From Kiloniella majae (GTDB lineage: Bacteria; Pseudomonadota; Alphaproteobacteria; Kiloniellales; Kiloniellaceae), in contig NZ_MTSZ01000003.1 in assembly GCF_002118315.1 (NCBI RefSeq), forward strand, positions 496,001 through 560,000: a stretch of DNA of 64,000 nt. Direction: 5' to 3'. Positions within the stretch are counted from its first letter, which is position 1. Each line of letters starts with the position of its first letter. The position numbers were made by a program, and so were the translations under genes. The notes under the pieces were generated by a model. It was not told the origin of the DNA. It searched no databases and saw only the letters and a list, made by a program, of their open reading frames with translations. Positions 1 through 64,000 of this stretch are shown here, piece after piece.

Positions 1-1342
<1,342 letters not shown>

Positions 1343-1473
1343 CGTCAAATTTGAAATTATTTTGTATTTCTATCAATTTAAAAGTTATTTTTTAACTTTT
1401 TGGTGTATAGTATATAGAATATTTTCAAAGGTTTGTGACGATTATCTCATGTTAAATATAACAGGAGCAGAAC

Positions 1474-2355
1474 TTGAATAAGAGGATTGGAGCCATCAGT
1501 CATGTGACAACGCCTGTTCAGGCGTGGCTTCACGGTTCTGCTTATGCTGTTTTGATTGTTGTTGCTATCGCATTGATAATTTTGGCGAAAACTGGAAATG
1601 TTGGTGTTGAACGTGTGCGTACAGCCGTTGTGGATGGCGTGTCTCCCTTGATGGAAATCGCCAATCGTCCTGTCGTTATGATAAGCGATACGATTGAAAC
1701 CGCTCAAAACTATGTGGCTCTAAAATCTGAAAATGAAGAACTGCGACGCCAGAATGAAAATCTGCGTCGTTGGCAAATTACAGCTGCCAAGCTGCAAGGC
1801 GAGAATGCTTCTCTGCGGGGAATGTTAAATCTTGCGCCGACACGAGCGCCAAATGTAACAACAGCAATGGTGGTTGCTGATCAGGGCGGTTCTTTCGTAC
1901 GTTCTGTTGTTGTTAATGCCGGTAGTTTGGATGGCATAACAAAAGGTCAAGCCGCAATGACTGGTTTGGGGTTGGCCGGTCGTGTAGCCGAGGTTGGCCG
2001 CCATTCTTCTCGTGTCATTCTTTTAACTGATCTGAGTAGTCGTATCCCTGTTTTTGTTGGCGCTTCTAGATCCAGAGCGATCTTGGCAGGAGATAATTCC
2101 CCCTCACCATCCTTACTTTATCTTGACGAAGGGACAAATGTGAAGGTTGGGGATGCGATCTATACATCGGGCCAAGGTGGTGGTTTTGTCGCGGGGCTGC
2201 CTGTCGGAGTTGTACATTCTTTGACAGATGCTGCAATCAAAGTACGTCCTTATGCTGACTGGGGGCACCTCGAGTTCTTGCGCCTAGAAGACTATGGCCT
2301 GAAGCAAAACCTGGATATCCTCTACTCGGATAGCGGGGCCGAGAGACAAAAGTGA
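1474..2355 (+). CDS. mreC: Rod shape-determining protein MreC
   Basis: MreC is a bitopic membrane protein that activates PBP2/RodA from the periplasmic side. The 293-residue product has one N-terminal membrane segment (about residues 23-42), a Glu/Arg/Asn-rich coiled coil (about 75-115) and the C-terminal beta-barrel domain with the GLAGRV segment. The start is a TTG codon preceded by AGGAG at 1463-1467 with suitable spacing; no ATG in this frame fits better. The stop overlaps the start of mreD by 4 bp, indicating translational coupling. Confidence 0.95.
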   Translation: MNKRIGAISHVTTPVQAWLHGSAYAVLIVVAIALIILAKTGNVGVERVRTAVVDGVSPLMEIANRPVVMISDTIETAQNYVALKSENEELRRQNENLRRWQITAAKLQGENASLRGMLNLAPTRAPNVTTAMVVADQGGSFVRSVVVNAGSLDGITKGQAAMTGLGLAGRVAEVGRHSSRVILLTDLSSRIPVFVGASRSRAILAGDNSPSPSLLYLDEGTNVKVGDAIYTSGQGGGFVAGLPVGVVHSLTDAAIKVRPYADWGHLEFLRLEDYGLKQNLDILYSDSGAERQK

Positions 2356-2864
2356 ACCCGACCTTTTGGCAACGTATTGATGGACTAGCCCGTTCTGCCT
2401 GTCCTTTTACGATTACGCTTTTACTTACAATACTTTTTCTTGTTCCCTTACGTATCCCGAATTTGGCAGAGGTTGTTCCCTCTATCCTTTTGATTTCTGT
2501 TTTTTATTGGACATTATATCGTCCTGATTTGATGCCAATATGGGCCGTTTTCGGATTGGCTTTTATCCATGATCTTCTGTCAGGTATTTTACTGGGTGTT
2601 GGTCCTTTAATTTTACTGTTGTTCTGTTTGGCCTTAAATGGTCAACGTAAGTTTCTTGTTGGTGCTTCTTTTTCTGCCCTTTGGATTAATTTTTTTATTC
2701 TCTCCAGCTTGGCTTTTCTGTTTAAGTGGGTCTTAATATATTTATTGGAACCGGGTATTCCTGATTACAGACCAGTGATTTTTCAAAACCTGACGACTGT
2801 TGCCGTATACCCCGCTTTTTCATGGATTTTTGCTTTGATTCAGCGAACGTTACTCAAGGATTAG
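2352..2864 (+). CDS. mreD: Rod shape-determining protein MreD
   Basis: MreD is a small polytopic inner-membrane partner of MreC and the elongasome. The 170-residue product is highly hydrophobic, with about five predicted membrane segments and short loops. Sequence conservation in this family is low, so the call rests on size, topology and its position between mreC (4-bp overlap, GTG start) and mrdA (10-bp gap). Confidence 0.9.
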   Translation: MNPTFWQRIDGLARSACPFTITLLLTILFLVPLRIPNLAEVVPSILLISVFYWTLYRPDLMPIWAVFGLAFIHDLLSGILLGVGPLILLLFCLALNGQRKFLVGASFSALWINFFILSSLAFLFKWVLIYLLEPGIPDYRPVIFQNLTTVAVYPAFSWIFALIQRTLLKD

Positions 2865-2874
2865 GATTAAGTTT

Positions 2875-4773
2875 ATGCCGATGGTTCACGAAGACCAGGA
2901 CCGTCATAAAGGTTTTACCCGCAGAATATTGATGCTTTCTTGTGGAAAGGCCGCATTGTTGTCTGCGCTTGTTGGCCGTATGTATTATCTACAGGTTATC
3001 GAGGCTGAGAAGTATAAAACCTTGGCAGAAGATAACCGTGTTAATCTACGATTGCTTCCACCAAGACGTGGCAACATTCTTGATCGCTTCGGTGTTGAAG
3101 TCGCAAATAATCAGCAAAATTTCCGGGTCGTTGTTGTAAAGGAGCAAACGCCAGATCTTATGGCGACCCTGGACGCGTTGGCGAAACTGATCAAACTTTC
3201 TGAGCATGACTACAAACGTATCCTGAGAGATGTAAAACGCAAACGAGGCTTTGTCCCCGTTACTGTTAAGGATAATTTGAGCTGGGATCAGGTCAGTAGT
3301 ATCGAAGTAAATTCAGCTGATCTGCCAGGAGCGAGTATCGAAGTCGGTGAAACCCGTTTTTATCCTTATGGGGCTAATATGTCTCATATTCTGGGGTACG
3401 TAGCAGCCGTTTCTGAAAAAGAACTGACGGGGGATCCTTTACTGGAGCTGCCAGGCTTTCGGATTGGTAAAAGTGGCATAGAGAAGTATCACGATAGTGA
3501 TATGCGCGGACAGGCCGGGACCAGTGAGTTTGAGGTGAATGCTTATGGCCGTGTAATTCGTGAACTTGCCAGAAATGAAGGCGGTAGCGGTCGTGAGATG
3601 ATTCTGACGGTTGATGCCGGCTTGCAAACATTTGTCCAACAAAGGCTTATGAGTGAGCTATCTGCAGCAAGTGTTGTGATCGATATTCAGAACGGGGATG
3701 TCCTCGCAATGGGCTCTGTGCCTGGGTACGACCCAAGCGCCTTTAATCTGGGTCTTAGCAATAAACAGTGGAATAGCTTGATTACTAACCCCTATACACC
3801 GCTTACGAATAAGGCAATTGCAGGTACTTATGCCCCGGGATCAACCTTTAAGATGGTTGTGGCCCTGGCAGCAATGAAGGAGGGCATTGGTGCTTTAAGC
3901 CACACAGCCTATTGCCCTGGTTTTATGAAGCTAGGAAATGCGCGGTTCCATTGTTGGAAGCGTGGGGGACACGGTACAGTCAATATGATCGAAGGATTGC
4001 AACATTCCTGCGATATCTATTTTTATGATGTCGCGCGACGTATTGGGGTCGATAAAATTGCTGAAATGGCAAACAAATTCGGCCTGGGCGAGAAAGTCGA
4101 TATTGATTTACCTGGTGAACGCTCAGGTGTTATCCCGACCAAAGCTTGGAAAGAAGCCAATATAGGCGAGCCATGGCAAGGGGGGGAAACTCTTGTTACG
4201 TCAATTGGACAGGGCTTTGTCCTCGCCACGCCACTCCAGTTGGGTGTTATGGTGGCTCGGATAGCTGCGGGCGGTAAAAAGGTGATACCTCGTCTTGCTA
4301 GAGGGTATAGAGAAGGTGAAAAAACAGTTGCCTATGCTGTTCCCGAATTCGAGGATCTGGGGATCCCCCAAGAGCATATGAAGATGATTTATCAGGGCAT
4401 GGATGCTGTCTCGAATAATCCTCGCGGTACAGCATATAAATATCGTATCAAAGAAGAAGGCTGGGAGTTGGCCGGTAAGACAGGAACAGCGCAAGTGCGC
4501 AGAATTACCCTTGCCGAAAGACAAGCTGGAATTTTCAAGAATGAAGATTTGCCATGGCGACGAAGAGATCACGGCTTGTTTGTAGCCTATGCCCCTGTTG
4601 ATAACCCTCGTTATGCCTGCGCTGTTATTGTGGAACATGGCGGCGGCTCTAAAAGTGCAGCGCCAATTGCTCGTGATATCTTGCTGGAAACACAAAGAAG
4701 AGATCCTGCGCGTACGCCTGCTTTGCCCCTAGAGCAAAGTGCTGAAGTGATAAATTTGGCTGGAGAGTCGTAA
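2875..4773 (+). CDS. mrdA: Penicillin-binding protein 2 (peptidoglycan DD-transpeptidase MrdA)
   Basis: Class B PBP that cross-links peptidoglycan during cell elongation together with the glycosyltransferase RodA. The 632-residue product has one N-terminal membrane anchor, a pedestal domain (about 60-230) and a transpeptidase domain. The catalytic motifs are visible: S323-TFK (SxxK), S378-CD (SxN equivalent, the SCD form typical of PBP2) and K535-TG. An AGGATTAAG ribosome site precedes the ATG. It lies 10 bp after mreD and 2 bp before rodA. Confidence 0.96.
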   Translation: MPMVHEDQDRHKGFTRRILMLSCGKAALLSALVGRMYYLQVIEAEKYKTLAEDNRVNLRLLPPRRGNILDRFGVEVANNQQNFRVVVVKEQTPDLMATLDALAKLIKLSEHDYKRILRDVKRKRGFVPVTVKDNLSWDQVSSIEVNSADLPGASIEVGETRFYPYGANMSHILGYVAAVSEKELTGDPLLELPGFRIGKSGIEKYHDSDMRGQAGTSEFEVNAYGRVIRELARNEGGSGREMILTVDAGLQTFVQQRLMSELSAASVVIDIQNGDVLAMGSVPGYDPSAFNLGLSNKQWNSLITNPYTPLTNKAIAGTYAPGSTFKMVVALAAMKEGIGALSHTAYCPGFMKLGNARFHCWKRGGHGTVNMIEGLQHSCDIYFYDVARRIGVDKIAEMANKFGLGEKVDIDLPGERSGVIPTKAWKEANIGEPWQGGETLVTSIGQGFVLATPLQLGVMVARIAAGGKKVIPRLARGYREGEKTVAYAVPEFEDLGIPQEHMKMIYQGMDAVSNNPRGTAYKYRIKEEGWELAGKTGTAQVRRITLAERQAGIFKNEDLPWRRRDHGLFVAYAPVDNPRYACAVIVEHGGGSKSAAPIARDILLETQRRDPARTPALPLEQSAEVINLAGES

Positions 4774-4775
4774 AT

Positions 4776-5933
4776 ATGGGTCAACAGCCTCATTACCTTG
4801 GGCGGCACAATCCGGAAATTACCCTTGGGCAAAAGCTCTGGCAGTTAAACTGGGGAATGATTATCCTCATTTGCATGATCGCCTCAATTGGCTTGGGGAT
4901 GCTTTATTCTGCTGCAAATGCAAGCTTTGACCCTTGGGCATCGAGACAGGCAATTCGTTTTGCTGTCGGTTTTGTCATGATGATTATCGTAGCTCTGGTG
5001 GACATACGATTTTGGTTCCGTGTTAGCTACCTGTTCTATTTTGGAGCCTTGGTTCTCTTGGTGGGGGTCGAGGTCATGGGCAGTGTCGGAATGGGGGCTC
5101 AGCGGTGGATTGATCTGAAGTTTATTCAGTTACAACCATCAGAGTTGATGAAAGTTTCCATTGTTTTTGCTTTGGCTCGATACTTTCATGGTGTTTCGCA
5201 AGAAGATATCGGGCGAATTACTTTTTTGATCATTCCATTGGTCATGGTTCTTGCGCCTTCTGTACTGGTGCTGCGACAACCTGATTTGGGAACAACTGGT
5301 ATGTTGATTATGGCATCCGGGGCTGTTTTCTTTTGTGCCGGTGTGCGGCTTTGGAAATTTGCTGTGGTTGTTGTGTCCGGCCTTGCTGCAATCCCTATTG
5401 GTTGGCAATTCTTGCATACCTATCAAAAGAACCGTGTTTTGATCTTTTTAAACCCTGAGCAAGATCCCTTGGGTACAGGGTATCATATTCATCAATCCAA
5501 AATTGCCTTTGGATCTGGTGGCGTATTTGGAAAAGGGTTTTTACAGGGGTCTCAGAGCCATTTGAATTTCTTACCCGAAAAGCAAACAGATTTTATTTTC
5601 ACGATGCTTGCCGAAGAGTTTGGTATGGTTGGCGGGCTTGTACTTTTGGGGCTCTATATTCTTTTGATGGTTTATGGTTTGGCAATTTCTTTGCGCTCAA
5701 GAAATCAGTTTGGCCGATTATTGGCTATTGGTTTGACTTTTAACCTTTTTCTCTATGTTTTTATTAATATAGCTATGATTATGGGGTTGGTACCTGTTGT
5801 TGGCGTTCCATTGCCGCTTATCTCATACGGTGGAACTGTGATGTTGACGGTTATGGTAGGTCTTGGTCTTGTGATGTCAGTGTGGCTTCATAGAGACATC
5901 AAGATTTCCCGCCATGGTGTGCACGATGAATAA
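4776..5933 (+). CDS. rodA: Peptidoglycan glycosyltransferase RodA (SEDS family)
   Basis: RodA polymerises lipid II into glycan strands for lateral wall growth and works as a complex with PBP2 encoded just upstream. The 385-residue product is polytopic, with about ten hydrophobic segments. It carries the SEDS-family features: a GYHIHQSKIA segment after PEQDPLG (which contains the conserved acidic residue of the large periplasmic loop), an LPEKQTDFIF segment and a C-terminal PLISYGG segment. It is the last gene of the mre operon and converges on the next gene. Confidence 0.96.
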   Translation: MGQQPHYLGRHNPEITLGQKLWQLNWGMIILICMIASIGLGMLYSAANASFDPWASRQAIRFAVGFVMMIIVALVDIRFWFRVSYLFYFGALVLLVGVEVMGSVGMGAQRWIDLKFIQLQPSELMKVSIVFALARYFHGVSQEDIGRITFLIIPLVMVLAPSVLVLRQPDLGTTGMLIMASGAVFFCAGVRLWKFAVVVVSGLAAIPIGWQFLHTYQKNRVLIFLNPEQDPLGTGYHIHQSKIAFGSGGVFGKGFLQGSQSHLNFLPEKQTDFIFTMLAEEFGMVGGLVLLGLYILLMVYGLAISLRSRNQFGRLLAIGLTFNLFLYVFINIAMIMGLVPVVGVPLPLISYGGTVMLTVMVGLGLVMSVWLHRDIKISRHGVHDE

Positions 5934-5998
5934 CGTGATGTCTCTATGCTGTACTTACTGAATGCTGATATAGTTGGCGTTTCTATTAAGGCCCCTGT

Positions 5999-7285
5999 TT
6001 AGAGACACCAGTATCCATAGCCGTTATCGAAATTACGATCTCGCCACATTCCTTTCATATCAGCAATTAGACCGTTTGGCTTGATGATCTGTTGGATATT
6101 GATGTTTGTTAGTTCTTTATAGCCACTATGGGGCACAGCACCAACTACACAGTCATACGGTACATCGGTTTCAAGAGATGGTTTCAGATCTATATCAAAA
6201 AACTGTTTTGCTTCGAGAGGGTCAGCCATGGAATCGTGAACATCTACTTCATGTCCCAGTTCTTTTAAATCATGAATAATATCAGTTATTTTGGTATTTC
6301 TTAGATCCGGTACGTCTTCTTTAAAAGTTAACCCTAGGATAAGAGTGCGAGGCTGGCGTAAATTTGGATCTCTTGCCAGTATTGTGTTGTGAATAGCGTT
6401 ACTTACGGCCTTGCTCATGGCTTCGTTGGTTGTACGGCCTGATAATATAACTTTTGGATCATGTCCTGTAGCAACTGCACAGTGCGCAAGGTAGTAGGGA
6501 TCCACACCAATACAGTGACCTCCTACAAGCCCAGGTTGGAAGTTCAAGAAATTCCATTTTGTGCCTGCAGCTTCTAAGACATCGTAGACTGAGATACCTA
6601 ACTTCTGGAAGATAACGGCAATTTCATTTACGAATGCAATGTTGATATCTCGTTGCGCATTCTCAATTACTTTTGCAGCTTCGGCTGTTTTAATATTTTT
6701 GGCTAAAAATATTTTGTCACCATTCATTGTGCCATAAATGTTTTTAAGTATTTGAGCTACTTCAGGAGTCTGCCCTGCAACAATTTTTGTGATATTATCG
6801 ACGGTATGTTCTTTGTCCCCAGGGTTTATGCGTTCGGGGGAATAGCCAAGGAAGAAGTCCTTTCCACATTCCAACCCGGAGCATTGGGCGAGAATAGGGC
6901 CGCATATATCTTCTGTTACGCCGGGATAAACGGTACTTTCATAAACAACGATATCACCTTTTTTTAAAAAACGGCCAACTGTTTCAGATGCCATTTTTAC
7001 AGGGGTGAGATCTGGTGTATTATTGTTATCTACAGGTGTTGGAACAGTAACAATGTGAACGTTGTGACCATTAAGCTCTGCTGTATCGCTTGTCAGATGT
7101 AGAGTAGAATTCCGTAAATCAGACGTTTCTATTTCACCTGTACGATCAAAACCTTCTGAAAGTTCGGTGATACGGCTTTGGTTTATATCGAAACCAGTGA
7201 CTTTATAGTGCTTTGCTAAATGAACTGCCAGCGGAAGACCGACATAGCCTAAGCCAATAATACTTATTGTTGGATTTTCTGTCAT
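5999..7285 (-). CDS. Nucleotide-sugar dehydrogenase (UDP-GlcNAc/UDP-glucose 6-dehydrogenase type, TviB/WbpA-like)
   Basis: NAD-dependent four-electron oxidation of the C6 hydroxyl of a UDP-sugar to a uronic acid, used for capsule, O-antigen or exopolysaccharide. The 428-residue product starts with a Rossmann motif (GLGYVGLPLA, near residues 11-20) and has the central helical domain and the catalytic-cysteine segment GGHCIGVDPYYL. The C-terminal domain has the expected LGLTFKEDVPDLRNT motif. Segment choice resembles the TviB/WbpA (UDP-HexNAc) branch more than the UDP-glucose branch, but substrate cannot be settled from sequence alone. No glycosyltransferases lie beside it. Confidence 0.88.
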   Translation of the reverse strand: MTENPTISIIGLGYVGLPLAVHLAKHYKVTGFDINQSRITELSEGFDRTGEIETSDLRNSTLHLTSDTAELNGHNVHIVTVPTPVDNNNTPDLTPVKMASETVGRFLKKGDIVVYESTVYPGVTEDICGPILAQCSGLECGKDFFLGYSPERINPGDKEHTVDNITKIVAGQTPEVAQILKNIYGTMNGDKIFLAKNIKTAEAAKVIENAQRDINIAFVNEIAVIFQKLGISVYDVLEAAGTKWNFLNFQPGLVGGHCIGVDPYYLAHCAVATGHDPKVILSGRTTNEAMSKAVSNAIHNTILARDPNLRQPRTLILGLTFKEDVPDLRNTKITDIIHDLKELGHEVDVHDSMADPLEAKQFFDIDLKPSLETDVPYDCVVGAVPHSGYKELTNINIQQIIKPNGLIADMKGMWRDRNFDNGYGYWCL

Positions 7286-7491
7286 AATACCAGCTTGAAT
7301 AAGTCAAAATGAATCTTTGTTCGTTGTAAGTGATCGACGATATCTAGGCAATATTAATTCTACCAGGAAGGTGATCACAGAATTAGACTTAGATCAAATA
7401 AAGGTAAAAATAGATGTTTGACCATTTGTTTACCATTTTGATGTTACTAAAAAATGGTACGAATTTGTCATGAAATCAAAAGGTTGTCTTA

Positions 7492-7944
7492 ATGGCAGAA
7501 TATAAAGGTATCGAACGACGTCTCGTTTTTCGCCTGCTTGATTACTGGGAGAAGAAAAAAGACGGCCGGAAAATGCCAAGCTTGGATGATATTAAAGCAT
7601 CCGAGCTCGGAGACGACTGGGATTGGTGTTTTTTAATTTTGCTGGGGGATGAAGATGAAAGCGCAACCTTTCATCATATAGGATCTTTGATTTGGCCTGC
7701 TGATCGGGCACCTCTGATGGGGAAAGAGGTGAGTGCTAGTCCTGATAATAGTCTTGTTCAACAAGCAACACGTTTTATGCCAAGGGTAATGGAATTAGGA
7801 GTTCCTGTAAGCATTGGGGGAGAGTGTGAAGATGGTGGGGATAAGCTCCTTTATCGCAGTACGTTAATGCCTTTATCGTCGGATGATGAGTTTGTTGATG
7901 CACTCTTTGGCGGTGCAAATTGCCGAAAAGTCACGAACAAATAA
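7492..7944 (+). CDS. PAS domain-containing protein (PAS_5 type)
   Basis: The 150-residue product starts with a conserved leucine-rich segment (FRLLDYWEKKKDGR) followed by SLDDIKASELGDDWDWCFLI. This is the typical opening of the alphaproteobacterial PAS_5 family (PF07310), proteins with a single PAS-like fold and unknown role. No membrane segment or output domain is present. The 3' end nearly abuts a small membrane-anchored protein, suggesting a two-gene unit. Family assignment is from pattern recognition; the function is unknown. Confidence 0.7.
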   Translation: MAEYKGIERRLVFRLLDYWEKKKDGRKMPSLDDIKASELGDDWDWCFLILLGDEDESATFHHIGSLIWPADRAPLMGKEVSASPDNSLVQQATRFMPRVMELGVPVSIGGECEDGGDKLLYRSTLMPLSSDDEFVDALFGGANCRKVTNK

Positions 7945-7958
7945 GGGTTTTAGCCAGG

Positions 7959-8381
7959 ATGTCTCAGGCTGTTTCTTTCGAAGTTGATACTTATCAGAAT
8001 AATCGCTGGGTGCTTGAATGTGTTCTTGATGATAAGGACATGGCGCTATCTACAGCAAAAAGACTGTATGATTCCAAACGTTTTTCTGCGGTGAGAGTTG
8101 TACAGGAAACGTTTAATGAAGATAGTAATTCCAGCCGAGAACGGGTGATTTTTGAAACCACAGTTGCTGATCGGGATAACCGCGCAGCTAAGCAACAGAC
8201 GGCAGCGGTTAAAGTAGATCGTTCAGAGCGAAAATCCCTTAAAAAACGTCCTCGTCAAAACACTAAACCTGCTACCAAAACAGTAAAGAAAAGTGGCCCA
8301 AGCCTGTGGGTGTTATTGTTATGGCTTGTTGCTATACTCGCGGGTGGTGCAACTCTGCTCTATTACTTACAGAGTCTATGA
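7959..8381 (+). CDS. Small C-terminally membrane-anchored protein of unknown function
   Basis: About 140 residues. A soluble N-terminal part (FEVDTYQNNRWVLE, then an AKRLYDSKRFSAVRVVQE segment) is followed by a basic low-complexity linker rich in Lys/Arg/Thr and a single C-terminal membrane segment (SLWVLLLWLVAILAGGATLL). The topology suggests a tail-anchored inner-membrane protein with a cytoplasmic domain. I prefer the ATG at 7959, preceded by AAGGG, over a TTG at 7920 that would overlap the upstream gene. It is probably co-transcribed with the PAS_5 gene. No function is recognised. Confidence 0.6.
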   Translation: MSQAVSFEVDTYQNNRWVLECVLDDKDMALSTAKRLYDSKRFSAVRVVQETFNEDSNSSRERVIFETTVADRDNRAAKQQTAAVKVDRSERKSLKKRPRQNTKPATKTVKKSGPSLWVLLLWLVAILAGGATLLYYLQSL

Positions 8382-8393
8382 GAAAGAATATTT

Positions 8394-8419
8394 GGCAGGG
8401 CTTTTGATTTAGCCCTACC
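8394..8419. terminator. Weak stem-loop between convergent genes
   Basis: GGCAGGGCT and AGCCCTACC pair at 8 of 9 positions around an 8-nt loop, between the ends of two convergent genes. There is no strong T-run, so a terminator role is tentative. Confidence 0.4.
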
Positions 8420-8431
8420 ATTGTCATTCCA

Positions 8432-8989
8432 TCATTTCCAATAAATTGTAAAATCTTCTGGATTTGGGCGTTTACGCTCTTTTACTTCTCTCTCTACACT
8501 GCCGACATATAAGAAGCCGATAATGTCCATATTGTCTTCAAGACCTAGTCCAGCTTTGACATTAGGGTCATAAGCAGCATTTCCGGTTAACCAAATCGCT
8601 CCGTAATTCCGTTCATGGGCCGCAAGCATGATGTTCTGAGCTGCTGCGCCAGCGGAAAGAACGCGTTCGTTCTTTGGCACGCCCGGCTTTTCGTCTGTCA
8701 TGACCGAGCAGACGACGATGACAAGCGGTGCGAGTTTGGGACGGCTGCCTTCTTTTTCCAGCTGTTCTGCTGTGGCATCAGGATTTCGTTTTTTGAGCGA
8801 TTCTACAAAAAGCTCAGAAAGCTTGTTTCTTGCCTCTCCTTCGATGATGACAAAACGCCATGGGCGTAACCAGCCATGATCCGGCGCAGTAACAGCAGCA
8901 CGGAGCATATAGTTGATGTCTTCTTTACTTGGGGCGGGGTCTACCATCCATTGGGTAACAATAGATTTACGAGATAAAAGAAATGACAA
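8432..8989 (-). CDS. Nitroreductase family protein (YdjA-like)
   Basis: FMN-dependent NAD(P)H oxidoreductase of the nitroreductase fold. At 185 residues it matches the short YdjA-like branch. Visible signatures are RKSIVTQWMVDPAPSK near the N-terminus, the RAAVTAPDHGWLRPWRF segment that lines the FMN site, and AGAAAQNIMLAAHERNYGAIWLTG in the C-terminal half. The physiological substrate of this branch is unclear. The gene is divergent from bfd, and AT-rich Fur-like half-sites lie in the shared promoter region. Confidence 0.85.
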   Translation of the reverse strand: MSFLLSRKSIVTQWMVDPAPSKEDINYMLRAAVTAPDHGWLRPWRFVIIEGEARNKLSELFVESLKKRNPDATAEQLEKEGSRPKLAPLVIVVCSVMTDEKPGVPKNERVLSAGAAAQNIMLAAHERNYGAIWLTGNAAYDPNVKAGLGLEDNMDIIGFLYVGSVEREVKERKRPNPEDFTIYWK

Positions 8990-9089
8990 GATAATCTCCT
9001 AATAAGCTTTATTCATCTCATAAATGATAATTGGCAAACTTACACCCTCTTTTTGATCTTGGAGGACTGAAGAAGGTGAGGGGTCATTT

Positions 9090-9108
9090 AAATCTGATTA
9101 TCATGATT
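9090..9108 (+). promoter_or_regulatory. Fur-box-like site upstream of the bfd promoter
   Basis: The 19-mer at this position contains TGATTATCAT and matches the classical 19-bp Fur consensus (reverse-complement form) at about 13 of 19 positions. It sits just upstream of the -35 element of the bfd promoter. Confidence 0.5.
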
Positions 9109-9115
9109 AATCTAT

Positions 9116-9144
9116 TTGCAATCAATTCTCATTTACACTATACA
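9116..9144 (+). promoter_or_regulatory. Sigma70-type promoter of bfd
   Basis: TTGCAA at 9116-9121 and TATACA at 9139-9144 are separated by 17 bp. The expected start site, around 9151, falls at the edge of the second Fur-box-like site. Confidence 0.55.
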
Positions 9145-9150
9145 TTGGTC

Positions 9151-9169
9151 GTGGATGAAAATCATTCTC
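9151..9169 (+). promoter_or_regulatory. Fur-box-like operator at the bfd start site
   Basis: The 19-mer with the core GATGAAAATCATTCTC matches GATAATGATAATCATTATC at about 14 of 19 positions. Placement directly on the predicted transcription start fits iron-dependent repression, the known regulation of bfd genes. In alphaproteobacteria the regulator could instead be an Irr or RirA protein. Confidence 0.55.
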
Positions 9170-9185
9170 AATGGCGAGAGAGAAA

Positions 9186-9392
9186 ATGTACGTTTGCATA
9201 TGTAACGGTTTTACAGAAAAAGATGTGAAGAATGTAGTCGGTCTCGGCGCTTCTTCTGTAGCAGGCGTATACAAGGCGATGGATTGTTCTCCACAGTGTG
9301 GAAAATGCGGCTGCGATATCAAAGATATGCTTGATGAAGAGAAATCACTTAATGCACAGTTCGCAAAGATGAGGCACCTCGCAGCCGAATAG
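9186..9392 (+). CDS. bfd: Bacterioferritin-associated ferredoxin
   Basis: Small [2Fe-2S] protein that reduces bacterioferritin and so releases stored iron under iron limitation. I start at the ATG at 9186, giving 68 residues beginning MYVCIC, because the family begins this way; a start 15 bp upstream is possible. The four cluster cysteines are C4, C6, C38 and C41, spaced C-x-C-x31-C-x2-C as expected. Two Fur-box-like sites and a clear promoter precede it, consistent with iron control. No bacterioferritin gene is adjacent. Confidence 0.9.
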   Translation: MYVCICNGFTEKDVKNVVGLGASSVAGVYKAMDCSPQCGKCGCDIKDMLDEEKSLNAQFAKMRHLAAE

Positions 9393-9722
9393 GCCTCCCT
9401 CATTGCTGTAATTTCCCTTTACTGTAATTCCCATAATTTTCGGCCATGTTTTCAGGGTAATGAAACCGCTTTGAACTATGTTCAAGTTAGGTTTAGGCAG
9501 GTGCTTTGATGCGATTTTAAATTAGCTTGAAGATTGTGAAAACTCATGCTTTGAGCATTTTGTAATCCTCAATTTAATTATAACCGATATGATCCCCAAG
9601 AACAGATTTGATATTTAACAACTGGAAATAGTAGTTTTATCATTGCTGTTTCTGTTTTTGCCTAATAGTGTTAGGTAAGAAGTTATATTGTATAAATTAA
9701 AGCTGTTCTTTGGTGAGGAATT
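9393..9722. other. Gene-free region upstream of pepN
   Basis: No gene is supported here. The only structure seen is CCTAA-N5-TTAGG at 9661-9675, a perfect 5-bp dyad about 50 bp before the pepN start, followed by the AT-rich TTATATTGTATAAAT. It could be an operator or part of the promoter. Confidence 0.35.
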
Positions 9723-12377
9723 ATGAAAAAGGCACAAGTGAAAGCCACGCAGTTAAAGGATTATACGGCGCCGGCTTTCTTGGTAGATCATGTTGACTTA
9801 ACTTTTTTCCTCAAGCCCGAAGCAACCAAGGTTCATTCTAAATTAAAGATCAGGCAAAATTCCAGACAAAATTCCAGTGGAAAACAAGCTCTGATTTTGG
9901 ATGGTGACGAATTACGTCTGGATTCTATCGCCATTGATGGGAAAGTGTTGAGAGAGCACGAGTATGTGCTCGGCGAATTTTCTCTTTCTATTCCTGACTT
10001 CCCTACAGAAGCTGTCCTGGAGATTGTGACCTGTATTGATCCTGTTCAGAACACCAGACTAGAAGGTCTTTATCTGTCGGGTGGGAACTTCTGTACGCAA
10101 TGTGAGGCCGAAGGTTTTCGCCGGATAACTTATTATCCTGATCGTCCGGATGTTATGGCGACATACACGGTGACTGTTCATGCGGATCGGAATAGCTACC
10201 CGATCTTGCTGTCGAACGGTAATCTAGTTGATCAGGGGGGCGGGGATGACGGCAGTCACTGGGCCCGATGGGATGATCCTTTCCCGAAACCGAGTTACCT
10301 GTTTGCCTTGGTTGCTGGCGATTTGGCTTGTCATGAAGACAGCTTTAAAACCTGCTCAGGTCAAGATGTAACCCTTAAAATTTTTGTTGAACATGGAAAC
10401 GAAGATAAATGTGCCTATGCCATGGACTCTCTTATTCGTTCGATGAAATGGGATGAAGAACGTTTTGGGTTGGAATATGATCTGAATATCTTCAACATTG
10501 TCGCTGTTAGCGACTTTAATATGGGCGCTATGGAGAATAAGAGCCTTAATATCTTTAACTCCAAATGTATTCTCGCAAGTCCGGGTACGGCGACAGATTT
10601 TGAATTTGAACGTATAGAAGCGATCGTTGCGCACGAATATTTTCACAACTGGACGGGCAACAGAGTAACGTGTCGGGACTGGTTTCAGTTAAGTCTAAAA
10701 GAAGGTTTAACTGTTTATCGAGATCAGGAATTCAGTGCGGATATGCGCTCTGCACCTGTAAAACGCATTCAGGATGTGCGAACATTACGTGCTCGACAGT
10801 TTCCCGAAGATGCCGGACCTCTTTCGCATCCGATCAGACCTGAATCCTATATTGAAATCAATAATTTCTACACATCTACCGTCTACGAAAAGGGTGGGGA
10901 AGTGATCAGGATGATGGCGGAACTTCTCGGGAAGGACGGCTTCCGTAAGGGGTTGGATCTCTATTTTGAACGACACGATAACCAAGCTGTAACCTGTGAC
11001 GACTTTGTTGCGGCTATGGAAGATGCCAATGGTGCTGACCTTAACCATTTCCGTCTTTGGTATAGTCAGGCGGGAACACCGGAAGTTGAAGCCAATTGGT
11101 CCTACGACGAGAAACAGAGAACCTTTATTCTGACACTTGATCAATTCACTGCGCCGACACCGGGGCAAGATGTGAAGCAACCGTTGCTCATACCCTTTAC
11201 AGTAGGTCTTCTTGGGCAGAAGGGTGACGAACTTCCTCTAAAGCTTGAGGGAGAGAATGTCGTAAGTCAGACAACAAAGCGAACGCTACGATTTGACCAG
11301 GCTCATCAAACATTTATCTTTGTTGATGTGAATGAGCCACCAATTCCATCATTGAATAGACATTTTTCAGCACCAATAAAATTATCGACCAAATATACAA
11401 CTGAAAATCTCGCGTTCTTGATGGGACATGATAGAGACGCTTTCAGCAGATGGGATGCAGCTCAAACATATGCTTCGAGACTGATCCTTAGCATGGTGAA
11501 GTCTATCCAGGATGGTGGCGTTGCTGAATTTGATCGCCAATATGCAGATGTTTTGGCATTGAATATCGCGGACAAGTCGCTTGATCCTGCATTTTTGGCG
11601 CAAATTCTTACTTTGCCATCCATTGATTATGTCACAGAACAAATGGAAGTCGCTGATTTTATTGCCGTAGAAAAGGCTAGATCAGTATTTAAGGCAGGCA
11701 TTGCAAAGGCTTTGTTCGGCGAGTTCAAACAACTGTATTTAGCGGACAAAAAAATATCAGCCTATAGCCCGGATTCTGTTTCTGCCGGACGTCGTGCTCT
11801 TAGCAATACGGCACTTGGCTATTTGTCGGTTATTGAAAATGACCCCGAGTGTTTGAGGCTTGTTGTCGAGCAATTTGAAACCGCTGACAATATGACAGAT
11901 CGAATGGGGGCTTTGTCATTACTGGCTGACATTCCGGGGCAAGAAAGAGAAAAGGCTCTTAGAGAGTTTGAAAAGCGCTATGCGGATAACGCTTTGGTCA
12001 TGGATAAATGGTTTGCTGTTCAGGCTACATCCACAATTCCAAACGCATTGGAGGAAGTGAAAAAGCTTCTATCCCACTCAGCCTTCTCTTATAAGAATCC
12101 AAATAAAGTCAGGGCTCTTATTGGGGCATTTTCGGGGGCAAATCCGGCGCGGTTCCATGCTGAAAATGGTGAAGGGTATCGTTTCTTGGCCGACAGTATT
12201 ATTCATTTGAATGGAATTAATCCACAAGTCGCTTCAAAGATCCTGGCACCTTTGGGAAGCTGGCGTCGGATGAATGCGACACATCAGAAAATGATGAAGA
12301 TTGAATTGCAGAGAATTCTGGACACAGAGAATCTCTCTAATGATGTCTATGAGATCGCATCCAAATCTCTTTCGTAG
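9723..12377 (+). CDS. pepN: Aminopeptidase N (M1 family zinc metallopeptidase)
   Basis: Cytoplasmic zinc aminopeptidase that trims N-terminal residues from peptides. At 884 residues it matches proteobacterial PepN. The substrate-amine-binding GAMEN motif is at residues 268-272 and the zinc site HEYFH at 304-308, with the third ligand E327 exactly 18 residues further on (HExxH-x18-E). The C-terminal DUF3458 Ig-like and helical domains are complete. TGAGGAATT precedes the ATG. It is monocistronic and ends at a strong bidirectional terminator. Confidence 0.96.
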   Translation: MKKAQVKATQLKDYTAPAFLVDHVDLTFFLKPEATKVHSKLKIRQNSRQNSSGKQALILDGDELRLDSIAIDGKVLREHEYVLGEFSLSIPDFPTEAVLEIVTCIDPVQNTRLEGLYLSGGNFCTQCEAEGFRRITYYPDRPDVMATYTVTVHADRNSYPILLSNGNLVDQGGGDDGSHWARWDDPFPKPSYLFALVAGDLACHEDSFKTCSGQDVTLKIFVEHGNEDKCAYAMDSLIRSMKWDEERFGLEYDLNIFNIVAVSDFNMGAMENKSLNIFNSKCILASPGTATDFEFERIEAIVAHEYFHNWTGNRVTCRDWFQLSLKEGLTVYRDQEFSADMRSAPVKRIQDVRTLRARQFPEDAGPLSHPIRPESYIEINNFYTSTVYEKGGEVIRMMAELLGKDGFRKGLDLYFERHDNQAVTCDDFVAAMEDANGADLNHFRLWYSQAGTPEVEANWSYDEKQRTFILTLDQFTAPTPGQDVKQPLLIPFTVGLLGQKGDELPLKLEGENVVSQTTKRTLRFDQAHQTFIFVDVNEPPIPSLNRHFSAPIKLSTKYTTENLAFLMGHDRDAFSRWDAAQTYASRLILSMVKSIQDGGVAEFDRQYADVLALNIADKSLDPAFLAQILTLPSIDYVTEQMEVADFIAVEKARSVFKAGIAKALFGEFKQLYLADKKISAYSPDSVSAGRRALSNTALGYLSVIENDPECLRLVVEQFETADNMTDRMGALSLLADIPGQEREKALREFEKRYADNALVMDKWFAVQATSTIPNALEEVKKLLSHSAFSYKNPNKVRALIGAFSGANPARFHAENGEGYRFLADSIIHLNGINPQVASKILAPLGSWRRMNATHQKMMKIELQRILDTENLSNDVYEIASKSLS

Positions 12378-12399
12378 ATTAAATAATATTGTGGTTAGT

Positions 12400-12430
12400 A
12401 AAAAATGCCTGCTTTAGCGGGTATTTTTTT
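12400..12430. terminator. Bidirectional Rho-independent terminator between pepN and bluB
   Basis: AAAAAATGCCTGC, a TTTA loop, then GCGGGTATTTTTT form a 12-13-bp stem with two wobble pairs. A-run and T-run flanks serve both strands. It separates two convergent genes. Confidence 0.85.
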
Positions 12431-13067
12431 ACTTGATCAGAAGCTTACGACAATCACCTAAGCGATCCTGCCAACCCAGCGTCACCAGTTCGGGAGTATC
12501 TTTTTCTTCGGTTGGATAACCAATACAGCAATAGGCTACGAGCGCCCATTCGTCGGGTACTTCCAGTGTTTGCTTCACGGCACCCGGATCGATGATAGAG
12601 ACCCACCCCAAGCCTATACCCTTAGCGCGTGCTGCTAGCCAGAGGGTGTGAACGGATAGTACGGCAGAGTAGCGTAACATTTCAGGCATGGACTGGTGCC
12701 CTAGGCCATGGCCCTGTTCAGTTTCTTCGTGCGCAAAAACCGCGAGCTGTATTGGGGCGCGATCCATGCCCGATAACTTAAGGTTGGCGTATAACTGCGC
12801 TTTTTCTCCGTTATAACCTTCAAGAGCTTGTGCATTTGCACGTTCAAAATTTTCTTTGATTTCTTTTTTTGTTGTTTCGCTTTCGACCAATACATAGCGC
12901 CAGGGCTGGCTGTTTCCCACCGATGGGGCAAGACATGCGAGATCCAATAATTCGTCAAGAGTGCCATCGGGCAGAGGGTCTGTCTTGAATTGGCGTACGT
13001 CACGGCGCCATTCCAACAATTCGGTTAATTTGTTGCAAAAATTATCGTTGAAATCTGGTTTGTTCAT
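12429..13067 (-). CDS. bluB: 5,6-dimethylbenzimidazole synthase BluB
   Basis: BluB consumes FMNH2 and oxygen to make 5,6-dimethylbenzimidazole, the lower ligand of cobalamin. The roughly 212-residue product has the nitroreductase fold. The segments RRDVRQFKTDPLP, LDLACLAPSVGNSQPWRY and the later GLGWVSIIDP stretch are typical of BluB rather than generic nitroreductases. I use the ATG at 13067; an upstream TTG at 13082 is the alternative. It is divergent from cobU, at the head of the cobalamin region, which supports the specific assignment. Confidence 0.92.
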   Translation of the reverse strand: MNKPDFNDNFCNKLTELLEWRRDVRQFKTDPLPDGTLDELLDLACLAPSVGNSQPWRYVLVESETTKKEIKENFERANAQALEGYNGEKAQLYANLKLSGMDRAPIQLAVFAHEETEQGHGLGHQSMPEMLRYSAVLSVHTLWLAARAKGIGLGWVSIIDPGAVKQTLEVPDEWALVAYCCIGYPTEEKDTPELVTLGWQDRLGDCRKLLIK

Positions 13068-13255
13068 TACACTTGAAGCCAATCGTCGCTACTTGTTGCT
13101 TATAGAAAATGCATCGAATGGTCGGAACTGTCGATGGTTTTATTCATATTAACCGTTTTTGATATTTGCCTTGCAACAACATTATGTCCAAGAGAAAAGG
13201 TTAGGTGAGAATTTGATGAAAGCGGTACGTCGCCTGCGAAGATAGAGAGTCCAAT

Positions 13256-13807
13256 GTGATGGCAGAAAAAAATACTGCGCTTGTTCATTCGTTAATCCTG
13301 GGTGGGGCTCGTTCTGGTAAAAGCAGCTATGCCGAACAGTTGGTGGAGCGGCAGAAGGGAGACTGTCTTTATGTCGCAACTGCGAGGGTCTGGGATGATG
13401 AAATGTCTGATCGGATTGATGAGCATAAAGAACGGCGCGGCGCGCGTTGGACAACCTTTGAAGAGCCGTTGGATCTAGTGCAATGCCTGAAACGGATTCA
13501 GCGACCTGATGCTACAATTCTTGTTGATTGTCTAACCCTGTGGGTAACAAACCTGATGATGGAGGGGCGTAATCCTGACGTAGAAGGTGCACAATTGGTC
13601 GCGTCTTTGGCCGAGTTGCCTTGTCCTGTTGTGTTAGTTTCAAACGAAGTCGGTTTAGGAATTGTCCCTATGGACAAGATGTCCAGAGATTTCAGAGATT
13701 ATGCAGGGCGTTTACATCAACGGCTTGCTGCAGTAGTTCCTTCCGTAACATTTATGGTGTCAGGATTGCCAATGCAGGTTAAACCGCCTGCGGTAGGGTC
13801 TGACTAA
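13256..13807 (+). CDS. cobU: Bifunctional adenosylcobinamide kinase / adenosylcobinamide-phosphate guanylyltransferase
   Basis: CobU (CobP in older alphaproteobacterial naming) phosphorylates adenosylcobinamide and then transfers GMP to give AdoCbi-GDP, during nucleotide-loop assembly. The 183-residue product has the P-loop GGARSGKS (near residues 17-24), the VATARVWDDEM segment bearing the guanylylated-His region (DEHKERRG) and the DCLTLWVTNL motif. GTG at 13256 and ATG at 13259 are both possible starts. It is followed 25 bp later by cobW. Confidence 0.94.
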   Translation: MMAEKNTALVHSLILGGARSGKSSYAEQLVERQKGDCLYVATARVWDDEMSDRIDEHKERRGARWTTFEEPLDLVQCLKRIQRPDATILVDCLTLWVTNLMMEGRNPDVEGAQLVASLAELPCPVVLVSNEVGLGIVPMDKMSRDFRDYAGRLHQRLAAVVPSVTFMVSGLPMQVKPPAVGSD

Positions 13808-13832
13808 ATTTTAAAAAGCAGGATTTTGACGT

Positions 13833-14867
13833 ATGTCTCAAGCAGCAAAAATTCCAGCCACTGTTATTACAGGTTTTCTGGGCGCTGGAAAAACTTCGAC
13901 AATACAGCATCTTTTGAAGACTGCTGGTGGTAAAAGAATTGCGCTTATTATTAATGAATTTGGTGACCTTGGTGTTGACAGCGATATTGTAAAGGGCTGT
14001 GGCATCGAAGGATGTAATGACGATGATGTTCTGGAACTCGCCAACGGGTGTATCTGTTGTACTGTTGCGGACGATTTCATTCCGACGATTGAAAAGCTGT
14101 TAAATCGCGAAACGCCTCCTGATCACATTATCATTGAAACATCTGGTTTGGCTTTGCCCAAGCCATTGGTGAAAGCTTTTAACTGGCCGGAAATCCGTAC
14201 CCGTGTAACCGTTGATGGTGTTATTACGTTGGTTGATGGCCGCGCTGTTGCCGATGGTCTGTTTGCAACAAACCCGGAGGCAATTGCACAGCAGCGTGAA
14301 GCAGATGAAAACCTTGATCACGAAAGCCCCTTGGAAGAGCTTTTCGAAGAACAGCTTGCGTGCGCCGATATGGTTGTTGTCAACAAGCTGGATCTGCTTA
14401 ATGAAGGTGACATGGATACAGTCCTAGCGGCAATACGGAAAGAAATTCGTCCGGAAGTAAAGATCGTGAAAATATCTCATGGAGAGATTAACGCATCTGT
14501 TCTGCTTGGGCTGGAAGCTGCTGCCGAAGATGATCTGGATTCCCGCCCTTCACATCATGATGACGGGCACGAACATGATCACGATGATTTCGAAAGTTTT
14601 GCTGTTGAGTTGGGCGAGATAGCAAACCCGGAAGCTTTGATTGAAAAGCTGCTTCCGATTGTCGCTGAACACGATATTCTTCGTGTGAAGGGTTTCGCTG
14701 CAGTTGCCGATAAAGATATGCGCCTTGTGATCCAGGGTGTCGGTAGCCGCTTCCAACATTATTTTGATCAGGAATGGTCAGAGGGTGTTGAGCGTCGTTC
14801 CCGTCTTGTGATTATTGGTGATCACGATATGGACGAACCTGCTATTCGTGCTGCGATCGCGGCCTAA
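13833..14867 (+). CDS. cobW: CobW, COG0523 GTPase associated with cobalamin synthesis
   Basis: CobW is a G3E-family GTPase proposed to deliver cobalt to the cobaltochelatase. The 344-residue product has the Walker A motif GFLGAGKT (near residue 15), the metal-binding CxCC motif seen as CICC (near residue 72), the ETSGLA switch segment and the NKLDLL guanine-specificity motif. A histidine/aspartate-rich insert (SHHDDGHEHDHDD, about residues 236-250) precedes the C-terminal CobW_C domain and probably binds metal. It lies directly upstream of cobN. Confidence 0.94.
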   Translation: MSQAAKIPATVITGFLGAGKTSTIQHLLKTAGGKRIALIINEFGDLGVDSDIVKGCGIEGCNDDDVLELANGCICCTVADDFIPTIEKLLNRETPPDHIIIETSGLALPKPLVKAFNWPEIRTRVTVDGVITLVDGRAVADGLFATNPEAIAQQREADENLDHESPLEELFEEQLACADMVVVNKLDLLNEGDMDTVLAAIRKEIRPEVKIVKISHGEINASVLLGLEAAAEDDLDSRPSHHDDGHEHDHDDFESFAVELGEIANPEALIEKLLPIVAEHDILRVKGFAAVADKDMRLVIQGVGSRFQHYFDQEWSEGVERRSRLVIIGDHDMDEPAIRAAIAA

Positions 14868-14874
14868 ATAATAT

Positions 14875-14913
14875 AACACCGGGGACGAGCATGACTCTTC
14901 CGGTCCCGGTGTT
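14875..14913 (+). other. Stem-loop between cobW and cobN
   Basis: AACACCGGGGAC and GTCCCGGTGTT pair with one bulged base around a loop of about 16 nt. No T-run follows, so it looks more like an mRNA-processing or attenuating structure than a terminator. It lies about 70 bp before cobN. Confidence 0.45.
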
Positions 14914-14982
14914 ACATAACTATCAATCCGAAACTTAGCGATAAGTCAGGATTACAAAAACCCGAACCAAGAGAAATACTCT

Positions 14983-17900
14983 ATGCATCTGTTACAAGCC
15001 CAACCCGGGGCAATCGCTGATGGATCCGAAGCAATCGACCTGGGGCAAACACCGGGAGATATTGTTATTGTATCTGCGGCAGATACCGAACTGGCCAGCT
15101 TGGTTCAGGCCAGACAAGTAATTGGTGATGCATATCCGTCTCTGCGTTTGGCAAACTTGATGCAGTTATCCCACAATATGTCAGTCGACTTGTATGTTGA
15201 TGATATTATCGCCAATGCGAAGGTCGTTGTCGCACGGATACTTGGTGGGGCTGGCTATTGGCCTTATGGGGTAGAGCAACTCAGGGCAATTTGTAAGCAA
15301 AAGAATATTCCACTGGTGTTGTTACCCGGTGATGATCAACCAGATGCAGAGCTTGCTGCTCACTCTACTGTATCGCGTGATGTTTATCATCGGGTGTGGC
15401 AATACTTCATTCATGGTGGGCCAGATAATTCCCGAAATCTGTTATGCTATCTTGCGGGGTTAATTGATCTTGATTTTGAGTGGGTTGAGCCTAAACCTCT
15501 TTTGCGATCCGGTATCTATTGGCCGGGAAGTGATAATCCTGAATTGGGTGATCTGCGTAATGATTGGATAGCGGGCGCACCAGTTGCTGCGATTGTTTTT
15601 TATCGTGCGCTTTTGCAGGCAGCCAACTTGGCGCCGGTTGATGCTTTAATCAAATCGCTACAAGAAAAAGGCATTAATCCTTTACCCGTTTATTGCGCCT
15701 CGCTGAAAGAGCCGATTTCAGCAGGGATCGTCAGTACACTGTTAAATGATGCAGATACTGGACTTATTCTGAATGCAACGGGCTTTGCGATTTCAACGCC
15801 CGGGGCGGACAGAAAGGAAACGCCTTTTGATGTCGTTGATGCACCTATTTTGCAGGTTATTTTTTCTGGTGGGAACGAGGCAGGGTGGCGAGATGGTTTA
15901 AGCGGTCTTTCTGCACGGGACATCGCAATGAATGTTGCGTTGCCAGAGGTCGATGGACGTATCCTTTCCCGCGCTGTTTCATTTAAATCTGAAGCCCGCT
16001 ACGACGAGGCAACTCAAAGCTCTGTTGTCAGTTATCAGGAAGTAGCAGACCGGATTGATTTTGTCGCTGATTTGGCGGCTGCATGGTTACAGCTCAGGAA
16101 CAAAGAAATTTCTGAACGCAAAGTTGCGGTGATTATGGCGAATTACCCTAATAGGGATGGGCGCATGGGGAATGGTGTCGGCCTCGATACGCCTGCTGGC
16201 ACAATACAGCTTTTACAGGCAATGTTTGATGCTGGTTATAGCGTCACTGATATTCCTGTGGATGGGAATGCTTTGGTCGAGCGCATGGCAGAGGGACCAA
16301 CCAATGCTGCCGTTGATGGGCGCGTCATACGATCAAAGATTTCGTTAAGTGCTTACAAACGGTTCTGGGATGGGCTGTCTGTTAAGGTCAAATCAGCGAT
16401 TGAGGATAGATGGGGCGCTTTTGAAAATGATCCCTTTTTTATGCCGGATGCTGATGCTTTTGCAGTCTCTGCGTTTCATTGCGGCAAGATCATTATCGGC
16501 CTTCAACCCGCGCGTGGATATAATATTAATCCGGTAGAAACCTATCATGATCCCGATCTGGTTCCGCCGCATGGATATCTGGCTTTTTATGCGTGGTTAC
16601 GACAGGAAGAAAAAGTCGATGCCATTATTCATATGGGCAAGCATGGGAATATGGAATGGTTGCCGGGAAAATCATTGGCACTTTCAGAGGAATGCTTCCC
16701 GGAAGCTGTTTTTGGTCCAACACCGCATCTTTATCCCTTTATCGTGAATGACCCGGGTGAGGGCACTCAGGCTAAGCGTCGTGCCCAAGCCGTGATTATT
16801 GATCATCTGACACCCCCGTTAACGCGGGCTGAATCCTATGGTCCCTTGGCTGATCTCGAACAACTTTGTGATGAATATTACGAAGCGGCAGGGGTGGATC
16901 CTCGGCGTTTGAAAGTGTTGAGAGACGAAATTTTGAAGATCACGCAGCGGATCGGTTTGGACAAGGACTGCGGTATTGAACAAACCGATGATGAAGATGC
17001 TGCGCTTTCAAAACTGGATAACTATCTTTGCGAATTGAAAGAAATGCAAATCCGGGATGGTCTGCATATCTTTGGTCTTGCCCCGGAAGGACGCCTTCTA
17101 GACGATTTGCTGATTGCTTTGACGCGTTTACCACGTGGTGAAGGGAAAGAGGGTGATGCCTCTTTGATCCGATCTTTGGCAAAAGATTTGAGCTTTCCAA
17201 TTGAATTCGATCCCTTGGATTGCCGTTTCGGTGATCCCTGGTCTGGACCAAAACCTGATATTCTTGACGCAGAGGGTAGTTGGCGTACCAATGGAGATAC
17301 TGTCGAACGTCTCGAAATTTTGGCGCAAAAACTGGTATCCGGAGAGGCGCAAGCATTAGATGAATGGGAGAATACACGCCCGGTTCTTGATGAAATCAAA
17401 AGCACGATTGGGCCTATTGTAGAATCTTGTGGTGCAGAAGAGATTAAGGGGACTTTGCGTGGTCTTAATGGACAATTTGTCGAGCCTGGTCCTTCTGGTG
17501 CGCCGACACGAGGGCGGCCGGATGTGCTGCCAACAGGACGGAATTTTTATTCTGTAGATTCCCGCGTTGTGCCAACCCCCGCAGCTTGGCATTTGGGCTG
17601 GAAATCAGCAAATCTGATGATTGAACGCTATCGTCAAGAAAACGGATTCTGGCCAAAACGAATGGCGCTTTCGGCTTGGGGAACGTCAAACATGCGGACA
17701 GGCGGGGATGACATTGCGCAAGGTCTGGCCCTTATGGGGGTTCAGCCAAAATGGGAGCCAACATCAAGACGGGTTGTGGGGTTTGAGATTCTACCTTTGT
17801 CTGTTCTCGATCGCCCCCGTGTTGATGTGACACTGCGAGTTTCTGGTTTCTTTCGTGACGCTTTTCCTGCACAGATTGATCTGTTTGATTCAGCCTGTCG

Positions 17901-18720
17901 CGCAGTAGCTGCCTTGGATGAAGAAACCGAGAAAATGAATCCTTTGGCTGCAAGAGTATCAGCTGAATCAGCGGATCTTATTGCTAAAGGGTTAGATGAA
18001 AAGACAGCGACTAAACGCGCTGGCTATCGTGTTTTTGGCTCTAAGCCTGGGGCTTATGGCGCTGGATTACAGGCGCTGATTGATGAACGCGGTTGGGAAA
18101 CTGAAGCTGATCTTGCCAAAGCCTATATAGGGTGGGGCGGTTATGCCTATGGTAGTGGTGGCGCAGGGGAAGCCGAACATGGCTTGTTTGAAAGTCGCTT
18201 GAGAGATGTGGAAGCGGTTATTCATAATCAGGATAATCGAGAGCACGACTTACTGGATTCCGATGATTATTACCAGTTTGAGGGGGGCATAACTGCGGCT
18301 ATTAGGCACCTTTCTGGGGAACAGCCAACTGTTTATCACAATGATCACTCTCGTCCTGAAAGCCCGCAGATCAGAACACTTCAGGAAGAAATCGGTCGGG
18401 TAGTCAGGGCGCGGGTCGTGAATCCAAAATGGATAGATGGTGTCAGACGTCATGGCTACAAGGGGGCTTTTGAAATGGCGGCGACCGTTGATTATCTTTT
18501 TGCCTTTGCAGCAACAGCGAAAGTAGTCGAAGATCATCATTTTGATGCTGTTTTTGATGCTTATTTGGATGATGCTGAGGTCCGTGAATTCTTGGAGCAA
18601 AATAACCCTGCGGCGTTGCGTGAAATGGCCGAACGGATGATCGAAGCACAGGACAGGAACTTATGGAAAGCGCGGTCCAATTCTGCGCGTGCTCTTTTGG
18701 AAAACATCGTTGCCAGTTAA
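14983..18720 (+). CDS. cobN: Cobaltochelatase subunit CobN
   Basis: Large subunit of the ATP-dependent aerobic (late-insertion) cobaltochelatase, which inserts cobalt into hydrogenobyrinic acid a,c-diamide. At 1245 residues it has the usual length. Recognisable segments include MANYPNRDGRMGNGVGLDTP, IHMGKHGNMEWLPGKS and GRNFYSVDSR, all typical of the CobN/BchH family, with a CobN-type ending. The partner subunits CobS and CobT are not in this window. It sits in cobU-cobW-cobN-cobO. Confidence 0.97.
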   Translation: MHLLQAQPGAIADGSEAIDLGQTPGDIVIVSAADTELASLVQARQVIGDAYPSLRLANLMQLSHNMSVDLYVDDIIANAKVVVARILGGAGYWPYGVEQLRAICKQKNIPLVLLPGDDQPDAELAAHSTVSRDVYHRVWQYFIHGGPDNSRNLLCYLAGLIDLDFEWVEPKPLLRSGIYWPGSDNPELGDLRNDWIAGAPVAAIVFYRALLQAANLAPVDALIKSLQEKGINPLPVYCASLKEPISAGIVSTLLNDADTGLILNATGFAISTPGADRKETPFDVVDAPILQVIFSGGNEAGWRDGLSGLSARDIAMNVALPEVDGRILSRAVSFKSEARYDEATQSSVVSYQEVADRIDFVADLAAAWLQLRNKEISERKVAVIMANYPNRDGRMGNGVGLDTPAGTIQLLQAMFDAGYSVTDIPVDGNALVERMAEGPTNAAVDGRVIRSKISLSAYKRFWDGLSVKVKSAIEDRWGAFENDPFFMPDADAFAVSAFHCGKIIIGLQPARGYNINPVETYHDPDLVPPHGYLAFYAWLRQEEKVDAIIHMGKHGNMEWLPGKSLALSEECFPEAVFGPTPHLYPFIVNDPGEGTQAKRRAQAVIIDHLTPPLTRAESYGPLADLEQLCDEYYEAAGVDPRRLKVLRDEILKITQRIGLDKDCGIEQTDDEDAALSKLDNYLCELKEMQIRDGLHIFGLAPEGRLLDDLLIALTRLPRGEGKEGDASLIRSLAKDLSFPIEFDPLDCRFGDPWSGPKPDILDAEGSWRTNGDTVERLEILAQKLVSGEAQALDEWENTRPVLDEIKSTIGPIVESCGAEEIKGTLRGLNGQFVEPGPSGAPTRGRPDVLPTGRNFYSVDSRVVPTPAAWHLGWKSANLMIERYRQENGFWPKRMALSAWGTSNMRTGGDDIAQGLALMGVQPKWEPTSRRVVGFEILPLSVLDRPRVDVTLRVSGFFRDAFPAQIDLFDSACRAVAALDEETEKMNPLAARVSAESADLIAKGLDEKTATKRAGYRVFGSKPGAYGAGLQALIDERGWETEADLAKAYIGWGGYAYGSGGAGEAEHGLFESRLRDVEAVIHNQDNREHDLLDSDDYYQFEGGITAAIRHLSGEQPTVYHNDHSRPESPQIRTLQEEIGRVVRARVVNPKWIDGVRRHGYKGAFEMAATVDYLFAFAATAKVVEDHHFDAVFDAYLDDAEVREFLEQNNPAALREMAERMIEAQDRNLWKARSNSARALLENIVAS

Positions 18721-18773
18721 ATAAACTGGTTTGTGAATCGTATAATTAGAGAAGATATTGGGGAGAAGATTAA

Positions 18774-19418
18774 ATGAGTGATACGGAAGATAAACAGAGC
18801 GCGGAAGATTTTGAGCGTGCTAACGAAAAATCAAAAAAACGCAAAGCCGCCCGGGACAAAATGCTATCGAACAAGGTCAACGAAAAAGGGTTGATCATTG
18901 TTCATACGGGTAAAGGTAAGGGTAAATCCACGGCCGCATTTGGCCTGGCGACACGTGCCGTTGGCAATGGCATGAAAATCGGTGTTGTGCAGTTTGTAAA
19001 AGGAAAGTGGGAAACAGGCGAAAAATACGTTCTGGAAAAATTCCCTGATCAAGTCGAGATGTATGCGCTTGGCGAAGGTTTTACCTGGGACACGCAAGAT
19101 AGAGAACGTGATATTGCTGCTGCTGAAAAAGCATGGGCAAAATCCAAAGAAATGATTGATGCCTGTCGCGGCGATAATCCGAAATACGACATGATTGTTT
19201 TGGACGAACTGAACATAACACTTCGTTATGATCATCTGGTTCTAGAGGAAGTGATTGATTTCCTCGAAAACAAACCAGAAGATTTACACGTTGTCATTAC
19301 TGGACGGAATGCCAAGGAAGAGATGATCGAAATCGCAGATCTGGTCACTGAAATGACCTTGGTTAAACACCCCTTTAGAGACCAAAATATCAAAGCCCAA
19401 CGCGGTATTGAGTTTTAA
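18774..19418 (+). CDS. cobO: Cob(I)yrinic acid a,c-diamide adenosyltransferase CobO (CobA/BtuR type)
   Basis: Transfers the 5'-deoxyadenosyl group of ATP to reduced cobalt, forming the Co-C bond. The 214-residue product has the P-loop variant GKGKGKST (near residues 46-53), the VQFVKGKWETGE segment, the MIVLDELNITLRY motif and the VITGRNA segment, all diagnostic of the CobA/BtuR/CobO family. A charged N-terminal extension of about 35 residues precedes the core. It is the last gene of the cobU-cobO block and ends at a strong terminator. Confidence 0.96.
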   Translation: MSDTEDKQSAEDFERANEKSKKRKAARDKMLSNKVNEKGLIIVHTGKGKGKSTAAFGLATRAVGNGMKIGVVQFVKGKWETGEKYVLEKFPDQVEMYALGEGFTWDTQDRERDIAAAEKAWAKSKEMIDACRGDNPKYDMIVLDELNITLRYDHLVLEEVIDFLENKPEDLHVVITGRNAKEEMIEIADLVTEMTLVKHPFRDQNIKAQRGIEF

Positions 19419-19443
19419 TCGGCTTTTTGGTGTTTTTGATGAT

Positions 19444-19473
19444 AAAAAGAGGCCCTTATCGAGGCCTCTTTTT
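19444..19473. terminator. Bidirectional terminator between cobO and the UbiA gene
   Basis: AAAAAGAGGCC and GGCCTCTTTTT form a perfect 11-bp stem around an 8-nt loop, with A and T runs that serve both strands. The left end of the convergent prenyltransferase gene falls inside it. Confidence 0.9.
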
Positions 19474-20374
19474 ATATTGATAAAGGTGCTTGCCCAGAGA
19501 TAACGATGTAGGCCGAAGCGGCAACCCATATGGCAATCGTGATCATCAGTTGTGGATCGGAAAAGAGTGCTTCTGTAGGAGATTCCCCTGCATTTGTCAT
19601 CTCCACAATGTACCAATATCTGTAAATACCAAACAGGACAATCGGGATTGTAATTGCGAGCTCTGGGCGTGTGGTAACAACGAAAAGACTATAGAAAACC
19701 AGTGCACCTGTTGCTGCCATTTCTGCAAAACGATTGACGAGAGATATTGAATAAGCCCCAAGGACTTCTCTGCCTGATGTGCCTCTATCTTGCAATTCTT
19801 GCCGCCTTTTAATTGAAGCGAGAAAGAGGGCCAGGCAAAGTGTTGTGACAAACATCCATGCTGAGACCGGTACATTCAAAACGGTTGCACCCGCAAAGAC
19901 GCGTAAAACAAAACCAATTGCAATGGTGAAGATATCCAGAACAGGTTGATGTTTTAGGTAAAAGCTATACCCAATATTGAGAAGGACATAGCCGAAGAGA
20001 ACAAATGTTGCTTCAGGAAAAAAGAAATACCCGACAATTAAAATACCATAGAGGCAGATCAGTAGAATAAAAGCCTGTGGAACGGAAAGCGCTCCCGAAG
20101 CCAAAGGACGTGTTTGTGATTTCTTAGGATGTTTTCGATCATTATCTATGTCTTTAATATCGTTGAGGACATAGACCGCAGATGATGCAATGCAGAATAA
20201 AAAAGTTATAATAAGTGTTTTTGTTATAGCCTCGTGGCTAGAGAATAACCCTGTAAACAATAGAGGTGCCAAAACAAAGCCGTTCTTAACCCAGTGCTTG
20301 GGGCGCATTAGCTTTGCAATGCTTAACCCGATAAAGGGGTGACTTTTGCTTTGTTCTTGGTTCTTATTATTCAT
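19472..20374 (-). CDS. UbiA-family decaprenyl-phosphate 5-phosphoribosyltransferase-like protein
   Basis: Polytopic UbiA-superfamily prenyltransferase of 300 residues. The first Asp-rich motif is N71-DIKDIDND-79 followed by RKHPKKSQTRPLASG, and it is preceded by RPKHWVKN. This layout matches mycobacterial Rv3806c (DPPR synthase, which transfers phosphoribose to decaprenyl phosphate) and NoeC of Azorhizobium rather than quinone or heme prenyltransferases. The second motif is SIKRRQELQD. It is divergent from, and only 26 bp away from, a GtrA gene followed by DprE1-like and DprE2-like genes, which strengthens the assignment. Confidence 0.8.
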   Translation of the reverse strand: MNNKNQEQSKSHPFIGLSIAKLMRPKHWVKNGFVLAPLLFTGLFSSHEAITKTLIITFLFCIASSAVYVLNDIKDIDNDRKHPKKSQTRPLASGALSVPQAFILLICLYGILIVGYFFFPEATFVLFGYVLLNIGYSFYLKHQPVLDIFTIAIGFVLRVFAGATVLNVPVSAWMFVTTLCLALFLASIKRRQELQDRGTSGREVLGAYSISLVNRFAEMAATGALVFYSLFVVTTRPELAITIPIVLFGIYRYWYIVEMTNAGESPTEALFSDPQLMITIAIWVAASAYIVISGQAPLSI

Positions 20375-20400
20375 ATCTAACTTTTAAACCGAAGTCCTTC

Positions 20401-20808
20401 ATGACCCTTTTGTTGAGCTATAGTCTCTTTGCTGTTTTTGCGACAATCGCGAATATTGTTTCTCAGGATCTATTTCTGAGATTTTATTCCGGCCCTTTTG
20501 CTCTTGTTTTGTCCATAGGGGTAGGGACGGGAGTTGGTCTTGTTACTAAGTATTTGCTAGATAAAAGGTATATATTTCGTTACCGAACGAGTGGTATGGG
20601 ACATGAAAGCAAAATTTTTATGCTTTATACGGTGATGGGTATCTTTACGACAGCGGTGTTCTGGGCTTTTGAATTTGGGTTTCATTTTATTTTTGATGAT
20701 AAAATGATGCGTTATCTCGGTGGTGTAATTGGCCTTGGGATTGGATACTGGATTAAATACCAACTGGATAAGAGGTACGTATTTATCTCGAAGGAAGCAA
20801 AATGCTAA
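20401..20808 (+). CDS. GtrA family membrane protein (putative polyprenyl-phospho-sugar flippase)
   Basis: Small four-helix membrane protein of 135 residues. It contains the GtrA pattern, an RF/LLDKRYIFRY-type segment repeated as YQLDKRYVF at the C-terminal end. GtrA proteins move polyprenyl-phosphate-linked sugars across the inner membrane or organise the transferase. In mycobacteria the GtrA protein Rv3789 is next to dprE1 and dprE2, the same order as here. It overlaps the DprE1-like gene by 7 bp, which implies co-translation. Confidence 0.82.
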   Translation: MTLLLSYSLFAVFATIANIVSQDLFLRFYSGPFALVLSIGVGTGVGLVTKYLLDKRYIFRYRTSGMGHESKIFMLYTVMGIFTTAVFWAFEFGFHFIFDDKMMRYLGGVIGLGIGYWIKYQLDKRYVFISKEAKC

Positions 20809-22118
20809 TCAGTGGCTGGGGGCAATATCCATACGCTGAGGCAGAAATCCTTAGCCCCGTGTCTAGTATTGAGCTTCAGCAAGATTTTAAAGATGGAAAG
20901 ACCACGGTCTGTGTGGCCCGGGGCTTAGGGCGTAGTTATGGGGATAGTTCTCTTTCTTCAACTGTTATATCCACAAGATATTTAAATCGCTTTCATTGTT
21001 TTGACGAAACAGCAGGTGTTCTAACCTGTGATGCCGGTGTTAGCCTTGATGACCTTCTGGGTGTCTTTGTACCCAAGGATTGGTTTCCGGTTGTTACGCC
21101 GGGAACAAGGTTTGTCACAGTTGGTGGAGCAATTGCCAGTGATGTACACGGAAAGAACCATCACAATGTGGGGACTTTTTGCGATCATGTTCTATCTTTT
21201 CGAATTTTGATTGCCAACGGAGATATCCTCAACTGTTCACCATCTGAAAACAGAGATTTATTTCTGGCAAGCTGTGGCGGAATGGGACTAACAGGTCTCA
21301 TTCTCGATGCGACATTCAAGTTAAAAAAAATTGAGAGTAGCTTTGTTGAAGAAACCACCTACAAGGCAGCTAATTTGAAAGAGTGCCTGGCGCTTTTCGA
21401 TGAACACAATTCGGCGATCTATTCGGTTGCCTGGATTGATTGTTTAAAACAGGGAAAGGAACTCGGACGGTCTTTATTAATGCTGGGAAGGCATAGTGAC
21501 AAAGGTGGATACATTGATCTGAAAAAAACAGTACCTTCCATTCCTTTTAATATGCCGGGTTTTTGTTTGAACAAATTCTCAGTGGGAGTCTTTAATAGTC
21601 TTTATTACGGGAGAGTGCGTGAAAAAATTCAGGAACGTCAGGTTCATTATAGTCCCTATTTTTATCCTTTGGATGGCATAGAAAACTGGACGCGGCTTTA
21701 TGGCGCAAAAGGTTTTGTACAATATCAGTTTGTAATTCCAAAAGAGGCAGGCCTAGAGGGAATGACGTGTGTCCTGGATAAGATAGCTCAATCGGGAGCG
21801 GGATCTTTTCTCTCGGTTTTGAAGGTTTTTGGCAAAGGAAATGATAACTTTCTTTCTTTTCCTTTTGAAGGTTACACGCTGGCATTGGACTTCAAAGTCA
21901 GTACGCGAACCTTTGAATTGTTGGACCAACTGGATGCAATTGTTCATGACTATGGCGGAAGGATCTATCTGACAAAAGATGCCCGTATGAGTGAGCGGGT
22001 ATTCAAGAAGGGGTATCCTGAATGGGAAGCCTTTCAAACGGTTAGAGAAAAGTATGGTGTACTTGGAATTTTTTCTTCTTTGCAGTCGAGACGTTTGGGG
22101 TTGGATGTCGAGCACTAG
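20802..22118 (+). CDS. DprE1-like FAD-dependent oxidoreductase (decaprenylphosphoryl-ribose 2'-oxidase family)
   Basis: VAO/FAD_binding_4 flavoprotein of 438 residues. The FAD-binding segments ARGLGRSYGDSS and TPGTRFVTVGGAIASDVHGKNHH are very close to mycobacterial DprE1, as is the C-terminal GGRIYLTKDARM stretch. DprE1 oxidises decaprenyl-phospho-ribose at C2', the first half of epimerisation to the arabinose form. In the segment aligned by eye to DprE1's WN-C-VDF region, this protein has GYTLALDF, with alanine (A361) where the benzothiazinone-target cysteine lies. It is followed 15 bp later by the reductase gene. Confidence 0.85.
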   Translation: MLISGWGQYPYAEAEILSPVSSIELQQDFKDGKTTVCVARGLGRSYGDSSLSSTVISTRYLNRFHCFDETAGVLTCDAGVSLDDLLGVFVPKDWFPVVTPGTRFVTVGGAIASDVHGKNHHNVGTFCDHVLSFRILIANGDILNCSPSENRDLFLASCGGMGLTGLILDATFKLKKIESSFVEETTYKAANLKECLALFDEHNSAIYSVAWIDCLKQGKELGRSLLMLGRHSDKGGYIDLKKTVPSIPFNMPGFCLNKFSVGVFNSLYYGRVREKIQERQVHYSPYFYPLDGIENWTRLYGAKGFVQYQFVIPKEAGLEGMTCVLDKIAQSGAGSFLSVLKVFGKGNDNFLSFPFEGYTLALDFKVSTRTFELLDQLDAIVHDYGGRIYLTKDARMSERVFKKGYPEWEAFQTVREKYGVLGIFSSLQSRRLGLDVEH

Positions 22119-22133
22119 GATATTGAGGCATAT

Positions 22134-22871
22134 ATGAAAAAAGTACTTATAATCGGGGCAACGTCAGCGATTGCAGAAGCAACAGCAAGGCTTTTTGCGA
22201 AACGTGGTGATCAACTGTTTTTATTTGCCCGGGATCAGGAAAAACTTGCAACCATTGCCAATGATCTAAAGATTCGGGGTGCTCAGGATGTTTACACAGG
22301 CGTGTATGATGCTTCAATACAGCAAGACAATGAGAACAACTTTGAAGAAGCCATAAAGCAGCTTGGTGGTTTAGATGTTCTTTTTGTCGCTCATGGTATT
22401 CTACCAGACCAAAAGGCTTGTGAAGTCTCTATCGATGACACAGTGAAGGCCTTTGATATCAATGCGACCAGTGTCTTTGCAATACTGACGCATTTTGCCA
22501 ATGTTTTCGAAACTCAAAAAAAGGGATCAATTGCTGTTATCTCTTCTGTTGCAGGAGATCGGGGGCGGCAATCCAATTATGTTTATGGTGCTGCAAAAGG
22601 CGCTGTCACTATCTTCTTGCAGGGTTTACGGCATCGTCTTGCCAAATCTGGTGTTCAGGTTTTGGCGATTAAGCCGGGTTTTGTTGATACACCGATGACA
22701 GCTACTTTTGACAAGGGGGCGTTATGGGCGCAACCCGAACAGATTGCTAAGCTGATTGTTAGGTCTTTGGATCGGAAAAAGTCAGTTATTTATACACCCT
22801 GGTTCTGGGGAGTCATCATGTTGATTATACGCTCTGTTCCTGATTGGATTTTTCATAAAACCCGTCTTTAG
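22134..22871 (+). CDS. DprE2-like short-chain dehydrogenase/reductase
   Basis: SDR of 245 residues. The N-terminal cofactor motif is GATSAIAEATARLFAKRG, the variant seen in DprE2-like proteins rather than the usual TGxxxGIG. The active site is Ser in VISSVAGDRGRQ with YVYGAAKGA as YxxxK. In the known pathway DprE2 reduces the 2'-keto intermediate to decaprenylphosphoryl arabinose. The C-terminal hydrophobic stretch (FWGVIMLIIRSVPDWIF) may associate with the membrane. It is last in the GtrA-DprE1-DprE2 unit. Confidence 0.83.
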   Translation: MKKVLIIGATSAIAEATARLFAKRGDQLFLFARDQEKLATIANDLKIRGAQDVYTGVYDASIQQDNENNFEEAIKQLGGLDVLFVAHGILPDQKACEVSIDDTVKAFDINATSVFAILTHFANVFETQKKGSIAVISSVAGDRGRQSNYVYGAAKGAVTIFLQGLRHRLAKSGVQVLAIKPGFVDTPMTATFDKGALWAQPEQIAKLIVRSLDRKKSVIYTPWFWGVIMLIIRSVPDWIFHKTRL

Positions 22872-22980
22872 ATTTTGTGATTTTAAATTTTATGGACTTT
22901 AGATTTTTATAGGAACGTCCTAAGCTCCGATACTTTCTTTGTTGCAGTTTTTAATCGCTGCTATTTATTCGGAGACATAG

Positions 22981-23601
22981 ATGTTTTTTGTTCCCGGCAA
23001 ACATAAAGACCATGGTTTGCCTTACAACCCTTTTAAAGCTTGTGTACTTCCGCGCCCAATCGCCTGGCTTTCAACACAGTCAGCAACAGGTGTTTGTAAT
23101 CTGGCTCCGTACAGTTTTTTCAATGCTTTTGCGGATGAGCCGCCAATTATTGGTGTGGGGATAGCTCCGGATAGTCGTGAAGAAGGCACGAAGGATACGC
23201 TTAGAAATATCGTGGAAACGAGAGAATTCGTTTTTAACCTTGTTTCGTGGGAACAACGTACTGCAATGAATGAAAGCTCAAAACCTGCCCCCGCTGACGT
23301 GGATGAGTTTGAGGCGGCAGGTCTTGAGAAGCTTCCTTCACAGGTCATCAAACCTCCTCGTGTGAAGGGGGCGCCTGTTCATTTTGAATGTAAACTCTTC
23401 AAAACCATGGGCTTGCCAAAAAACAGTGGCGGTAAACACTATACTTTGGTTCTTGGGGAAGTGGTCGGGATGCACATTGATGAAGCTTATCTTACCGACG
23501 GTATGGTTGATGCGACTAAAATGAAACCCTTGGCACGCCTTGGCTATCAGGATTATTCCGTTGTAAATGAAGTTGTGCAGTTGGTCCGTCCCTCTGCTTA
23601 A
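22981..23601 (+). CDS. Flavin reductase-like domain protein
   Basis: Single-domain FMN-binding split-barrel protein of the flavin reductase-like family (PF01613), 206 residues. Signatures are the PRPIAWLSTQSATGVCNLAPYSFFNAF segment near the N-terminus (flavin phosphate contacts) and EFVFNLVSWEQRTAMNESS. These proteins usually supply reduced flavin to a monooxygenase or act as small FMN oxidoreductases. No partner monooxygenase is adjacent. A GGAG ribosome site precedes the ATG. Confidence 0.85.
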   Translation: MFFVPGKHKDHGLPYNPFKACVLPRPIAWLSTQSATGVCNLAPYSFFNAFADEPPIIGVGIAPDSREEGTKDTLRNIVETREFVFNLVSWEQRTAMNESSKPAPADVDEFEAAGLEKLPSQVIKPPRVKGAPVHFECKLFKTMGLPKNSGGKHYTLVLGEVVGMHIDEAYLTDGMVDATKMKPLARLGYQDYSVVNEVVQLVRPSA

Positions 23602-23668
23602 ATTGAACGAGTGTAAAATATAGAAAGTGTGATCCCGTTAAAGGCTCATACCAAGAAAGCAGGGCAGG

Positions 23669-24430
23669 GTGATGGCGTTTTTATTAGAGCAAGTTCAGTT
23701 AGATGCTCTTGATTTGTTATACGTTTTGTTTTGCGGATCAGTTGCGGGACTTTGTCGTGGCTTTGCTGGTTTTGGTCTTTCTGCGCTGGTTGTCACATCA
23801 TTAACCCTGGTACTTTTGCCTGTCGAGGTTGTGCCGATAGCTTTGTTGCTTGAGATGATCTCTAGCTTGGTAATGGCCCGGATGACATGGACAGCGATCC
23901 ACTGGGGACTGTTGAAGTGGCTTTGTGTTGGTGCAGCAGTTGGTGTGCCGGGAGGTGTGTTTTTGCTGAAAATAATACCCGCAGACCCGTTACGCATTGC
24001 CATCTCCCTAGGCGTATTGATCGCAAGTATTCTGTTGTTCCTAGGGGCGCGCTTTAGAGTAAAAGAGAGTGGTCCAAAGAACTTATCTGTCGGTCTGATT
24101 TCAGGCGTTGCGAATGGTGCTGCATCCTTGGGGGGATTACCTGTTGCGATCTATATGATGGCTGCTGCGCTTCCGGCAGAGGCCGTCCGTGCAACGATGA
24201 ATCTGTATTTTCTGATACTCGACGCCTATGGCACAGGAGCCTTGGTTCTCGCAGGGCTTTTGGATCAGGTTACAATCGCTCGGGCACTGCTTCTTGTTAT
24301 TCCTGTCACTCTCGGTATTTACCTTGGCAATTACATTTTTCAGCGCAGCTCAGCAACCCATTATCGCTATGTAGTTCTGGTCTTGTTGATGGTGTTATCC
24401 GTTTCAGGTTTGATCAAATCTTTTGTCTGA
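23669..24430 (+). CDS. TSUP family transporter (TauE/SafE, sulfite exporter-like)
   Basis: Integral membrane protein of about 253 residues with eight hydrophobic segments. The conserved TSUP motif appears twice, as GFAGFGLSALVV near the N-terminus and as GVANGAASLGGLPVAIYMM in the second half. The family exports sulfite, sulfoacetate or other organic anions; the substrate here is unknown. GTG at 23669 or ATG at 23672 are alternative starts behind AGGGCAGGG. The neighbours give no clue to the cargo. Confidence 0.85.
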   Translation: MMAFLLEQVQLDALDLLYVLFCGSVAGLCRGFAGFGLSALVVTSLTLVLLPVEVVPIALLLEMISSLVMARMTWTAIHWGLLKWLCVGAAVGVPGGVFLLKIIPADPLRIAISLGVLIASILLFLGARFRVKESGPKNLSVGLISGVANGAASLGGLPVAIYMMAAALPAEAVRATMNLYFLILDAYGTGALVLAGLLDQVTIARALLLVIPVTLGIYLGNYIFQRSSATHYRYVVLVLLMVLSVSGLIKSFV

Positions 24431-24507
24431 TCCTATATAAACTTATTCGTGCTGTTTTTCATAACTAGAATTAAAGAAATCTGGAAATTAGTATTAGAAG
24501 AAAATGT

Positions 24508-25653
24508 CTAGTTCACGAGCGGGAGTTCTGCTGCGGCAGCTAAGCGAGCGAGCTCTGTACGATTTCTCGTCCATGTTTTTGCGAGTAGATTCGAGACATG
24601 ACTTTTAATGGTTTCTAAGCCGCAGTTTCTAATACTGGCAATATCGCGGTTTGTATTGCCTTCTAACAATAGTTGGCATATTTCTTTTTCAGTTGATGTT
24701 AAGGAGTAAGATTTTGCTAACTTTTGGGCGTTAGTTACCAATCTCCATTCGGGATCAACAGCAAAAATTATAGACCACCCATTAAGAGGACTATCTTTCC
24801 CTTTGCGACCTAATGGCGAAATTTCGAGACTTACTGGACATGGATTATCATTTTTAGAAATATTTAAAAATGTTCCTCCAGCAAAATCAGCTCCAATACT
24901 CATTTTTGATGTGTCGCTAATTGATTGAAGCAGAATCGAATCTGTTTTTTGATCCTTTGCTCGCAAGCGATTGTGAGGGTCAAGGTAAAGACTATCCAAA
25001 TCCAGAATTTGATCAAAGGCAGTGTTTTTGAGAATCAGGGTGCCGTTATTTGAAACAATGCCTATACCGATTGCCAGCTTGTCGAGAACATCTAGCAACA
25101 TTCCATACTGTGATTTCAATAGATGTACGGGGCGTATTAATGATGTCGCACGTTTTAGGTAGGGGACGAGCTCTGATACAGTATCACGGGCGATGGGAAC
25201 CTGATTATGATAATTACGACTAAACTGTAATCCTAAAACATCGACCCAAGGGGCTTTTTGATTTATCAATATCCCCATTCTCATAAAGACATTGAGGTTG
25301 ATTTCTGCATCGCGAAAAGCATTGGTACTGTCAATCCCGTTGCTTAAGGCAAGCATCTCTCTGTCTGTTAAGGTCGAGTATTCGGGTTGGTTTTTTAATT
25401 GTTCTACACATACGGTACATAAATCAGATTCAAATTTTCCGTGTGCCGTTATGTATTTCCAATATTCTTCCTCGGGATAGCTATCACTGAACTTATTGTA
25501 GTTGTATAACTCGGGAGTATTCGGCTCGATCAGGGCAAAAACGGCTCCGTTAGCATTGCAGGCGGTTGCAATAGCGCTTAAGGCTTCGGGCCACTTCTTT
25601 GGTTCCAGTGCAGCTTCGTAAGCTAATGCAACGGCATTTAACTGCTTTTGCAT
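24508..25653 (-). CDS. LuxR-family transcriptional regulator with N-terminal sensor region
   Basis: 381 residues. The C-terminal part is a LuxR-type helix-turn-helix (LTSTEKEICQLLLEGNTNRDIA, then GLETIKSHVSNLLAKT). The N-terminal 180 residues are a sensor-like domain of unknown ligand, and a PAS-like segment (GIGIVSNNGTLILKN) lies around residues 195-230. No receiver domain is seen, so it is not a classical response regulator. It is divergent from a lipoprotein gene across a 263-bp region containing a GC-rich hairpin, and may control that gene or itself. Confidence 0.85.
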   Translation of the reverse strand: MQKQLNAVALAYEAALEPKKWPEALSAIATACNANGAVFALIEPNTPELYNYNKFSDSYPEEEYWKYITAHGKFESDLCTVCVEQLKNQPEYSTLTDREMLALSNGIDSTNAFRDAEINLNVFMRMGILINQKAPWVDVLGLQFSRNYHNQVPIARDTVSELVPYLKRATSLIRPVHLLKSQYGMLLDVLDKLAIGIGIVSNNGTLILKNTAFDQILDLDSLYLDPHNRLRAKDQKTDSILLQSISDTSKMSIGADFAGGTFLNISKNDNPCPVSLEISPLGRKGKDSPLNGWSIIFAVDPEWRLVTNAQKLAKSYSLTSTEKEICQLLLEGNTNRDIASIRNCGLETIKSHVSNLLAKTWTRNRTELARLAAAAELPLVN

Positions 25654-25719
25654 TTTTTTCTCCGTAAATACACGAATAAGTAGAAAGTAGCTGTAGATTA
25701 AAAATATATCAATCTTTGT

Positions 25720-25742
25720 TCTTCCCCCGACTGGGGGAGGAA
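25720..25742. other. G/C-tract hairpin in the luxR-lipoprotein intergenic region
   Basis: TTCCCCC, GACT, then GGGGGAGGAA form a short, very GC-rich stem with one bulge in an otherwise AT-rich 263-bp intergenic region. No T-run follows. It could be an operator for the LuxR protein or a 5'-UTR structure. Confidence 0.35.
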
Positions 25743-25916
25743 AAGAAAAATCATCTTGGTTAATATTCCTTTAGGAGGGGTATTTGAGGGCTTGGTTAAC
25801 GGGATGCCATGAACTGTAAGCGTTGGAAGAGTTATTTGTTCCCGAATACAAATCACGGCGCCTATGTTCTCGAAAATCTTTCCTTAATTAATCCTAATCA
25901 TAAATCGGGTGAAATT

Positions 25917-26318
25917 ATGAAGAAACTAAATGTATTGATTTTTCTTGTTGTTGGATTGGCTGTTAGTGCTTGTCAAACTGCTGGGCAGGCATTGGAGAAA
26001 GCTGGTGCGCAAAAGTTAAGTAAAGAAGAGATCACGACCTTATTTTCAGGTAATACTTGGAAGTGGAAACAAGGTGGCGGATATTACGATCCTGACGGAA
26101 CGATCCATACTTTATGGGACGGTGAGCGCCAAACAGGTACATGGGCGGCAAATGATAATGGTGAATTGTGCCGCGATGTTGAAGCCTGGGGTGGGAATAA
26201 GTGTACCGTTTCTTTTTATAAGCAAGGTGATGTCATTAAAGCTATATATAAGAACCGTTCGTCAGTCCTTGATACAGAGAAAAAGATATTCAAGGGAAAT
26301 ATTCTGGACTCCTTATAA
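25917..26318 (+). CDS. Putative lipoprotein of unknown function (DUF995-like)
   Basis: I start at the ATG at 25917, giving 133 residues, because it begins a clear type II signal peptide (KKLNVLIFLVVGLAVSAC) with the lipobox VSAC. A longer frame upstream has no signal. The mature part has LFSGNTWKWKQGGGYYDPDGT, GTWAANDNGELC and C-TVSFYKQGD segments, resembling the DUF995-type fold with one probable disulfide. It is presumably a periplasm-facing outer-membrane lipoprotein. The role is unknown. Confidence 0.7.
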   Translation: MKKLNVLIFLVVGLAVSACQTAGQALEKAGAQKLSKEEITTLFSGNTWKWKQGGGYYDPDGTIHTLWDGERQTGTWAANDNGELCRDVEAWGGNKCTVSFYKQGDVIKAIYKNRSSVLDTEKKIFKGNILDSL

Positions 26319-26398
26319 ACTTGGTAAATCAGATATGGACGATACTTATTCTTATCAGGATTGATCTGATTTAAGTATGAGTTCCAGTCTTGGTGTAA

Positions 26399-26433
26399 CT
26401 CAGCCCTTCAACAGATTTTGTGGAAGGGCTGAG
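26399..26433. terminator. Long perfect stem-loop between convergent genes
   Basis: CTCAGCCCTTC and GAAGGGCTGAG are perfect 11-bp complements around a 13-nt loop whose edges can pair further. It lies between the ends of the lipoprotein gene and cbiB. Neither side carries a T-run, so it is either a Rho-independent terminator of weak type or an mRNA 3'-end stabiliser. Confidence 0.5.
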
Positions 26434-26476
26434 GTGTGTAATAGAGGATTTTAACCTGAATTTTCGATAAAATGAA

Positions 26477-27475
26477 CTAAAAGTACAAAATGCCCAAGCA
26501 AAAAAACAGCGGACATAACATCCAAAACCCGGCACCGATATAAAGTTTCAGGGCCAAGGATACATCCCTTGCAGAAAGTTCACTGCGACCACCGTCACCC
26601 ATCCAGGGATCATCAACAATATACCCCGGATATTTCCGGGGACCCGCGAGGGCAAAGCCAAGTGCGCCGGCAACGGCTGCTTCCTGCCACCCAGCATTGG
26701 GGGAGCGATGTTGACCTGCATCGCGGAGCATAATTTTAAAGGCCCTGATTGCTGAAGCTTTGGGAACCAATAAGCCAGCCAGTACATAAAGTAATCCGGC
26801 AAGACGTGCGGGAACTAGATTTACCAGATCGTCCAAACGGGCCGCGAACTTACCAAATGCTTCATAGCGCTCGTTTTTGTGGCCGATCATGCTGTCCAAG
26901 GTGTTGATTGTCTTGTAGGCACAAAGTCCGGGAAGACCAAAAAGAGCAAACCAAAAGACGGGGGCAACAACGCCGTCAGAAAAGTTTTCTGCCATACTTT
27001 CAATGGCGGCACGGCAGATACCTGCCTCATCCAGACTTTCAGGATCTCGTCCGACCAGATGGCTGATGGCTTTTTTTCCTTCACCCAAATTTTGTGTAAG
27101 TGCTTTGGCTACATTGTGAACGGCTGCTCCCAAACCACGATAGGCAATAAGACTGGAAGCAAGGATGGATTCGACAATCCAGCCATGAGATACTTGCCCC
27201 AACGTGCGGGAGAGTATAAGACCGACAGCAACGGCCAGAACAATGATTCCGATTGAAAGTAAGGCCCCGAGAAAAATTCCGGTCATCCGGCTGTTCTTGG
27301 GCTTATTTAACCGGATTTCACTGATTTCTATGGCCTTCCCGATAATGACAACGGGGTGAGGAACAAAGCGATACAACCACGCAGGATCACCGATTACGAT
27401 ATCTATGAAAATAGCAGTAATCAGGATCAGGACTGGTAAAAAAAGTGGTTCTTGGACCAAATACGACATCAACAT
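26477..27475 (-). CDS. cbiB: Adenosylcobinamide-phosphate synthase CbiB (CobD)
   Basis: Integral membrane enzyme that attaches the aminopropanol (phosphate) arm to adenosylcobyric acid. The 332-residue product has the family's conserved GDPAWLYRFVPHPVVIIGK motif, the ESMAENFSDGVVAPVFWF motif and the LNTLDSMIGHKNERY-like segment, with several membrane helices. It is divergent from the cbiX operon across about 117 bp, so the two probably share a regulated promoter region. Confidence 0.95.
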   Translation of the reverse strand: MLMSYLVQEPLFLPVLILITAIFIDIVIGDPAWLYRFVPHPVVIIGKAIEISEIRLNKPKNSRMTGIFLGALLSIGIIVLAVAVGLILSRTLGQVSHGWIVESILASSLIAYRGLGAAVHNVAKALTQNLGEGKKAISHLVGRDPESLDEAGICRAAIESMAENFSDGVVAPVFWFALFGLPGLCAYKTINTLDSMIGHKNERYEAFGKFAARLDDLVNLVPARLAGLLYVLAGLLVPKASAIRAFKIMLRDAGQHRSPNAGWQEAAVAGALGFALAGPRKYPGYIVDDPWMGDGGRSELSARDVSLALKLYIGAGFWMLCPLFFCLGILYF

Positions 27476-27592
27476 GGCGCGAGAATGTTAGCAGTCTTGT
27501 TACAGGTCAAGTAGTCGTAAGCCATAATTTGATAAAAGTGTATCGCAGCAACGCCGCCCTGTTGCTAAAAAATGATGGATGAGGTGAGTATA

Positions 27593-28681
27593 ATGACCGA
27601 AAACGGTCCTAAAATTGGTGTAATGGTTTGTGGACATGGCAGCCGTGATGAAGGCGCCGTCCGTGAGTTTGAATCCGTTGCCCGGGGTATTCGCGAACGC
27701 TTGCCTCAGTACGAAGTTGATAGCGGATTTCTGGAATTCGCGACACCAATTATTCGTACTGGTCTGGATAATCTGCGTGAATCTGGACATGATCTGGTTT
27801 TGGCTATTCCGGGTATGCTCTTTGCCGCTGGTCACGCCAAGAACGACATTCCGTCAGTATTGCGTACATACGAAGCGCAACATCCTGACATGAAGATTGA
27901 ATATGGCCGCGAGTTGGGTATTGATACCAAATTGATCAAAGCTGCTGCTGACCGCATTCAGGAAGCCGTTGATCGTGCCAACAAAGAAAATGGCGAAATG
28001 CCTATCAACGAGACTATGTTGATGGTTGTTGGACGTGGCGCATCGGACCCTGATGCAAATTCCAACGTGAACAAAGTGATGCGTCTGCTTTGGGAAGGAT
28101 TTGGCTTTGGCTGGGGCGAAGTTTGTTACTCCGGCGTGACTTTTCCATTGGTTCAACCGGGTTTGGAGCATGCGGCAAAGCTTGGATACAAACGTATCAT
28201 TGTTTTCCCTTACTTCCTTTTCACAGGTATTTTGGTCAAGCGTATCTATGATTACACTGATACGGTGGCAGCAGCCCATCCGGATATTGATTTTGTAAAA
28301 GCACCTTATCTGTCAGATCACCCGCAGGTTCTTGATGCCTTTGCTGATCGTGTTCAGGAAATTCTGGACGGTACTAATGTGATGAACTGTAAGCTCTGTA
28401 AGTACAGAGAACAGGTTCTGGGTTTTGAAGCTGAAATTGGCTTGCCGCAGGAAAGTCATCATCATCATGTTGAAGGTATCGGTACAGGCACTGCCGATGA
28501 TCACTCGCATGATCATGACCACTCTCACGGGCATTCGCACGATCACTCACACGGTCATGCCCATGGACATGGTCATAGTCACGATCATGGGCATGATCAC
28601 GATCACCACCATCACCCTTATCCGCATGCGGATCACCCCCTTGGTCCTGTGACCATGGCCAAAGATGAAAAGAAGTCCTGA
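27593..28681 (+). CDS. cbiX: Sirohydrochlorin cobaltochelatase CbiX with His-rich C-terminus
   Basis: CbiX inserts cobalt early, into sirohydrochlorin (factor II). I use the ATG at 27593, preceded by GAGGTGAG, giving 362 residues. Two chelatase half-domains are visible: VCGHGSRDEGAVREFE with LEFATP, and VVGRGASDPDANSNV. A CKLCKYREQVLGFE segment (near residues 263-276) matches the MxCxxC Fe-S motif of long CbiX proteins. The C-terminal 70 residues carry about 27 histidines, mostly as alternating His-Asp/Ser/Gly, a probable metal store. First gene of a six-gene cob operon. Confidence 0.93.
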   Translation: MTENGPKIGVMVCGHGSRDEGAVREFESVARGIRERLPQYEVDSGFLEFATPIIRTGLDNLRESGHDLVLAIPGMLFAAGHAKNDIPSVLRTYEAQHPDMKIEYGRELGIDTKLIKAAADRIQEAVDRANKENGEMPINETMLMVVGRGASDPDANSNVNKVMRLLWEGFGFGWGEVCYSGVTFPLVQPGLEHAAKLGYKRIIVFPYFLFTGILVKRIYDYTDTVAAAHPDIDFVKAPYLSDHPQVLDAFADRVQEILDGTNVMNCKLCKYREQVLGFEAEIGLPQESHHHHVEGIGTGTADDHSHDHDHSHGHSHDHSHGHAHGHGHSHDHGHDHDHHHHPYPHADHPLGPVTMAKDEKKS

Positions 28682-28696
28682 TCAAGGTTTTTGAGT

Positions 28697-29332
28697 ATGC
28701 CGATTGAATATGACTATATCCGGGACCCGCAGGAAATTTATCGCGAGTCATTTGCGCAGATAGAAGCTGCGGCAGATTTTGGGAAAATGCCGGCTGATGT
28801 TGCTGATGTCGCTGTACGGATTATTCATGCCTGTGGAATGCCGGAAGTTATTGACGATCTTGCCTGGACTGACGATGTCGCAGCGAAGGGGCGGGCTGCC
28901 CTGAAATCGGGTGCGCCCATTATTGTTGATTGTCGTATGGCACGTGATGGCATTATTCAAAACAGACTTCCTGCGAATAATCAGATCTTGTGTCCCTTGA
29001 TTGATGAACGTGTGCCGGAAATTGCGAAAGAGATCGGAAATACGCGATCAGCTGCGGCAGTCGAGTTATGGAAAGAAAACCTTGAGGGTGCTGTTGTCGT
29101 CATCGGGAATGCACCGACAGCGCTGTTCCGATTACTGGAAGTTTTACAGGACGGTGCGCCCAAACCTGCTGCAATTCTTGGCTTTCCTGTCGGGTTCGTT
29201 GGTGCTGCTGAATCAAAAGAGGCCTTGATTGTTGCCAATATTGACATCCCTTACATGACATTGCGTGGTCGTCGCGGGGGAAGCGCCATTGCATCTGCTG
29301 CACTGAATGCGGTGGCAAAGGACAACAAATGA
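28697..29332 (+). CDS. cobH: Precorrin-8X methylmutase
   Basis: Moves the C11 methyl group to C12, giving hydrogenobyrinic acid (or the cobalt form). I choose the ATG at 28697 (211 residues), spaced correctly from AAGG at 28684-28687; a TTG two codons upstream is closer than ideal. The catalytic-histidine segment VRIIHACGM, the DCRMARDGI segment and GNAPTALFRLLE with GFPVGFVGAAESK are diagnostic of CobH/CbiC. It overlaps cobL by 4 bp. Confidence 0.95.
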   Translation: MPIEYDYIRDPQEIYRESFAQIEAAADFGKMPADVADVAVRIIHACGMPEVIDDLAWTDDVAAKGRAALKSGAPIIVDCRMARDGIIQNRLPANNQILCPLIDERVPEIAKEIGNTRSAAAVELWKENLEGAVVVIGNAPTALFRLLEVLQDGAPKPAAILGFPVGFVGAAESKEALIVANIDIPYMTLRGRRGGSAIASAALNAVAKDNK

Positions 29333-30573
29333 CTTCTGAAGCAAACACGGGTGCCTGGCTCACGATTTTGGGTATTGGCGAAGAAGGGCTGGATAGCTTG
29401 ACGCCTGTTGCTCGTCGTTTGCTTGATCAGGCAAAGGTACTCGTCGGTGGAGAACGTCATTTGGCAATGTTGGGCGAAGATCCTCGAGAACAAATAAACT
29501 GGTCATCCCCCTTTTCTTCAATGGTCGAGAAGATACTCGACCGTAGAGGAGAGAGTATTTGTATTCTGGCGTCGGGCGATCCGATGTGTTTCGGGGTTGG
29601 AGCCACCTTCTCCAAACGCATTCCTGCTCATGAAATGCTCGTTGTTCCCGGTATCTCATCCTACTCACTTGCTTGTTCAAGACTTGGTTGGGCAATGATG
29701 GATGTTGATATGCTAACGCTACACGGACGTCCTTTGAGCTTGCTTCATCCGCACGTTCAACCCGGGGCACAGTTGCTCATGCTGAGTGAGAACGGAACCA
29801 CGCCAGCCGAAGTTGCTTCGTTGCTGACGGACCGTGGTTTTGGCGATAGCAAGATTACCGTTCTTGAGCACATGGGGGGAGAGAAAGAGCAGGTACTTGA
29901 CGGTGTTGCGCACTGTTGGTCCTATCCTGCTTGTGCTGATCTGAACACGATTGCTGTTGAGTGCATTGCAACACACCGTGCAGAAGTCTTGCCGACAGTT
30001 CCCGGATTGCCTGATGATGCCTTTGTGCATGATGGGCAGATGACGAAAAAGATTGTGCGCTCATCGACTCTGTCTGCTTTGATGCCTATGGCAGGGCAGG
30101 TTCTTTGGGATCTGGGTGCTGGTTGTGGATCAATCTCTATCGAATGGATGCGTGCAGCCAAGGGAACAAAGGCTGTTGCGATTGAGCGGGATCAAGAGCG
30201 TCTTTCAAGTATAGCTGCGAATGCACAGGCTTTGGGGACGCCCTTTTTATCGATTAAAGAAGGTGAGTTGCTTTCTGTCCTCAGCGAATTGATGAAAGAA
30301 GAGCAACGTCCCGATGCCATTTTTGTTGGCGGAGGAGCCACTTCTGATGGACTGTTTGATATCTGTTGGAAGGCTTTAAAGCCCGGAGGTCGCTTCGTCG
30401 CAAACGTTGTGACGCTGGAAGGCGAAATGAAGCTCTTTGAATGGCATAAAAAAATCGGGGGAGAACTCAATCGTATTTCGATTAGTCAGGCATCCCCCAT
30501 TGGACCTTATCATGGCTGGCGTGCGGCGATGCCTGTAACTCAGTATGTAGTGACGAAAAGATATGACGGGTAA
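29329..30573 (+). CDS. cobL: Precorrin-6Y C5,15-methyltransferase (decarboxylating), CbiE-CbiT fusion
   Basis: Bifunctional enzyme that methylates C5 and C15 and decarboxylates the acetate side chain. The 414-residue product has an N-terminal CbiE tetrapyrrole methylase domain (about 1-215; LASGDPMCFGVGATF and VVPGISSYSLACSRLGW) and a C-terminal CbiT Rossmann methyltransferase domain (about 230-414; LWDLGAGCGSISIEW is SAM motif I). It is the fused form typical of aerobic-pathway CobL. It overlaps cobH and cobI. Confidence 0.95.
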   Translation: MTSEANTGAWLTILGIGEEGLDSLTPVARRLLDQAKVLVGGERHLAMLGEDPREQINWSSPFSSMVEKILDRRGESICILASGDPMCFGVGATFSKRIPAHEMLVVPGISSYSLACSRLGWAMMDVDMLTLHGRPLSLLHPHVQPGAQLLMLSENGTTPAEVASLLTDRGFGDSKITVLEHMGGEKEQVLDGVAHCWSYPACADLNTIAVECIATHRAEVLPTVPGLPDDAFVHDGQMTKKIVRSSTLSALMPMAGQVLWDLGAGCGSISIEWMRAAKGTKAVAIERDQERLSSIAANAQALGTPFLSIKEGELLSVLSELMKEEQRPDAIFVGGGATSDGLFDICWKALKPGGRFVANVVTLEGEMKLFEWHKKIGGELNRISISQASPIGPYHGWRAAMPVTQYVVTKRYDG

Positions 30574-31270
30574 ACTTTATGGCGTCGGCATTGGCCCCGG
30601 CGATCCTGAACTTTTAACATTAAAAGCCTTGCGTTTGATCCAGAAGACCAATGTTTTGGCCTATCCGGCACCGGATGTGGGCGATAGTCTGGCGCGAACA
30701 ATCGTGGCGGAACATCTACCGGGTGGACAGACCGAATACCCAATCCGGATACCGATGGTTACAGAGCGTTTCCCGGCACAGGATGTTTATGATCAGGCGG
30801 CCAAAGATATTGCAGAATTTCTGGACGCAGGACAGGACGTTGTTGTGCTTTGCGAAGGCGATCCGTTCTTCTATGGCTCCTTTATGTATCTCTTTGGACG
30901 TATGATGGAACGCTTTGAGGTTGAAGTCGTCCCTGGCGTTTCCTCGTTGATGGCCTGTTCGGCAATGGTTGGCGCGCCCCTGGCTGCGCGGAACGATGTA
31001 ATGACGATTATCCCGGGTCCTGTTGATGCCGATATTATGAAGCAACGCCTGCGTAATGTGCAGGCAGCGGCGATCATCAAGGTTGGCCGCCATTTTGAAA
31101 AAATTCGCAGCATTCTTGAAGAACTGGATTTGGTTGATTGTGCTCGCTATGTGGAACGCGCAACCATGGAAAACCAGAAAGTAATGCCCTTAAGCGAAGT
31201 GGGGGATGCCAAGGCACCTTACTTCTCAATGATTTTGGTCCACAAACGTGGTGAGGCCTGGACACTGTAA
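30563..31270 (+). CDS. cobI: Precorrin-2 C20-methyltransferase
   Basis: SAM-dependent tetrapyrrole methylase acting on (cobalt-)precorrin-2. The 235-residue product has GIGPGDPELLTLKAL at the N-terminus, the EGDPFFYGSF loop and the VPGVSSLMACSAMVGAPL segment, which together point to CobI/CbiL. Whether it prefers the metal-free or the cobalt substrate cannot be told from sequence. It overlaps cobL by 11 bp, and its stop shares a base with the next start. Confidence 0.94.
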   Translation: MTGKLYGVGIGPGDPELLTLKALRLIQKTNVLAYPAPDVGDSLARTIVAEHLPGGQTEYPIRIPMVTERFPAQDVYDQAAKDIAEFLDAGQDVVVLCEGDPFFYGSFMYLFGRMMERFEVEVVPGVSSLMACSAMVGAPLAARNDVMTIIPGPVDADIMKQRLRNVQAAAIIKVGRHFEKIRSILEELDLVDCARYVERATMENQKVMPLSEVGDAKAPYFSMILVHKRGEAWTL

Positions 31271-33138
31271 TGATGCAAAAATTTGATCACTCCCCTGCCT
31301 TTGTTGCTCTGACAGCAGAAGGCGCGAAACTTGCCATACAACTACGTGATGCCTATGGCGCTGGTGAAGTTCATGGCCGCGTGGGCCGTGTAGAAGGCGC
31401 AGATGTTTATTTCGATGAAACCATCGCGCATATTCAGTCGCTTTTCCGCGAAGGACGCGCAATTGTCGGTATCTGTGCTGCCGGTGTTCTGATTCGTGGC
31501 TTATCACCTTTATTGGCTGATAAGCGTGCAGAACCGCCGGTTATTGCTGTTGCTGAAAATGGCTCTGCTGTGGTTCCCTTGCTTGGGGGGCATCACGGCG
31601 CTAATGATCTTGCAAAATCCTTGAGCAGTAAACTTGATGTTGTTGCCTCTATTACAACGGCTTCTGATAATCGTTTTGGTATTGCACTGGATAATCCCCC
31701 AGCAGGCTGGAAACTTGGTAACCCGCAAGATTATAAAGCCTTTATTGCGGCTGTATTAGCTGGCGCTAAGGTAAAGCTTAATGGGAAAGCTGATTGGGTG
31801 AAGGCCGGAACATTGCCTTTGTCTGATGACGGCGAGTTGACAATCACGGTAACGGAAAAAGCGATTTCCGGATCTGAAACAGAACTGGTGCTCCATCCGG
31901 CAACGCTTACGCTTGGTGTGGGCTGTGAACGCAATGCGGACGCGCAAGAGCTCTCTAGCTTGGTACAGGAAACACTTCAGGCGGAAAACCTGTCCCCGAA
32001 AGCAATTGCAGGCGTGTTCTCTATTGATGTCAAAGCAGATGAAACGGCTGTTCAGGCTCTTGCTGCCGAACTGGATGTCCCTGCACGTTTTTTCCCGGCT
32101 GAGGAACTTGAAAAGCAGACGTCTCGGTTGGAAACACCATCAGATATCGTCTTTGCCGAAGTTGGTTGCCATGGGGTATCTGAAGGATCTGCTCTCGCAG
32201 CTGTTGGCGATACGGGCAAGTTGCGTGTTGCCAAACATAAGTCGAAACGCGCGACCTGTGCTGTTGGTGAGGCTGCGGGGATTGTTGAGACATCAACCCT
32301 AGGTCAAGCACGCGGTAAACTCTTTGTTGTTGGCCTTGGTCCCGGCGATCAAAGCTGGCGTGCACCGGAAGTGGACCGCGTAGTTCGGGGTGTGACCGAT
32401 CTGGTTGGATATCATCTGTACCTTGATCTGCTTGGCCCCTTGGCCGAAGGTAAAGACCGTCACGGTTACGAACTTGGCGAAGAAGAGATGCGTGTTCGTA
32501 TCGCACTGAACCTTGCTGCCGAAGGGCGCTCTGTTGCGCTGGTCTGTTCAGGTGATCCGGGTATTTATGCCATGGCGGCACTGACCTTTGAGCTTTTGGA
32601 TCGCGGGGAGCGAGCCGATTGGAACCGTGTTGATATTCAGGTGACGCCGGGTATTTCTGCGCTGCAGGGAGCTTCTGCCCGTATTGGTGCGCCGCTGGGA
32701 CATGACTTCTGTACAATCTCTCTCTCAGATCTTCTGACCCCTTGGGAAGCTATTGAAAAACGTTTGAATGCAGCGGCACAGGGTGATTTTGTTATTGCTT
32801 TCTATAACCCGGTTTCAAGACGCCGTACCAAACAATTGGCTACAGCGGTTGAGATTTTATTGCAGCATCGTCCTGCTGATACGCCGGTTATGTTGGGTCG
32901 CAACCTTGGTCGCGAAGGTGAGAGCATGACTGTTCTACGTTTAGATGAATTGACACCTGATCAGGTTGATATGTTGACAGTTGTCCTTGTGGGGTCATCT
33001 ACCTCGCGCAAGATTGAAAAATCTGACGGTTCATGCTGGGTTTACACACCTCGTGGATACGAAAAGAAAGCCCATCTCTATGAGAACTTTGACGAGACAG
33101 GCGAAGTGAAAACGATAACAGAAGGATCAGCAGCATGA
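31270..33138 (+). CDS. cobJ: CbiG-CobJ fusion: cobalt-precorrin-5A hydrolase / precorrin-3B C17-methyltransferase
   Basis: 622-residue two-domain protein. The N-terminal half (about 1-335) is CbiG-like: FVALTAEGAKLAIQL, ICAAGVLIRGLSPLL, PLLGGHHGANDLA and GVGCERNADAQEL are CbiG motifs. CbiG opens the delta-lactone and releases acetaldehyde in the anaerobic route. The C-terminal half (about 345-600) is CobJ/CbiH: FVVGLGPGDQSWRAPE, CSGDPGIYAMAA and TPGISALQGASARIGAPLG. The fusion implies that ring contraction and C17 methylation are coupled to lactone opening. ATGATG start; a second in-frame Met follows at once. Confidence 0.94.
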   Translation: MMQKFDHSPAFVALTAEGAKLAIQLRDAYGAGEVHGRVGRVEGADVYFDETIAHIQSLFREGRAIVGICAAGVLIRGLSPLLADKRAEPPVIAVAENGSAVVPLLGGHHGANDLAKSLSSKLDVVASITTASDNRFGIALDNPPAGWKLGNPQDYKAFIAAVLAGAKVKLNGKADWVKAGTLPLSDDGELTITVTEKAISGSETELVLHPATLTLGVGCERNADAQELSSLVQETLQAENLSPKAIAGVFSIDVKADETAVQALAAELDVPARFFPAEELEKQTSRLETPSDIVFAEVGCHGVSEGSALAAVGDTGKLRVAKHKSKRATCAVGEAAGIVETSTLGQARGKLFVVGLGPGDQSWRAPEVDRVVRGVTDLVGYHLYLDLLGPLAEGKDRHGYELGEEEMRVRIALNLAAEGRSVALVCSGDPGIYAMAALTFELLDRGERADWNRVDIQVTPGISALQGASARIGAPLGHDFCTISLSDLLTPWEAIEKRLNAAAQGDFVIAFYNPVSRRRTKQLATAVEILLQHRPADTPVMLGRNLGREGESMTVLRLDELTPDQVDMLTVVLVGSSTSRKIEKSDGSCWVYTPRGYEKKAHLYENFDETGEVKTITEGSAA

Positions 33139-33953
33139 CGGTATATTTCATTGGTGCTGGTCCGGGCGCGCCAGACCTTATTACCATTCGAGGTCGTGAT
33201 CTCATTGCCAAGTGTCCTGTGTGTCTCTATGCGGGATCGCTGGTTCCCGAAGGAGTTATTGCTTTTGCACCAGAAGGTGCTTTGATCAAAGATACTGCGC
33301 CGATGAATCTTGATGAGATCATCGAAGACATCAACACGGCTCATAAAGATGGTAAGGATGTTGCGCGGGTGCACTCTGGTGATCCCTGCCTCTATGGTTC
33401 TGTTGCCGAACAGATGCGCCGCCTCGATCAACTGGGTATTGATTACGAAGTGGTTCCCGGTGTTTCGGCCTATGCTGCGGCGTCTGCAGTTATCCAGAAG
33501 GAATTGACTTTACCTGAAGTGAGCCAGTCGATTATCCTAACCCGGACGGCGATGAAATCTTCGGCAATGCCCAATAACGAAGATCTCGATACCTTTGGCA
33601 AGTCGGGCGCAACCCTTGCGATCCACCTGTCTGTACGTAACCTCAAACACCTTCAGGAAACGCTAATCCCGCATTACGGCGAGGATTGCCCTGTCGTGAT
33701 AGCTTACCGCGTAACCTGGCCAGATGAGTTGATCATTCGCTGTACGCTCAAAGATGTGCGCGAAAAAGCCCGTGAAGCCAAAATCACCCGCACCGCGCTG
33801 ATCCTGGTCGGTCACGTGCTCGCGGATGACAAAGACTTCATCGACAGCAAACTCTACGATCCGAATTTTGTTCACGTCCTGCGCCTCGGTAAGGATAAGA
33901 AAAAAGCAGCCGCCGTGGAACGTGAAGCAAATGCGCCGGGTGGATTGGACTAG
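33135..33953 (+). CDS. cobM: Precorrin-4 C11-methyltransferase
   Basis: Tetrapyrrole methylase of 272 residues that methylates C11. The motifs GAGPGAPDLITIRG, CLYAGSLVPEGVIAFAP, VHSGDPCLYGSVAEQ and VVPGVSAYAAASAVI are typical of CobM/CbiF. The C-terminus carries a short charged extension. It is the last gene of the cbiX-cobM operon, overlaps cbiG-cobJ by 4 bp and is followed by a Rho-independent terminator. Confidence 0.95.
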   Translation: MTVYFIGAGPGAPDLITIRGRDLIAKCPVCLYAGSLVPEGVIAFAPEGALIKDTAPMNLDEIIEDINTAHKDGKDVARVHSGDPCLYGSVAEQMRRLDQLGIDYEVVPGVSAYAAASAVIQKELTLPEVSQSIILTRTAMKSSAMPNNEDLDTFGKSGATLAIHLSVRNLKHLQETLIPHYGEDCPVVIAYRVTWPDELIIRCTLKDVREKAREAKITRTALILVGHVLADDKDFIDSKLYDPNFVHVLRLGKDKKKAAAVEREANAPGGLD

Positions 33954-33988
33954 CTATAGCTAGGTTTTAGTTTTAGGAATGAATGTAA

Positions 33989-34015
33989 GGGAGGCTTTCG
34001 GGTCTCTCTTTTTTT
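33989..34015 (+). terminator. Terminator of the cbiX-cobM operon
   Basis: GGGAGGC, a TTTCGG loop, then GTCTCTC form a 7-bp stem with two wobble pairs, followed by a run of seven T. It lies 36 bp after the cobM stop. Confidence 0.8.
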
Positions 34016-34125
34016 ATTTATATTCTATGGGTTAAAGAAATTTTGAACCTTATGAACTTTCACAACGGCCTATCTTTCAACTGCAGTGGATGATTACTGC
34101 TCAAACAAACGTTGAGGCGATAGAG

Positions 34126-35379
34126 ATGAAAAAACTTATTTTAACGACCAGCCTTTTGGCGCTTACTGCGACGGCTTTGAATTCGGTTGTGCATGCAAAC
34201 TCTCCCCGTAGTAATTCTGATTATGTAAAAGATGTGACCCTGTCCATGAAGGGAATCAACGTTAACATGATTGAGTTGAAAAACATGTCCGGCTCAAAGT
34301 TGATGAGCAAGATAAATGTTCAACCTGTTAACACAGTAATGAACATTCCATTGAAGGGTTTTGTTCAGTGCACCAAGAGCAAGAAAATCGATTTTGATAA
34401 GGGCAGAATGTATTTTGGTACTACGCAACGACAGGGAAATAAAATCGTTCCTGTTAATGCGCTTTATGAAGACAGTTATCACCCTACTTTCAAAGTCTGG
34501 ACAGGTACTTTTGGCGGCTGGATTGCAGAAGCAGGAAATGCAGAATCTTTTAAAGTGCCGCTTTCGAATATCAAGAATGGGCATCCATCTGTTCGCGTTG
34601 ATCCGGTTGAGGAATTTAATAAAAGATTGGAAGAGCACGTAAATGGTGGTGGGGATGAACTTGATTTCCTTAAGCAGGATCAGTTCTTTAGCATCATGCG
34701 CCCGGTTTCTCTTGCCGGATATTGTAATAAAGGTGCTGATAGCAGGGGTGGTTATGTGACGACATCGGTGCCAATTGGTATCAAATTCAAAGGTGACCCA
34801 ACCCTTGTGAAATCATCGCCTGCACAGGTTTCACAAAATAATCTTGCTACAAAGTTTGCCCTTAGCGAAGCGAAGGTTGCACCGCATGTCAAAAATTATG
34901 TTGGCCAATGTCCTGCTGATCTTGGTTTTCGTTTAACCTTCAAAGCGCAGGGTAAGGGAACCGTTAAGTACCGTATGATTAACGAAGTTGGCGCAAAAGG
35001 TCCGATCAACAGTGTTAACTTTAATAATGATGGTCATAAAATCATAGATTTTACCCGTCATATTGGCGAACCATCTGGCGGAAAAATCAACAAACTTGCG
35101 ATTAATAACCCTCAGCAAAACGGCAATATCAACGGGTTTGAAAATGCACCTAGTGACAAGAAGCATGGTTCTTGGAAAGTAGAAGTTGTCGAGCCTGTAA
35201 ACAGTACGTCAAAAGAGAGCTTCTATAGCTGGAAATGTACGCCAAAATCTAAATTTAACTCTCCTACCACTTTGAAACAGGCACCAGGGAAAGTTAAAAT
35301 TGATAAAATCAAAGCTGTGCCAGTTGAGCCAGAACCTCAACCCAAGCCTTTGCTTAAGCTGAAGGTGAATGCACAATAA
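34126..35379 (+). CDS. Secreted protein of unknown function with C-terminal beta-sandwich-like region
   Basis: I start at the ATG at 34126 (about 417 residues) because it opens a standard signal peptide (MKKLILTTSLLALTATAL, cleavage near VHA-NS). The mature protein is basic, Asn/Lys/Pro-rich and has few cysteines, placed as likely disulfides. From about residue 265, the pattern CPADLGFRLTFKAQGKGTVKYR...SFYSWKC resembles an extracellular beta-sandwich domain closed by one disulfide, seen in other bacterial secreted proteins. The C-terminal tail is Pro/Lys-rich. No enzyme motif is seen. It is monocistronic, between two terminators. Confidence 0.65.
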   Translation: MKKLILTTSLLALTATALNSVVHANSPRSNSDYVKDVTLSMKGINVNMIELKNMSGSKLMSKINVQPVNTVMNIPLKGFVQCTKSKKIDFDKGRMYFGTTQRQGNKIVPVNALYEDSYHPTFKVWTGTFGGWIAEAGNAESFKVPLSNIKNGHPSVRVDPVEEFNKRLEEHVNGGGDELDFLKQDQFFSIMRPVSLAGYCNKGADSRGGYVTTSVPIGIKFKGDPTLVKSSPAQVSQNNLATKFALSEAKVAPHVKNYVGQCPADLGFRLTFKAQGKGTVKYRMINEVGAKGPINSVNFNNDGHKIIDFTRHIGEPSGGKINKLAINNPQQNGNINGFENAPSDKKHGSWKVEVVEPVNSTSKESFYSWKCTPKSKFNSPTTLKQAPGKVKIDKIKAVPVEPEPQPKPLLKLKVNAQ

Positions 35380-35406
35380 AACTAATAAATGAGTTAAGTA
35401 TTTAAT

Positions 35407-35443
35407 CGGAGAGTGGCGGAAAAGCCCCTCTCCGTTTTTTTTT
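35407..35443 (+). terminator. Strong Rho-independent terminator
   Basis: CGGAGAGTGGC and GCCCCTCTCCG pair at 10 of 11 positions around a 6-nt loop and are followed by nine T. It ends the secreted-protein gene. Confidence 0.9.
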
Positions 35444-35483
35444 CACAACATACAAAGTTCAAAGAACGGCATTAATAGCCGTA

Positions 35484-35657
35484 TCAGCTCGTTTTCTTGC
35501 ATTCCCAAACCGTTCGATAACCTTCGGGTGAGTTCTGGGCAACAAACTCGGCTGAGGCTTTGCAGCTTTCGTAAGTTGCGTAGGTTTCTGATCCCCCAAT
35601 AGTCATTTCCTCTTGACCGTTCAACAACGATACGAGGAAAAATGTGATTTTAAACAT
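35484..35657 (-). CDS. Small (57-aa) cysteine-containing protein, unknown
   Basis: Short gene read on the minus strand, with start ATG at 35657 and stop TGA at 35484-35486. GGAAGG stands 8-9 bp upstream of the start. The product begins with a short hydrophobic stretch (MFKITFFLVSLLNG), then GGSETYATYESCKASAEF, and ends NSPEGYRTVWECKKTS. Two cysteines with Tyr/Glu spacing (YESCxxxAEF...YRTVWECKK) resemble a recurrent family of tiny secreted or membrane-anchored bacterial proteins. The function is unknown. The RBS and coding-like composition support it as a real gene. Confidence 0.6.
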   Translation of the reverse strand: MFKITFFLVSLLNGQEEMTIGGSETYATYESCKASAEFVAQNSPEGYRTVWECKKTS

Positions 35658-35747
35658 GGGAACTATCCTTCCTATGCTTAAAGTACATTCAATGTTTGTG
35701 CCAAGGCGATGACGAGACTTGGGAAAGATTTTGACAGTAAAAGAAGA

Positions 35748-36539
35748 TCAGTTGGTTTCGATGGGAAGTTGATAACGCGATTTAATCGCGAACCATTCCG
35801 GATCAGTGTTCATTTTCAGGATCATATCATCAAGGAACAGGTGCACCTGTGGCAGATAACCACTTATAAGCAAGCGTCGAAGAAAGGCACTGTGTTTATA
35901 GGGACTGAAGTATATTTCTTGATCTAGTTTTCCTTCCCAAACCAGATAGCGAGCAGAACTTTCTGCCATTATTGCAATATCTGCACGTTCACCAATCAGC
36001 ATTTTAATCAGGTTTCGTTCGTGCGGGGCATTGGTTCTGGAAAAGTTTCCTTTGGCGACTTCTTTATCTATGGCGGCATAACGATGACCGAGGACACCGC
36101 CGAGCATCAAGCTATTTAAATCGGCCATTTCTTTAATATCAATGGGGTTATCTTTTCGGGAAAAATAGATATTGCCATCTGATAGTAATGGTTCTGTCCA
36201 AAGGAAAAGCGATCTGGCGTTTATACCAAACCATTCCGGCGATACCCAAGGAACAATAATGTCGCTATTGGCTTCGAGTAGAGTGTCCAGACGTTTTCGC
36301 GGAATAATATTAAGCTTAAACTGAAACTTGTTATTACCGTGCTTGTTAAGGTATCGAACGAGGTCGTAGCTAAGGCCTTCATTTTTGCCTGTGATGAAGG
36401 GGGGAACGTTATGATAGCTGTAAATTTCATACTCTGCCGCATGAGAACTCTTTTGAGAAAGCATTGCAAAGAATGTGCAGATCAGTGCAACAAGACGATA
36501 AATGCTGGCAAGCGGTATTCTGTGGCGATTATTGATCAT
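35748..36539 (-). CDS. Periplasmic solute-binding protein family 3-like
   Basis: 263 residues with an N-terminal signal segment (LVALICTFFAMLSQKSSHA). The mature protein is organised like extracellular solute-binding protein family 3 (SBP_bac_3): YSYHNVPPFITGKNEGLSYDLVRYL at the start, FLWTEPLLSDGNIYFSRKD in the middle and a GERADIAIMAESSARYLV segment. No permease or ATPase is beside it, so it may be an orphan binding protein or a sensor-like periplasmic protein. Amino-acid specificity cannot be read from sequence. Confidence 0.72.
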   Translation of the reverse strand: MINNRHRIPLASIYRLVALICTFFAMLSQKSSHAAEYEIYSYHNVPPFITGKNEGLSYDLVRYLNKHGNNKFQFKLNIIPRKRLDTLLEANSDIIVPWVSPEWFGINARSLFLWTEPLLSDGNIYFSRKDNPIDIKEMADLNSLMLGGVLGHRYAAIDKEVAKGNFSRTNAPHERNLIKMLIGERADIAIMAESSARYLVWEGKLDQEIYFSPYKHSAFLRRLLISGYLPQVHLFLDDMILKMNTDPEWFAIKSRYQLPIETN

Positions 36540-36700
36540 GGCTATAACCTTTAGCGTAAATCAAAATAGACCACTATTATATCACATTGGTTGCATTTAT
36601 AATTATTTTTCTGTTTTGAAGAGTATTTTTCGTTTCAATAAAACTTGTGATCACAGCCTTATGATACGCATTGTGGCAGAGTAAAATGGAAGGTACGGGG

Positions 36701-36970
36701 TTATTTCAGCGTAAGATGATTGTGGAGTTCTTGCCATCTGGCTTTTACGCTAGGAAGTTCGGATGACATGACTTCCTTTACCTTATGAAGGCTTTCTTCC
36801 GAGAAATTTGCGTTCCTGAGTTTATCAATATGGACCTTGATAAATTCACCGTTTTGAGCACAGGAAAACAGCTCAGGGCTAACGGCAATATGCCCGTCAT
36901 CAGCCATTAGCATCAGGGGGCCATTGACCTGAATTTCATCTCCGCTTTGAAGAACTGCTTTAATTGTCAT
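36701..36970 (-). CDS. Small protein of unknown function (89 aa)
   Basis: I place the start at the ATG at 36970 (89 residues, beginning MTIKAVLQSGDEIQVNG). A GTG at 37114 would add a hydrophobic leader of 48 residues but has no well-spaced ribosome site. The product is acidic, with one cysteine (LFSCAQNGEF) and a C-terminal helical stretch. It looks like a small cytoplasmic protein. No family is recognised. The neighbours are an SBP-like gene downstream and an oxidoreductase gene upstream, both on the same strand. Confidence 0.45.
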   Translation of the reverse strand: MTIKAVLQSGDEIQVNGPLMLMADDGHIAVSPELFSCAQNGEFIKVHIDKLRNANFSEESLHKVKEVMSSELPSVKARWQELHNHLTLK

Positions 36971-37156
36971 TTTGGTACTCAGGATTTGCGAGCAAGTGAA
37001 TTCGAAGGGCAACACTAAAAGCTGTATTGTAAATTTTTTATAAACTTTAAGTGTCGTGTCTGCTGAAATGTGAGAAAACCATAGAAGTGAAATTGTAAAA
37101 AAGCAAGTTTTCACCTAATAGAGTTAGAGAATAAGATTGATTTTTCTAAGATCTCA

Positions 37157-38155
37157 TTAGATTTTTTCCCAAAGGCCACTCTCGCCAGCTGCGTAGATTG
37201 CATCAATCAAGCGTTGGTTTTTTTGTGAACTTTCAAGAGTAAATACTTGTGCTTCATCTGCGGGGGACTTGGTGAGTGCTGCACGCGAAAAGGCTTCTAT
37301 CTGTAGTTTGTATTGGTTCACACCGGGGAAGCGAAATTCTTGTTTCTCGGAATGGTTGGCATTGTGCAATGTGACTTTATCCGCATCGTAAAGACCTGCA
37401 TTAAATGGGGCTGAAACCTCTATCCATCCTTTATCGCCGTGGAATGAAATTTCCTGTCGATGTGCGAGCTGCGTTGCCACATACATGGACATTTCAAAGT
37501 GACCAAAATTTGCACGACAAGATGCAAAAGCATCGGTACCAAAATCCTTATCGTATTTGACCCTTGCTGAAACTGCGACAGGCTCAAGGCCTGTTGCAAA
37601 ACGGGTTGCTACGGTTGGGTAAACGCCGATATCCGGCAATGCACCACCCCCAAGCTCAGGGATGTTCCGCATATTGTTGGTATCTTTGTTGAAGTAGGTG
37701 AAAGCAGCTTGAACGTGGGAAAGCTTACCTATGTCTCCGTTTTGTATTAAGTCACGTACTTTGTGCCATTGAGGGTGATAGGTGATCATAAAGGCTTCTG
37801 AAACCAGAACATTATTTTTATCTCGTGCCTGAATGATATCAGCTATCTGGGGGGCCTTTAAAGAAATGGGTTTTTCACAGAGAACATGCTTTCCCGCATT
37901 TGCAGCCTTGATCGACCATTCTACATGATGCGCAGTAGGGAGGGGAATGTAGATTGCGTCTACAAGATCGCTGGCAAGTAAGTCGTCGTAAGATCCAAAT
38001 GTGTGTGGAATAGCAAATCGTTCCGCAAGTCTGTTTGCTTTTGATTTATCCCGACTGGCGATGGTAGTGATAACAGCATTATCAGCATTTAAGATCGCAG
38101 GAATAACGTGTTCGACACCGATTTTGGCAGTTGATAGAATTCCCCAGCGCAGCAT
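37157..38155 (-). CDS. Gfo/Idh/MocA family oxidoreductase
   Basis: 332 residues. N-terminal Rossmann NAD(P) domain (GILSTAKIGVEHVIPAI), the conserved CEKPISL motif with the catalytic lysine, and a C-terminal alpha/beta dimerisation domain. ELGGGALPDIGVYPTVATRFA is typical of the trans-1,2-dihydrobenzene-1,2-diol / glucose-fructose oxidoreductase-like branch. The substrate is probably a sugar or polyol but is unassigned. No sugar transporter is adjacent. Confidence 0.85.
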   Translation of the reverse strand: MLRWGILSTAKIGVEHVIPAILNADNAVITTIASRDKSKANRLAERFAIPHTFGSYDDLLASDLVDAIYIPLPTAHHVEWSIKAANAGKHVLCEKPISLKAPQIADIIQARDKNNVLVSEAFMITYHPQWHKVRDLIQNGDIGKLSHVQAAFTYFNKDTNNMRNIPELGGGALPDIGVYPTVATRFATGLEPVAVSARVKYDKDFGTDAFASCRANFGHFEMSMYVATQLAHRQEISFHGDKGWIEVSAPFNAGLYDADKVTLHNANHSEKQEFRFPGVNQYKLQIEAFSRAALTKSPADEAQVFTLESSQKNQRLIDAIYAAGESGLWEKI

Positions 38156-38231
38156 TTCTCGTCCTGTTCAAAATTTAATAGTATTTGTTTTTTTGTGATG
38201 AGTTACGGTTAGATCATTTGAAAGTAGCTAC

Positions 38232-38465
38232 CTAGTTTTCCGGTTCGTAAAACTCAGTATCTAAATCATCTAGTTTTTCAGCAACGTATTTTCGCGCATC
38301 GGCGATGCCTTGATTGTACTGAGAAGGGCCAATTTTCTGCAGGAGGAAATCCACGACCTCTGCGGCACGGAACTCACTGATCTCTTCGTCAAACTCTGAG
38401 TAGTGAAAATTAATCAAGGCTTCGATAATGTCTGCTCTTCGTTCTTTTTCAAGCTTGATACGCAT
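38232..38465 (-). CDS. DUF2164 family protein
   Basis: 77 residues, acidic, helical. The pattern MRIKLEKERRADIIEAL, then YSEFDEEISEFRAAEVVDFLL and LGP-like YNQGIADARKYVAEKL is characteristic of DUF2164, a small conserved bacterial family of unknown function. It is a cytoplasmic protein. It is encoded just upstream of cobK, on the same strand, but the 42-bp gap does not prove a functional link. Confidence 0.8.
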   Translation of the reverse strand: MRIKLEKERRADIIEALINFHYSEFDEEISEFRAAEVVDFLLQKIGPSQYNQGIADARKYVAEKLDDLDTEFYEPEN

Positions 38466-38507
38466 GATGCCAGCTCTTCCATTGATACATCGGGTTTATG
38501 GTTGGGA

Positions 38508-39356
38508 TTATTTTTTGTGAACTTGCTTGTTTGAAAAATGATTTTGTAACCAATTGAGACAGTCTTCTACGGTCGATATTATCATAACTGGTGGCTGTGG
38601 CGGACGGGCGATCATCAAAACAGGAACATTATGCTTTCGAGCGGCAATCAGCTTGGCGCTGGTTCCGGTGCCACCTGAGTTTTTACTGATAAGCAAATCA
38701 ACTTTTTCTTCTTTTATAAGACGGGTTTCCTCATCAACAGAAAAGGGGCCACGCTGAAGAATAACCTTTAGATTCTGTTTTTCTGCTTTTGTTTCTGTTT
38801 CTGGGGCTGGTGGTTCAATCATTCGCGCGACGAAGTGATGCTTTGTTATCGACGTGAAGCTGTTGAGTTCTTTTTGGCCCGTCGTGAGGAGAATGGTTAA
38901 AGAAGTGTCGAGAGACTGTAAATAATCTTGCGCAGCCTGCATATCTGGCACATCAATCCACGCGTCATTTTCTTCTTTTTTCCAAGCAGGGCGCTGCAGG
39001 ACAAGATGGGGAATTTCAAGTCTTTGACAGGCTATCCAAGCATGATCGGTTATGGTTGCTGCAAAGGGGTGCGTGGCATCTATAACAACGTCAATAGCGT
39101 GTACTTCTAAATATTCGCAGAGGCCCTCTATACCACCGAAACCACCAATTCTTTCGTTACCGGATACTTTCTGACGGTTCGTTGTGACGCCTGCACGAGA
39201 TGTGGTGATATGATAGGTTGGATTTTGGGATAACTGATCAGCAAGTTGGTTGGCTTCGGTTGTGCCACCCAAAATCAAAATGCGTGATTGGGGTGCGCTG
39301 TCGTTTGTTTTTGCCTTTGCACGCTCGGGGATATTCTTAGTGACTCTCGAGATCAT
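38508..39356 (-). CDS. cobK: Precorrin-6A reductase
   Basis: NADPH-dependent reduction of precorrin-6A (CobK) or its cobalt form (CbiJ). 282 residues, with a Rossmann-like opening (RILILGGTTEANQLAD) after an N-terminal extension of about 25 residues, the IDATHPFAATITDHAW segment and the C-terminal DLLISKNSGGTGTSAKLIAAR motif. The overlap of 4 bp with cbiD shows they are co-translated. Confidence 0.94.
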   Translation of the reverse strand: MISRVTKNIPERAKAKTNDSAPQSRILILGGTTEANQLADQLSQNPTYHITTSRAGVTTNRQKVSGNERIGGFGGIEGLCEYLEVHAIDVVIDATHPFAATITDHAWIACQRLEIPHLVLQRPAWKKEENDAWIDVPDMQAAQDYLQSLDTSLTILLTTGQKELNSFTSITKHHFVARMIEPPAPETETKAEKQNLKVILQRGPFSVDEETRLIKEEKVDLLISKNSGGTGTSAKLIAARKHNVPVLMIARPPQPPVMIISTVEDCLNWLQNHFSNKQVHKK

Positions 39357-40459
39357 TTAGAAAATCCGGTTTTGGCTACGATGGCTCCGGGCCTATCAAT
39401 GATAATGATTTCTACTTCGGTGTTATTTTTTCGGGCATTTCCTGTAAGAATTTTCAAGGCTTCATCTTGAGCGAGGAGAGCAATTTTTTCAGCCAGCGGA
39501 ATTTCCTCAGCGAGGCAACGCACAAGGATTTGATTGGCTGTATTGGCTGTTTTTGCTTCTTCAACGATATCTTCAGGTGCGGATATTTCGCGCAGTTTAT
39601 TGGCTAACCACGTCATATCGACCTGACTTCGTCCAGAGTGAAGATCCATATGGCCCATTGCAAGTTTAGTTAGCTTGCCAAAGCCGCCGCCAATGGTGAG
39701 TTTGGGGACAGGGTGGTCGCGCAGATATTTGAGCATACCGCCAGCAAAATCGCCCATATCAAGCATGTCTGTATCTTCAAGACCATAAAGATCCATGACT
39801 GCTTTTTCCGATGTTGATCCCGTACACCCTGCAACATGTGGACGGTTTGTTGCTCTGGCGACGTCGATGCCGCGATGTATGGAATGGATCCATGATGAGC
39901 AGGAAAAGGGAATGACAACGCCTGTGGTTCCCAGAATGGACAGACCGTTAAGAATACCTAGCCTTGGATTCCATGTTTTCTGGGCAAGTTCCTTGCCGTC
40001 GGGAATTGATATTTCAATTTCGACATCCCCGGGCAGATTATGTGCGTGGGCAATTTCCGTGATAACCTCGGTCATCATTTTTCTGGGAACTGGATTGATC
40101 GCAGGTTCACCCGCCGGGATGGGTAAACCTGGCTTGGTAACCATGCCAACCCCTTCGCCAGCGTGAAAGACTATGCCGCTTCCAGGCACGCCATGTCGAA
40201 CCCGAGAGATTATTGTCGCAAGGTGGGTGACATCCGGATCGTCGCCCGCATCCTTTATAATTGCTGCCATGGCTGAGCAATCATCTTTTTCTTCTTTGCA
40301 AAGAGCAAAAGCGGGTTGCTCTCCTTTTGGGAGAGTTATAGTAACAGGATCAGGAAATTGATTTGTTACAAGAGCTGTATAGGCCGCTTTGGTTGCCGCA
40401 GTGGCACAGGCACCGGTGGTCCAGCCTCTTTTCAATTTTCCTTCGGGTTTTCGTGCCAT
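39353..40459 (-). CDS. cbiD: Cobalt-precorrin-5B (C1)-methyltransferase CbiD
   Basis: Anaerobic-route enzyme that methylates C1, the step done by CobF in the classical aerobic pathway. 368 residues. The N-terminal GWTTGACATAATKAA motif, the HAGEGVGMVTKPGLPIPAGEPAINPVPR region and the TIGGGFGKLTKLAMGHMDLHS motif are diagnostic. It is divergent from cobA across 160 bp that include an 18-bp-period direct repeat. Its presence with CbiG implies an anaerobic-type lactone/C1 branch in this strain. Confidence 0.95.
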   Translation of the reverse strand: MARKPEGKLKRGWTTGACATAATKAAYTALVTNQFPDPVTITLPKGEQPAFALCKEEKDDCSAMAAIIKDAGDDPDVTHLATIISRVRHGVPGSGIVFHAGEGVGMVTKPGLPIPAGEPAINPVPRKMMTEVITEIAHAHNLPGDVEIEISIPDGKELAQKTWNPRLGILNGLSILGTTGVVIPFSCSSWIHSIHRGIDVARATNRPHVAGCTGSTSEKAVMDLYGLEDTDMLDMGDFAGGMLKYLRDHPVPKLTIGGGFGKLTKLAMGHMDLHSGRSQVDMTWLANKLREISAPEDIVEEAKTANTANQILVRCLAEEIPLAEKIALLAQDEALKILTGNARKNNTEVEIIIIDRPGAIVAKTGFSK

Positions 40460-40550
40460 GACAGTATAATGCTAAACCGTTATTCTATAGATCGTTCGGC
40501 TTTACTTCTGAAAGAAAATCAGAAAGTAACTCCAGTTTGGGACACCTTAT

Positions 40551-40585
40551 CAATTTGAGGTATCTTCCCAATTTGAGGTATCTTT
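40551..40585 (+). repeat. Two-copy direct repeat in the cbiD-cobA intergenic region
   Basis: CAATTTGAGGTATCTT occurs at 40551-40566 and again at 40569-40584, identical over 16 bp with an 18-bp period (2-bp spacer). It sits about 35-70 bp before cobA. Such a tandem placement suggests two binding sites for one regulator on the same helix face is not met (18 bp is about 1.7 turns), so cooperative binding is possible but unproven. Confidence 0.6.
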
Positions 40586-40619
40586 AAAGTGAAGCTACAC
40601 GAGAAGGACAGTGTGATAA

Positions 40620-41468
40620 ATGGATAAACTGCCTCTAGACCTTCCAAATTTTGAACCCGGCTGGGTTTGGCTTGTTGGTGGCGGACCAGGTGATGCTGGC
40701 CTTTTGACGCTCTATGGTCTGCATGCACTGCGATCAGCCGATGTTTTGGTGTATGATGCACTGGTCGGTGAAGATATTCTGAAGATGGCCCGTGAAGGCT
40801 GTGTTCTTGAATACGCAGGTAAGCGGGGCGGTAAGCCGTCTTCAAAGCAGGCCGACATCTCACAACGTCTTATTCAGCTGGCAAAAGAAGGTAAAAGAGT
40901 TCTGCGCCTGAAAGGCGGCGACCCCTTTGTATTCGGTAGAGGTGGCGAGGAAGCTCTGGCGTTAGTGGAAGCAAATGTTCCTTTCCGTGTTGTTCCGGGT
41001 ATCTCTAGTGGTATTGGCGGTCTGGCTTATGCCGGGATTCCTGTTACCCACCGCGATTGTAATTCTGCGGTTACCTTTCTAACCGGACATAATGCAAGCG
41101 GCATTGTGCCAGATAACATTAACTGGGAAGGTCTTGCACAGGGATCACCCGTTATTGTGATCTATATGGCGATAAAGCATTTGGGTGATATCGCACAAAA
41201 ATTAATGGCCCATGGCCGTTCTGCTGATGAGCCCGTTGGTATTGTCAGCCGAGCGTCGACCCCGTCACAAGAAGTTTTGGAAACAAGCTTGGGAAGTTGT
41301 GTGGAAGATGTCGCCAAAAGTGGTATTGAACCGCCAGCGTTGGTGGTGATCGGCGAAGTCGTTCGGTTACGTTCTGGACTCGATTGGATGGGGGCGATGA
41401 ACGGGAGAGTCCTGACATCTGATCCGCTTAATCTATCTGCAAATGTCGATAAGGTTGCGAACGCTTGA
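40620..41468 (+). CDS. cobA: Uroporphyrinogen-III C-methyltransferase
   Basis: SUMT, which makes precorrin-2 by methylating C2 and C7 and so opens the corrin branch (and siroheme). 282 residues, with VGGGPGDAGLLTLYGL, the VYDALVGEDIL segment, LRLKGGDPFVFGRGGEE and VVPGISSGIGGLAYAGIPVTHR, all characteristic of CobA. No siroheme synthase fusion (CysG N-terminus) is present. The stop overlaps the TTG start of cobB. Confidence 0.95.
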   Translation: MDKLPLDLPNFEPGWVWLVGGGPGDAGLLTLYGLHALRSADVLVYDALVGEDILKMAREGCVLEYAGKRGGKPSSKQADISQRLIQLAKEGKRVLRLKGGDPFVFGRGGEEALALVEANVPFRVVPGISSGIGGLAYAGIPVTHRDCNSAVTFLTGHNASGIVPDNINWEGLAQGSPVIVIYMAIKHLGDIAQKLMAHGRSADEPVGIVSRASTPSQEVLETSLGSCVEDVAKSGIEPPALVVIGEVVRLRSGLDWMGAMNGRVLTSDPLNLSANVDKVANA

Positions 41469-42829
41469 TATCCAAAAGCAGGGCCAAGAATTTCGGGGAA
41501 CAGGGAGCTTCTCTAAATCCTGAAGCGCCTAAAGGACTGATTATTGCGGCGCCTTCTTCTGGAAGTGGCAAGACCACGCTGACCTTGGCATTGTTACGTT
41601 ATTTCAAGAACAACAATCTACGCGTTAATCCGGCAAAGGTTGGACCAGATTATATTGACACTGCTTATCACACCGCCGCTGCTGGACGTGCTTGTTTCAA
41701 TCTTGATCCCTGGGCGATGAGACAAGAGAGCCTTGCCGCTATCATTACCCATAGCGGCCAAGATGCTGATGTGATCCTGACCGAAGGTGTGATGGGGCTT
41801 TTTGATGGTGCGGCAGGTGGGGCAGGATCAACCGCCGAATTGGCCAAAAAAACCGGATGGCCGGTTATTCTTGTGATTGACGTTAAGGGAATGTCGGCTT
41901 CGGCCGCAGCTATTTTGCATGGCTTTGCCTCTTTTGACCCGAAAGTATCCATTGGAGGTGTTATTTTTAACCGGGTCGGGTCCCCGCGGCATGCCGAGTT
42001 GTTGAAAGAAGCTTGTGACCCCCTTGGAATTCCGGTTCTCGGTTATCTGAAAAGACAAGATGATTTGGTTTTGCCAAACAGGCATCTTGGCTTGGTACAG
42101 GCAATTGAACATAGCGAACTTGATGGATATCTAGATGAAGCGGCAGAGCAGGTTGGCTGGGATGTTCGTTGTGAAGAGCTTTTAAAGCAGGCCAGCCCTT
42201 CCATACTTTCGCATAAAGATCTCCACAGTTTTGTACCCCCGATAGGGCAAAGGATTGCAATTGCGCAGGATGTGGCTTTTTCCTTTATCTACCCAGCACT
42301 TTTGGAGGGGTGGAAGAAAGCTGGCGCAGAATTGAGCTTTTTCTCTCCCCTTGCTGATGAAAAGCCATGTGCTGAAGCTGATGCGATTTATCTGCCCGGT
42401 GGATATCCTGAACTACATGTGGGACAGCTCGGGGCAAACCTGAGTTTCTTAAAAAGTCTGCGACAGGCCGCAAAAAAGAATAAAACGATTTATGGGGAGT
42501 GTGGTGGCTATATGGTTCTGGGCAAGGGGCTTATTGACGCCCGTGGGGATCATCATGAACTTGCCGGACTTTTACCCGTAGAGACGTCTTTTGCTGTGCG
42601 GCGACGGTCTCTGGGGTATCGTGAGGTTACAGCCCTCAATAATAGTGCTCTTGGTGATAAAGGTTCAACTTACAGGGCCCACGAGTTTCACTATTCGACC
42701 GTTGTGAGAGATGAAGGAGACAATCCCTTATTTGATGTGAGGGATGCGGCGGGGCAGAAAAAAGGTAAAGCTGGCTGTGTGAACGGTTCGGTTATGGGGT
42801 CTTATATTCACCTGATTGATCAATTTTGA
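41465..42829 (+). CDS. cobB: Cobyrinic (hydrogenobyrinic) acid a,c-diamide synthase
   Basis: Glutamine- and ATP-dependent amidation of the a and c side chains. 454 residues. P-loop-like ATPase domain at the N-terminus (APSSGSGKTTLTLALLRYF), GPDYIDTAYHTAAAGR, and a C-terminal type I glutamine amidotransferase domain whose nucleophile cysteine lies in YGECGGYMVLGKGL. The start is TTG at 41465 (no suitable ATG), inside the end of cobA. It is the last gene in the cob cluster here. Confidence 0.95.
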   Translation: MISKSRAKNFGEQGASLNPEAPKGLIIAAPSSGSGKTTLTLALLRYFKNNNLRVNPAKVGPDYIDTAYHTAAAGRACFNLDPWAMRQESLAAIITHSGQDADVILTEGVMGLFDGAAGGAGSTAELAKKTGWPVILVIDVKGMSASAAAILHGFASFDPKVSIGGVIFNRVGSPRHAELLKEACDPLGIPVLGYLKRQDDLVLPNRHLGLVQAIEHSELDGYLDEAAEQVGWDVRCEELLKQASPSILSHKDLHSFVPPIGQRIAIAQDVAFSFIYPALLEGWKKAGAELSFFSPLADEKPCAEADAIYLPGGYPELHVGQLGANLSFLKSLRQAAKKNKTIYGECGGYMVLGKGLIDARGDHHELAGLLPVETSFAVRRRSLGYREVTALNNSALGDKGSTYRAHEFHYSTVVRDEGDNPLFDVRDAAGQKKGKAGCVNGSVMGSYIHLIDQF

Positions 42830-42973
42830 GAGGTTGGTTTCCACCTTTAATATGCCTTGTGTCTTGGCTAGTTCGCGGCTTTAAGCTGAAAAAATATTAA
42901 AACTGTGCTATTGTATCCTTGAGGGGTGTTGAGAGCTCAATCTGAGCTCTGATACTCAAAAGGAAAGTCTTAC

Positions 42974-44362
42974 GTGCAAGTGAACCGAGAACGTTTCCAT
43001 AGTTCTGCTCAGTGTTTGCCATCCCCCCAAGCCTACCCGATGATCCGTGGGACAGTTGGTCGGTATATCGCACGCCCATGGTTTGATGCGTTGGCCCTTC
43101 GTTTGATTGTTAAATACCTCTTTCCCCTTACCCGCGTTTTACAGAGGGCAATTCTGAGTGAGGGAGATGCCAAAAAGCTAATAGAGGACCTTGGCCTCAA
43201 ACACGCATTGCCGGATAGCTGTGACAAAGCTCTTACGGAAGTTTGCATCCGCCACTATGTGGCGAAATCAGCTTTCGAGCGTTGGAAAGTGGTTATGTTC
43301 GGCGACGGATTGAGCATTGCGGGGAGAGTTTTTGCCGAACGACGGCGACAGGAAACACAACAAAGATTATTAGAAGCATCTCTGTTCTTTAAAGAAATTC
43401 GTAAAGAAGTCGCTCCTGTTCAATGGCAACTGCCAACCCCCAAAGAGTTTTTTAAAACTTTTGAGGGGCATTTGAACGATTTGGATGATTTCTATGGACC
43501 ACCCAAAAAGATGCCCAGAGTTCAATCGTCGCATTCTATTCACGGTGTTTATGGGCGTGAATATTGGTTGCGTTATGACTCTGAATTTGGTGCAGAGAAC
43601 TGGGTACGTTGTTATGAACCACTCACGGGATTGAACCCGAAGGCCCCGACGATCATTTTTCTTCAGGGGCTTGGGGTCGAACAGGATTGTTTCCAAGATA
43701 GGGAAGATCCGGTTTGTGCGTTGACCGAGGCTGGTTTTCGCGTTTTACGTATGCAGCAACCCGGTCATGGCTTCCGAAAAGCGCCGGGGTTTTATGCCGG
43801 AGAACAAATTTTCAGCGAAGGACCTATGGGGTTGATCAAACTCTATAGACAGTGGACTTCAGATATTTCTGTATTGATGAACTGGGTGCGCCAGCAACGT
43901 GGTGGCCCTGTTGTTTTAGGTGGCGTGAGTTTAGGTGCTTTAACGGCTCAGCTTTATTCTTCTGTTGCCTGGAATTGGCATGATGATCTGAAACCGGACT
44001 CGTTACTTCTGATCGGCACCAGCGGAAATGTATTGGATGTATTACTTAAAGGCTGTCTAACACAGGCACTGGGTATTCCCAAAAAACTTCATGAACTGGG
44101 CTGGCGCGAGGCCGATTATGTGAAGTGTCTGCCCTTTGTTCAACCAACAGGGCATTCTGTTGTTCCGCCGGAAAAGGTGATCTTTATGCTTGGACAAGCA
44201 GATAAACTAACACCTTATAAAGGGGGACTGGATCTTGCTAACCGCTGGCGGGTTCCCCCGGAAAACAGGTTTCTCAGAAATGGGAAGGGACACTTTTCCC
44301 TGCTGATTGATCTTATCCGTGATCCAATTGTCTTAAGGCGATTGACTGAAATTACGGCATAA
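42974..44362 (+). CDS. ABHD18-like alpha/beta hydrolase (DUF2048-type)
   Basis: 462 residues from a GTG start preceded by AGGAAAG. The N-terminal 150 residues are unlike other hydrolases. The C-terminal half is an alpha/beta-hydrolase fold: FLQGLGVEQDCFQ (oxyanion region), RMQQPGHGFRKAPGF and the nucleophile elbow GGVSLGALTA. The YGREYWLRY...GMRLQ-type layout resembles the ABHD18/DUF2048 family, mostly described in eukaryotes and scattered proteobacteria. Substrate unknown, perhaps a lipid. No signal peptide; it is monocistronic. Confidence 0.7.
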   Translation: MQVNRERFHSSAQCLPSPQAYPMIRGTVGRYIARPWFDALALRLIVKYLFPLTRVLQRAILSEGDAKKLIEDLGLKHALPDSCDKALTEVCIRHYVAKSAFERWKVVMFGDGLSIAGRVFAERRRQETQQRLLEASLFFKEIRKEVAPVQWQLPTPKEFFKTFEGHLNDLDDFYGPPKKMPRVQSSHSIHGVYGREYWLRYDSEFGAENWVRCYEPLTGLNPKAPTIIFLQGLGVEQDCFQDREDPVCALTEAGFRVLRMQQPGHGFRKAPGFYAGEQIFSEGPMGLIKLYRQWTSDISVLMNWVRQQRGGPVVLGGVSLGALTAQLYSSVAWNWHDDLKPDSLLLIGTSGNVLDVLLKGCLTQALGIPKKLHELGWREADYVKCLPFVQPTGHSVVPPEKVIFMLGQADKLTPYKGGLDLANRWRVPPENRFLRNGKGHFSLLIDLIRDPIVLRRLTEITA

Positions 44363-44655
44363 TTCTTCGGTTATTTCACTGATATAAAAGGATGATTTTA
44401 TACATGCAATTACGACACAGGTGGTCTGTGAGACGGGGCATTAACAAGATCATTGTTATCTGTTATGTTGCCCCGAATTCGTACTGTATTTTGATTTGGC
44501 AGCTACAGAATAAGTCGTGACAGGTGAAAAGGCCCTGATTAATTCGGGCTTGATTACCAAAGGGGATGGTCTTACATAGCCATCAAACAGACAAACTTTG
44601 GCGACGGACGCAAAAGTAAATTTGCCGAAGTCGTTTAAACGAGATAAGCGAACTC
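44363..44655. other. Structured gene-free leader upstream of mnmA
   Basis: No gene is supported. Perfect short dyads lie close together: CACAG/CTGTG at 44416-44430, and GGGGCA/TGCCCC at 44435-44474 enclosing TAACAA/TTGTTA at 44442-44458. A looser GCCC/CGGGC pair lies near 44541-44560. The arrangement could be a 5'-UTR structure or small RNA, but the 42-codon frame at 44392-44520 makes no recognisable protein. Confidence 0.4.
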
Positions 44656-45810
44656 ATGAATTCTCTTGGTATAGATAAAGAACCTAAAGATACACGCGTT
44701 GTTGTTGCTATGTCCGGCGGTGTCGATAGCTCGGTTGTTGCGTGTATGTTGAAAGAAGAAGGCTATGACGTAATCGGCGTTACCCTTCAACTCTATGACC
44801 ATGGAATTGCCTTGGAAAAAAGCGGTGCCTGTTGTGCCGGGCAAGATATCTATGATGCCCGTACAGTGGCAGATCGCTACGGGTTCCCGCATTACATTCT
44901 GGATTATGAATCACGCTTTAAACAGGATGTGATGGAAGATTTCGCAGACAGCTATATGCGCGGTGAAACACCCATTCCCTGTGTGCGGTGTAATCAGAAA
45001 GTTAAGTTCAAAGACATGTTGGCGATGGCTAAGGACCTCGGCGCGGATGTGATGGCAACGGGCCATTATGTCCAGCGGATCGAAGGCCCCAATGGTCCTG
45101 AACTCCATCGGGCTTTTGACGATACAAAAGACCAGACCTATTTCCTTTTCACTACAACCGAAGATCAACTGGATTTCCTCAGGTTCCCTTTGGGCGGGTT
45201 ACCAAAAACGGAAACCCGTAAAATTGCAGAACGTATGGGGCTATCCGTTGCGGATAAGCCAGACAGTCAGGATATCTGTTTCGTACCCGACGGATCTTAT
45301 GCCCGTGTGGTTGAACGTTTGCGCCCCGGTGCTTTGGATAAGGGAGATATTGTTCACCTTGATGGCACTGTTCTGGGACAGCACGACGGCATTATCAACT
45401 ATACGGTTGGGCAACGCCGGGGTATCGGCGTTGGCGGTACTAGTGATCCTATTTATGTTATCCGTCTCGATGCAGAAAAAAAGCAGGTTATCGTTGGCCC
45501 CAAAGAAGCACTTTCTCGTGATGTTGTTCTTGTGAATGAACTTAACTGGTTGGCCGAACCCTTGAATGACCGGGGTCGTGAAGTCACGGTTAAACTGAGA
45601 TCAGCATCGAAACCAACCTCTGCTACCGTATATCCGGAAGGCCAGGGGTTAGGTATGGGCGGCGCCCGTGTTGTATTACATGATCCGCTGTATGGTATTT
45701 CACCGGGGCAGGCTGCTGTTTTTTATGATGGCGATCGCGTTCTGGGTGGTGGCTGGATTGTCTCCACGGAAAAACAGGTTCTGGACGAAGCAACACAAGG
45801 TGCTGCTTAA
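44656..45810 (+). CDS. mnmA: tRNA-specific 2-thiouridylase MnmA
   Basis: Catalyses sulfur transfer to U34 of tRNA-Lys, -Glu and -Gln. 384 residues. The PP-loop motif [14 protein letters not shown] is near residue 19, the catalytic cysteine pair lies in [12 protein letters not shown] and QDICFVPDG, and TGHYVQ and GQRRGIG follow. The C-terminal beta-barrel domain is complete. It has a 293-bp upstream region with three stem-loops. Confidence 0.96.
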
Positions 45811-45910
45811 GATTTAAACCTGTAGGTTTATTTCTTTCTGGAATAGTTATTTTGTTCCTGTTACGTTCTGTGGAATGATTCTTTCCACATTTCACAGAAC
45901 GTAACTGCGC

Positions 45911-47119
45911 ATGATCCCCCAGATAAGCAATTCTCAAGCTCGAAGACTGTTTATGGAACGACAGGGGTTATGTGACAATCCTGCCGCTAAGCAAACGAAA
46001 CTTCAGCTACTAGACCAGATAGAGCGTATGGGATTTGTGCAGATTGACAGTATCAATACTGTTGAGCGCGCGCATCATATGATCCTCTTTTCCCGAAATC
46101 AGACCTATCAGAAAAAGTATTTTGATCAGCTTCTGGAAAATGATCGTTCGCTGTTTGAAAACTGGACACACGATGCATCGGTAATTCCAATGCTTTATTA
46201 TCCCTATTGGAAGTATCGCTTTCGCCGTACAGAGGCTTACTTGTTGGAAAGATGGCGCAAGTGGCGACGGGAAGGGTTCGAAGAAAACTTTAGAACCGTT
46301 TTGGAGCATATTCGCGCGCACGGTCCGACGCGTTCCCGGGATATGAAAAAACCGGAAAGTGGCGATAGTAAAAAGAAAAATCAGGGCTGGTGGGATTGGC
46401 ATCCTTCCAAAACAGCTTTGGAATTCCTGTGGCGTACAGGGGCTTTATCGGTTGATCGGCGCGATGGCTTTCAAAAGGTTTATGACGTCACAGATAGAAT
46501 TATTCCATCAGAAGTTCTTTCCCAAGATATTGACCATGAGAACTTTATAGATTGGTCGTGCCGTTCCGCGATGGAAAAGCTTGGCTTTGCGACGCCGGGT
46601 GAACTCGCTGCTTTTTGGGACGGGATAAAGCCTGCTGAAGCCAAAATCTGGTGCGAAGACAAGCTAGGCAAGGAACTTATCGAGGTCGAAGTGTTGTCTG
46701 CTGATGGCAGTAAACCTCGTAAAGTCTATGCTTTTGAAGGCATCTTAAGTCAGCTGGATAACTTGCCGACAGCCCCGAAACGTGTGCGGGTACTCAGCCC
46801 TTTTGATCCGTTGATACGGGATAGAAAGCGAACCGAACGTCTTTTTGATTTTCACTATCGTATCGAAGTTTTCGTGCCCGAAGCAAAACGACAATATGGA
46901 TACTATGTTTTCCCTTTGCTTGAAGGCGAAAATCTCATTGGACGTATTGATATGAAACGACAGGGAACGGAGTTGTTTGTCAAAGGTCTGTGGTTTGAGC
47001 CCAAAGTGCGAGCCAGCAAAGGACGCCTCAACGCGCTAACATCTGAACTGGAACGGATCAGGCGCTTTGTTGGCTGTGAAAAATTGGCCTTTGCTGATGA
47101 TTACCTGAAGTCAGTTTAG
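45911..47119 (+). CDS. YcaQ-type DNA glycosylase / HTH_42 winged-helix protein
   Basis: 402 residues of the HTH_42 (PF06224) family, comprising YcaQ and AlkX/AZL-like DNA glycosylases that unhook alkylated or crosslinked bases. Near the N-terminus lies FVQIDSINTVERAHHMILFSR; Q44-I45-D46 fits the QxD catalytic motif reported for YcaQ-like enzymes. The C-terminal half has ILSPFDPLIRDRKRTERLFDF and the WFEPKVRASKGR segment typical of the family. It would act on DNA damage in the cytoplasm. Confidence 0.85.
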   Translation: MIPQISNSQARRLFMERQGLCDNPAAKQTKLQLLDQIERMGFVQIDSINTVERAHHMILFSRNQTYQKKYFDQLLENDRSLFENWTHDASVIPMLYYPYWKYRFRRTEAYLLERWRKWRREGFEENFRTVLEHIRAHGPTRSRDMKKPESGDSKKKNQGWWDWHPSKTALEFLWRTGALSVDRRDGFQKVYDVTDRIIPSEVLSQDIDHENFIDWSCRSAMEKLGFATPGELAAFWDGIKPAEAKIWCEDKLGKELIEVEVLSADGSKPRKVYAFEGILSQLDNLPTAPKRVRVLSPFDPLIRDRKRTERLFDFHYRIEVFVPEAKRQYGYYVFPLLEGENLIGRIDMKRQGTELFVKGLWFEPKVRASKGRLNALTSELERIRRFVGCEKLAFADDYLKSV

Positions 47120-47175
47120 GTATTCCATTTAGCCTTCTATTCTTAAGGAAAGCCCCTATTTAAAGAAACAAGGAT

Positions 47176-47679
47176 TTAATAAATCCATTCCGCAAGTTTA
47201 GGATTTATCTCGATGGCATCGTTAAAAAGCCAAACCATACGATCACAGAACCACATCTTTCCCATGGTCATGGCAAAACCAAAAAACATGGTTGGCCAGA
47301 ATAAATTCAAATAGGCGGTTATAAGACCACCGAAAAAACCAATCCCTGCCATGATGCCCAAAGCGCGGGTTTGTGATCTGTGCATGTCGAGAAGTTCATC
47401 CAGCCCTTCAAAGGGAACCTCTTTGAGCCAGATACGTTCGCCAAAGGTGACTTGAGAAGCCCAGAAATCAGTGTGCCGGGGTTTGGGAAATATCCGCGGA
47501 TTGAGATACATCCAAAAGGCGAAGAGAAACAAAAGAAAGCCGGCCACGGGCCAACCCCAGGCTTCATGTGACCAGATCGCCGGGAATATCAGCCATCCAG
47601 TGGCAACGCGCGTCCACCCTGACATCGGGTGAGAATGGTGTTCCCATGTATTCTGCGACATTTTGAAGATGTTTCGCAT
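47176..47679 (-). CDS. DUF6653-like membrane protein
   Basis: 167 residues (a start at Met7, 47661, is also possible). Hydrophobic, with about four membrane segments and a conserved WEHHSHPMSGWTRVATG opening, PRIFPKPRHTDFWASQVTFGERIW and a C-terminal KMWFCDRMVWL stretch. This matches a small family of uncharacterised membrane proteins (I recall it as DUF6653; not certain). The role is unknown. Confidence 0.55.
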   Translation of the reverse strand: MRNIFKMSQNTWEHHSHPMSGWTRVATGWLIFPAIWSHEAWGWPVAGFLLFLFAFWMYLNPRIFPKPRHTDFWASQVTFGERIWLKEVPFEGLDELLDMHRSQTRALGIMAGIGFFGGLITAYLNLFWPTMFFGFAMTMGKMWFCDRMVWLFNDAIEINPKLAEWIY

Positions 47680-47980
47680 GGTATCGCTCAGCTATTGTTT
47701 TCGTCAGGATTTGAAAGAGGAGTACAGGCGAGGGTAGTGACCTCGCAAGCCGGGTTCAAGCCAATAGTATAACAACTTTCTTTTGTCATATTTCAAATCG
47801 GGCAAAGATCCTGATTGGGGGAGGGGAATGAATTTTCAAAAAAGACAAAATGAATTTTCAAAAAAAATAAAAAGCGAGTCACTCCGCTATTGACAGTTTT
47901 GTGTCATGGCATTATCACCCCTCTTACAGCGCGGATGATTGACGAATCAGTTAATCAAACTGGCACTGTCAAAGCCTTAT
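47680..47980. other. Gene-free region with a tandem repeat and the tRNA promoter
   Basis: No gene is seen. AATGAATTTTCAAAAAA occurs twice, at 47827-47843 and 47849-47865, with a 22-bp period. The tRNA promoter follows at 47890-47917. Confidence 0.5.
47890..47917 (+). promoter_or_regulatory. Promoter of tRNA-Met
   Basis: A perfect -35 hexamer TTGACA at 47890-47895 is followed after 16 bp by TTATCA at 47912-47917. The tRNA begins about 60 bp further on. Confidence 0.6.
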
Positions 47981-48057
47981 GGCGGAGTAGCTCAGCTGGT
48001 TAGAGCAGCGGAATCATAATCCGCGTGTCGGGGGTTCAAGTCCCTCCTCCGCTACCA
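47981..48057 (+). tRNA. tRNA-Met (CAT), elongator type
   Basis: 77 nt with acceptor stem GGCGGAG/CTCCGCT, anticodon arm GCGGA-ATCATAA-TCCGC (anticodon CAT at 48014-48016), T-loop GTTCAAG and an encoded CCA end. The sequence type is that of alphaproteobacterial elongator tRNA-Met. A CAT anticodon could also indicate the lysidine-modified tRNA-Ile, but the body favours Met. Confidence 0.95.
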
Positions 48058-48061
48058 ATTC

Positions 48062-48093
48062 AAAAAGCCTCAGCAAAACTGCTGAGGCTTTTT
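48062..48093 (+). terminator. Terminator after tRNA-Met
   Basis: AAAAAGCCTCAGCA and TGCTGAGGCTTTTT form a near-perfect 14-bp stem with a 4-nt loop, ending in T residues directly after the tRNA. Confidence 0.9.
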
Positions 48094-48216
48094 CAGTTTT
48101 ACCATTAAATTTTTAAATTCGATCAAACAAAACTGGTCAAACCAATTTTTGTGACGCATTATCTGCCTTCTTTGTAAGTGAACTCTTTGGTTCCAGATCA
48201 CAGTCGGGATAGAGAA

Positions 48217-49182
48217 ATGGCGTTGGGTATTGGTTTTATTGGCTTGGGCATTATGGGCAATCGCATGCTAACAAATATGTCTGTGCATGGCGGGTTTGAT
48301 TTGATTGCGGCCTGGGACCCTAATGAAATTGCGAGATCTGCGGCTCAAAAAACCTATCCTTCTTTGACTGTTTTGGAGAGTGTCGAAGAGATTATCAGTC
48401 ATCCTGATGTCGATGTGGTTTATATTGCCAGTCCGCCGGCGTCCCACCGGGACTATGCTTTGGCCGCCGCAGATGCTGGGAAAGCTGTCTTCTGTGAAAA
48501 GCCTTTAGGGATCGATGTGGAACAGTCACGGGAACTGGTGGCGGCTTTTGAGCAAAAGAATATCTTAAACGCAGTGAACTATCCGCTGGCAAATTCTCAG
48601 GCAGCTGATCTTATGAAGGCAGATATTGACGCTGGTAAATTGGGTAAGATTACCTCTGTTGATGTTCGGCTGCATTTCGCCCCTTGGCCCCGGGATTGGC
48701 AACAGGATGCAACCTGGTTATCTCAACGCGCAGAAGGTGGTTTTGTCCGGGAAGTGGGCTCTCACTTTATTTACTTAACCGAGCGTCTTCTGGGGACGGC
48801 GGAGCTTTTGAATACCTGCGCGATTTATCCGGAAGACGATATTTCCTGCGAGACAAATGTACAGGCTCAACTTGCCTGCGATAACGTCCCTGTTTCTTTT
48901 CATGCCAGTGCGGGCGGTGTTGGCCCCGATGTTGTCGAGTTCACCGTTTGGGGCGAGAAGAAGTCCTATCGCCTGACGATGTGGGATCAGCTCTATTCGA
49001 CAACAGGCGAGGAATGGAAACGTGAACTTTCGGAAATTGATGATGCAAGACAACACGGCTACATGCGGGGACTAGATAACCTGATCGCTTGGAATGAAGG
49101 CAAAGAGTGTTCGATCGCAAGCTTTGCTGATGCTCTTTCGGTCCAGGAGAAGGTGGAAGCCATTCTGTCTGGTGAATTCTAA
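48217..49182 (+). CDS. Gfo/Idh/MocA family oxidoreductase
   Basis: About 321 residues from the ATG at 48217 (preceded by GGGATAGAG; a GTG at 48178 would add 13 residues). NAD-binding GFIGLGIMGNRM, the conserved CEKPLGID motif, and a C-terminal domain with EVGSHFIYLTERLLG. It is distinct from the copy at 37-38 kb. The substrate is unknown. Its last 4 bp overlap the end of the convergent transporter operon. Confidence 0.83.
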   Translation: MALGIGFIGLGIMGNRMLTNMSVHGGFDLIAAWDPNEIARSAAQKTYPSLTVLESVEEIISHPDVDVVYIASPPASHRDYALAAADAGKAVFCEKPLGIDVEQSRELVAAFEQKNILNAVNYPLANSQAADLMKADIDAGKLGKITSVDVRLHFAPWPRDWQQDATWLSQRAEGGFVREVGSHFIYLTERLLGTAELLNTCAIYPEDDISCETNVQAQLACDNVPVSFHASAGGVGPDVVEFTVWGEKKSYRLTMWDQLYSTTGEEWKRELSEIDDARQHGYMRGLDNLIAWNEGKECSIASFADALSVQEKVEAILSGEF

Positions 49183-49916
49183 ACTTCAGCCAGAGCAAAG
49201 CTGGCAAAGGTTTTTGTTAGATCGTGACGGGGAGAATGGATGAAGTCAGACGTTGGTCTGTCTTCGATAATGTGCCCCTGATCAATCAGGATGAGTTTAT
49301 CTGCTAATCGCCAAAGTGTTCGAAGATCATGGGAAATGATCATTAAGCCGAAATCATAGACCTGCCGCAGATTTCCCAAAAGCGATATAATGTTTTTTTG
49401 CGTGACAAGATCAAGCGCGGAAAAAGGCTCGTCTAAAATCAGAAATTCGGGTTGGGCAGCGATAGCCCTCGCCAGGGCTATACGTTGGCACTGGCCGCCA
49501 GATAAGGCGTGAGGTCGTTTTTGCATGAGAGCAGAGGTAAGGCCAACCTGATCGAGCAGGTCTTGCGCTTTTTCATGGCGTTGTTTCTTTGTTGTATCTT
49601 TCTGTGTTTCCATAGCTTCTTCAACACAACGAACAGCTGATAAAAACGGGCTAAGCGCCATGTGAGGATCTTGCCACATATACTGGATCTTGTGCCCGGT
49701 TTTGCCGAATTTGGGTTGGAACATCGTGCCACCTATTTTAAGGCAAGATTGGTCAACTTGATGGATACCAACCATTGCCTTGGCCAAGGTGGATTTTCCA
49801 CAGCCGGACCGTCCCAATAATCCTGTTACCTTGCCGCGCTCTAGGGTGAATGAGATGTCATGCAGGATTTTATTGCCACCAAGTGAAAGGGACAGATTAT
49901 CGACTTGAAAACTCAT
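49179..49916 (-). CDS. Nickel/peptide-type ABC transporter ATP-binding protein (NikE-like)
   Basis: 245 residues, one ABC domain: Walker A GRSGCGKSTL, Q-loop, signature LSGGQCQR, Walker B EFLILDEPFSALD and switch His (ISHDLR). It lacks the C-terminal oligo_HPY extension of Dpp/Opp ATPases, which is the compact size of NikE. It lies directly after a second ATPase gene (1-bp intergenic), completing a five-gene importer read right to left. Confidence 0.85.
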   Translation of the reverse strand: MSFQVDNLSLSLGGNKILHDISFTLERGKVTGLLGRSGCGKSTLAKAMVGIHQVDQSCLKIGGTMFQPKFGKTGHKIQYMWQDPHMALSPFLSAVRCVEEAMETQKDTTKKQRHEKAQDLLDQVGLTSALMQKRPHALSGGQCQRIALARAIAAQPEFLILDEPFSALDLVTQKNIISLLGNLRQVYDFGLMIISHDLRTLWRLADKLILIDQGHIIEDRPTSDFIHSPRHDLTKTFASFALAEV

Positions 49917-50696
49917 TTAAGCGACCTTCATGGCATCAATAATTTCCCGGGTGGTTTCGGCACGTTCACGATAGGTGAGTTCGTCCCTTGTACAACGATC
50001 AACAATCTTACCGTCTTTCATGACCAATAGATCGTTGCAGACCCGTTTGACAATACGAATATCGTGGCTGATAAACAGGCAGGCGGATTGAGTTTCTTCC
50101 AGCATGATTTCCATCGCCTTGAGAACGTCTTGTTCAGTTAAAACGTCCAGTCCCGTTGTTGGCTCGTCGGCGATTAAAAGCGTTGGTTTCAATAGAAGAG
50201 CCATAGCCATTAACACACGTTGTTTCATGCCTCCACTGAGGTGGTGTGGATATTGTGTCAGGCATCGTATTGGCAACTGCATGCGGTCAAAAGCATATTC
50301 AACGGCATTGATAATTGTAGTTTGATCCTGCTCGATAACTGTTGCGATCTCTATCATCTGTTGTTTGATTGTCAAGGCAGGGTGAAGAGCACTTCCCGGG
50401 CTTTGAAATATACAGAACATTCCCTGACCACGGATACGACGTTTTTCCGCAGCTGAGAGAGTGAAAAGATCTTGTCCCTGCAGAATTGCTTGCCCCTGTT
50501 TCCTAACAAGCGGCGGGCGTAGTATGTCCATGATGGCATGACTGGTTACTGACTTTCCGCAACCGGATCGCCCGATAAGTCCAAGGCGCTGCCCCTGATT
50601 CAGGGAGAAACTAACATCATCAATAATGGGGTTTTGATCTTTTCCCTGTTGACAGATCGTCAAATGATTCAGCTTGAAAAGAGGGGTGTCTACCAT
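49917..50696 (-). CDS. Nickel/peptide-type ABC transporter ATP-binding protein (NikD-like)
   Basis: 259 residues, one ABC domain with Walker A GRSGCGKSV, signature LSGGMKQRV and Walker B LLIADEPTTGLD. It has the compact length of NikD rather than the longer DppD. It overlaps the permease gene upstream by 7 bp. The paired NikD/NikE-like ATPases would form the heterodimer of the importer. Confidence 0.85.
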   Translation of the reverse strand: MVDTPLFKLNHLTICQQGKDQNPIIDDVSFSLNQGQRLGLIGRSGCGKSVTSHAIMDILRPPLVRKQGQAILQGQDLFTLSAAEKRRIRGQGMFCIFQSPGSALHPALTIKQQMIEIATVIEQDQTTIINAVEYAFDRMQLPIRCLTQYPHHLSGGMKQRVLMAMALLLKPTLLIADEPTTGLDVLTEQDVLKAMEIMLEETQSACLFISHDIRIVKRVCNDLLVMKDGKIVDRCTRDELTYRERAETTREIIDAMKVA

Positions 50697-51523
50697 CGGA
50701 AAGGACTCCTGTTATCAAGCTTATGTCGTATTCCCTCCCCAAGCAGATTAAATCCCATTACGGCGAGGCTTATCAGCAAACCCGGAGCCAGCAACAGGCC
50801 GGGGCGTTCGGTGAAGAAAGGACGTGCTTCGTTTAACATCGCGCCCCATTCGGCTTCGGGTGGTTGCGCGCCAATTCCCAAAAAGCTGAGGGAGGAAAGA
50901 ACGAGCAGTATCGACGCCATTTCCAAGCTCATCACAACGAATAGAGGGGGTAAGATCTGGGGCAGGATATGTCGTATAACTAACTTAACCGGACCGATGC
51001 CGCATTGGCGCGATGCCAATACAAAATCTTTTGCGAGGGCGTCTGTTGTCAGCGTGTAAACCAGACGGGCAAGGCTGGGCCACCAGGCCAGTGCAACGCC
51101 AATAATGGCAGAGTTTAGAGAGGCACCAAGGAACCCGATAATGACCAGCGAAAATATGATCATGGGAAAGGCGAGAAAAATGTCCGTTATCCGCATGAGC
51201 AGGTGGTTAACCACCCCACCGACCATCGCAGAAATAAGCCCGATAGGGACAGCGATGAAAAGAATGCTTATCGCGGTCATCACTGCGGCCCCAAGGGAGA
51301 GAAATGTCCCGGACATTAAACGCGAGAGTACGTCGCGACCAAGGTGATCTGTGCCCAACGGATAGGTCCAGCTCATTCCTTCTAGTCGGCGAATAAGGTC
51401 CATTTTATTGGGATCGTGCGGGGCTAGACTTTCCCCGAAGAAGGCGATGAGAAGTAAACATCCGATCAGGATAACGCCTGTATTTAAGCCAAGGGGTGTC
51501 GCACGCAATGACAAGAGTTTCAC
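50690..51523 (-). CDS. ABC transporter permease (NikC/DppC type)
   Basis: 277 residues, binding-protein-dependent transport permease with an N-terminal OppC-N-like membrane segment (NTGVILIGCLLLIAFFGESLAPHDP), the PLGTDHLGRDVLSRLMSG motif typical of OppC/DppC/NikC, and five more helices with the EAA-type loop (RQCGIGPVKLVIRHILPQ). It overlaps the ATPase gene downstream and the permease gene upstream (4 bp each), so translation is coupled. Confidence 0.87.
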   Translation of the reverse strand: MKLLSLRATPLGLNTGVILIGCLLLIAFFGESLAPHDPNKMDLIRRLEGMSWTYPLGTDHLGRDVLSRLMSGTFLSLGAAVMTAISILFIAVPIGLISAMVGGVVNHLLMRITDIFLAFPMIIFSLVIIGFLGASLNSAIIGVALAWWPSLARLVYTLTTDALAKDFVLASRQCGIGPVKLVIRHILPQILPPLFVVMSLEMASILLVLSSLSFLGIGAQPPEAEWGAMLNEARPFFTERPGLLLAPGLLISLAVMGFNLLGEGIRHKLDNRSPFRW

Positions 51524-52473
51524 TCTGTTCCCCCTTGAGAACCGCTCTGTTCTCTAAAGTGCGGGGTTAGCCAATAGTTCAGGAGATCAGCAATGAAATT
51601 ACTGACAAAGAAAATCAATCCCATAAAAAGCAAGTAAGCTTGAAGAATAGCAAAGTCGCGTTCGAAGACCGCTTGTAAGGCCATTTGCCCAAGCCCAGGG
51701 AGGTTGAAGATATTTTCTACAATAACAGACCCGCCCAATAAGGCACCAAAAGTTACCGCCCAGTTGGTCACCAAGGGCGGCAGGATAGATTTCATAATGT
51801 GACGACGCAGGATAAGCGTGGGGCTAAGCCCCTTGACGATTGCAAGACGGATATAATCTTCGCTCATGACAGCCAAAATTCTATCTCTCATTAAGCGCCC
51901 CATTGTTGCTGCACTGCCGAGGGAAAGTGTTAAAACAGGCAGGACGAGGTCATACCATGCCCCCGATCCCAATAGTGAAATCCATTGAAGGCTCAGGGCA
52001 AAAATAAATAACAGGAGTAGAGCGAGCCAAAATGAGGGAATAGAGACCAGAAAGATGGAAAAGAACTGAACGAAATTTCCCAAAGCCTGTGACCGCGTTA
52101 AGGCGGCAGTAATGCCGAACAAGGCCGAGAGTACAATCGAGAACGCCAGAGATAATGTTGCCAGTGTAATAGTAAGAGGAAGGTGGGTTTTGAACTCTTC
52201 CAATACGGAGCGTCCAGAGGCAATGGACTGTCCCATATCCAGATGAAGAAGCCGAATTAACCAGTCAATATAACGTTTAAAGATCGGTTGATCCAAGCCG
52301 TATTCCTGACGCAGGGCAGCGATTTGATCCGCTGTGAAAATAACGCCAAGACGGCGCAACTCCATCTCGACTGGATCACCGGGGGTCAAGGCGACCATGA
52401 AAAAACCCAGCATGGACATACCAAGCAGAGTTGGAATTGCCGTTGCCATGCGTTGTAGAATGAAGTTTCTCAC
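51520..52473 (-). CDS. ABC transporter permease (NikB/DppB type)
   Basis: 317 residues. The MRNFILQRMATAIPTLLGMSMLGF opening and the ALTPGDPVEMELRRLG segment are the OppB/DppB/NikB signature. Six membrane helices and an EAA-type loop (IVKGLSPTLILRRHIMKSILPP) are visible. It is between the binding-protein gene (105 bp upstream) and the second permease. Confidence 0.88.
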   Translation of the reverse strand: MRNFILQRMATAIPTLLGMSMLGFFMVALTPGDPVEMELRRLGVIFTADQIAALRQEYGLDQPIFKRYIDWLIRLLHLDMGQSIASGRSVLEEFKTHLPLTITLATLSLAFSIVLSALFGITAALTRSQALGNFVQFFSIFLVSIPSFWLALLLLFIFALSLQWISLLGSGAWYDLVLPVLTLSLGSAATMGRLMRDRILAVMSEDYIRLAIVKGLSPTLILRRHIMKSILPPLVTNWAVTFGALLGGSVIVENIFNLPGLGQMALQAVFERDFAILQAYLLFMGLIFFVSNFIADLLNYWLTPHFREQSGSQGGTE

Positions 52474-52578
52474 GTGGGTTTCTCCGTCTGCTTAAGACTT
52501 ACCAGTTCTCTCAAGTCCAGATATTTCAAACCGTGATCCGCAGGCCGATACATCAGCCTGCGGAACTCACAAGTCGGA

Positions 52579-54126
52579 CTATTTGACTGTTACACGACCA
52601 TAATCAATCCAGTCAGCGTGCTCAAACATAGGGATTTCCATGCCAGGGCGAGACAGGTTGAAATTCGGTACCATAAGAATAGGAATAGCGGCCAGCTCAT
52701 CTTGCACAATAGATCTGTGTGCTTTGCGAACATAGTCGATGATTTCTTCGCGACTTTGGGCTGCTCGTGCTTTTTCCAACAAGGCGTCTACAGTTTTGCC
52801 GGGGGCTGTGAACTGATACCCCCAAGGTGTTTTTGAATGGAACAAGTTATAAAGTAGATAGGTAGGATCAGTGTTGTTGTTGGAAGCAAATTCCATATAG
52901 AGATCAGCTTCACCCGTTGCGAGATAAGTATCGTCATAAACACCTGAATCATCCACCTGTATCAGATCAATCTCGATACCTATGGAACGGAACATTTGCT
53001 CTAGCAGTTCTGGCATCGGGCGAACGGAAGAGACGTTTGGATAGGCCGCAACCAGTCTGAGTTTAAGCGGACGACCATCTTTTGTGCGTGTACCATTTTC
53101 ACCAAGGACCCAACCAGCTTCATCTAGAAGGGCACCTGCTTTATCGGGATCGTACGCAAAGCCGTCTACGTGATCATCACCAAGGTCAAACATCCAGTTT
53201 GGCAATATGCCCTTGGCAACTTCACCACGGCCATCAAACAGGATCTCGGCTAACTGTGGGCGGTTAATTGCATAGGCAATCGCTTCTCTGACCCGCTTGT
53301 CTTGCATCGTGTCAAAAGGGGCTTTCCCGTGCATGTTTGCGAGTAGGGCAACGTAACGGATGGGACGCGACTGGTGAACAACAATAGAACCGTCTTTAGG
53401 TAGCGCCAACATCATTTGCGGGGTGACTTCGGCAATGACATCTACTTCGTTGTTCTTTAAGGCCAGAAGACGCACTTGATCGTCGGCGATAAAGCGATAG
53501 GAAATTTTCTCAATGGCTGGTTTTTCGCCCCAGTAATTGTCGTTTTGCTTTAGCGTGATGGACTGTTTAGGTTGGTAATCTTCCAACAGGTATGGGCCCG
53601 TCCCAATAGGGTTCTGACTGCGATCACCCGCAGTAGAGAACAAAGATGCACCGCGGTGGGTCATGTTTTCGATGACCAGTGCTGAACCAATTTCGGATTT
53701 GAAGGTAAAGCTGTAGGGGCCTGTCTGCTCAAAGCTTGTTTGATCAATTTGAAGGAAGTCGGATTTTCCCTGATCATAGAGTTTCAACGCTGCAATTGCG
53801 GCCTTGGCGTTAAAGTCAGAACCGTCGTGGAATTTGATGCTTTCGCGGACGTTAATTGAATAAACCCCGTTTTTATAATCCCAGTCTTTAAACAAGACGC
53901 CTTGGGGTTTGAAATTTGCATCCGGTTTGACCGCTGTTTCAACAATTTGCGCAGAAGGACGACGTGTTGTGAATGAGAATTTTTTTGCATCAACGCTGTA
54001 ACGGTCTTTTTTGACGGCGATACGGAGATGTGTTGATTCCTCTGCAATTGCTGAAGATGAGAGTGGCAATAAGCAACAGGCAATTGCGATACTCCCTGCA
54101 CGTAGCGTGCGGGTAAATGCTGACAT
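52579..54126 (-). CDS. ABC transporter substrate-binding protein family 5 (NikA/DppA type)
   Basis: 515 residues from the ATG at 54126, which begins a Sec signal peptide (LRAGSIAIACCLLPLSSSAIA). A longer frame upstream lacks a signal. The SBP_bac_5 organisation is clear: VNVRESIKFHDGSDF-like, PIGTGPYLLEDY, KRVREAIAYAINR and AYDPDKAGALLDEAGW. Gene order with small ATPases resembles nikABCDE, so nickel or cobalt is a candidate cargo, but peptides cannot be excluded. It is separated by 35 bp from a DUF2946 gene. Confidence 0.87.
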   Translation of the reverse strand: MSAFTRTLRAGSIAIACCLLPLSSSAIAEESTHLRIAVKKDRYSVDAKKFSFTTRRPSAQIVETAVKPDANFKPQGVLFKDWDYKNGVYSINVRESIKFHDGSDFNAKAAIAALKLYDQGKSDFLQIDQTSFEQTGPYSFTFKSEIGSALVIENMTHRGASLFSTAGDRSQNPIGTGPYLLEDYQPKQSITLKQNDNYWGEKPAIEKISYRFIADDQVRLLALKNNEVDVIAEVTPQMMLALPKDGSIVVHQSRPIRYVALLANMHGKAPFDTMQDKRVREAIAYAINRPQLAEILFDGRGEVAKGILPNWMFDLGDDHVDGFAYDPDKAGALLDEAGWVLGENGTRTKDGRPLKLRLVAAYPNVSSVRPMPELLEQMFRSIGIEIDLIQVDDSGVYDDTYLATGEADLYMEFASNNNTDPTYLLYNLFHSKTPWGYQFTAPGKTVDALLEKARAAQSREEIIDYVRKAHRSIVQDELAAIPILMVPNFNLSRPGMEIPMFEHADWIDYGRVTVK

Positions 54127-54161
54127 GATTTTGTCCTTAAATTTTGAGAAACGATTGGAGG

Positions 54162-54536
54162 TTAACTCGAAATAAAAGGCGGATCCCGAGGACGATAAGA
54201 TGTCAGAAGCGGAGAACAAAGATGGCAAAAATCATCTTGAGGTAACAGATGTAACCGAAGTTCCTGTGATGGAACTGGCAGATTCGTCGTAGTGTGCGCT
54301 GTTGCTTTTATCGCGTTGAACGCAAAACTACAGACAGAATTTTGTTGTTGTTTAGGATCAGGTTTGACTGGTTGACCGCTCTCGTCAACCACAATGGTTT
54401 TCATGCCTTGCGCGGTACAGATGACAATTTCAAAACCATCTGAACCGTTGGCGGCCATGAGACCTGGCGGCACAAAAAGCTGAAGCAGCGCAAAGTATAG
54501 CGCAAACATCCCTCTTTTTGCCGAAGTCAATCTCAC
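54162..54536 (-). CDS. DUF2946 family protein
   Basis: 124 residues with an N-terminal signal segment (ALYFALLQLFVPPGLMAANG). Cysteines and histidines follow in the DUF2946 pattern: VICTAQGMKT, SVCSFAF, and a C-terminal DDFCHLCSPLL with a YRPRDPP end. DUF2946 members are small periplasmic or membrane proteins often next to copper or TonB genes. Here it is the first gene of the nik-like importer, which suggests a metal-related role. Its function is unproven. Confidence 0.78.
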   Translation of the reverse strand: MRLTSAKRGMFALYFALLQLFVPPGLMAANGSDGFEIVICTAQGMKTIVVDESGQPVKPDPKQQQNSVCSFAFNAIKATAHTTTNLPVPSQELRLHLLPQDDFCHLCSPLLTSYRPRDPPFISS

Positions 54537-54898
54537 AACCTTAAACCTTTAATCCTGTAATTTTCGCTAAGCTATGCCAGCATCTTTAAGCTAGCCTCTT
54601 TAAGAATGCAACGTGCTATATTGTCTGGGTGTATTTCATTTCCCTGATGTGTTTCCGGGACAGGAATTGCCAAATTAATATGACGTTGATTATTTACCTG
54701 TGAATTTGATACCCGCAATGAGATAGATCAGGTCAAAGCAGCGTTGGTTGTCGATAATCTTATTGCGTGCTTCAGGACGAATGGTTATTGAGTGTCGAAC
54801 TCAGTTTTCCCGCAATTTATAAGGTCGGCTTACAATGTGGAGCGACAACAATTCTGAGTTTTGAGAAGACGGATTGGCAACTTATTGGGATTAGATGA
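54537..54898. other. Gene-free region between the nik-like operon and the next gene
   Basis: 362 bp separate two divergent units. I find no open frame with a good RBS, no clear dyad and no Fur-type 19-mer. It presumably carries both promoters. Confidence 0.4.
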
Positions 54899-55267
54899 AT
54901 GTCTGATTATACTTTTTACGTAGGTCATTTAAGGTTCATTGCCAATCGGACCGGACGGGTGAATGACGAGGTCTCCAGAATGATGGATATTCTGGATGAT
55001 ATTGCGTCCCAGATTGAGACAAAATCTGCTTTTAAATTAAAGGCAGAGGATCTGCGTTTGGGGTCGCGTGCTTTGGCCGGTGTTGCCGGATTCCTGCAAA
55101 AACAAATCTTGCCAGAAGTTGTTGCTGCTCAAAATGAAGTTGGCGAAAAGCAGGTGCGCTGGGTTATTGATACGTCGATGGCCTTTACGTCCAAAATTCT
55201 GATGCATGCTGAGATCACCAGTGACAAGGATGATCTTGAACTGGATCTTCCAAAAGCACCTTCCTAA
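54899..55267 (+). CDS. Small protein of unknown function (122 aa)
   Basis: Cytoplasmic-looking helical protein. FYVGHLRFIANRTGRVNDEVSRMMDIL-type amphipathic helices are followed by DLRLGSRALAGVAGFLQKQILPEVV and MAFTSKILMHAEIT; the C-terminus is Asp/Glu-rich. No signal peptide and no recognised family. It is monocistronic and lies before an unrelated-looking secreted-protein pair. Confidence 0.5.
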   Translation: MSDYTFYVGHLRFIANRTGRVNDEVSRMMDILDDIASQIETKSAFKLKAEDLRLGSRALAGVAGFLQKQILPEVVAAQNEVGEKQVRWVIDTSMAFTSKILMHAEITSDKDDLELDLPKAPS

Positions 55268-55458
55268 GTTACTTTTATAATTCCGGAGTATAAATTCTAT
55301 CCATTTGACGCACTTTAACCGTCCTGCTCCGTTGATTATTTTATCTTGTGTTTTCTTTGTGAAGTGATCGGACTACTCTTTCATAAGCTTGTCTTCCTGG
55401 CAGCATTTTGTGTTAATCTACTCGGTAAAAGTTAAGCGAGTGATAGGCGAATAGATTT

Positions 55459-56247
55459 ATGAAGCGGATAGGTTCAGGCAAGTCACAGGGAATGCTGTCT
55501 GGCATATTCCTTAGTGTATTGTTGTTTTTCTCACCTGTTTACGCGCAAGACCTGATTGTTGACCACTGGGTCTGGGCAGGACAATCGTTGGACGACAAAG
55601 ATCAGAATCAACAGAAATTCATAGATAACTGCGAAACACTTAAACTAACCTGTAAAGTGGGTGTGACCAGGGTTCTGGTTCGTTCCTGGGGATATGACAC
55701 AGGTCAAAAATCGATACCACATCAAAGCCCGAAATCCTTTCCGAATACAGAAAAACTTATTCTGACATACCGCATGGAGAAACGGGTAGGTGCAAGAGAG
55801 ATCGTTGCTTTTATTAATCGTGATATTAATATTTGGAAACGGGCCGGCCGGAATATTATCGGTGTTGAAATCGATTATGATAGCCCGAGTTCAAAGCTTA
55901 ATGATTATCGACTATGGCTACAGACCGTGAAGAACCAAATACCTGCGGATGTTTCTATTAGGATAACGGGTTTACCGACTTGGTATGAGGATAATCGTAA
56001 AGGGGCAAAGAAGCTGGCTGCGACTGTTGCAGAGGTCTCGTTGATGTTCTATCGACAAAAACAGACGCCGATAACTGATCATCTTCTTGATGCCATAAAG
56101 GAAGTGAATAACATCAGATACGGATTTCTCTGTAATGATGAGAGATGGCACAGTCTTTTTAAGGAGCAAAAGAAATATGGGACGTTTCGCATGGCAATAT
56201 TCATTACTGCTGAGTGTCATGTTAATCGCGAGCTTGCTCCCTCGTGA
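55459..56247 (+). CDS. DUF3142 family secreted protein
   Basis: 262 residues with a signal peptide (GMLSGIFLSVLLFFSPVYA-QD). The mature part has the DUF3142 pattern: DHWVWAGQS, RVLVRSWG, AFINRDINIWKRAGRNIIGVEIDYDSP, DYRLWLQTVKNQIP and RITGLPTWYED. The IDYD acidic segment and TIM-barrel-like spacing suggest a glycoside-hydrolase-like periplasmic protein, but no enzymatic activity is established for the family. It overlaps the next gene by 71 bp. Confidence 0.75.
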   Translation: MKRIGSGKSQGMLSGIFLSVLLFFSPVYAQDLIVDHWVWAGQSLDDKDQNQQKFIDNCETLKLTCKVGVTRVLVRSWGYDTGQKSIPHQSPKSFPNTEKLILTYRMEKRVGAREIVAFINRDINIWKRAGRNIIGVEIDYDSPSSKLNDYRLWLQTVKNQIPADVSIRITGLPTWYEDNRKGAKKLAATVAEVSLMFYRQKQTPITDHLLDAIKEVNNIRYGFLCNDERWHSLFKEQKKYGTFRMAIFITAECHVNRELAPS

Positions 56248-58474
56248 TCTCGCAGCGGGGGGAGGTCCTCCTTGCCAACAGCCCATAGCGTCACGCTATT
56301 GTTCGTCAACTCAGCTTGATATGCTTGTCCCACAAGAAGGCCGTGCGAAGATATTTTTGGAGCAATTGATCCGGGCGTATCGTCCTAAATTAATTGAGAC
56401 TGCTGATAGCTCAGATCTTGAACTTCAAATCTTCAATGATATTCGAAATTTTCACGAAACCTATCGTATTGGGGAACTTGCATCGAAAGAATTGGGGGCC
56501 TTTGTTCGTCAAGAGAACGAAGATATTTTCGCCAGGGGGGACTATCTGACTCAAGCTTATTGTTACAACGGGGGAAGTTTCTCAAACCTTCATAGCTATT
56601 ATGTCGGTTTGAAAAGTAGCAATTTGGAACAGGATGAAATCAGACATTTGGCTATGATGCGTCTTGCCCTTGTACAAGACTGCCTTTTCAACCTCGATGA
56701 CTATTTAAAAACATCTAAGATGTTTCGGGGGCATGTAAGCAAAGAGCAGGGCTTGTATAAAAACTGGTCTCAATACATCGAAGCCGCAGCTTTTTATCAC
56801 GATGGCTTCTTTCCCGAGGCTGCAGAGCTTTTTGCAATGATCGCACTGGAGGAAAAAAACGAAGGGCGCGAGACCGGATGGTTAATTGAAACAGCGCGTT
56901 ATATGGAAGTTTTGGCCCTGTTTCATAATGGTAGAGAGGGTCAGGAAAAAGTCTTCCTGCCCGCGATATTTAATAGTTTTACCGAAGCGTTTCTGACGGA
57001 TTTCCCTCAATCAGAATACCGACGCCATGTAGAGGATATGGAGATCGGTATTTGGTTACATTATGGAGATCGTGATCGTTACTACACAGAGCTTCTGGAT
57101 GAAATAGCGGGCAATCAATTACTGACAAGTGATGGAACGAAAATAGATGTACTTGATCATCTCGCGATCAATGCCTTACGTGCCAATATTGATGAAATCT
57201 CGACACGACCGCTCAAACATCGTGATGGAATCACGCTTTTAGCGGCTATTCTTTCCAAGCCTGATGATCTAGAAAGGTTATGTGCCCAGACAAAAAATGT
57301 TGCCTCCGGCCAGTATCAAGAAATTGAAGCCTATAGCGCGATGGTTTGTGATTATCTGCTTAAAGGTAAGAAGCCTTCAAGTGATGTCTATACAAACACG
57401 CCTCTCTTTAGTCATGCCCAAGCTTTTGAGGCAATGGTCAACTTGGAAGAAGGCGAGTTTAATACGGTTGGCATGCAAATCAGTAATATCGCGGCAGGAA
57501 AAACGACCTCGCTCGAAGATCTTTTCGCGCTGCGGACCAGACAGCTTGAAGCTCGGTTAAAGAACAAAACACCACTGGCTTTTATTTTGGAAGATGGCAT
57601 TGAGGAAAAGAGTCAACTTGCAGAACTTACAGTACTGGATAGTGTTCTTTATGAACAGGTATCTCGCTATTTCCTGAGCGCAAATGACTTGATCACTGCC
57701 TTGTCCGGTACAGCCGATCCCTTGTTGCAGTTTGCCTTGATCCGTCCACATCTGGATGAGGCTATGGTTCAGGAAGATTGGCAGGGAGCGATAATGCTTT
57801 CTAAAAAGCTCGACTGGAAAGCCATCTTTCGAGCTAGTGCATTGGACAAATCAAGTAAGTTGCGGGAAGAAATAAAGCTCTATGCCGATATTGAGCAAAA
57901 CTTGGAAATACTCGTGTCAGGACAAAGTATTGAGCGAGATAGGGCCAAAGCGTTGTCGGATGTTGCGTATTTCCTATACGAGAACCATATTGCGCCACGC
58001 TGTAGCTACGCACGTACCAAGTTGATTAACCATTATCTTGAAGATTGCCAGCCTGTTTATTTTCGTTTAGCTGCGGAAGGTGTCTGGGCGGAGAATAAAG
58101 TGACTGGTCAGCCGAGAGCACCGATTGAAATGTTTGCAGAGGCCCTCGATCTTTATGGCGAGGAAAAGGGAACAACAGCTGAGCGCGCGCGCTTACTTCG
58201 GATCATGATATTCTGTGCCAAGGGTGCAAATAATGTTAGCTATTGTTTGCGCTGGAAAGATATTCCCAAGAAGCAATTTCAGGATTGGTTTGAAACACTG
58301 GCTTTGAAGTACCCAAAATCAGAGCGAGTTAAATACTGGTATTATGATCTGCCATTTTATACAGGCGTTTACACCAACAGGGCAGGGCAAGAGCTGGACC
58401 AGGAATACTGGTATGAAGAAGATGCCTATCTTGGATATCTGGATGGCGGCCCTTACGCGCTGAACATCCATTAA
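56177..58474 (+). CDS. Large secreted helical-repeat-like protein, partner of DUF3142
   Basis: I start at ATG 56177 (765 residues), with AAGGAG 10 bp upstream; a longer frame from 56135 lacks an RBS. It opens with a signal peptide (WQYSLLLSVMLIASLLPRDLAAGGG). The mature protein is almost all helical, with repeated Leu/Ala/Tyr-containing segments of TPR-like spacing (for example YIEAAAFYHDGFFPEAAELFAMIAL). No catalytic motif is seen. The overlap of 71 bp with the DUF3142 gene and shared export suggest that the two act together. Confidence 0.65.
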   Translation: MGRFAWQYSLLLSVMLIASLLPRDLAAGGGPPCQQPIASRYCSSTQLDMLVPQEGRAKIFLEQLIRAYRPKLIETADSSDLELQIFNDIRNFHETYRIGELASKELGAFVRQENEDIFARGDYLTQAYCYNGGSFSNLHSYYVGLKSSNLEQDEIRHLAMMRLALVQDCLFNLDDYLKTSKMFRGHVSKEQGLYKNWSQYIEAAAFYHDGFFPEAAELFAMIALEEKNEGRETGWLIETARYMEVLALFHNGREGQEKVFLPAIFNSFTEAFLTDFPQSEYRRHVEDMEIGIWLHYGDRDRYYTELLDEIAGNQLLTSDGTKIDVLDHLAINALRANIDEISTRPLKHRDGITLLAAILSKPDDLERLCAQTKNVASGQYQEIEAYSAMVCDYLLKGKKPSSDVYTNTPLFSHAQAFEAMVNLEEGEFNTVGMQISNIAAGKTTSLEDLFALRTRQLEARLKNKTPLAFILEDGIEEKSQLAELTVLDSVLYEQVSRYFLSANDLITALSGTADPLLQFALIRPHLDEAMVQEDWQGAIMLSKKLDWKAIFRASALDKSSKLREEIKLYADIEQNLEILVSGQSIERDRAKALSDVAYFLYENHIAPRCSYARTKLINHYLEDCQPVYFRLAAEGVWAENKVTGQPRAPIEMFAEALDLYGEEKGTTAERARLLRIMIFCAKGANNVSYCLRWKDIPKKQFQDWFETLALKYPKSERVKYWYYDLPFYTGVYTNRAGQELDQEYWYEEDAYLGYLDGGPYALNIH

Positions 58475-58544
58475 TTATGGGAATTAATCTCGACCATTAA
58501 TTGGGGCCGTTAATCCTAAATAAGCATCTTCTTTGTAAAGTTCA

Positions 58545-59378
58545 TTATGCCTGCAGTAGAGGTTTGTGTTTCATACTATCGGGAATATCAGCACCAATCC
58601 GTGAGAGGATTGTTGGGGCTATGGCTAGTTGGTCCAATAGCTGATCTTTTTCTGGAACCTTCGCGGCACCAAAATAGTAGAAGGGGACATAGCGCATAAT
58701 TTCCTCGTTACCGCCGTGATGACCATCAGCATTCATGCCATGATCGGCTGTAACGAAAATATCGTATCCTGCTTCTAACCAGATTGGTATTGTCCGAGCC
58801 AGCGCGTTATCAATATGCCAGGTCTGAATACGGTATTGCGCAGAGTCCGCAGTATATTTATGCCCAAGACTATCAACGGATGAACTATGTAATAGAACAT
58901 AATCCGGCGTATGACGACGAACAAGGCGGGTTGCCTGTGCACAGAGATCAATCTCAGCCGGGGCACAGATGTTCGCCGTAGAATAACCTTCCATTGAATA
59001 GAAACGCCCGTGCTGGATTGCCTTTGTTTCATCTTCCACTTCGACATGCTCAACAGGATCGTAAGGACCGTTATAGAGTGTGTGGAAGTAGGAGTGCGCG
59101 ACTGCTGCCGTGCTATGTCCGGCTTGATGTAGCTGGTCAAAGACATTTGGAACGTTTGAACGTCGTAGAGCTTCGTTGCCACTGACACCATGATCAAGTG
59201 GTGATAAACCAGTGTGGATGGTTTCATACATGGCGGCTGAAATGGTTGGTAACGTTGTACGCATTTTCCAACGATGGGCTCGACCCAGTTCAACCATTCC
59301 TTCCAAGTAACCACATTGGGAGAGGGCGGTGTCATAGCCAACGCCGTCCATGATGACGAGAATTACTTTATTGGACAT
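58545..59378 (-). CDS. Alkaline phosphatase superfamily hydrolase (type I phosphodiesterase-like)
   Basis: 277 residues, metal-dependent hydrolase fold. D11-G-V-G opens the first metal site, TLPTISAAMYETIHTGLSPLDHG has the nucleophile (Thr/Ser) region, and DSLGHKYT and TADHGMNADGHHGGNEE supply the later metal ligands. Shorter than the phosphonoacetate hydrolase PhnA (about 400 residues). Directly downstream of an HD oxygenase and a TmpA-like gene, it may clear a phosphonate or phosphoester product; this is inferred from context. Confidence 0.75.
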   Translation of the reverse strand: MSNKVILVIMDGVGYDTALSQCGYLEGMVELGRAHRWKMRTTLPTISAAMYETIHTGLSPLDHGVSGNEALRRSNVPNVFDQLHQAGHSTAAVAHSYFHTLYNGPYDPVEHVEVEDETKAIQHGRFYSMEGYSTANICAPAEIDLCAQATRLVRRHTPDYVLLHSSSVDSLGHKYTADSAQYRIQTWHIDNALARTIPIWLEAGYDIFVTADHGMNADGHHGGNEEIMRYVPFYYFGAAKVPEKDQLLDQLAIAPTILSRIGADIPDSMKHKPLLQA

Positions 59379-59408
59379 ATCGTTTTTAACCTGTTTGATG
59401 CTTCGTCA

Positions 59409-61189
<1,781 letters not shown>

Positions 61190-61190
61190 T

Positions 61191-61219
61191 TATAATTGAC
61201 TGGATTAGTCCAGTTATAA
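61191..61219. promoter_or_regulatory. Palindromic operator candidate between tmpA-like and LysR genes
   Basis: ACTGGA-TTAG-TCCAGT (61199-61214) is a perfect 6-bp dyad, flanked by TATAA (61191-61195) and TTATAA (61214-61219). It lies in the 121-bp divergent promoter region and fits the LysR T-N11-A style of site. Confidence 0.55.
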
Positions 61220-61286
61220 GGAATAAAAACAATCAATATAATATAGCCCTATGACCTAATTATTTTTATGGCTATGGAGTAAGCTA

Positions 61287-62153
61287 TTGGCATCATTACC
61301 ACCTTTGGATTGGTTGAGAACATTCGAAACCTCTGCCCGTCATGAAAACTTCACAGAAGCTGGCGTGGAACTGGGGTTGACGCAGGCAGCGGTTAGTCAA
61401 CAGATCAGAAAGCTGGAAGCTCATCTTGGCGTGATTTTGTTTCACCGTTTGGCGCGAGGTGTGGAACTGACGGCAGAGGGTGATGCCTATCTTCCATCCG
61501 TTCGATCATCTCTCCATGCTTTGGCGAGATCAACAGAAGATCTGTTCGGTAAGAAGGGCGCGAAAATCATTACAATAGCCTGCCCCGCATCAATTGCATC
61601 TTTGTGGTTGGTGCCTCGCTTGCCCTGGATCAGAGAAGCACGCCCCAATGTTACCCTTTCCATTGCCTCTATTCATCGTCCTGCAGACTATGAAGCAATT
61701 AATGCTGATATTGAGATAAGGTTTGGGGCTGGGAACTGGGAAGGGAAAGTTGCGACGCACCTTTTTTCCGAGGTCTTGTCCCCAATATGCGCGCCACAAT
61801 TGCTGGAAAGCACGAAGGAAGATGCGTGGCAAAATTTGCCATGCATCAGGTTGGCTGGTCGACGGAGTGGTTGGTCTGAGTGGGCGATTGAAGCAAAGGT
61901 ATCTCCACCTAGAAAAACAGCTATTCGTTTTGATAGCTTTATTACTGCACTGGATGCTGCAAAGGCAGGCGTGGGAGTATTACTAGCGTCATTGCCTTTA
62001 AGTGAGGGAGCTCTGTCCCGAGGTGAAGTGGTCCGCTTGTCCCCTATAGAACTGGCGATGCCGAGCGGGAATTGGCTTGTTAGAAAAGAAGCAGGGCAGA
62101 TGAGGGCGGATATTGAAGAAGTTTGCAGACTGATTTCACATGCTGTGCCCTGA
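61287..62153 (+). CDS. LysR family transcriptional regulator
   Basis: 288 residues: N-terminal winged helix (LDWLRTFETSARHENFTEAGVELGLTQAAVSQQIRKLE) and a C-terminal LysR substrate domain (VPRLPWIREARPNVTLSIAS, GVGVLLASLPL). The GcvA-like N-terminus is typical. It is divergent from the tmpA-like gene and is the likely regulator of the phosphonate module. The inducer is unknown but could be the phosphonate or its product. Confidence 0.9.
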   Translation: MASLPPLDWLRTFETSARHENFTEAGVELGLTQAAVSQQIRKLEAHLGVILFHRLARGVELTAEGDAYLPSVRSSLHALARSTEDLFGKKGAKIITIACPASIASLWLVPRLPWIREARPNVTLSIASIHRPADYEAINADIEIRFGAGNWEGKVATHLFSEVLSPICAPQLLESTKEDAWQNLPCIRLAGRRSGWSEWAIEAKVSPPRKTAIRFDSFITALDAAKAGVGVLLASLPLSEGALSRGEVVRLSPIELAMPSGNWLVRKEAGQMRADIEEVCRLISHAVP

Positions 62154-62181
62154 GGGGCCATTTTGAACTTCTTCTTAGCGA

Positions 62182-63567
62182 CTAAGTTATTCGGATAAAG
62201 CTGCTCATCCCTGTTTTTTGATGCTCAATAATATGGCAATGGAGAAGCCAGTCACCCAGGTTATCAGCGACAAAGGCAACATCCATACGCTCATCGGGCA
62301 GGACAAGGGCTGTATCGGTGACAAAGGGATCAATCTGTCGTTTGTTGGAATTGAGCAGGGTGAAGGAAAGTCCATGCAGGTGGATCGGATGTGTATGTGG
62401 AGTTCTGTTTCTAAAGCTAAAGATATAGCTTTTCCCCAGCTTTAGTTCGGCCAATGGTTCCATTGGATCTGGGGAAACGCCCAGCCATGCTTTTCGATTG
62501 ATGGCCCAAAAGGAAAAACCAATCGTGCCACAAAATCCGTTTTTCGGGGCTGATTCAGCTGTTGCTGTAAACTCGAAAGGAATGTGCGCTGCATTTTTAA
62601 GGTCGGGAATTGGCACGGGATTGCGTGGGAGCGGCTTGAGGTCGCGTATATCGCGTTTTAGGGATGCGCCTTGTGATCGTAAAGTTGCAACCGTCCAGGC
62701 TTTTGAGGAAGAGGCGTTGATAAGCTTGACTTCTTTACCTTCTTCGTCGGGCATTCTAATGGCGATATCAATGCGTTGTCCTGGGCCAACCGCTTGGTGA
62801 TCAAGCGGGAAATGTTGCGGCACAGGATAGCCATCAAGTGCAATAACTGTTGCGTTTGCGCCCTCTGTTTTCAGCTTGAAAATGCGGGTGACGTCACTCA
62901 CGACTGCCCGTAGACGGATGATGCCGCCACTGGGAACATTGTAAACCGGGTTTTCTTCCCAGTTGGTGGTTTTTACTGTCCCGAAGGTACCAGCCCGGGC
63001 ACTTTTCCTAGCTTTGTACAGGTTAATAAACTGACCATCTGACCCTAAACGCCAATCCCGCAAGTTTAAAGTTACATCGGCGTCAAAATCAGGAGTTTCT
63101 TTTTCATCGACGACCAATACCCCTGTAAGCCCATAACTCATTTGTTCCAATGTATTGCAATGGGGGTGATACCAATAGGTTCCGGCATCAGGTGGCGTGA
63201 AGATATAATCAAACATTTCGTTTTCATAAACGTAAGGTTGGGTCACAAAGGGTACACCGTCCATGGCATTGGGTAAGCGTAAGCCATGCCAATGAATAGT
63301 TGTCGGTTCCGGAAGCTTGTTTTTCAGGCGTACATGGAAAGGTTCGCCTTGTTTAGCACGGAGTATAGGGGCTGGGCCGGATGCATTGTATGAAAACACA
63401 TTTTTGGTCGGATGATGTCCCAGAATATTTTGTTCGATTATTCTCGGTTTCAGAACCAGATCGGGTGTCGCATTTGCCTGTGAGGCGAGCAATCCAAATG
63501 ATCCTCCGCCAATGGCAGCGGTACCTGTGGCTAAGCCGGCTTTTAAAAAATGTCTTCTGTTCAGCAT
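62182..63567 (-). CDS. Tat-exported multicopper oxidase (CopA/CueO-like)
   Basis: 461 residues. A twin-arginine signal (NRRHFLKAGLATGTAAIGGG) sends the folded enzyme to the periplasm. All four copper motifs are present: HWHGLRLP, YWYHPHC, HPIHLHG and LHCHIIEHQKTGM, the last bearing the axial Met of the T1 site. It would couple oxidation of a substrate (copper(I), phenols or another metal) to O2 reduction. No methionine-rich insert is obvious. Gene is monocistronic with an unusual dyad upstream. Confidence 0.88.
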   Translation of the reverse strand: MLNRRHFLKAGLATGTAAIGGGSFGLLASQANATPDLVLKPRIIEQNILGHHPTKNVFSYNASGPAPILRAKQGEPFHVRLKNKLPEPTTIHWHGLRLPNAMDGVPFVTQPYVYENEMFDYIFTPPDAGTYWYHPHCNTLEQMSYGLTGVLVVDEKETPDFDADVTLNLRDWRLGSDGQFINLYKARKSARAGTFGTVKTTNWEENPVYNVPSGGIIRLRAVVSDVTRIFKLKTEGANATVIALDGYPVPQHFPLDHQAVGPGQRIDIAIRMPDEEGKEVKLINASSSKAWTVATLRSQGASLKRDIRDLKPLPRNPVPIPDLKNAAHIPFEFTATAESAPKNGFCGTIGFSFWAINRKAWLGVSPDPMEPLAELKLGKSYIFSFRNRTPHTHPIHLHGLSFTLLNSNKRQIDPFVTDTALVLPDERMDVAFVADNLGDWLLHCHIIEHQKTGMSSFIRIT

Positions 63568-63895
63568 GGTATTCTTAAATCTTGGGAAAGAATTATTTGT
63601 GAATAGGAATTATTATCAATTAAGCAGTAGTCCTATATGAAGATTAAGTCAAAGAGCCGGAATGTCGCATCCAAAGCTATTGTGTTTGTCGAACTTTGTT
63701 AGGGCGCTTTGTACTTGATGCCTGAAATCAATCATTGATTAAATTCAGGCATCAGAATGGAAAATAGTATTATATTTTTCAAAACACTATTCAAAAATGA
63801 GTAAATTAGTACAAGTGCAGTCATTAAACTGTGATTTCTGAATTGTTTCTTTGCTGAGGGATAGATTCACAGACCTCTCGTTTCAGGATGTATAA
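63568..63895. other. Gene-free divergent region between the multicopper oxidase and the last gene
   Basis: Apart from the nested inverted repeat at 63716-63754 I see no gene, tRNA or clear promoter hexamer pair. Confidence 0.45.
63716..63754. repeat. Nested inverted repeat in the divergent promoter region
   Basis: TGATGCCTGAA (63716-63726) and TTCAGGCATCA (63744-63754) are perfect 11-bp complements. Between them ATCAAT-C-ATTGAT (63727-63739) is a second perfect dyad. No T-run follows on either strand, so it looks like an operator or cruciform rather than a terminator. Confidence 0.6.
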
Positions 63896-64000
63896 ATGAG
63901 CGATTTTGATTTAGTTGAATACCAGAACCGTCTGTCTCTTGCGCAAAAAGCAATGCACGAAAATAACCTTGATGCGCTGGTTTTTTGTACAGAAGCAGAG
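63896..64000 (+). CDS. Partial: creatinase/Xaa-Pro peptidase (M24)-type N-terminus
   Basis: Only the first 35 codons are inside the window. They read MSDFDLVEYQNRLSLAQKAM and LDALVFCTEAE, the pattern of the creatinase N-terminal domain (RLxxAQKAMxExxLDALLF) found in M24 metallopeptidases, including Xaa-Pro dipeptidases, ectoine hydrolase and DMSP lyase DddP. An AGGATG ribosome site precedes the ATG. The specific function cannot be assigned from this fragment. Confidence 0.6.
   Translation, partial: MSDFDLVEYQNRLSLAQKAMHENNLDALVFCTEAE

Follow-up and report, generated by a model that had tools for sequence, protein, structure and literature searches.

A polymorphic gene cassette in Kiloniella as a candidate donor module for D-arabinofuranosylation

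D-Arabinofuranose is best known as a sugar of the mycobacterial wall, and a locus apparently equipped for its lipid-linked donor in a Kiloniella species, a marine alphaproteobacterium, raises the question of what such genes make there and which enzyme might use the product. We addressed this in a window of 64,000 nucleotides (the whole stretch of DNA that was analysed) and in related genomes. We consider it probable that the locus arrived by horizontal transfer and supplies the donor for pentofuranosylation outside the cytoplasm, with D-arabinofuranose the most likely sugar; a GtrA-family protein would flip the donor, and GT87 enzymes encoded elsewhere in the genome would transfer the sugar.

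The cassette and its insertion site

A preliminary description had placed four genes together at 19472-22871, and all four open reading frames (UbiA, GtrA, DprE1 and DprE2) are indeed found there with family scores far beyond chance (Table 1). They make up a discrete 3.5-kb insertion with cobO on one side and a flavin-reductase gene on the other. The insertion is polymorphic: the empty site is exact in three relatives, and in one of them, G046, the flanks are continuous without the cassette (90% DNA identity over window positions 18700-19417, 87% from about 22897 onward). The palindrome at the cobO end, missing from the list returned by a consensus scan, likely acts as a bidirectional terminator. 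The DprE1 tree points to an origin of the cassette among Gammaproteobacteria. Genes for UbiA, DprE1 and DprE2 also lie together in Bacteroidota, Gammaproteobacteria and Actinomycetota, commonly next to a polytopic GT-C candidate, a HAD phosphatase encoded separately or as a UbiA fusion, or both.

Table 1. Features of the cassette (window positions) and of the unlinked GT87 genes (contig positions)
Feature	Position	Strand	Basis
A-rich/T-rich palindrome AAAAAGAGGCC...GGCCTCTTTTT, between convergent cobO and ubiA	19444..19473		read from sequence
Insertion extent, missing at the same site in G046, G043 and G042	19419..22896		flank alignment
UbiA-superfamily polyprenyl-phosphate 5-phosphoribosyltransferase (PPPRS; Rv3806c-like)	19472..20374	-	300 aa; profiles, PDB, fold, motif
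GtrA-family small membrane protein, putative polyprenyl-P-sugar flippase (Rv3789-like role)	20401..20808	+	135 aa; NCBIfam, Pfam
DprE1, predicted polyprenylphosphoryl-beta-D-ribose 2'-oxidase (FAD)	20802..22118	+	438 aa; NCBIfam, PDB, catalytic residues
DprE2-like SDR, predicted keto-reductase finishing C2 epimerisation	22134..22871	+	245 aa; PDB, profiles, SDR motif
GT87 gene, single	contig C54:50489-51724		PF09594
GT87 tandem pair	contig C11:353285-355969		PF09594

Identity of the four proteins

Profiles, catalytic residues and fold comparison support placing UbiA among the Rv3806c-like polyprenyl-phosphate phosphoribosyltransferases. It scores 218.8 bits against the NCBIfam phosphoribosyltransferase model NF008977, 167 bits against a related HAD-UbiA fusion model and 40 bits against the best ordinary UbiA model. 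Its best PDB match as a single sequence is Rv3806c (8j8j, E 2.4e-30); a profile of cassette UbiA proteins gives the same structure 249 bits and the next different protein 51, and in a fold search the predicted structure is closest to 8j8j (TM 0.80, E 1.4e-11; next UbiA homologue 7e-6). The motif NDIKDIDND followed by KHP, remarked upon in the preliminary description, is present as N71, D72, D75, D79, H82 and P83, and the N71/D72/D75/D79 motif is invariant, together with K189 and R190, in 32 aligned sequences. Both PPPRS signatures are found, N-D-x2-D-x3-D in loop II and R-x2-E in loop IV (R190 and E193 within KRRQEL), and the residues studied in the active sites of Citrobacter ORF15 and Rv3806c are kept. 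As the NF008977 equivalog cut-off of 234 bits is not reached, we name the protein by function and subfamily and not as an equivalog of that model; scores under curated cut-offs, here and for DprE1, are expected of a distant subfamily.

DprE1 is supported by profiles and by its active-site set as the predicted oxidase of polyprenyl-phosphate-linked ribose. It scores 403 bits against the NCBIfam DprE1 model (next FAD family, 57), under the 500-bit equivalog cut-off, which none of the 61 genomes of the order exceeds; its top PDB matches are mycobacterial DprE1 throughout (E 8e-80). H116, K118, Q307, Q309, K341 and K392 correspond to Mtb H132, K134, Q334, Q336, K367 and K418. The counterpart of Mtb Cys387, the benzothiazinone-target cysteine, is Ala361, and among 89 DprE1 relatives that were aligned 82 have alanine here, which predicts that most non-actinobacterial DprE1 proteins would escape covalent DprE1 drugs.

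The DprE2 assignment is likewise supported, by profiles and synteny: the best PDB match of the single sequence is Mtb DprE2 (21gq_C), the family profile gives mycobacterial DprE2 220 bits as compared to 111 for the next SDR, the NCBIfam scores are 317 bits (PRK07102) and 171 bits (DprE2 model), and the SDR motif is Y151GAAK155. The fold search ranked generic SDRs at the top, with no DprE2 among the matches listed, and so did not separate this protein from other SDRs. GtrA reaches 176 bits against NCBIfam gtrA_1 (cut-off 50) and also matches Pfam PF04138; its putative flippase role would follow from family membership.

The four assignments made earlier, with a polyprenyl-phosphate-linked, C2-epimerised pentofuranose as the predicted product, are thus backed by profiles, catalytic residues and synteny. 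The clade placement on which they had been staked also held at profile level, where the proteins fall within the Rv3806c, DprE1 and DprE2 groups; by fold, 8j8j is best for the UbiA model, and the search with DprE2 does not discriminate.

The phosphatase step and the GT87 genes

To call the cassette complete, as had been done, is too strong, since neither a homologue of the DPPR 5'-phosphatase nor a transferase gene is present in it. UbiA itself lacks a HAD domain, and relatives of the HAD-type phosphatases were not found in this genome; they occur in four others (G042, G043, G047 and G048) without tracking the cassette. PAP2 proteins, four of them encoded in this genome, are present in 9/9 genomes, do not follow the cassette and are uninformative as a cassette-specific phosphatase. 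Among HAD-type and PAP2 proteins no dedicated 5'-phosphatase was found. The genome-wide search for a transferase that had been suggested earlier yielded three GT87 genes, unlinked to the cassette, whose presence varies with it.

No GT-C transferase adjoins the cassette, in keeping with the earlier remark that the window contains no arabinosyltransferase. A PMT_2 (PF13231) transferase, found beside the cassette in several Gammaproteobacteria, is not in this genome, and the polytopic protein of about 545 residues that accompanies Bacteroidota cassettes has no relative in the genus in a search run without a positive control. The three GT87 proteins, members of the GT-C superfamily, score 122.7, 85.9 and 94.4 bits against PF09594 (cut-off 25). 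Their genes are present in all five near-complete Kiloniella genomes that carry the cassette; the three genomes without it lack them, at sites whose flanks are intact. Of 51 genes compared at three unlinked sites, seven show the cassette's pattern: its own four and the GT87 trio. G046 is nested within the cassette-bearing clade (support 100/100), so that the absences of the cassette and of GT87 are read as a joint loss. The link is drawn from only two independent transitions in the tree, a number with which a sign test cannot reach significance, and the order-level association is weak (9/14 versus 17/47 genomes, p = 0.07). From this co-occurrence the three genes are likely the missing transferase partners, and it is this pairing that is new, the donor chemistry being known from mycobacteria, Azorhizobium and Pseudomonas.

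Alternatively, and in our judgement rather unlikely, the cassette makes polyprenyl-P-D-arabinofuranose while the GT87 enzymes use a GT2-made polyprenyl-P-hexose, the arabinose being moved by another, unrecognised GT-C protein. For instance, an ABC-type O-antigen cluster in the same genome (contig C44) encodes GT2, DUF2304 and a 651-residue polytopic protein without a Pfam match. GT87 genes are also found in genomes that lack DprE1, in G057 the GT87 gene lies close to a GT2 gene whose product could make another lipid donor, and the sole PDB match of the GT87 profile is PimE, a GT-C enzyme of solved structure that takes mannose from polyprenyl-P-mannose. Against this, the GT87 genes alone, at two unlinked sites, follow the presence and absence of the cassette with clean empty sites, and no cassette-free Kiloniella has retained one. 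The match to PimE, as a GT-C enzyme with a polyprenyl-P-linked donor, also speaks for GT87 as the cassette's partner, and an Asp close to the N-terminus, such as PimE's catalytic base would require, is invariant in the GT87 alignment.

Returning to GT87 as the cassette's partner, we speculate, well short of expecting it, that these proteins, above all the tandem pair (a separate deep clade), represent a kind of D-arabinofuranosyltransferase undescribed in Gram-negative bacteria and would build with the mobile donor cassette an arabinan-like decoration gained and lost as one dispersed unit.

A proposed pathway and its known counterparts

By analogy with its homologues, UbiA would move 5-phosphoribose from PRPP onto polyprenyl phosphate. 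A host phosphatase would then take off the 5'-phosphate. DprE1 would oxidise C2 and DprE2 would reduce it with inversion, giving polyprenyl-phosphoryl-beta-D-arabinofuranose, which GtrA, again by homology, would flip to the periplasmic face. The unlinked GT87 enzymes, if their co-occurrence is a guide, would attach the arabinose to a glycan or protein of the surface, for which the ABC-exported O-polysaccharide is a possibility. The carrier is presumably undecaprenyl (C55), not decaprenyl, phosphate, an assumption echoed in PMC11127046.

It is improbable, in our view, that DprE1/DprE2 specificity has diverged so that the final sugar is a pentofuranose other than D-arabinofuranose, whether ribofuranose itself or a different epimer. 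In favour of this, DprE1 is 37% identical to its Mtb counterpart, the scores lie below equivalog cut-offs, several substrate-pocket positions are changed (Y314F, N385T, C387A) and related systems with other epimerases make xylofuranose. However, the DprE1 catalytic residues are kept, an FAD oxidase with an SDR is the known C2 epimerase, the xylofuranose system relies on a different, single SDR epimerase, and three-component systems for glycans with known Araf side chains carry DprE1/E2 homologues (PMC11127046). A functional tie to the surrounding cobalamin genes, suggested by cobO and the other cobalamin-locus genes that flank the cassette, we reject as very improbable, as relatives without the cassette keep the whole cob locus intact and cassettes elsewhere occupy unrelated contexts.

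If D-arabinofuranosylation is correct, Kiloniella, whose cassette-bearing strains include K. litopenaei and K. spongiae, would offer a harmless marine model of mycobacterial donor chemistry, with cassette-free close relatives as natural controls and three named transferase candidates. That the polymorphism among close relatives is all-or-none suggests a surface trait on which selection varies, with phages as a possible agent, as has been reported for arabinosylated Pseudomonas pili.

In the mycobacterial DPA pathway (Rv3806c, Rv3807c, DprE1 Rv3790, DprE2 Rv3791 and Rv3789, with Emb/Aft transferases) the phosphoribosyltransferase, the oxidase and the reductase are homologous to those of Kiloniella and share their active-site residues, and the putative flippase has a counterpart in another small membrane protein of the GtrA family. 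The Kiloniella cassette differs in having no Rv3807c-like gene, in the replacement of Cys387 by Ala, in a lipid that is probably C55 and in its Gram-negative envelope. The three-component pentofuranosylation of Citrobacter youngae O1/O2 (Kelly et al. 2024, PMC11127046) joins a PPPRS, a flippase and a GT-C transferase. In Kiloniella a flippase-family gene, for which transport is predicted, adjoins the synthase gene, but it is GtrA and not MATE; the PRP phosphatase domain is lacking and that step is not encoded with the synthase; and the transferase candidates, at unlinked sites, belong to GT87 and not to GT136. A separate phosphatase, of another family, also serves the Mtb and P. aeruginosa systems. 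Azorhizobium noeCHOP (Nod-factor arabinosylation), as described in PMC2443382, likewise comprises alphaproteobacterial homologues for an arabinose precursor, whereas the Kiloniella cassette is of gammaproteobacterial type and outside any nod operon. In the type IV pilin D-Araf system of P. aeruginosa/P. paraeruginosa (PSPA7_6245-6251, TfpW; PMC12369383), TfpW is pilA-linked with a pilin acceptor, as compared to the housekeeping surroundings of GT87 in Kiloniella; in both, the donor cassette is a variable island and the transferase lies at a separate locus.

Layout and origin of the cassette

The four ORFs of the preliminary description lie in the 4.38-Mb K. majae genome exactly where it placed them, with ubiA reading leftward and gtrA-dprE1-dprE2, an apparent operon, reading rightward. 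The gtrA and dprE1 ORFs share 7 bp, and 15 bp separate dprE1 from dprE2. Only 26 bp lie between the divergent ubiA and gtrA starts (a nearly equal 24 bp in K. litopenaei), so their promoters must extend into coding sequence.

Coordinates of the features discussed (window, contig C22:496001-560000; L240 and L036, loci extracted for comparison)
Feature	Location	Strand
ubiA (Rv3806c-like)	window 19472-20374	-
ubiA/gtrA start interval	window 20374-20401	
gtrA (putative flippase)	window 20401-20808	+
dprE1	window 20802-22118	+
dprE2 (putative)	window 22134-22871	+
LuxR-type regulator and DUF995 gene	window 24508-26318	
GT2, DUF2304 and 651-aa protein genes	L240:12781-16044 (K. majae contig C44, ~210.7-213.9 kb)	
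~545-aa polytopic protein, Bacteroidota	L036:7363-8997	-

Sequence comparison shows the cassette to be a movable insertion, of the type found in Gammaproteobacteria. In the Kiloniella genome G046, whose cobO is 99% identical, the end of cobO joins the flavin-reductase gene directly and the 3.5 kb are absent, and the cassette is also absent at this site in G043 and G042. The Kiloniella DprE1 proteins (84% identity between K. majae and its closest named relatives, K. litopenaei and K. spongiae) are nested among Gammaproteobacteria (SH-aLRT 97), apart from the other DprE1 of their own order, and UbiA concurs, with 55-56% identity to Neptuniibacter/Thiomicrorhabdus versus 26-39% to the remaining non-Kiloniella rows. 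The GC content is ~0.42, as compared to 0.48 in the cob genes. Between the TauE and cobD genes, the LuxR-type regulator and DUF995 gene form a second indel in the cobalamin locus, separate from the cassette; a comparison with seven Kiloniella relatives did not find the pair there in any of them.

Enzyme identities and the phosphatase gap

UbiA scores 219 bits against DPPR synthase models, 167 against the related HAD-UbiA fusion model and 40 against the top ordinary UbiA model. In the PDB, only 8j8j/8j8k are strongly related to it, and a fold search with its model ranked 8j8j first (TM 0.80, E 1.4e-11; next UbiA homologue, E 7e-6). It retains the KRRQE stretch of loop IV as well as N71, D72, D75 and D79, the counterparts of which were mutated in Citrobacter ORF15; the latter four residues, K189 and R190 are invariant across 32 aligned sequences. 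DprE1 matches mycobacterial DprE1 over its full length (E 8e-80), and its H116, K118, Q307, Q309, K341 and K392 align with Mtb H132, K134, Q334, Q336, K367 and K418. Both UbiA and DprE1 score under their NCBIfam equivalog cut-offs. At the position of Mtb Cys387, the benzothiazinone target, the window DprE1 has Ala361, and alanine is found in most non-actinobacterial DprE1; the change is shared by 82 of the 89 aligned relatives, and alanine at this position reportedly accounts for the natural resistance of M. avium.

The putative DprE2 is the softest of the identity calls, because the SDR family is large. The top PDB match of the single sequence is mycobacterial DprE2, and the family profile, in which some actinobacterial-type rows produce a slight bias toward that protein, gives it 220 bits versus 111 for the next. 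A fold search was uninformative as to identity, and the protein scores above the PRK07102 cut-off and below that of the NCBIfam DprE2 model.

The description of the cassette as complete was not borne out, as neither a 5'-phosphatase nor a transferase gene adjoins it. The mycobacterial pathway requires the 5'-phosphatase Rv3807c. Bacteroidota, and some other bacteria, have a HAD protein in this role, encoded next to dprE2 (at 38 of the compared loci) or fused to UbiA (~475 aa). Kiloniella UbiA is a plain 300 aa with no HAD gene at the cassette, and a profile of these HAD proteins had no match in the K. majae genome at E 0.001. Gammaproteobacterial GtrA-type cassettes with plain UbiA (Neptuniibacter, Thiomicrorhabdus, Bse_30) are likewise without an adjacent HAD gene. 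PAP2 proteins occur genus-wide, with four in K. majae.

Candidate GT87 transferases

The genome search for GT-C transferases proposed earlier located GT87 genes at two sites away from the cassette: one site has a single gene, flanked by nnrS and a 95-aa gene, and the other a tandem pair (one gene in G047), flanked by dCMP-deaminase and CitMHS transporter genes. GT87 (PF09594) is present in K. majae, G044, G047, G048 and G049, all five near-complete cassette-bearing Kiloniella, and absent from the three cassette-free genomes (G042, G043, G046), where each of the two sites is closed and keeps its flanking genes; G045, a 1.5-Mb partial assembly with the cassette truncated at a contig end, stands outside this count. 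Of the 51 genes compared at the three sites (minimum length 100 aa), seven (the cassette's four and GT87's three) are present in G049, G044, G048 and G047 and absent from G046, G043 and G042. Since G046 falls within the cassette-bearing clade (support 100/100), its absences are best read as joint loss at three loci. Next to the single GT87 gene, nnrS aligns across in-frame stops in G049 and G048 (L197, L198), where it may be shifted, decaying or merely ended differently.

Two other candidates for the missing TRANSFERASES were set aside: PMT_2 enzymes, cassette neighbours in Gammaproteobacteria, are absent from K. majae and were ruled out, and the Bacteroidota polytopic partner protein was not found in the genus Kiloniella. 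The match came after few attempts, GT87 being the third GT-C family to be tried.

The association has Fisher p = 0.018 within the genus, uncorrected for kinship; at family level strong GT87 matches occur in 6/6 DprE1-bearing versus 2/16 other genomes (p = 0.0004), and at order level in 9/14 versus 17/47 (p = 0.07). The genus-level association reflects just two independent transitions, so a sign test cannot reach significance, and GT87 enzymes elsewhere can clearly have other donors; in the genome G057 a GT87 gene has a GT2 gene and a further GT-C-like gene nearby. The cassette-GT87 link is therefore a good inference, short of proof. We take mycobacterial AftC to be a GT87 member. The AftC paper describes a GT-C enzyme using decaprenylphosphoryl-arabinose (DPA), its family not being named there. 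GxDF is invariant near the N-terminus of the GT87 alignment; the sole PDB match is PimE (E 0.015), whose first juxtamembrane segment supplies an aspartate as catalytic base.

Proposed pathway and known systems

UbiA would convert PRPP and polyprenyl-P to polyprenyl-P-ribose-5-P, which a phosphatase encoded outside the cassette would dephosphorylate; DprE1/DprE2 would epimerise C2, GtrA would flip the lipid-linked sugar and the GT87 enzymes would transfer it on the periplasmic side. One plausible acceptor source is the O-antigen region of contig C44, with an ABC-2 exporter and Wzt-like protein, though nothing ties C44 to the cassette. GT2 and DUF2304 genes, together with one encoding a 651-aa polytopic protein that matches no Pfam family, adjoin Wzm/Wzt-like ABC exporter genes on this contig (L240), possibly as a second lipid-linked sugar module. 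In Bacteroidota, a ~545-aa polytopic protein adjoins UbiA-DprE1-DprE2-HAD at 31 loci (L036 and ~30 more); its WEGAYR/PWYNHS-type motifs are strongly conserved and its Pfam matches sub-threshold only, making it a candidate new GT-C arabinosyltransferase family.

Both the donor chemistry and extracytoplasmic pentofuranose addition are already known. Mycobacteria use the donor chemistry proposed here, as does Azorhizobium with noeCHOP (PMC2443382), and a general three-component scheme explicitly includes DprE1/E2 for Araf (PMC11127046). In Pseudomonas pilin arabinosylation the cassette and TfpW are unlinked (PMC12369383), as are the cassette and GT87 in Kiloniella. Kiloniella is set apart by the combination of a GtrA flippase, no phosphatase module, and dispersed GT87 candidates gained or lost with the cassette.
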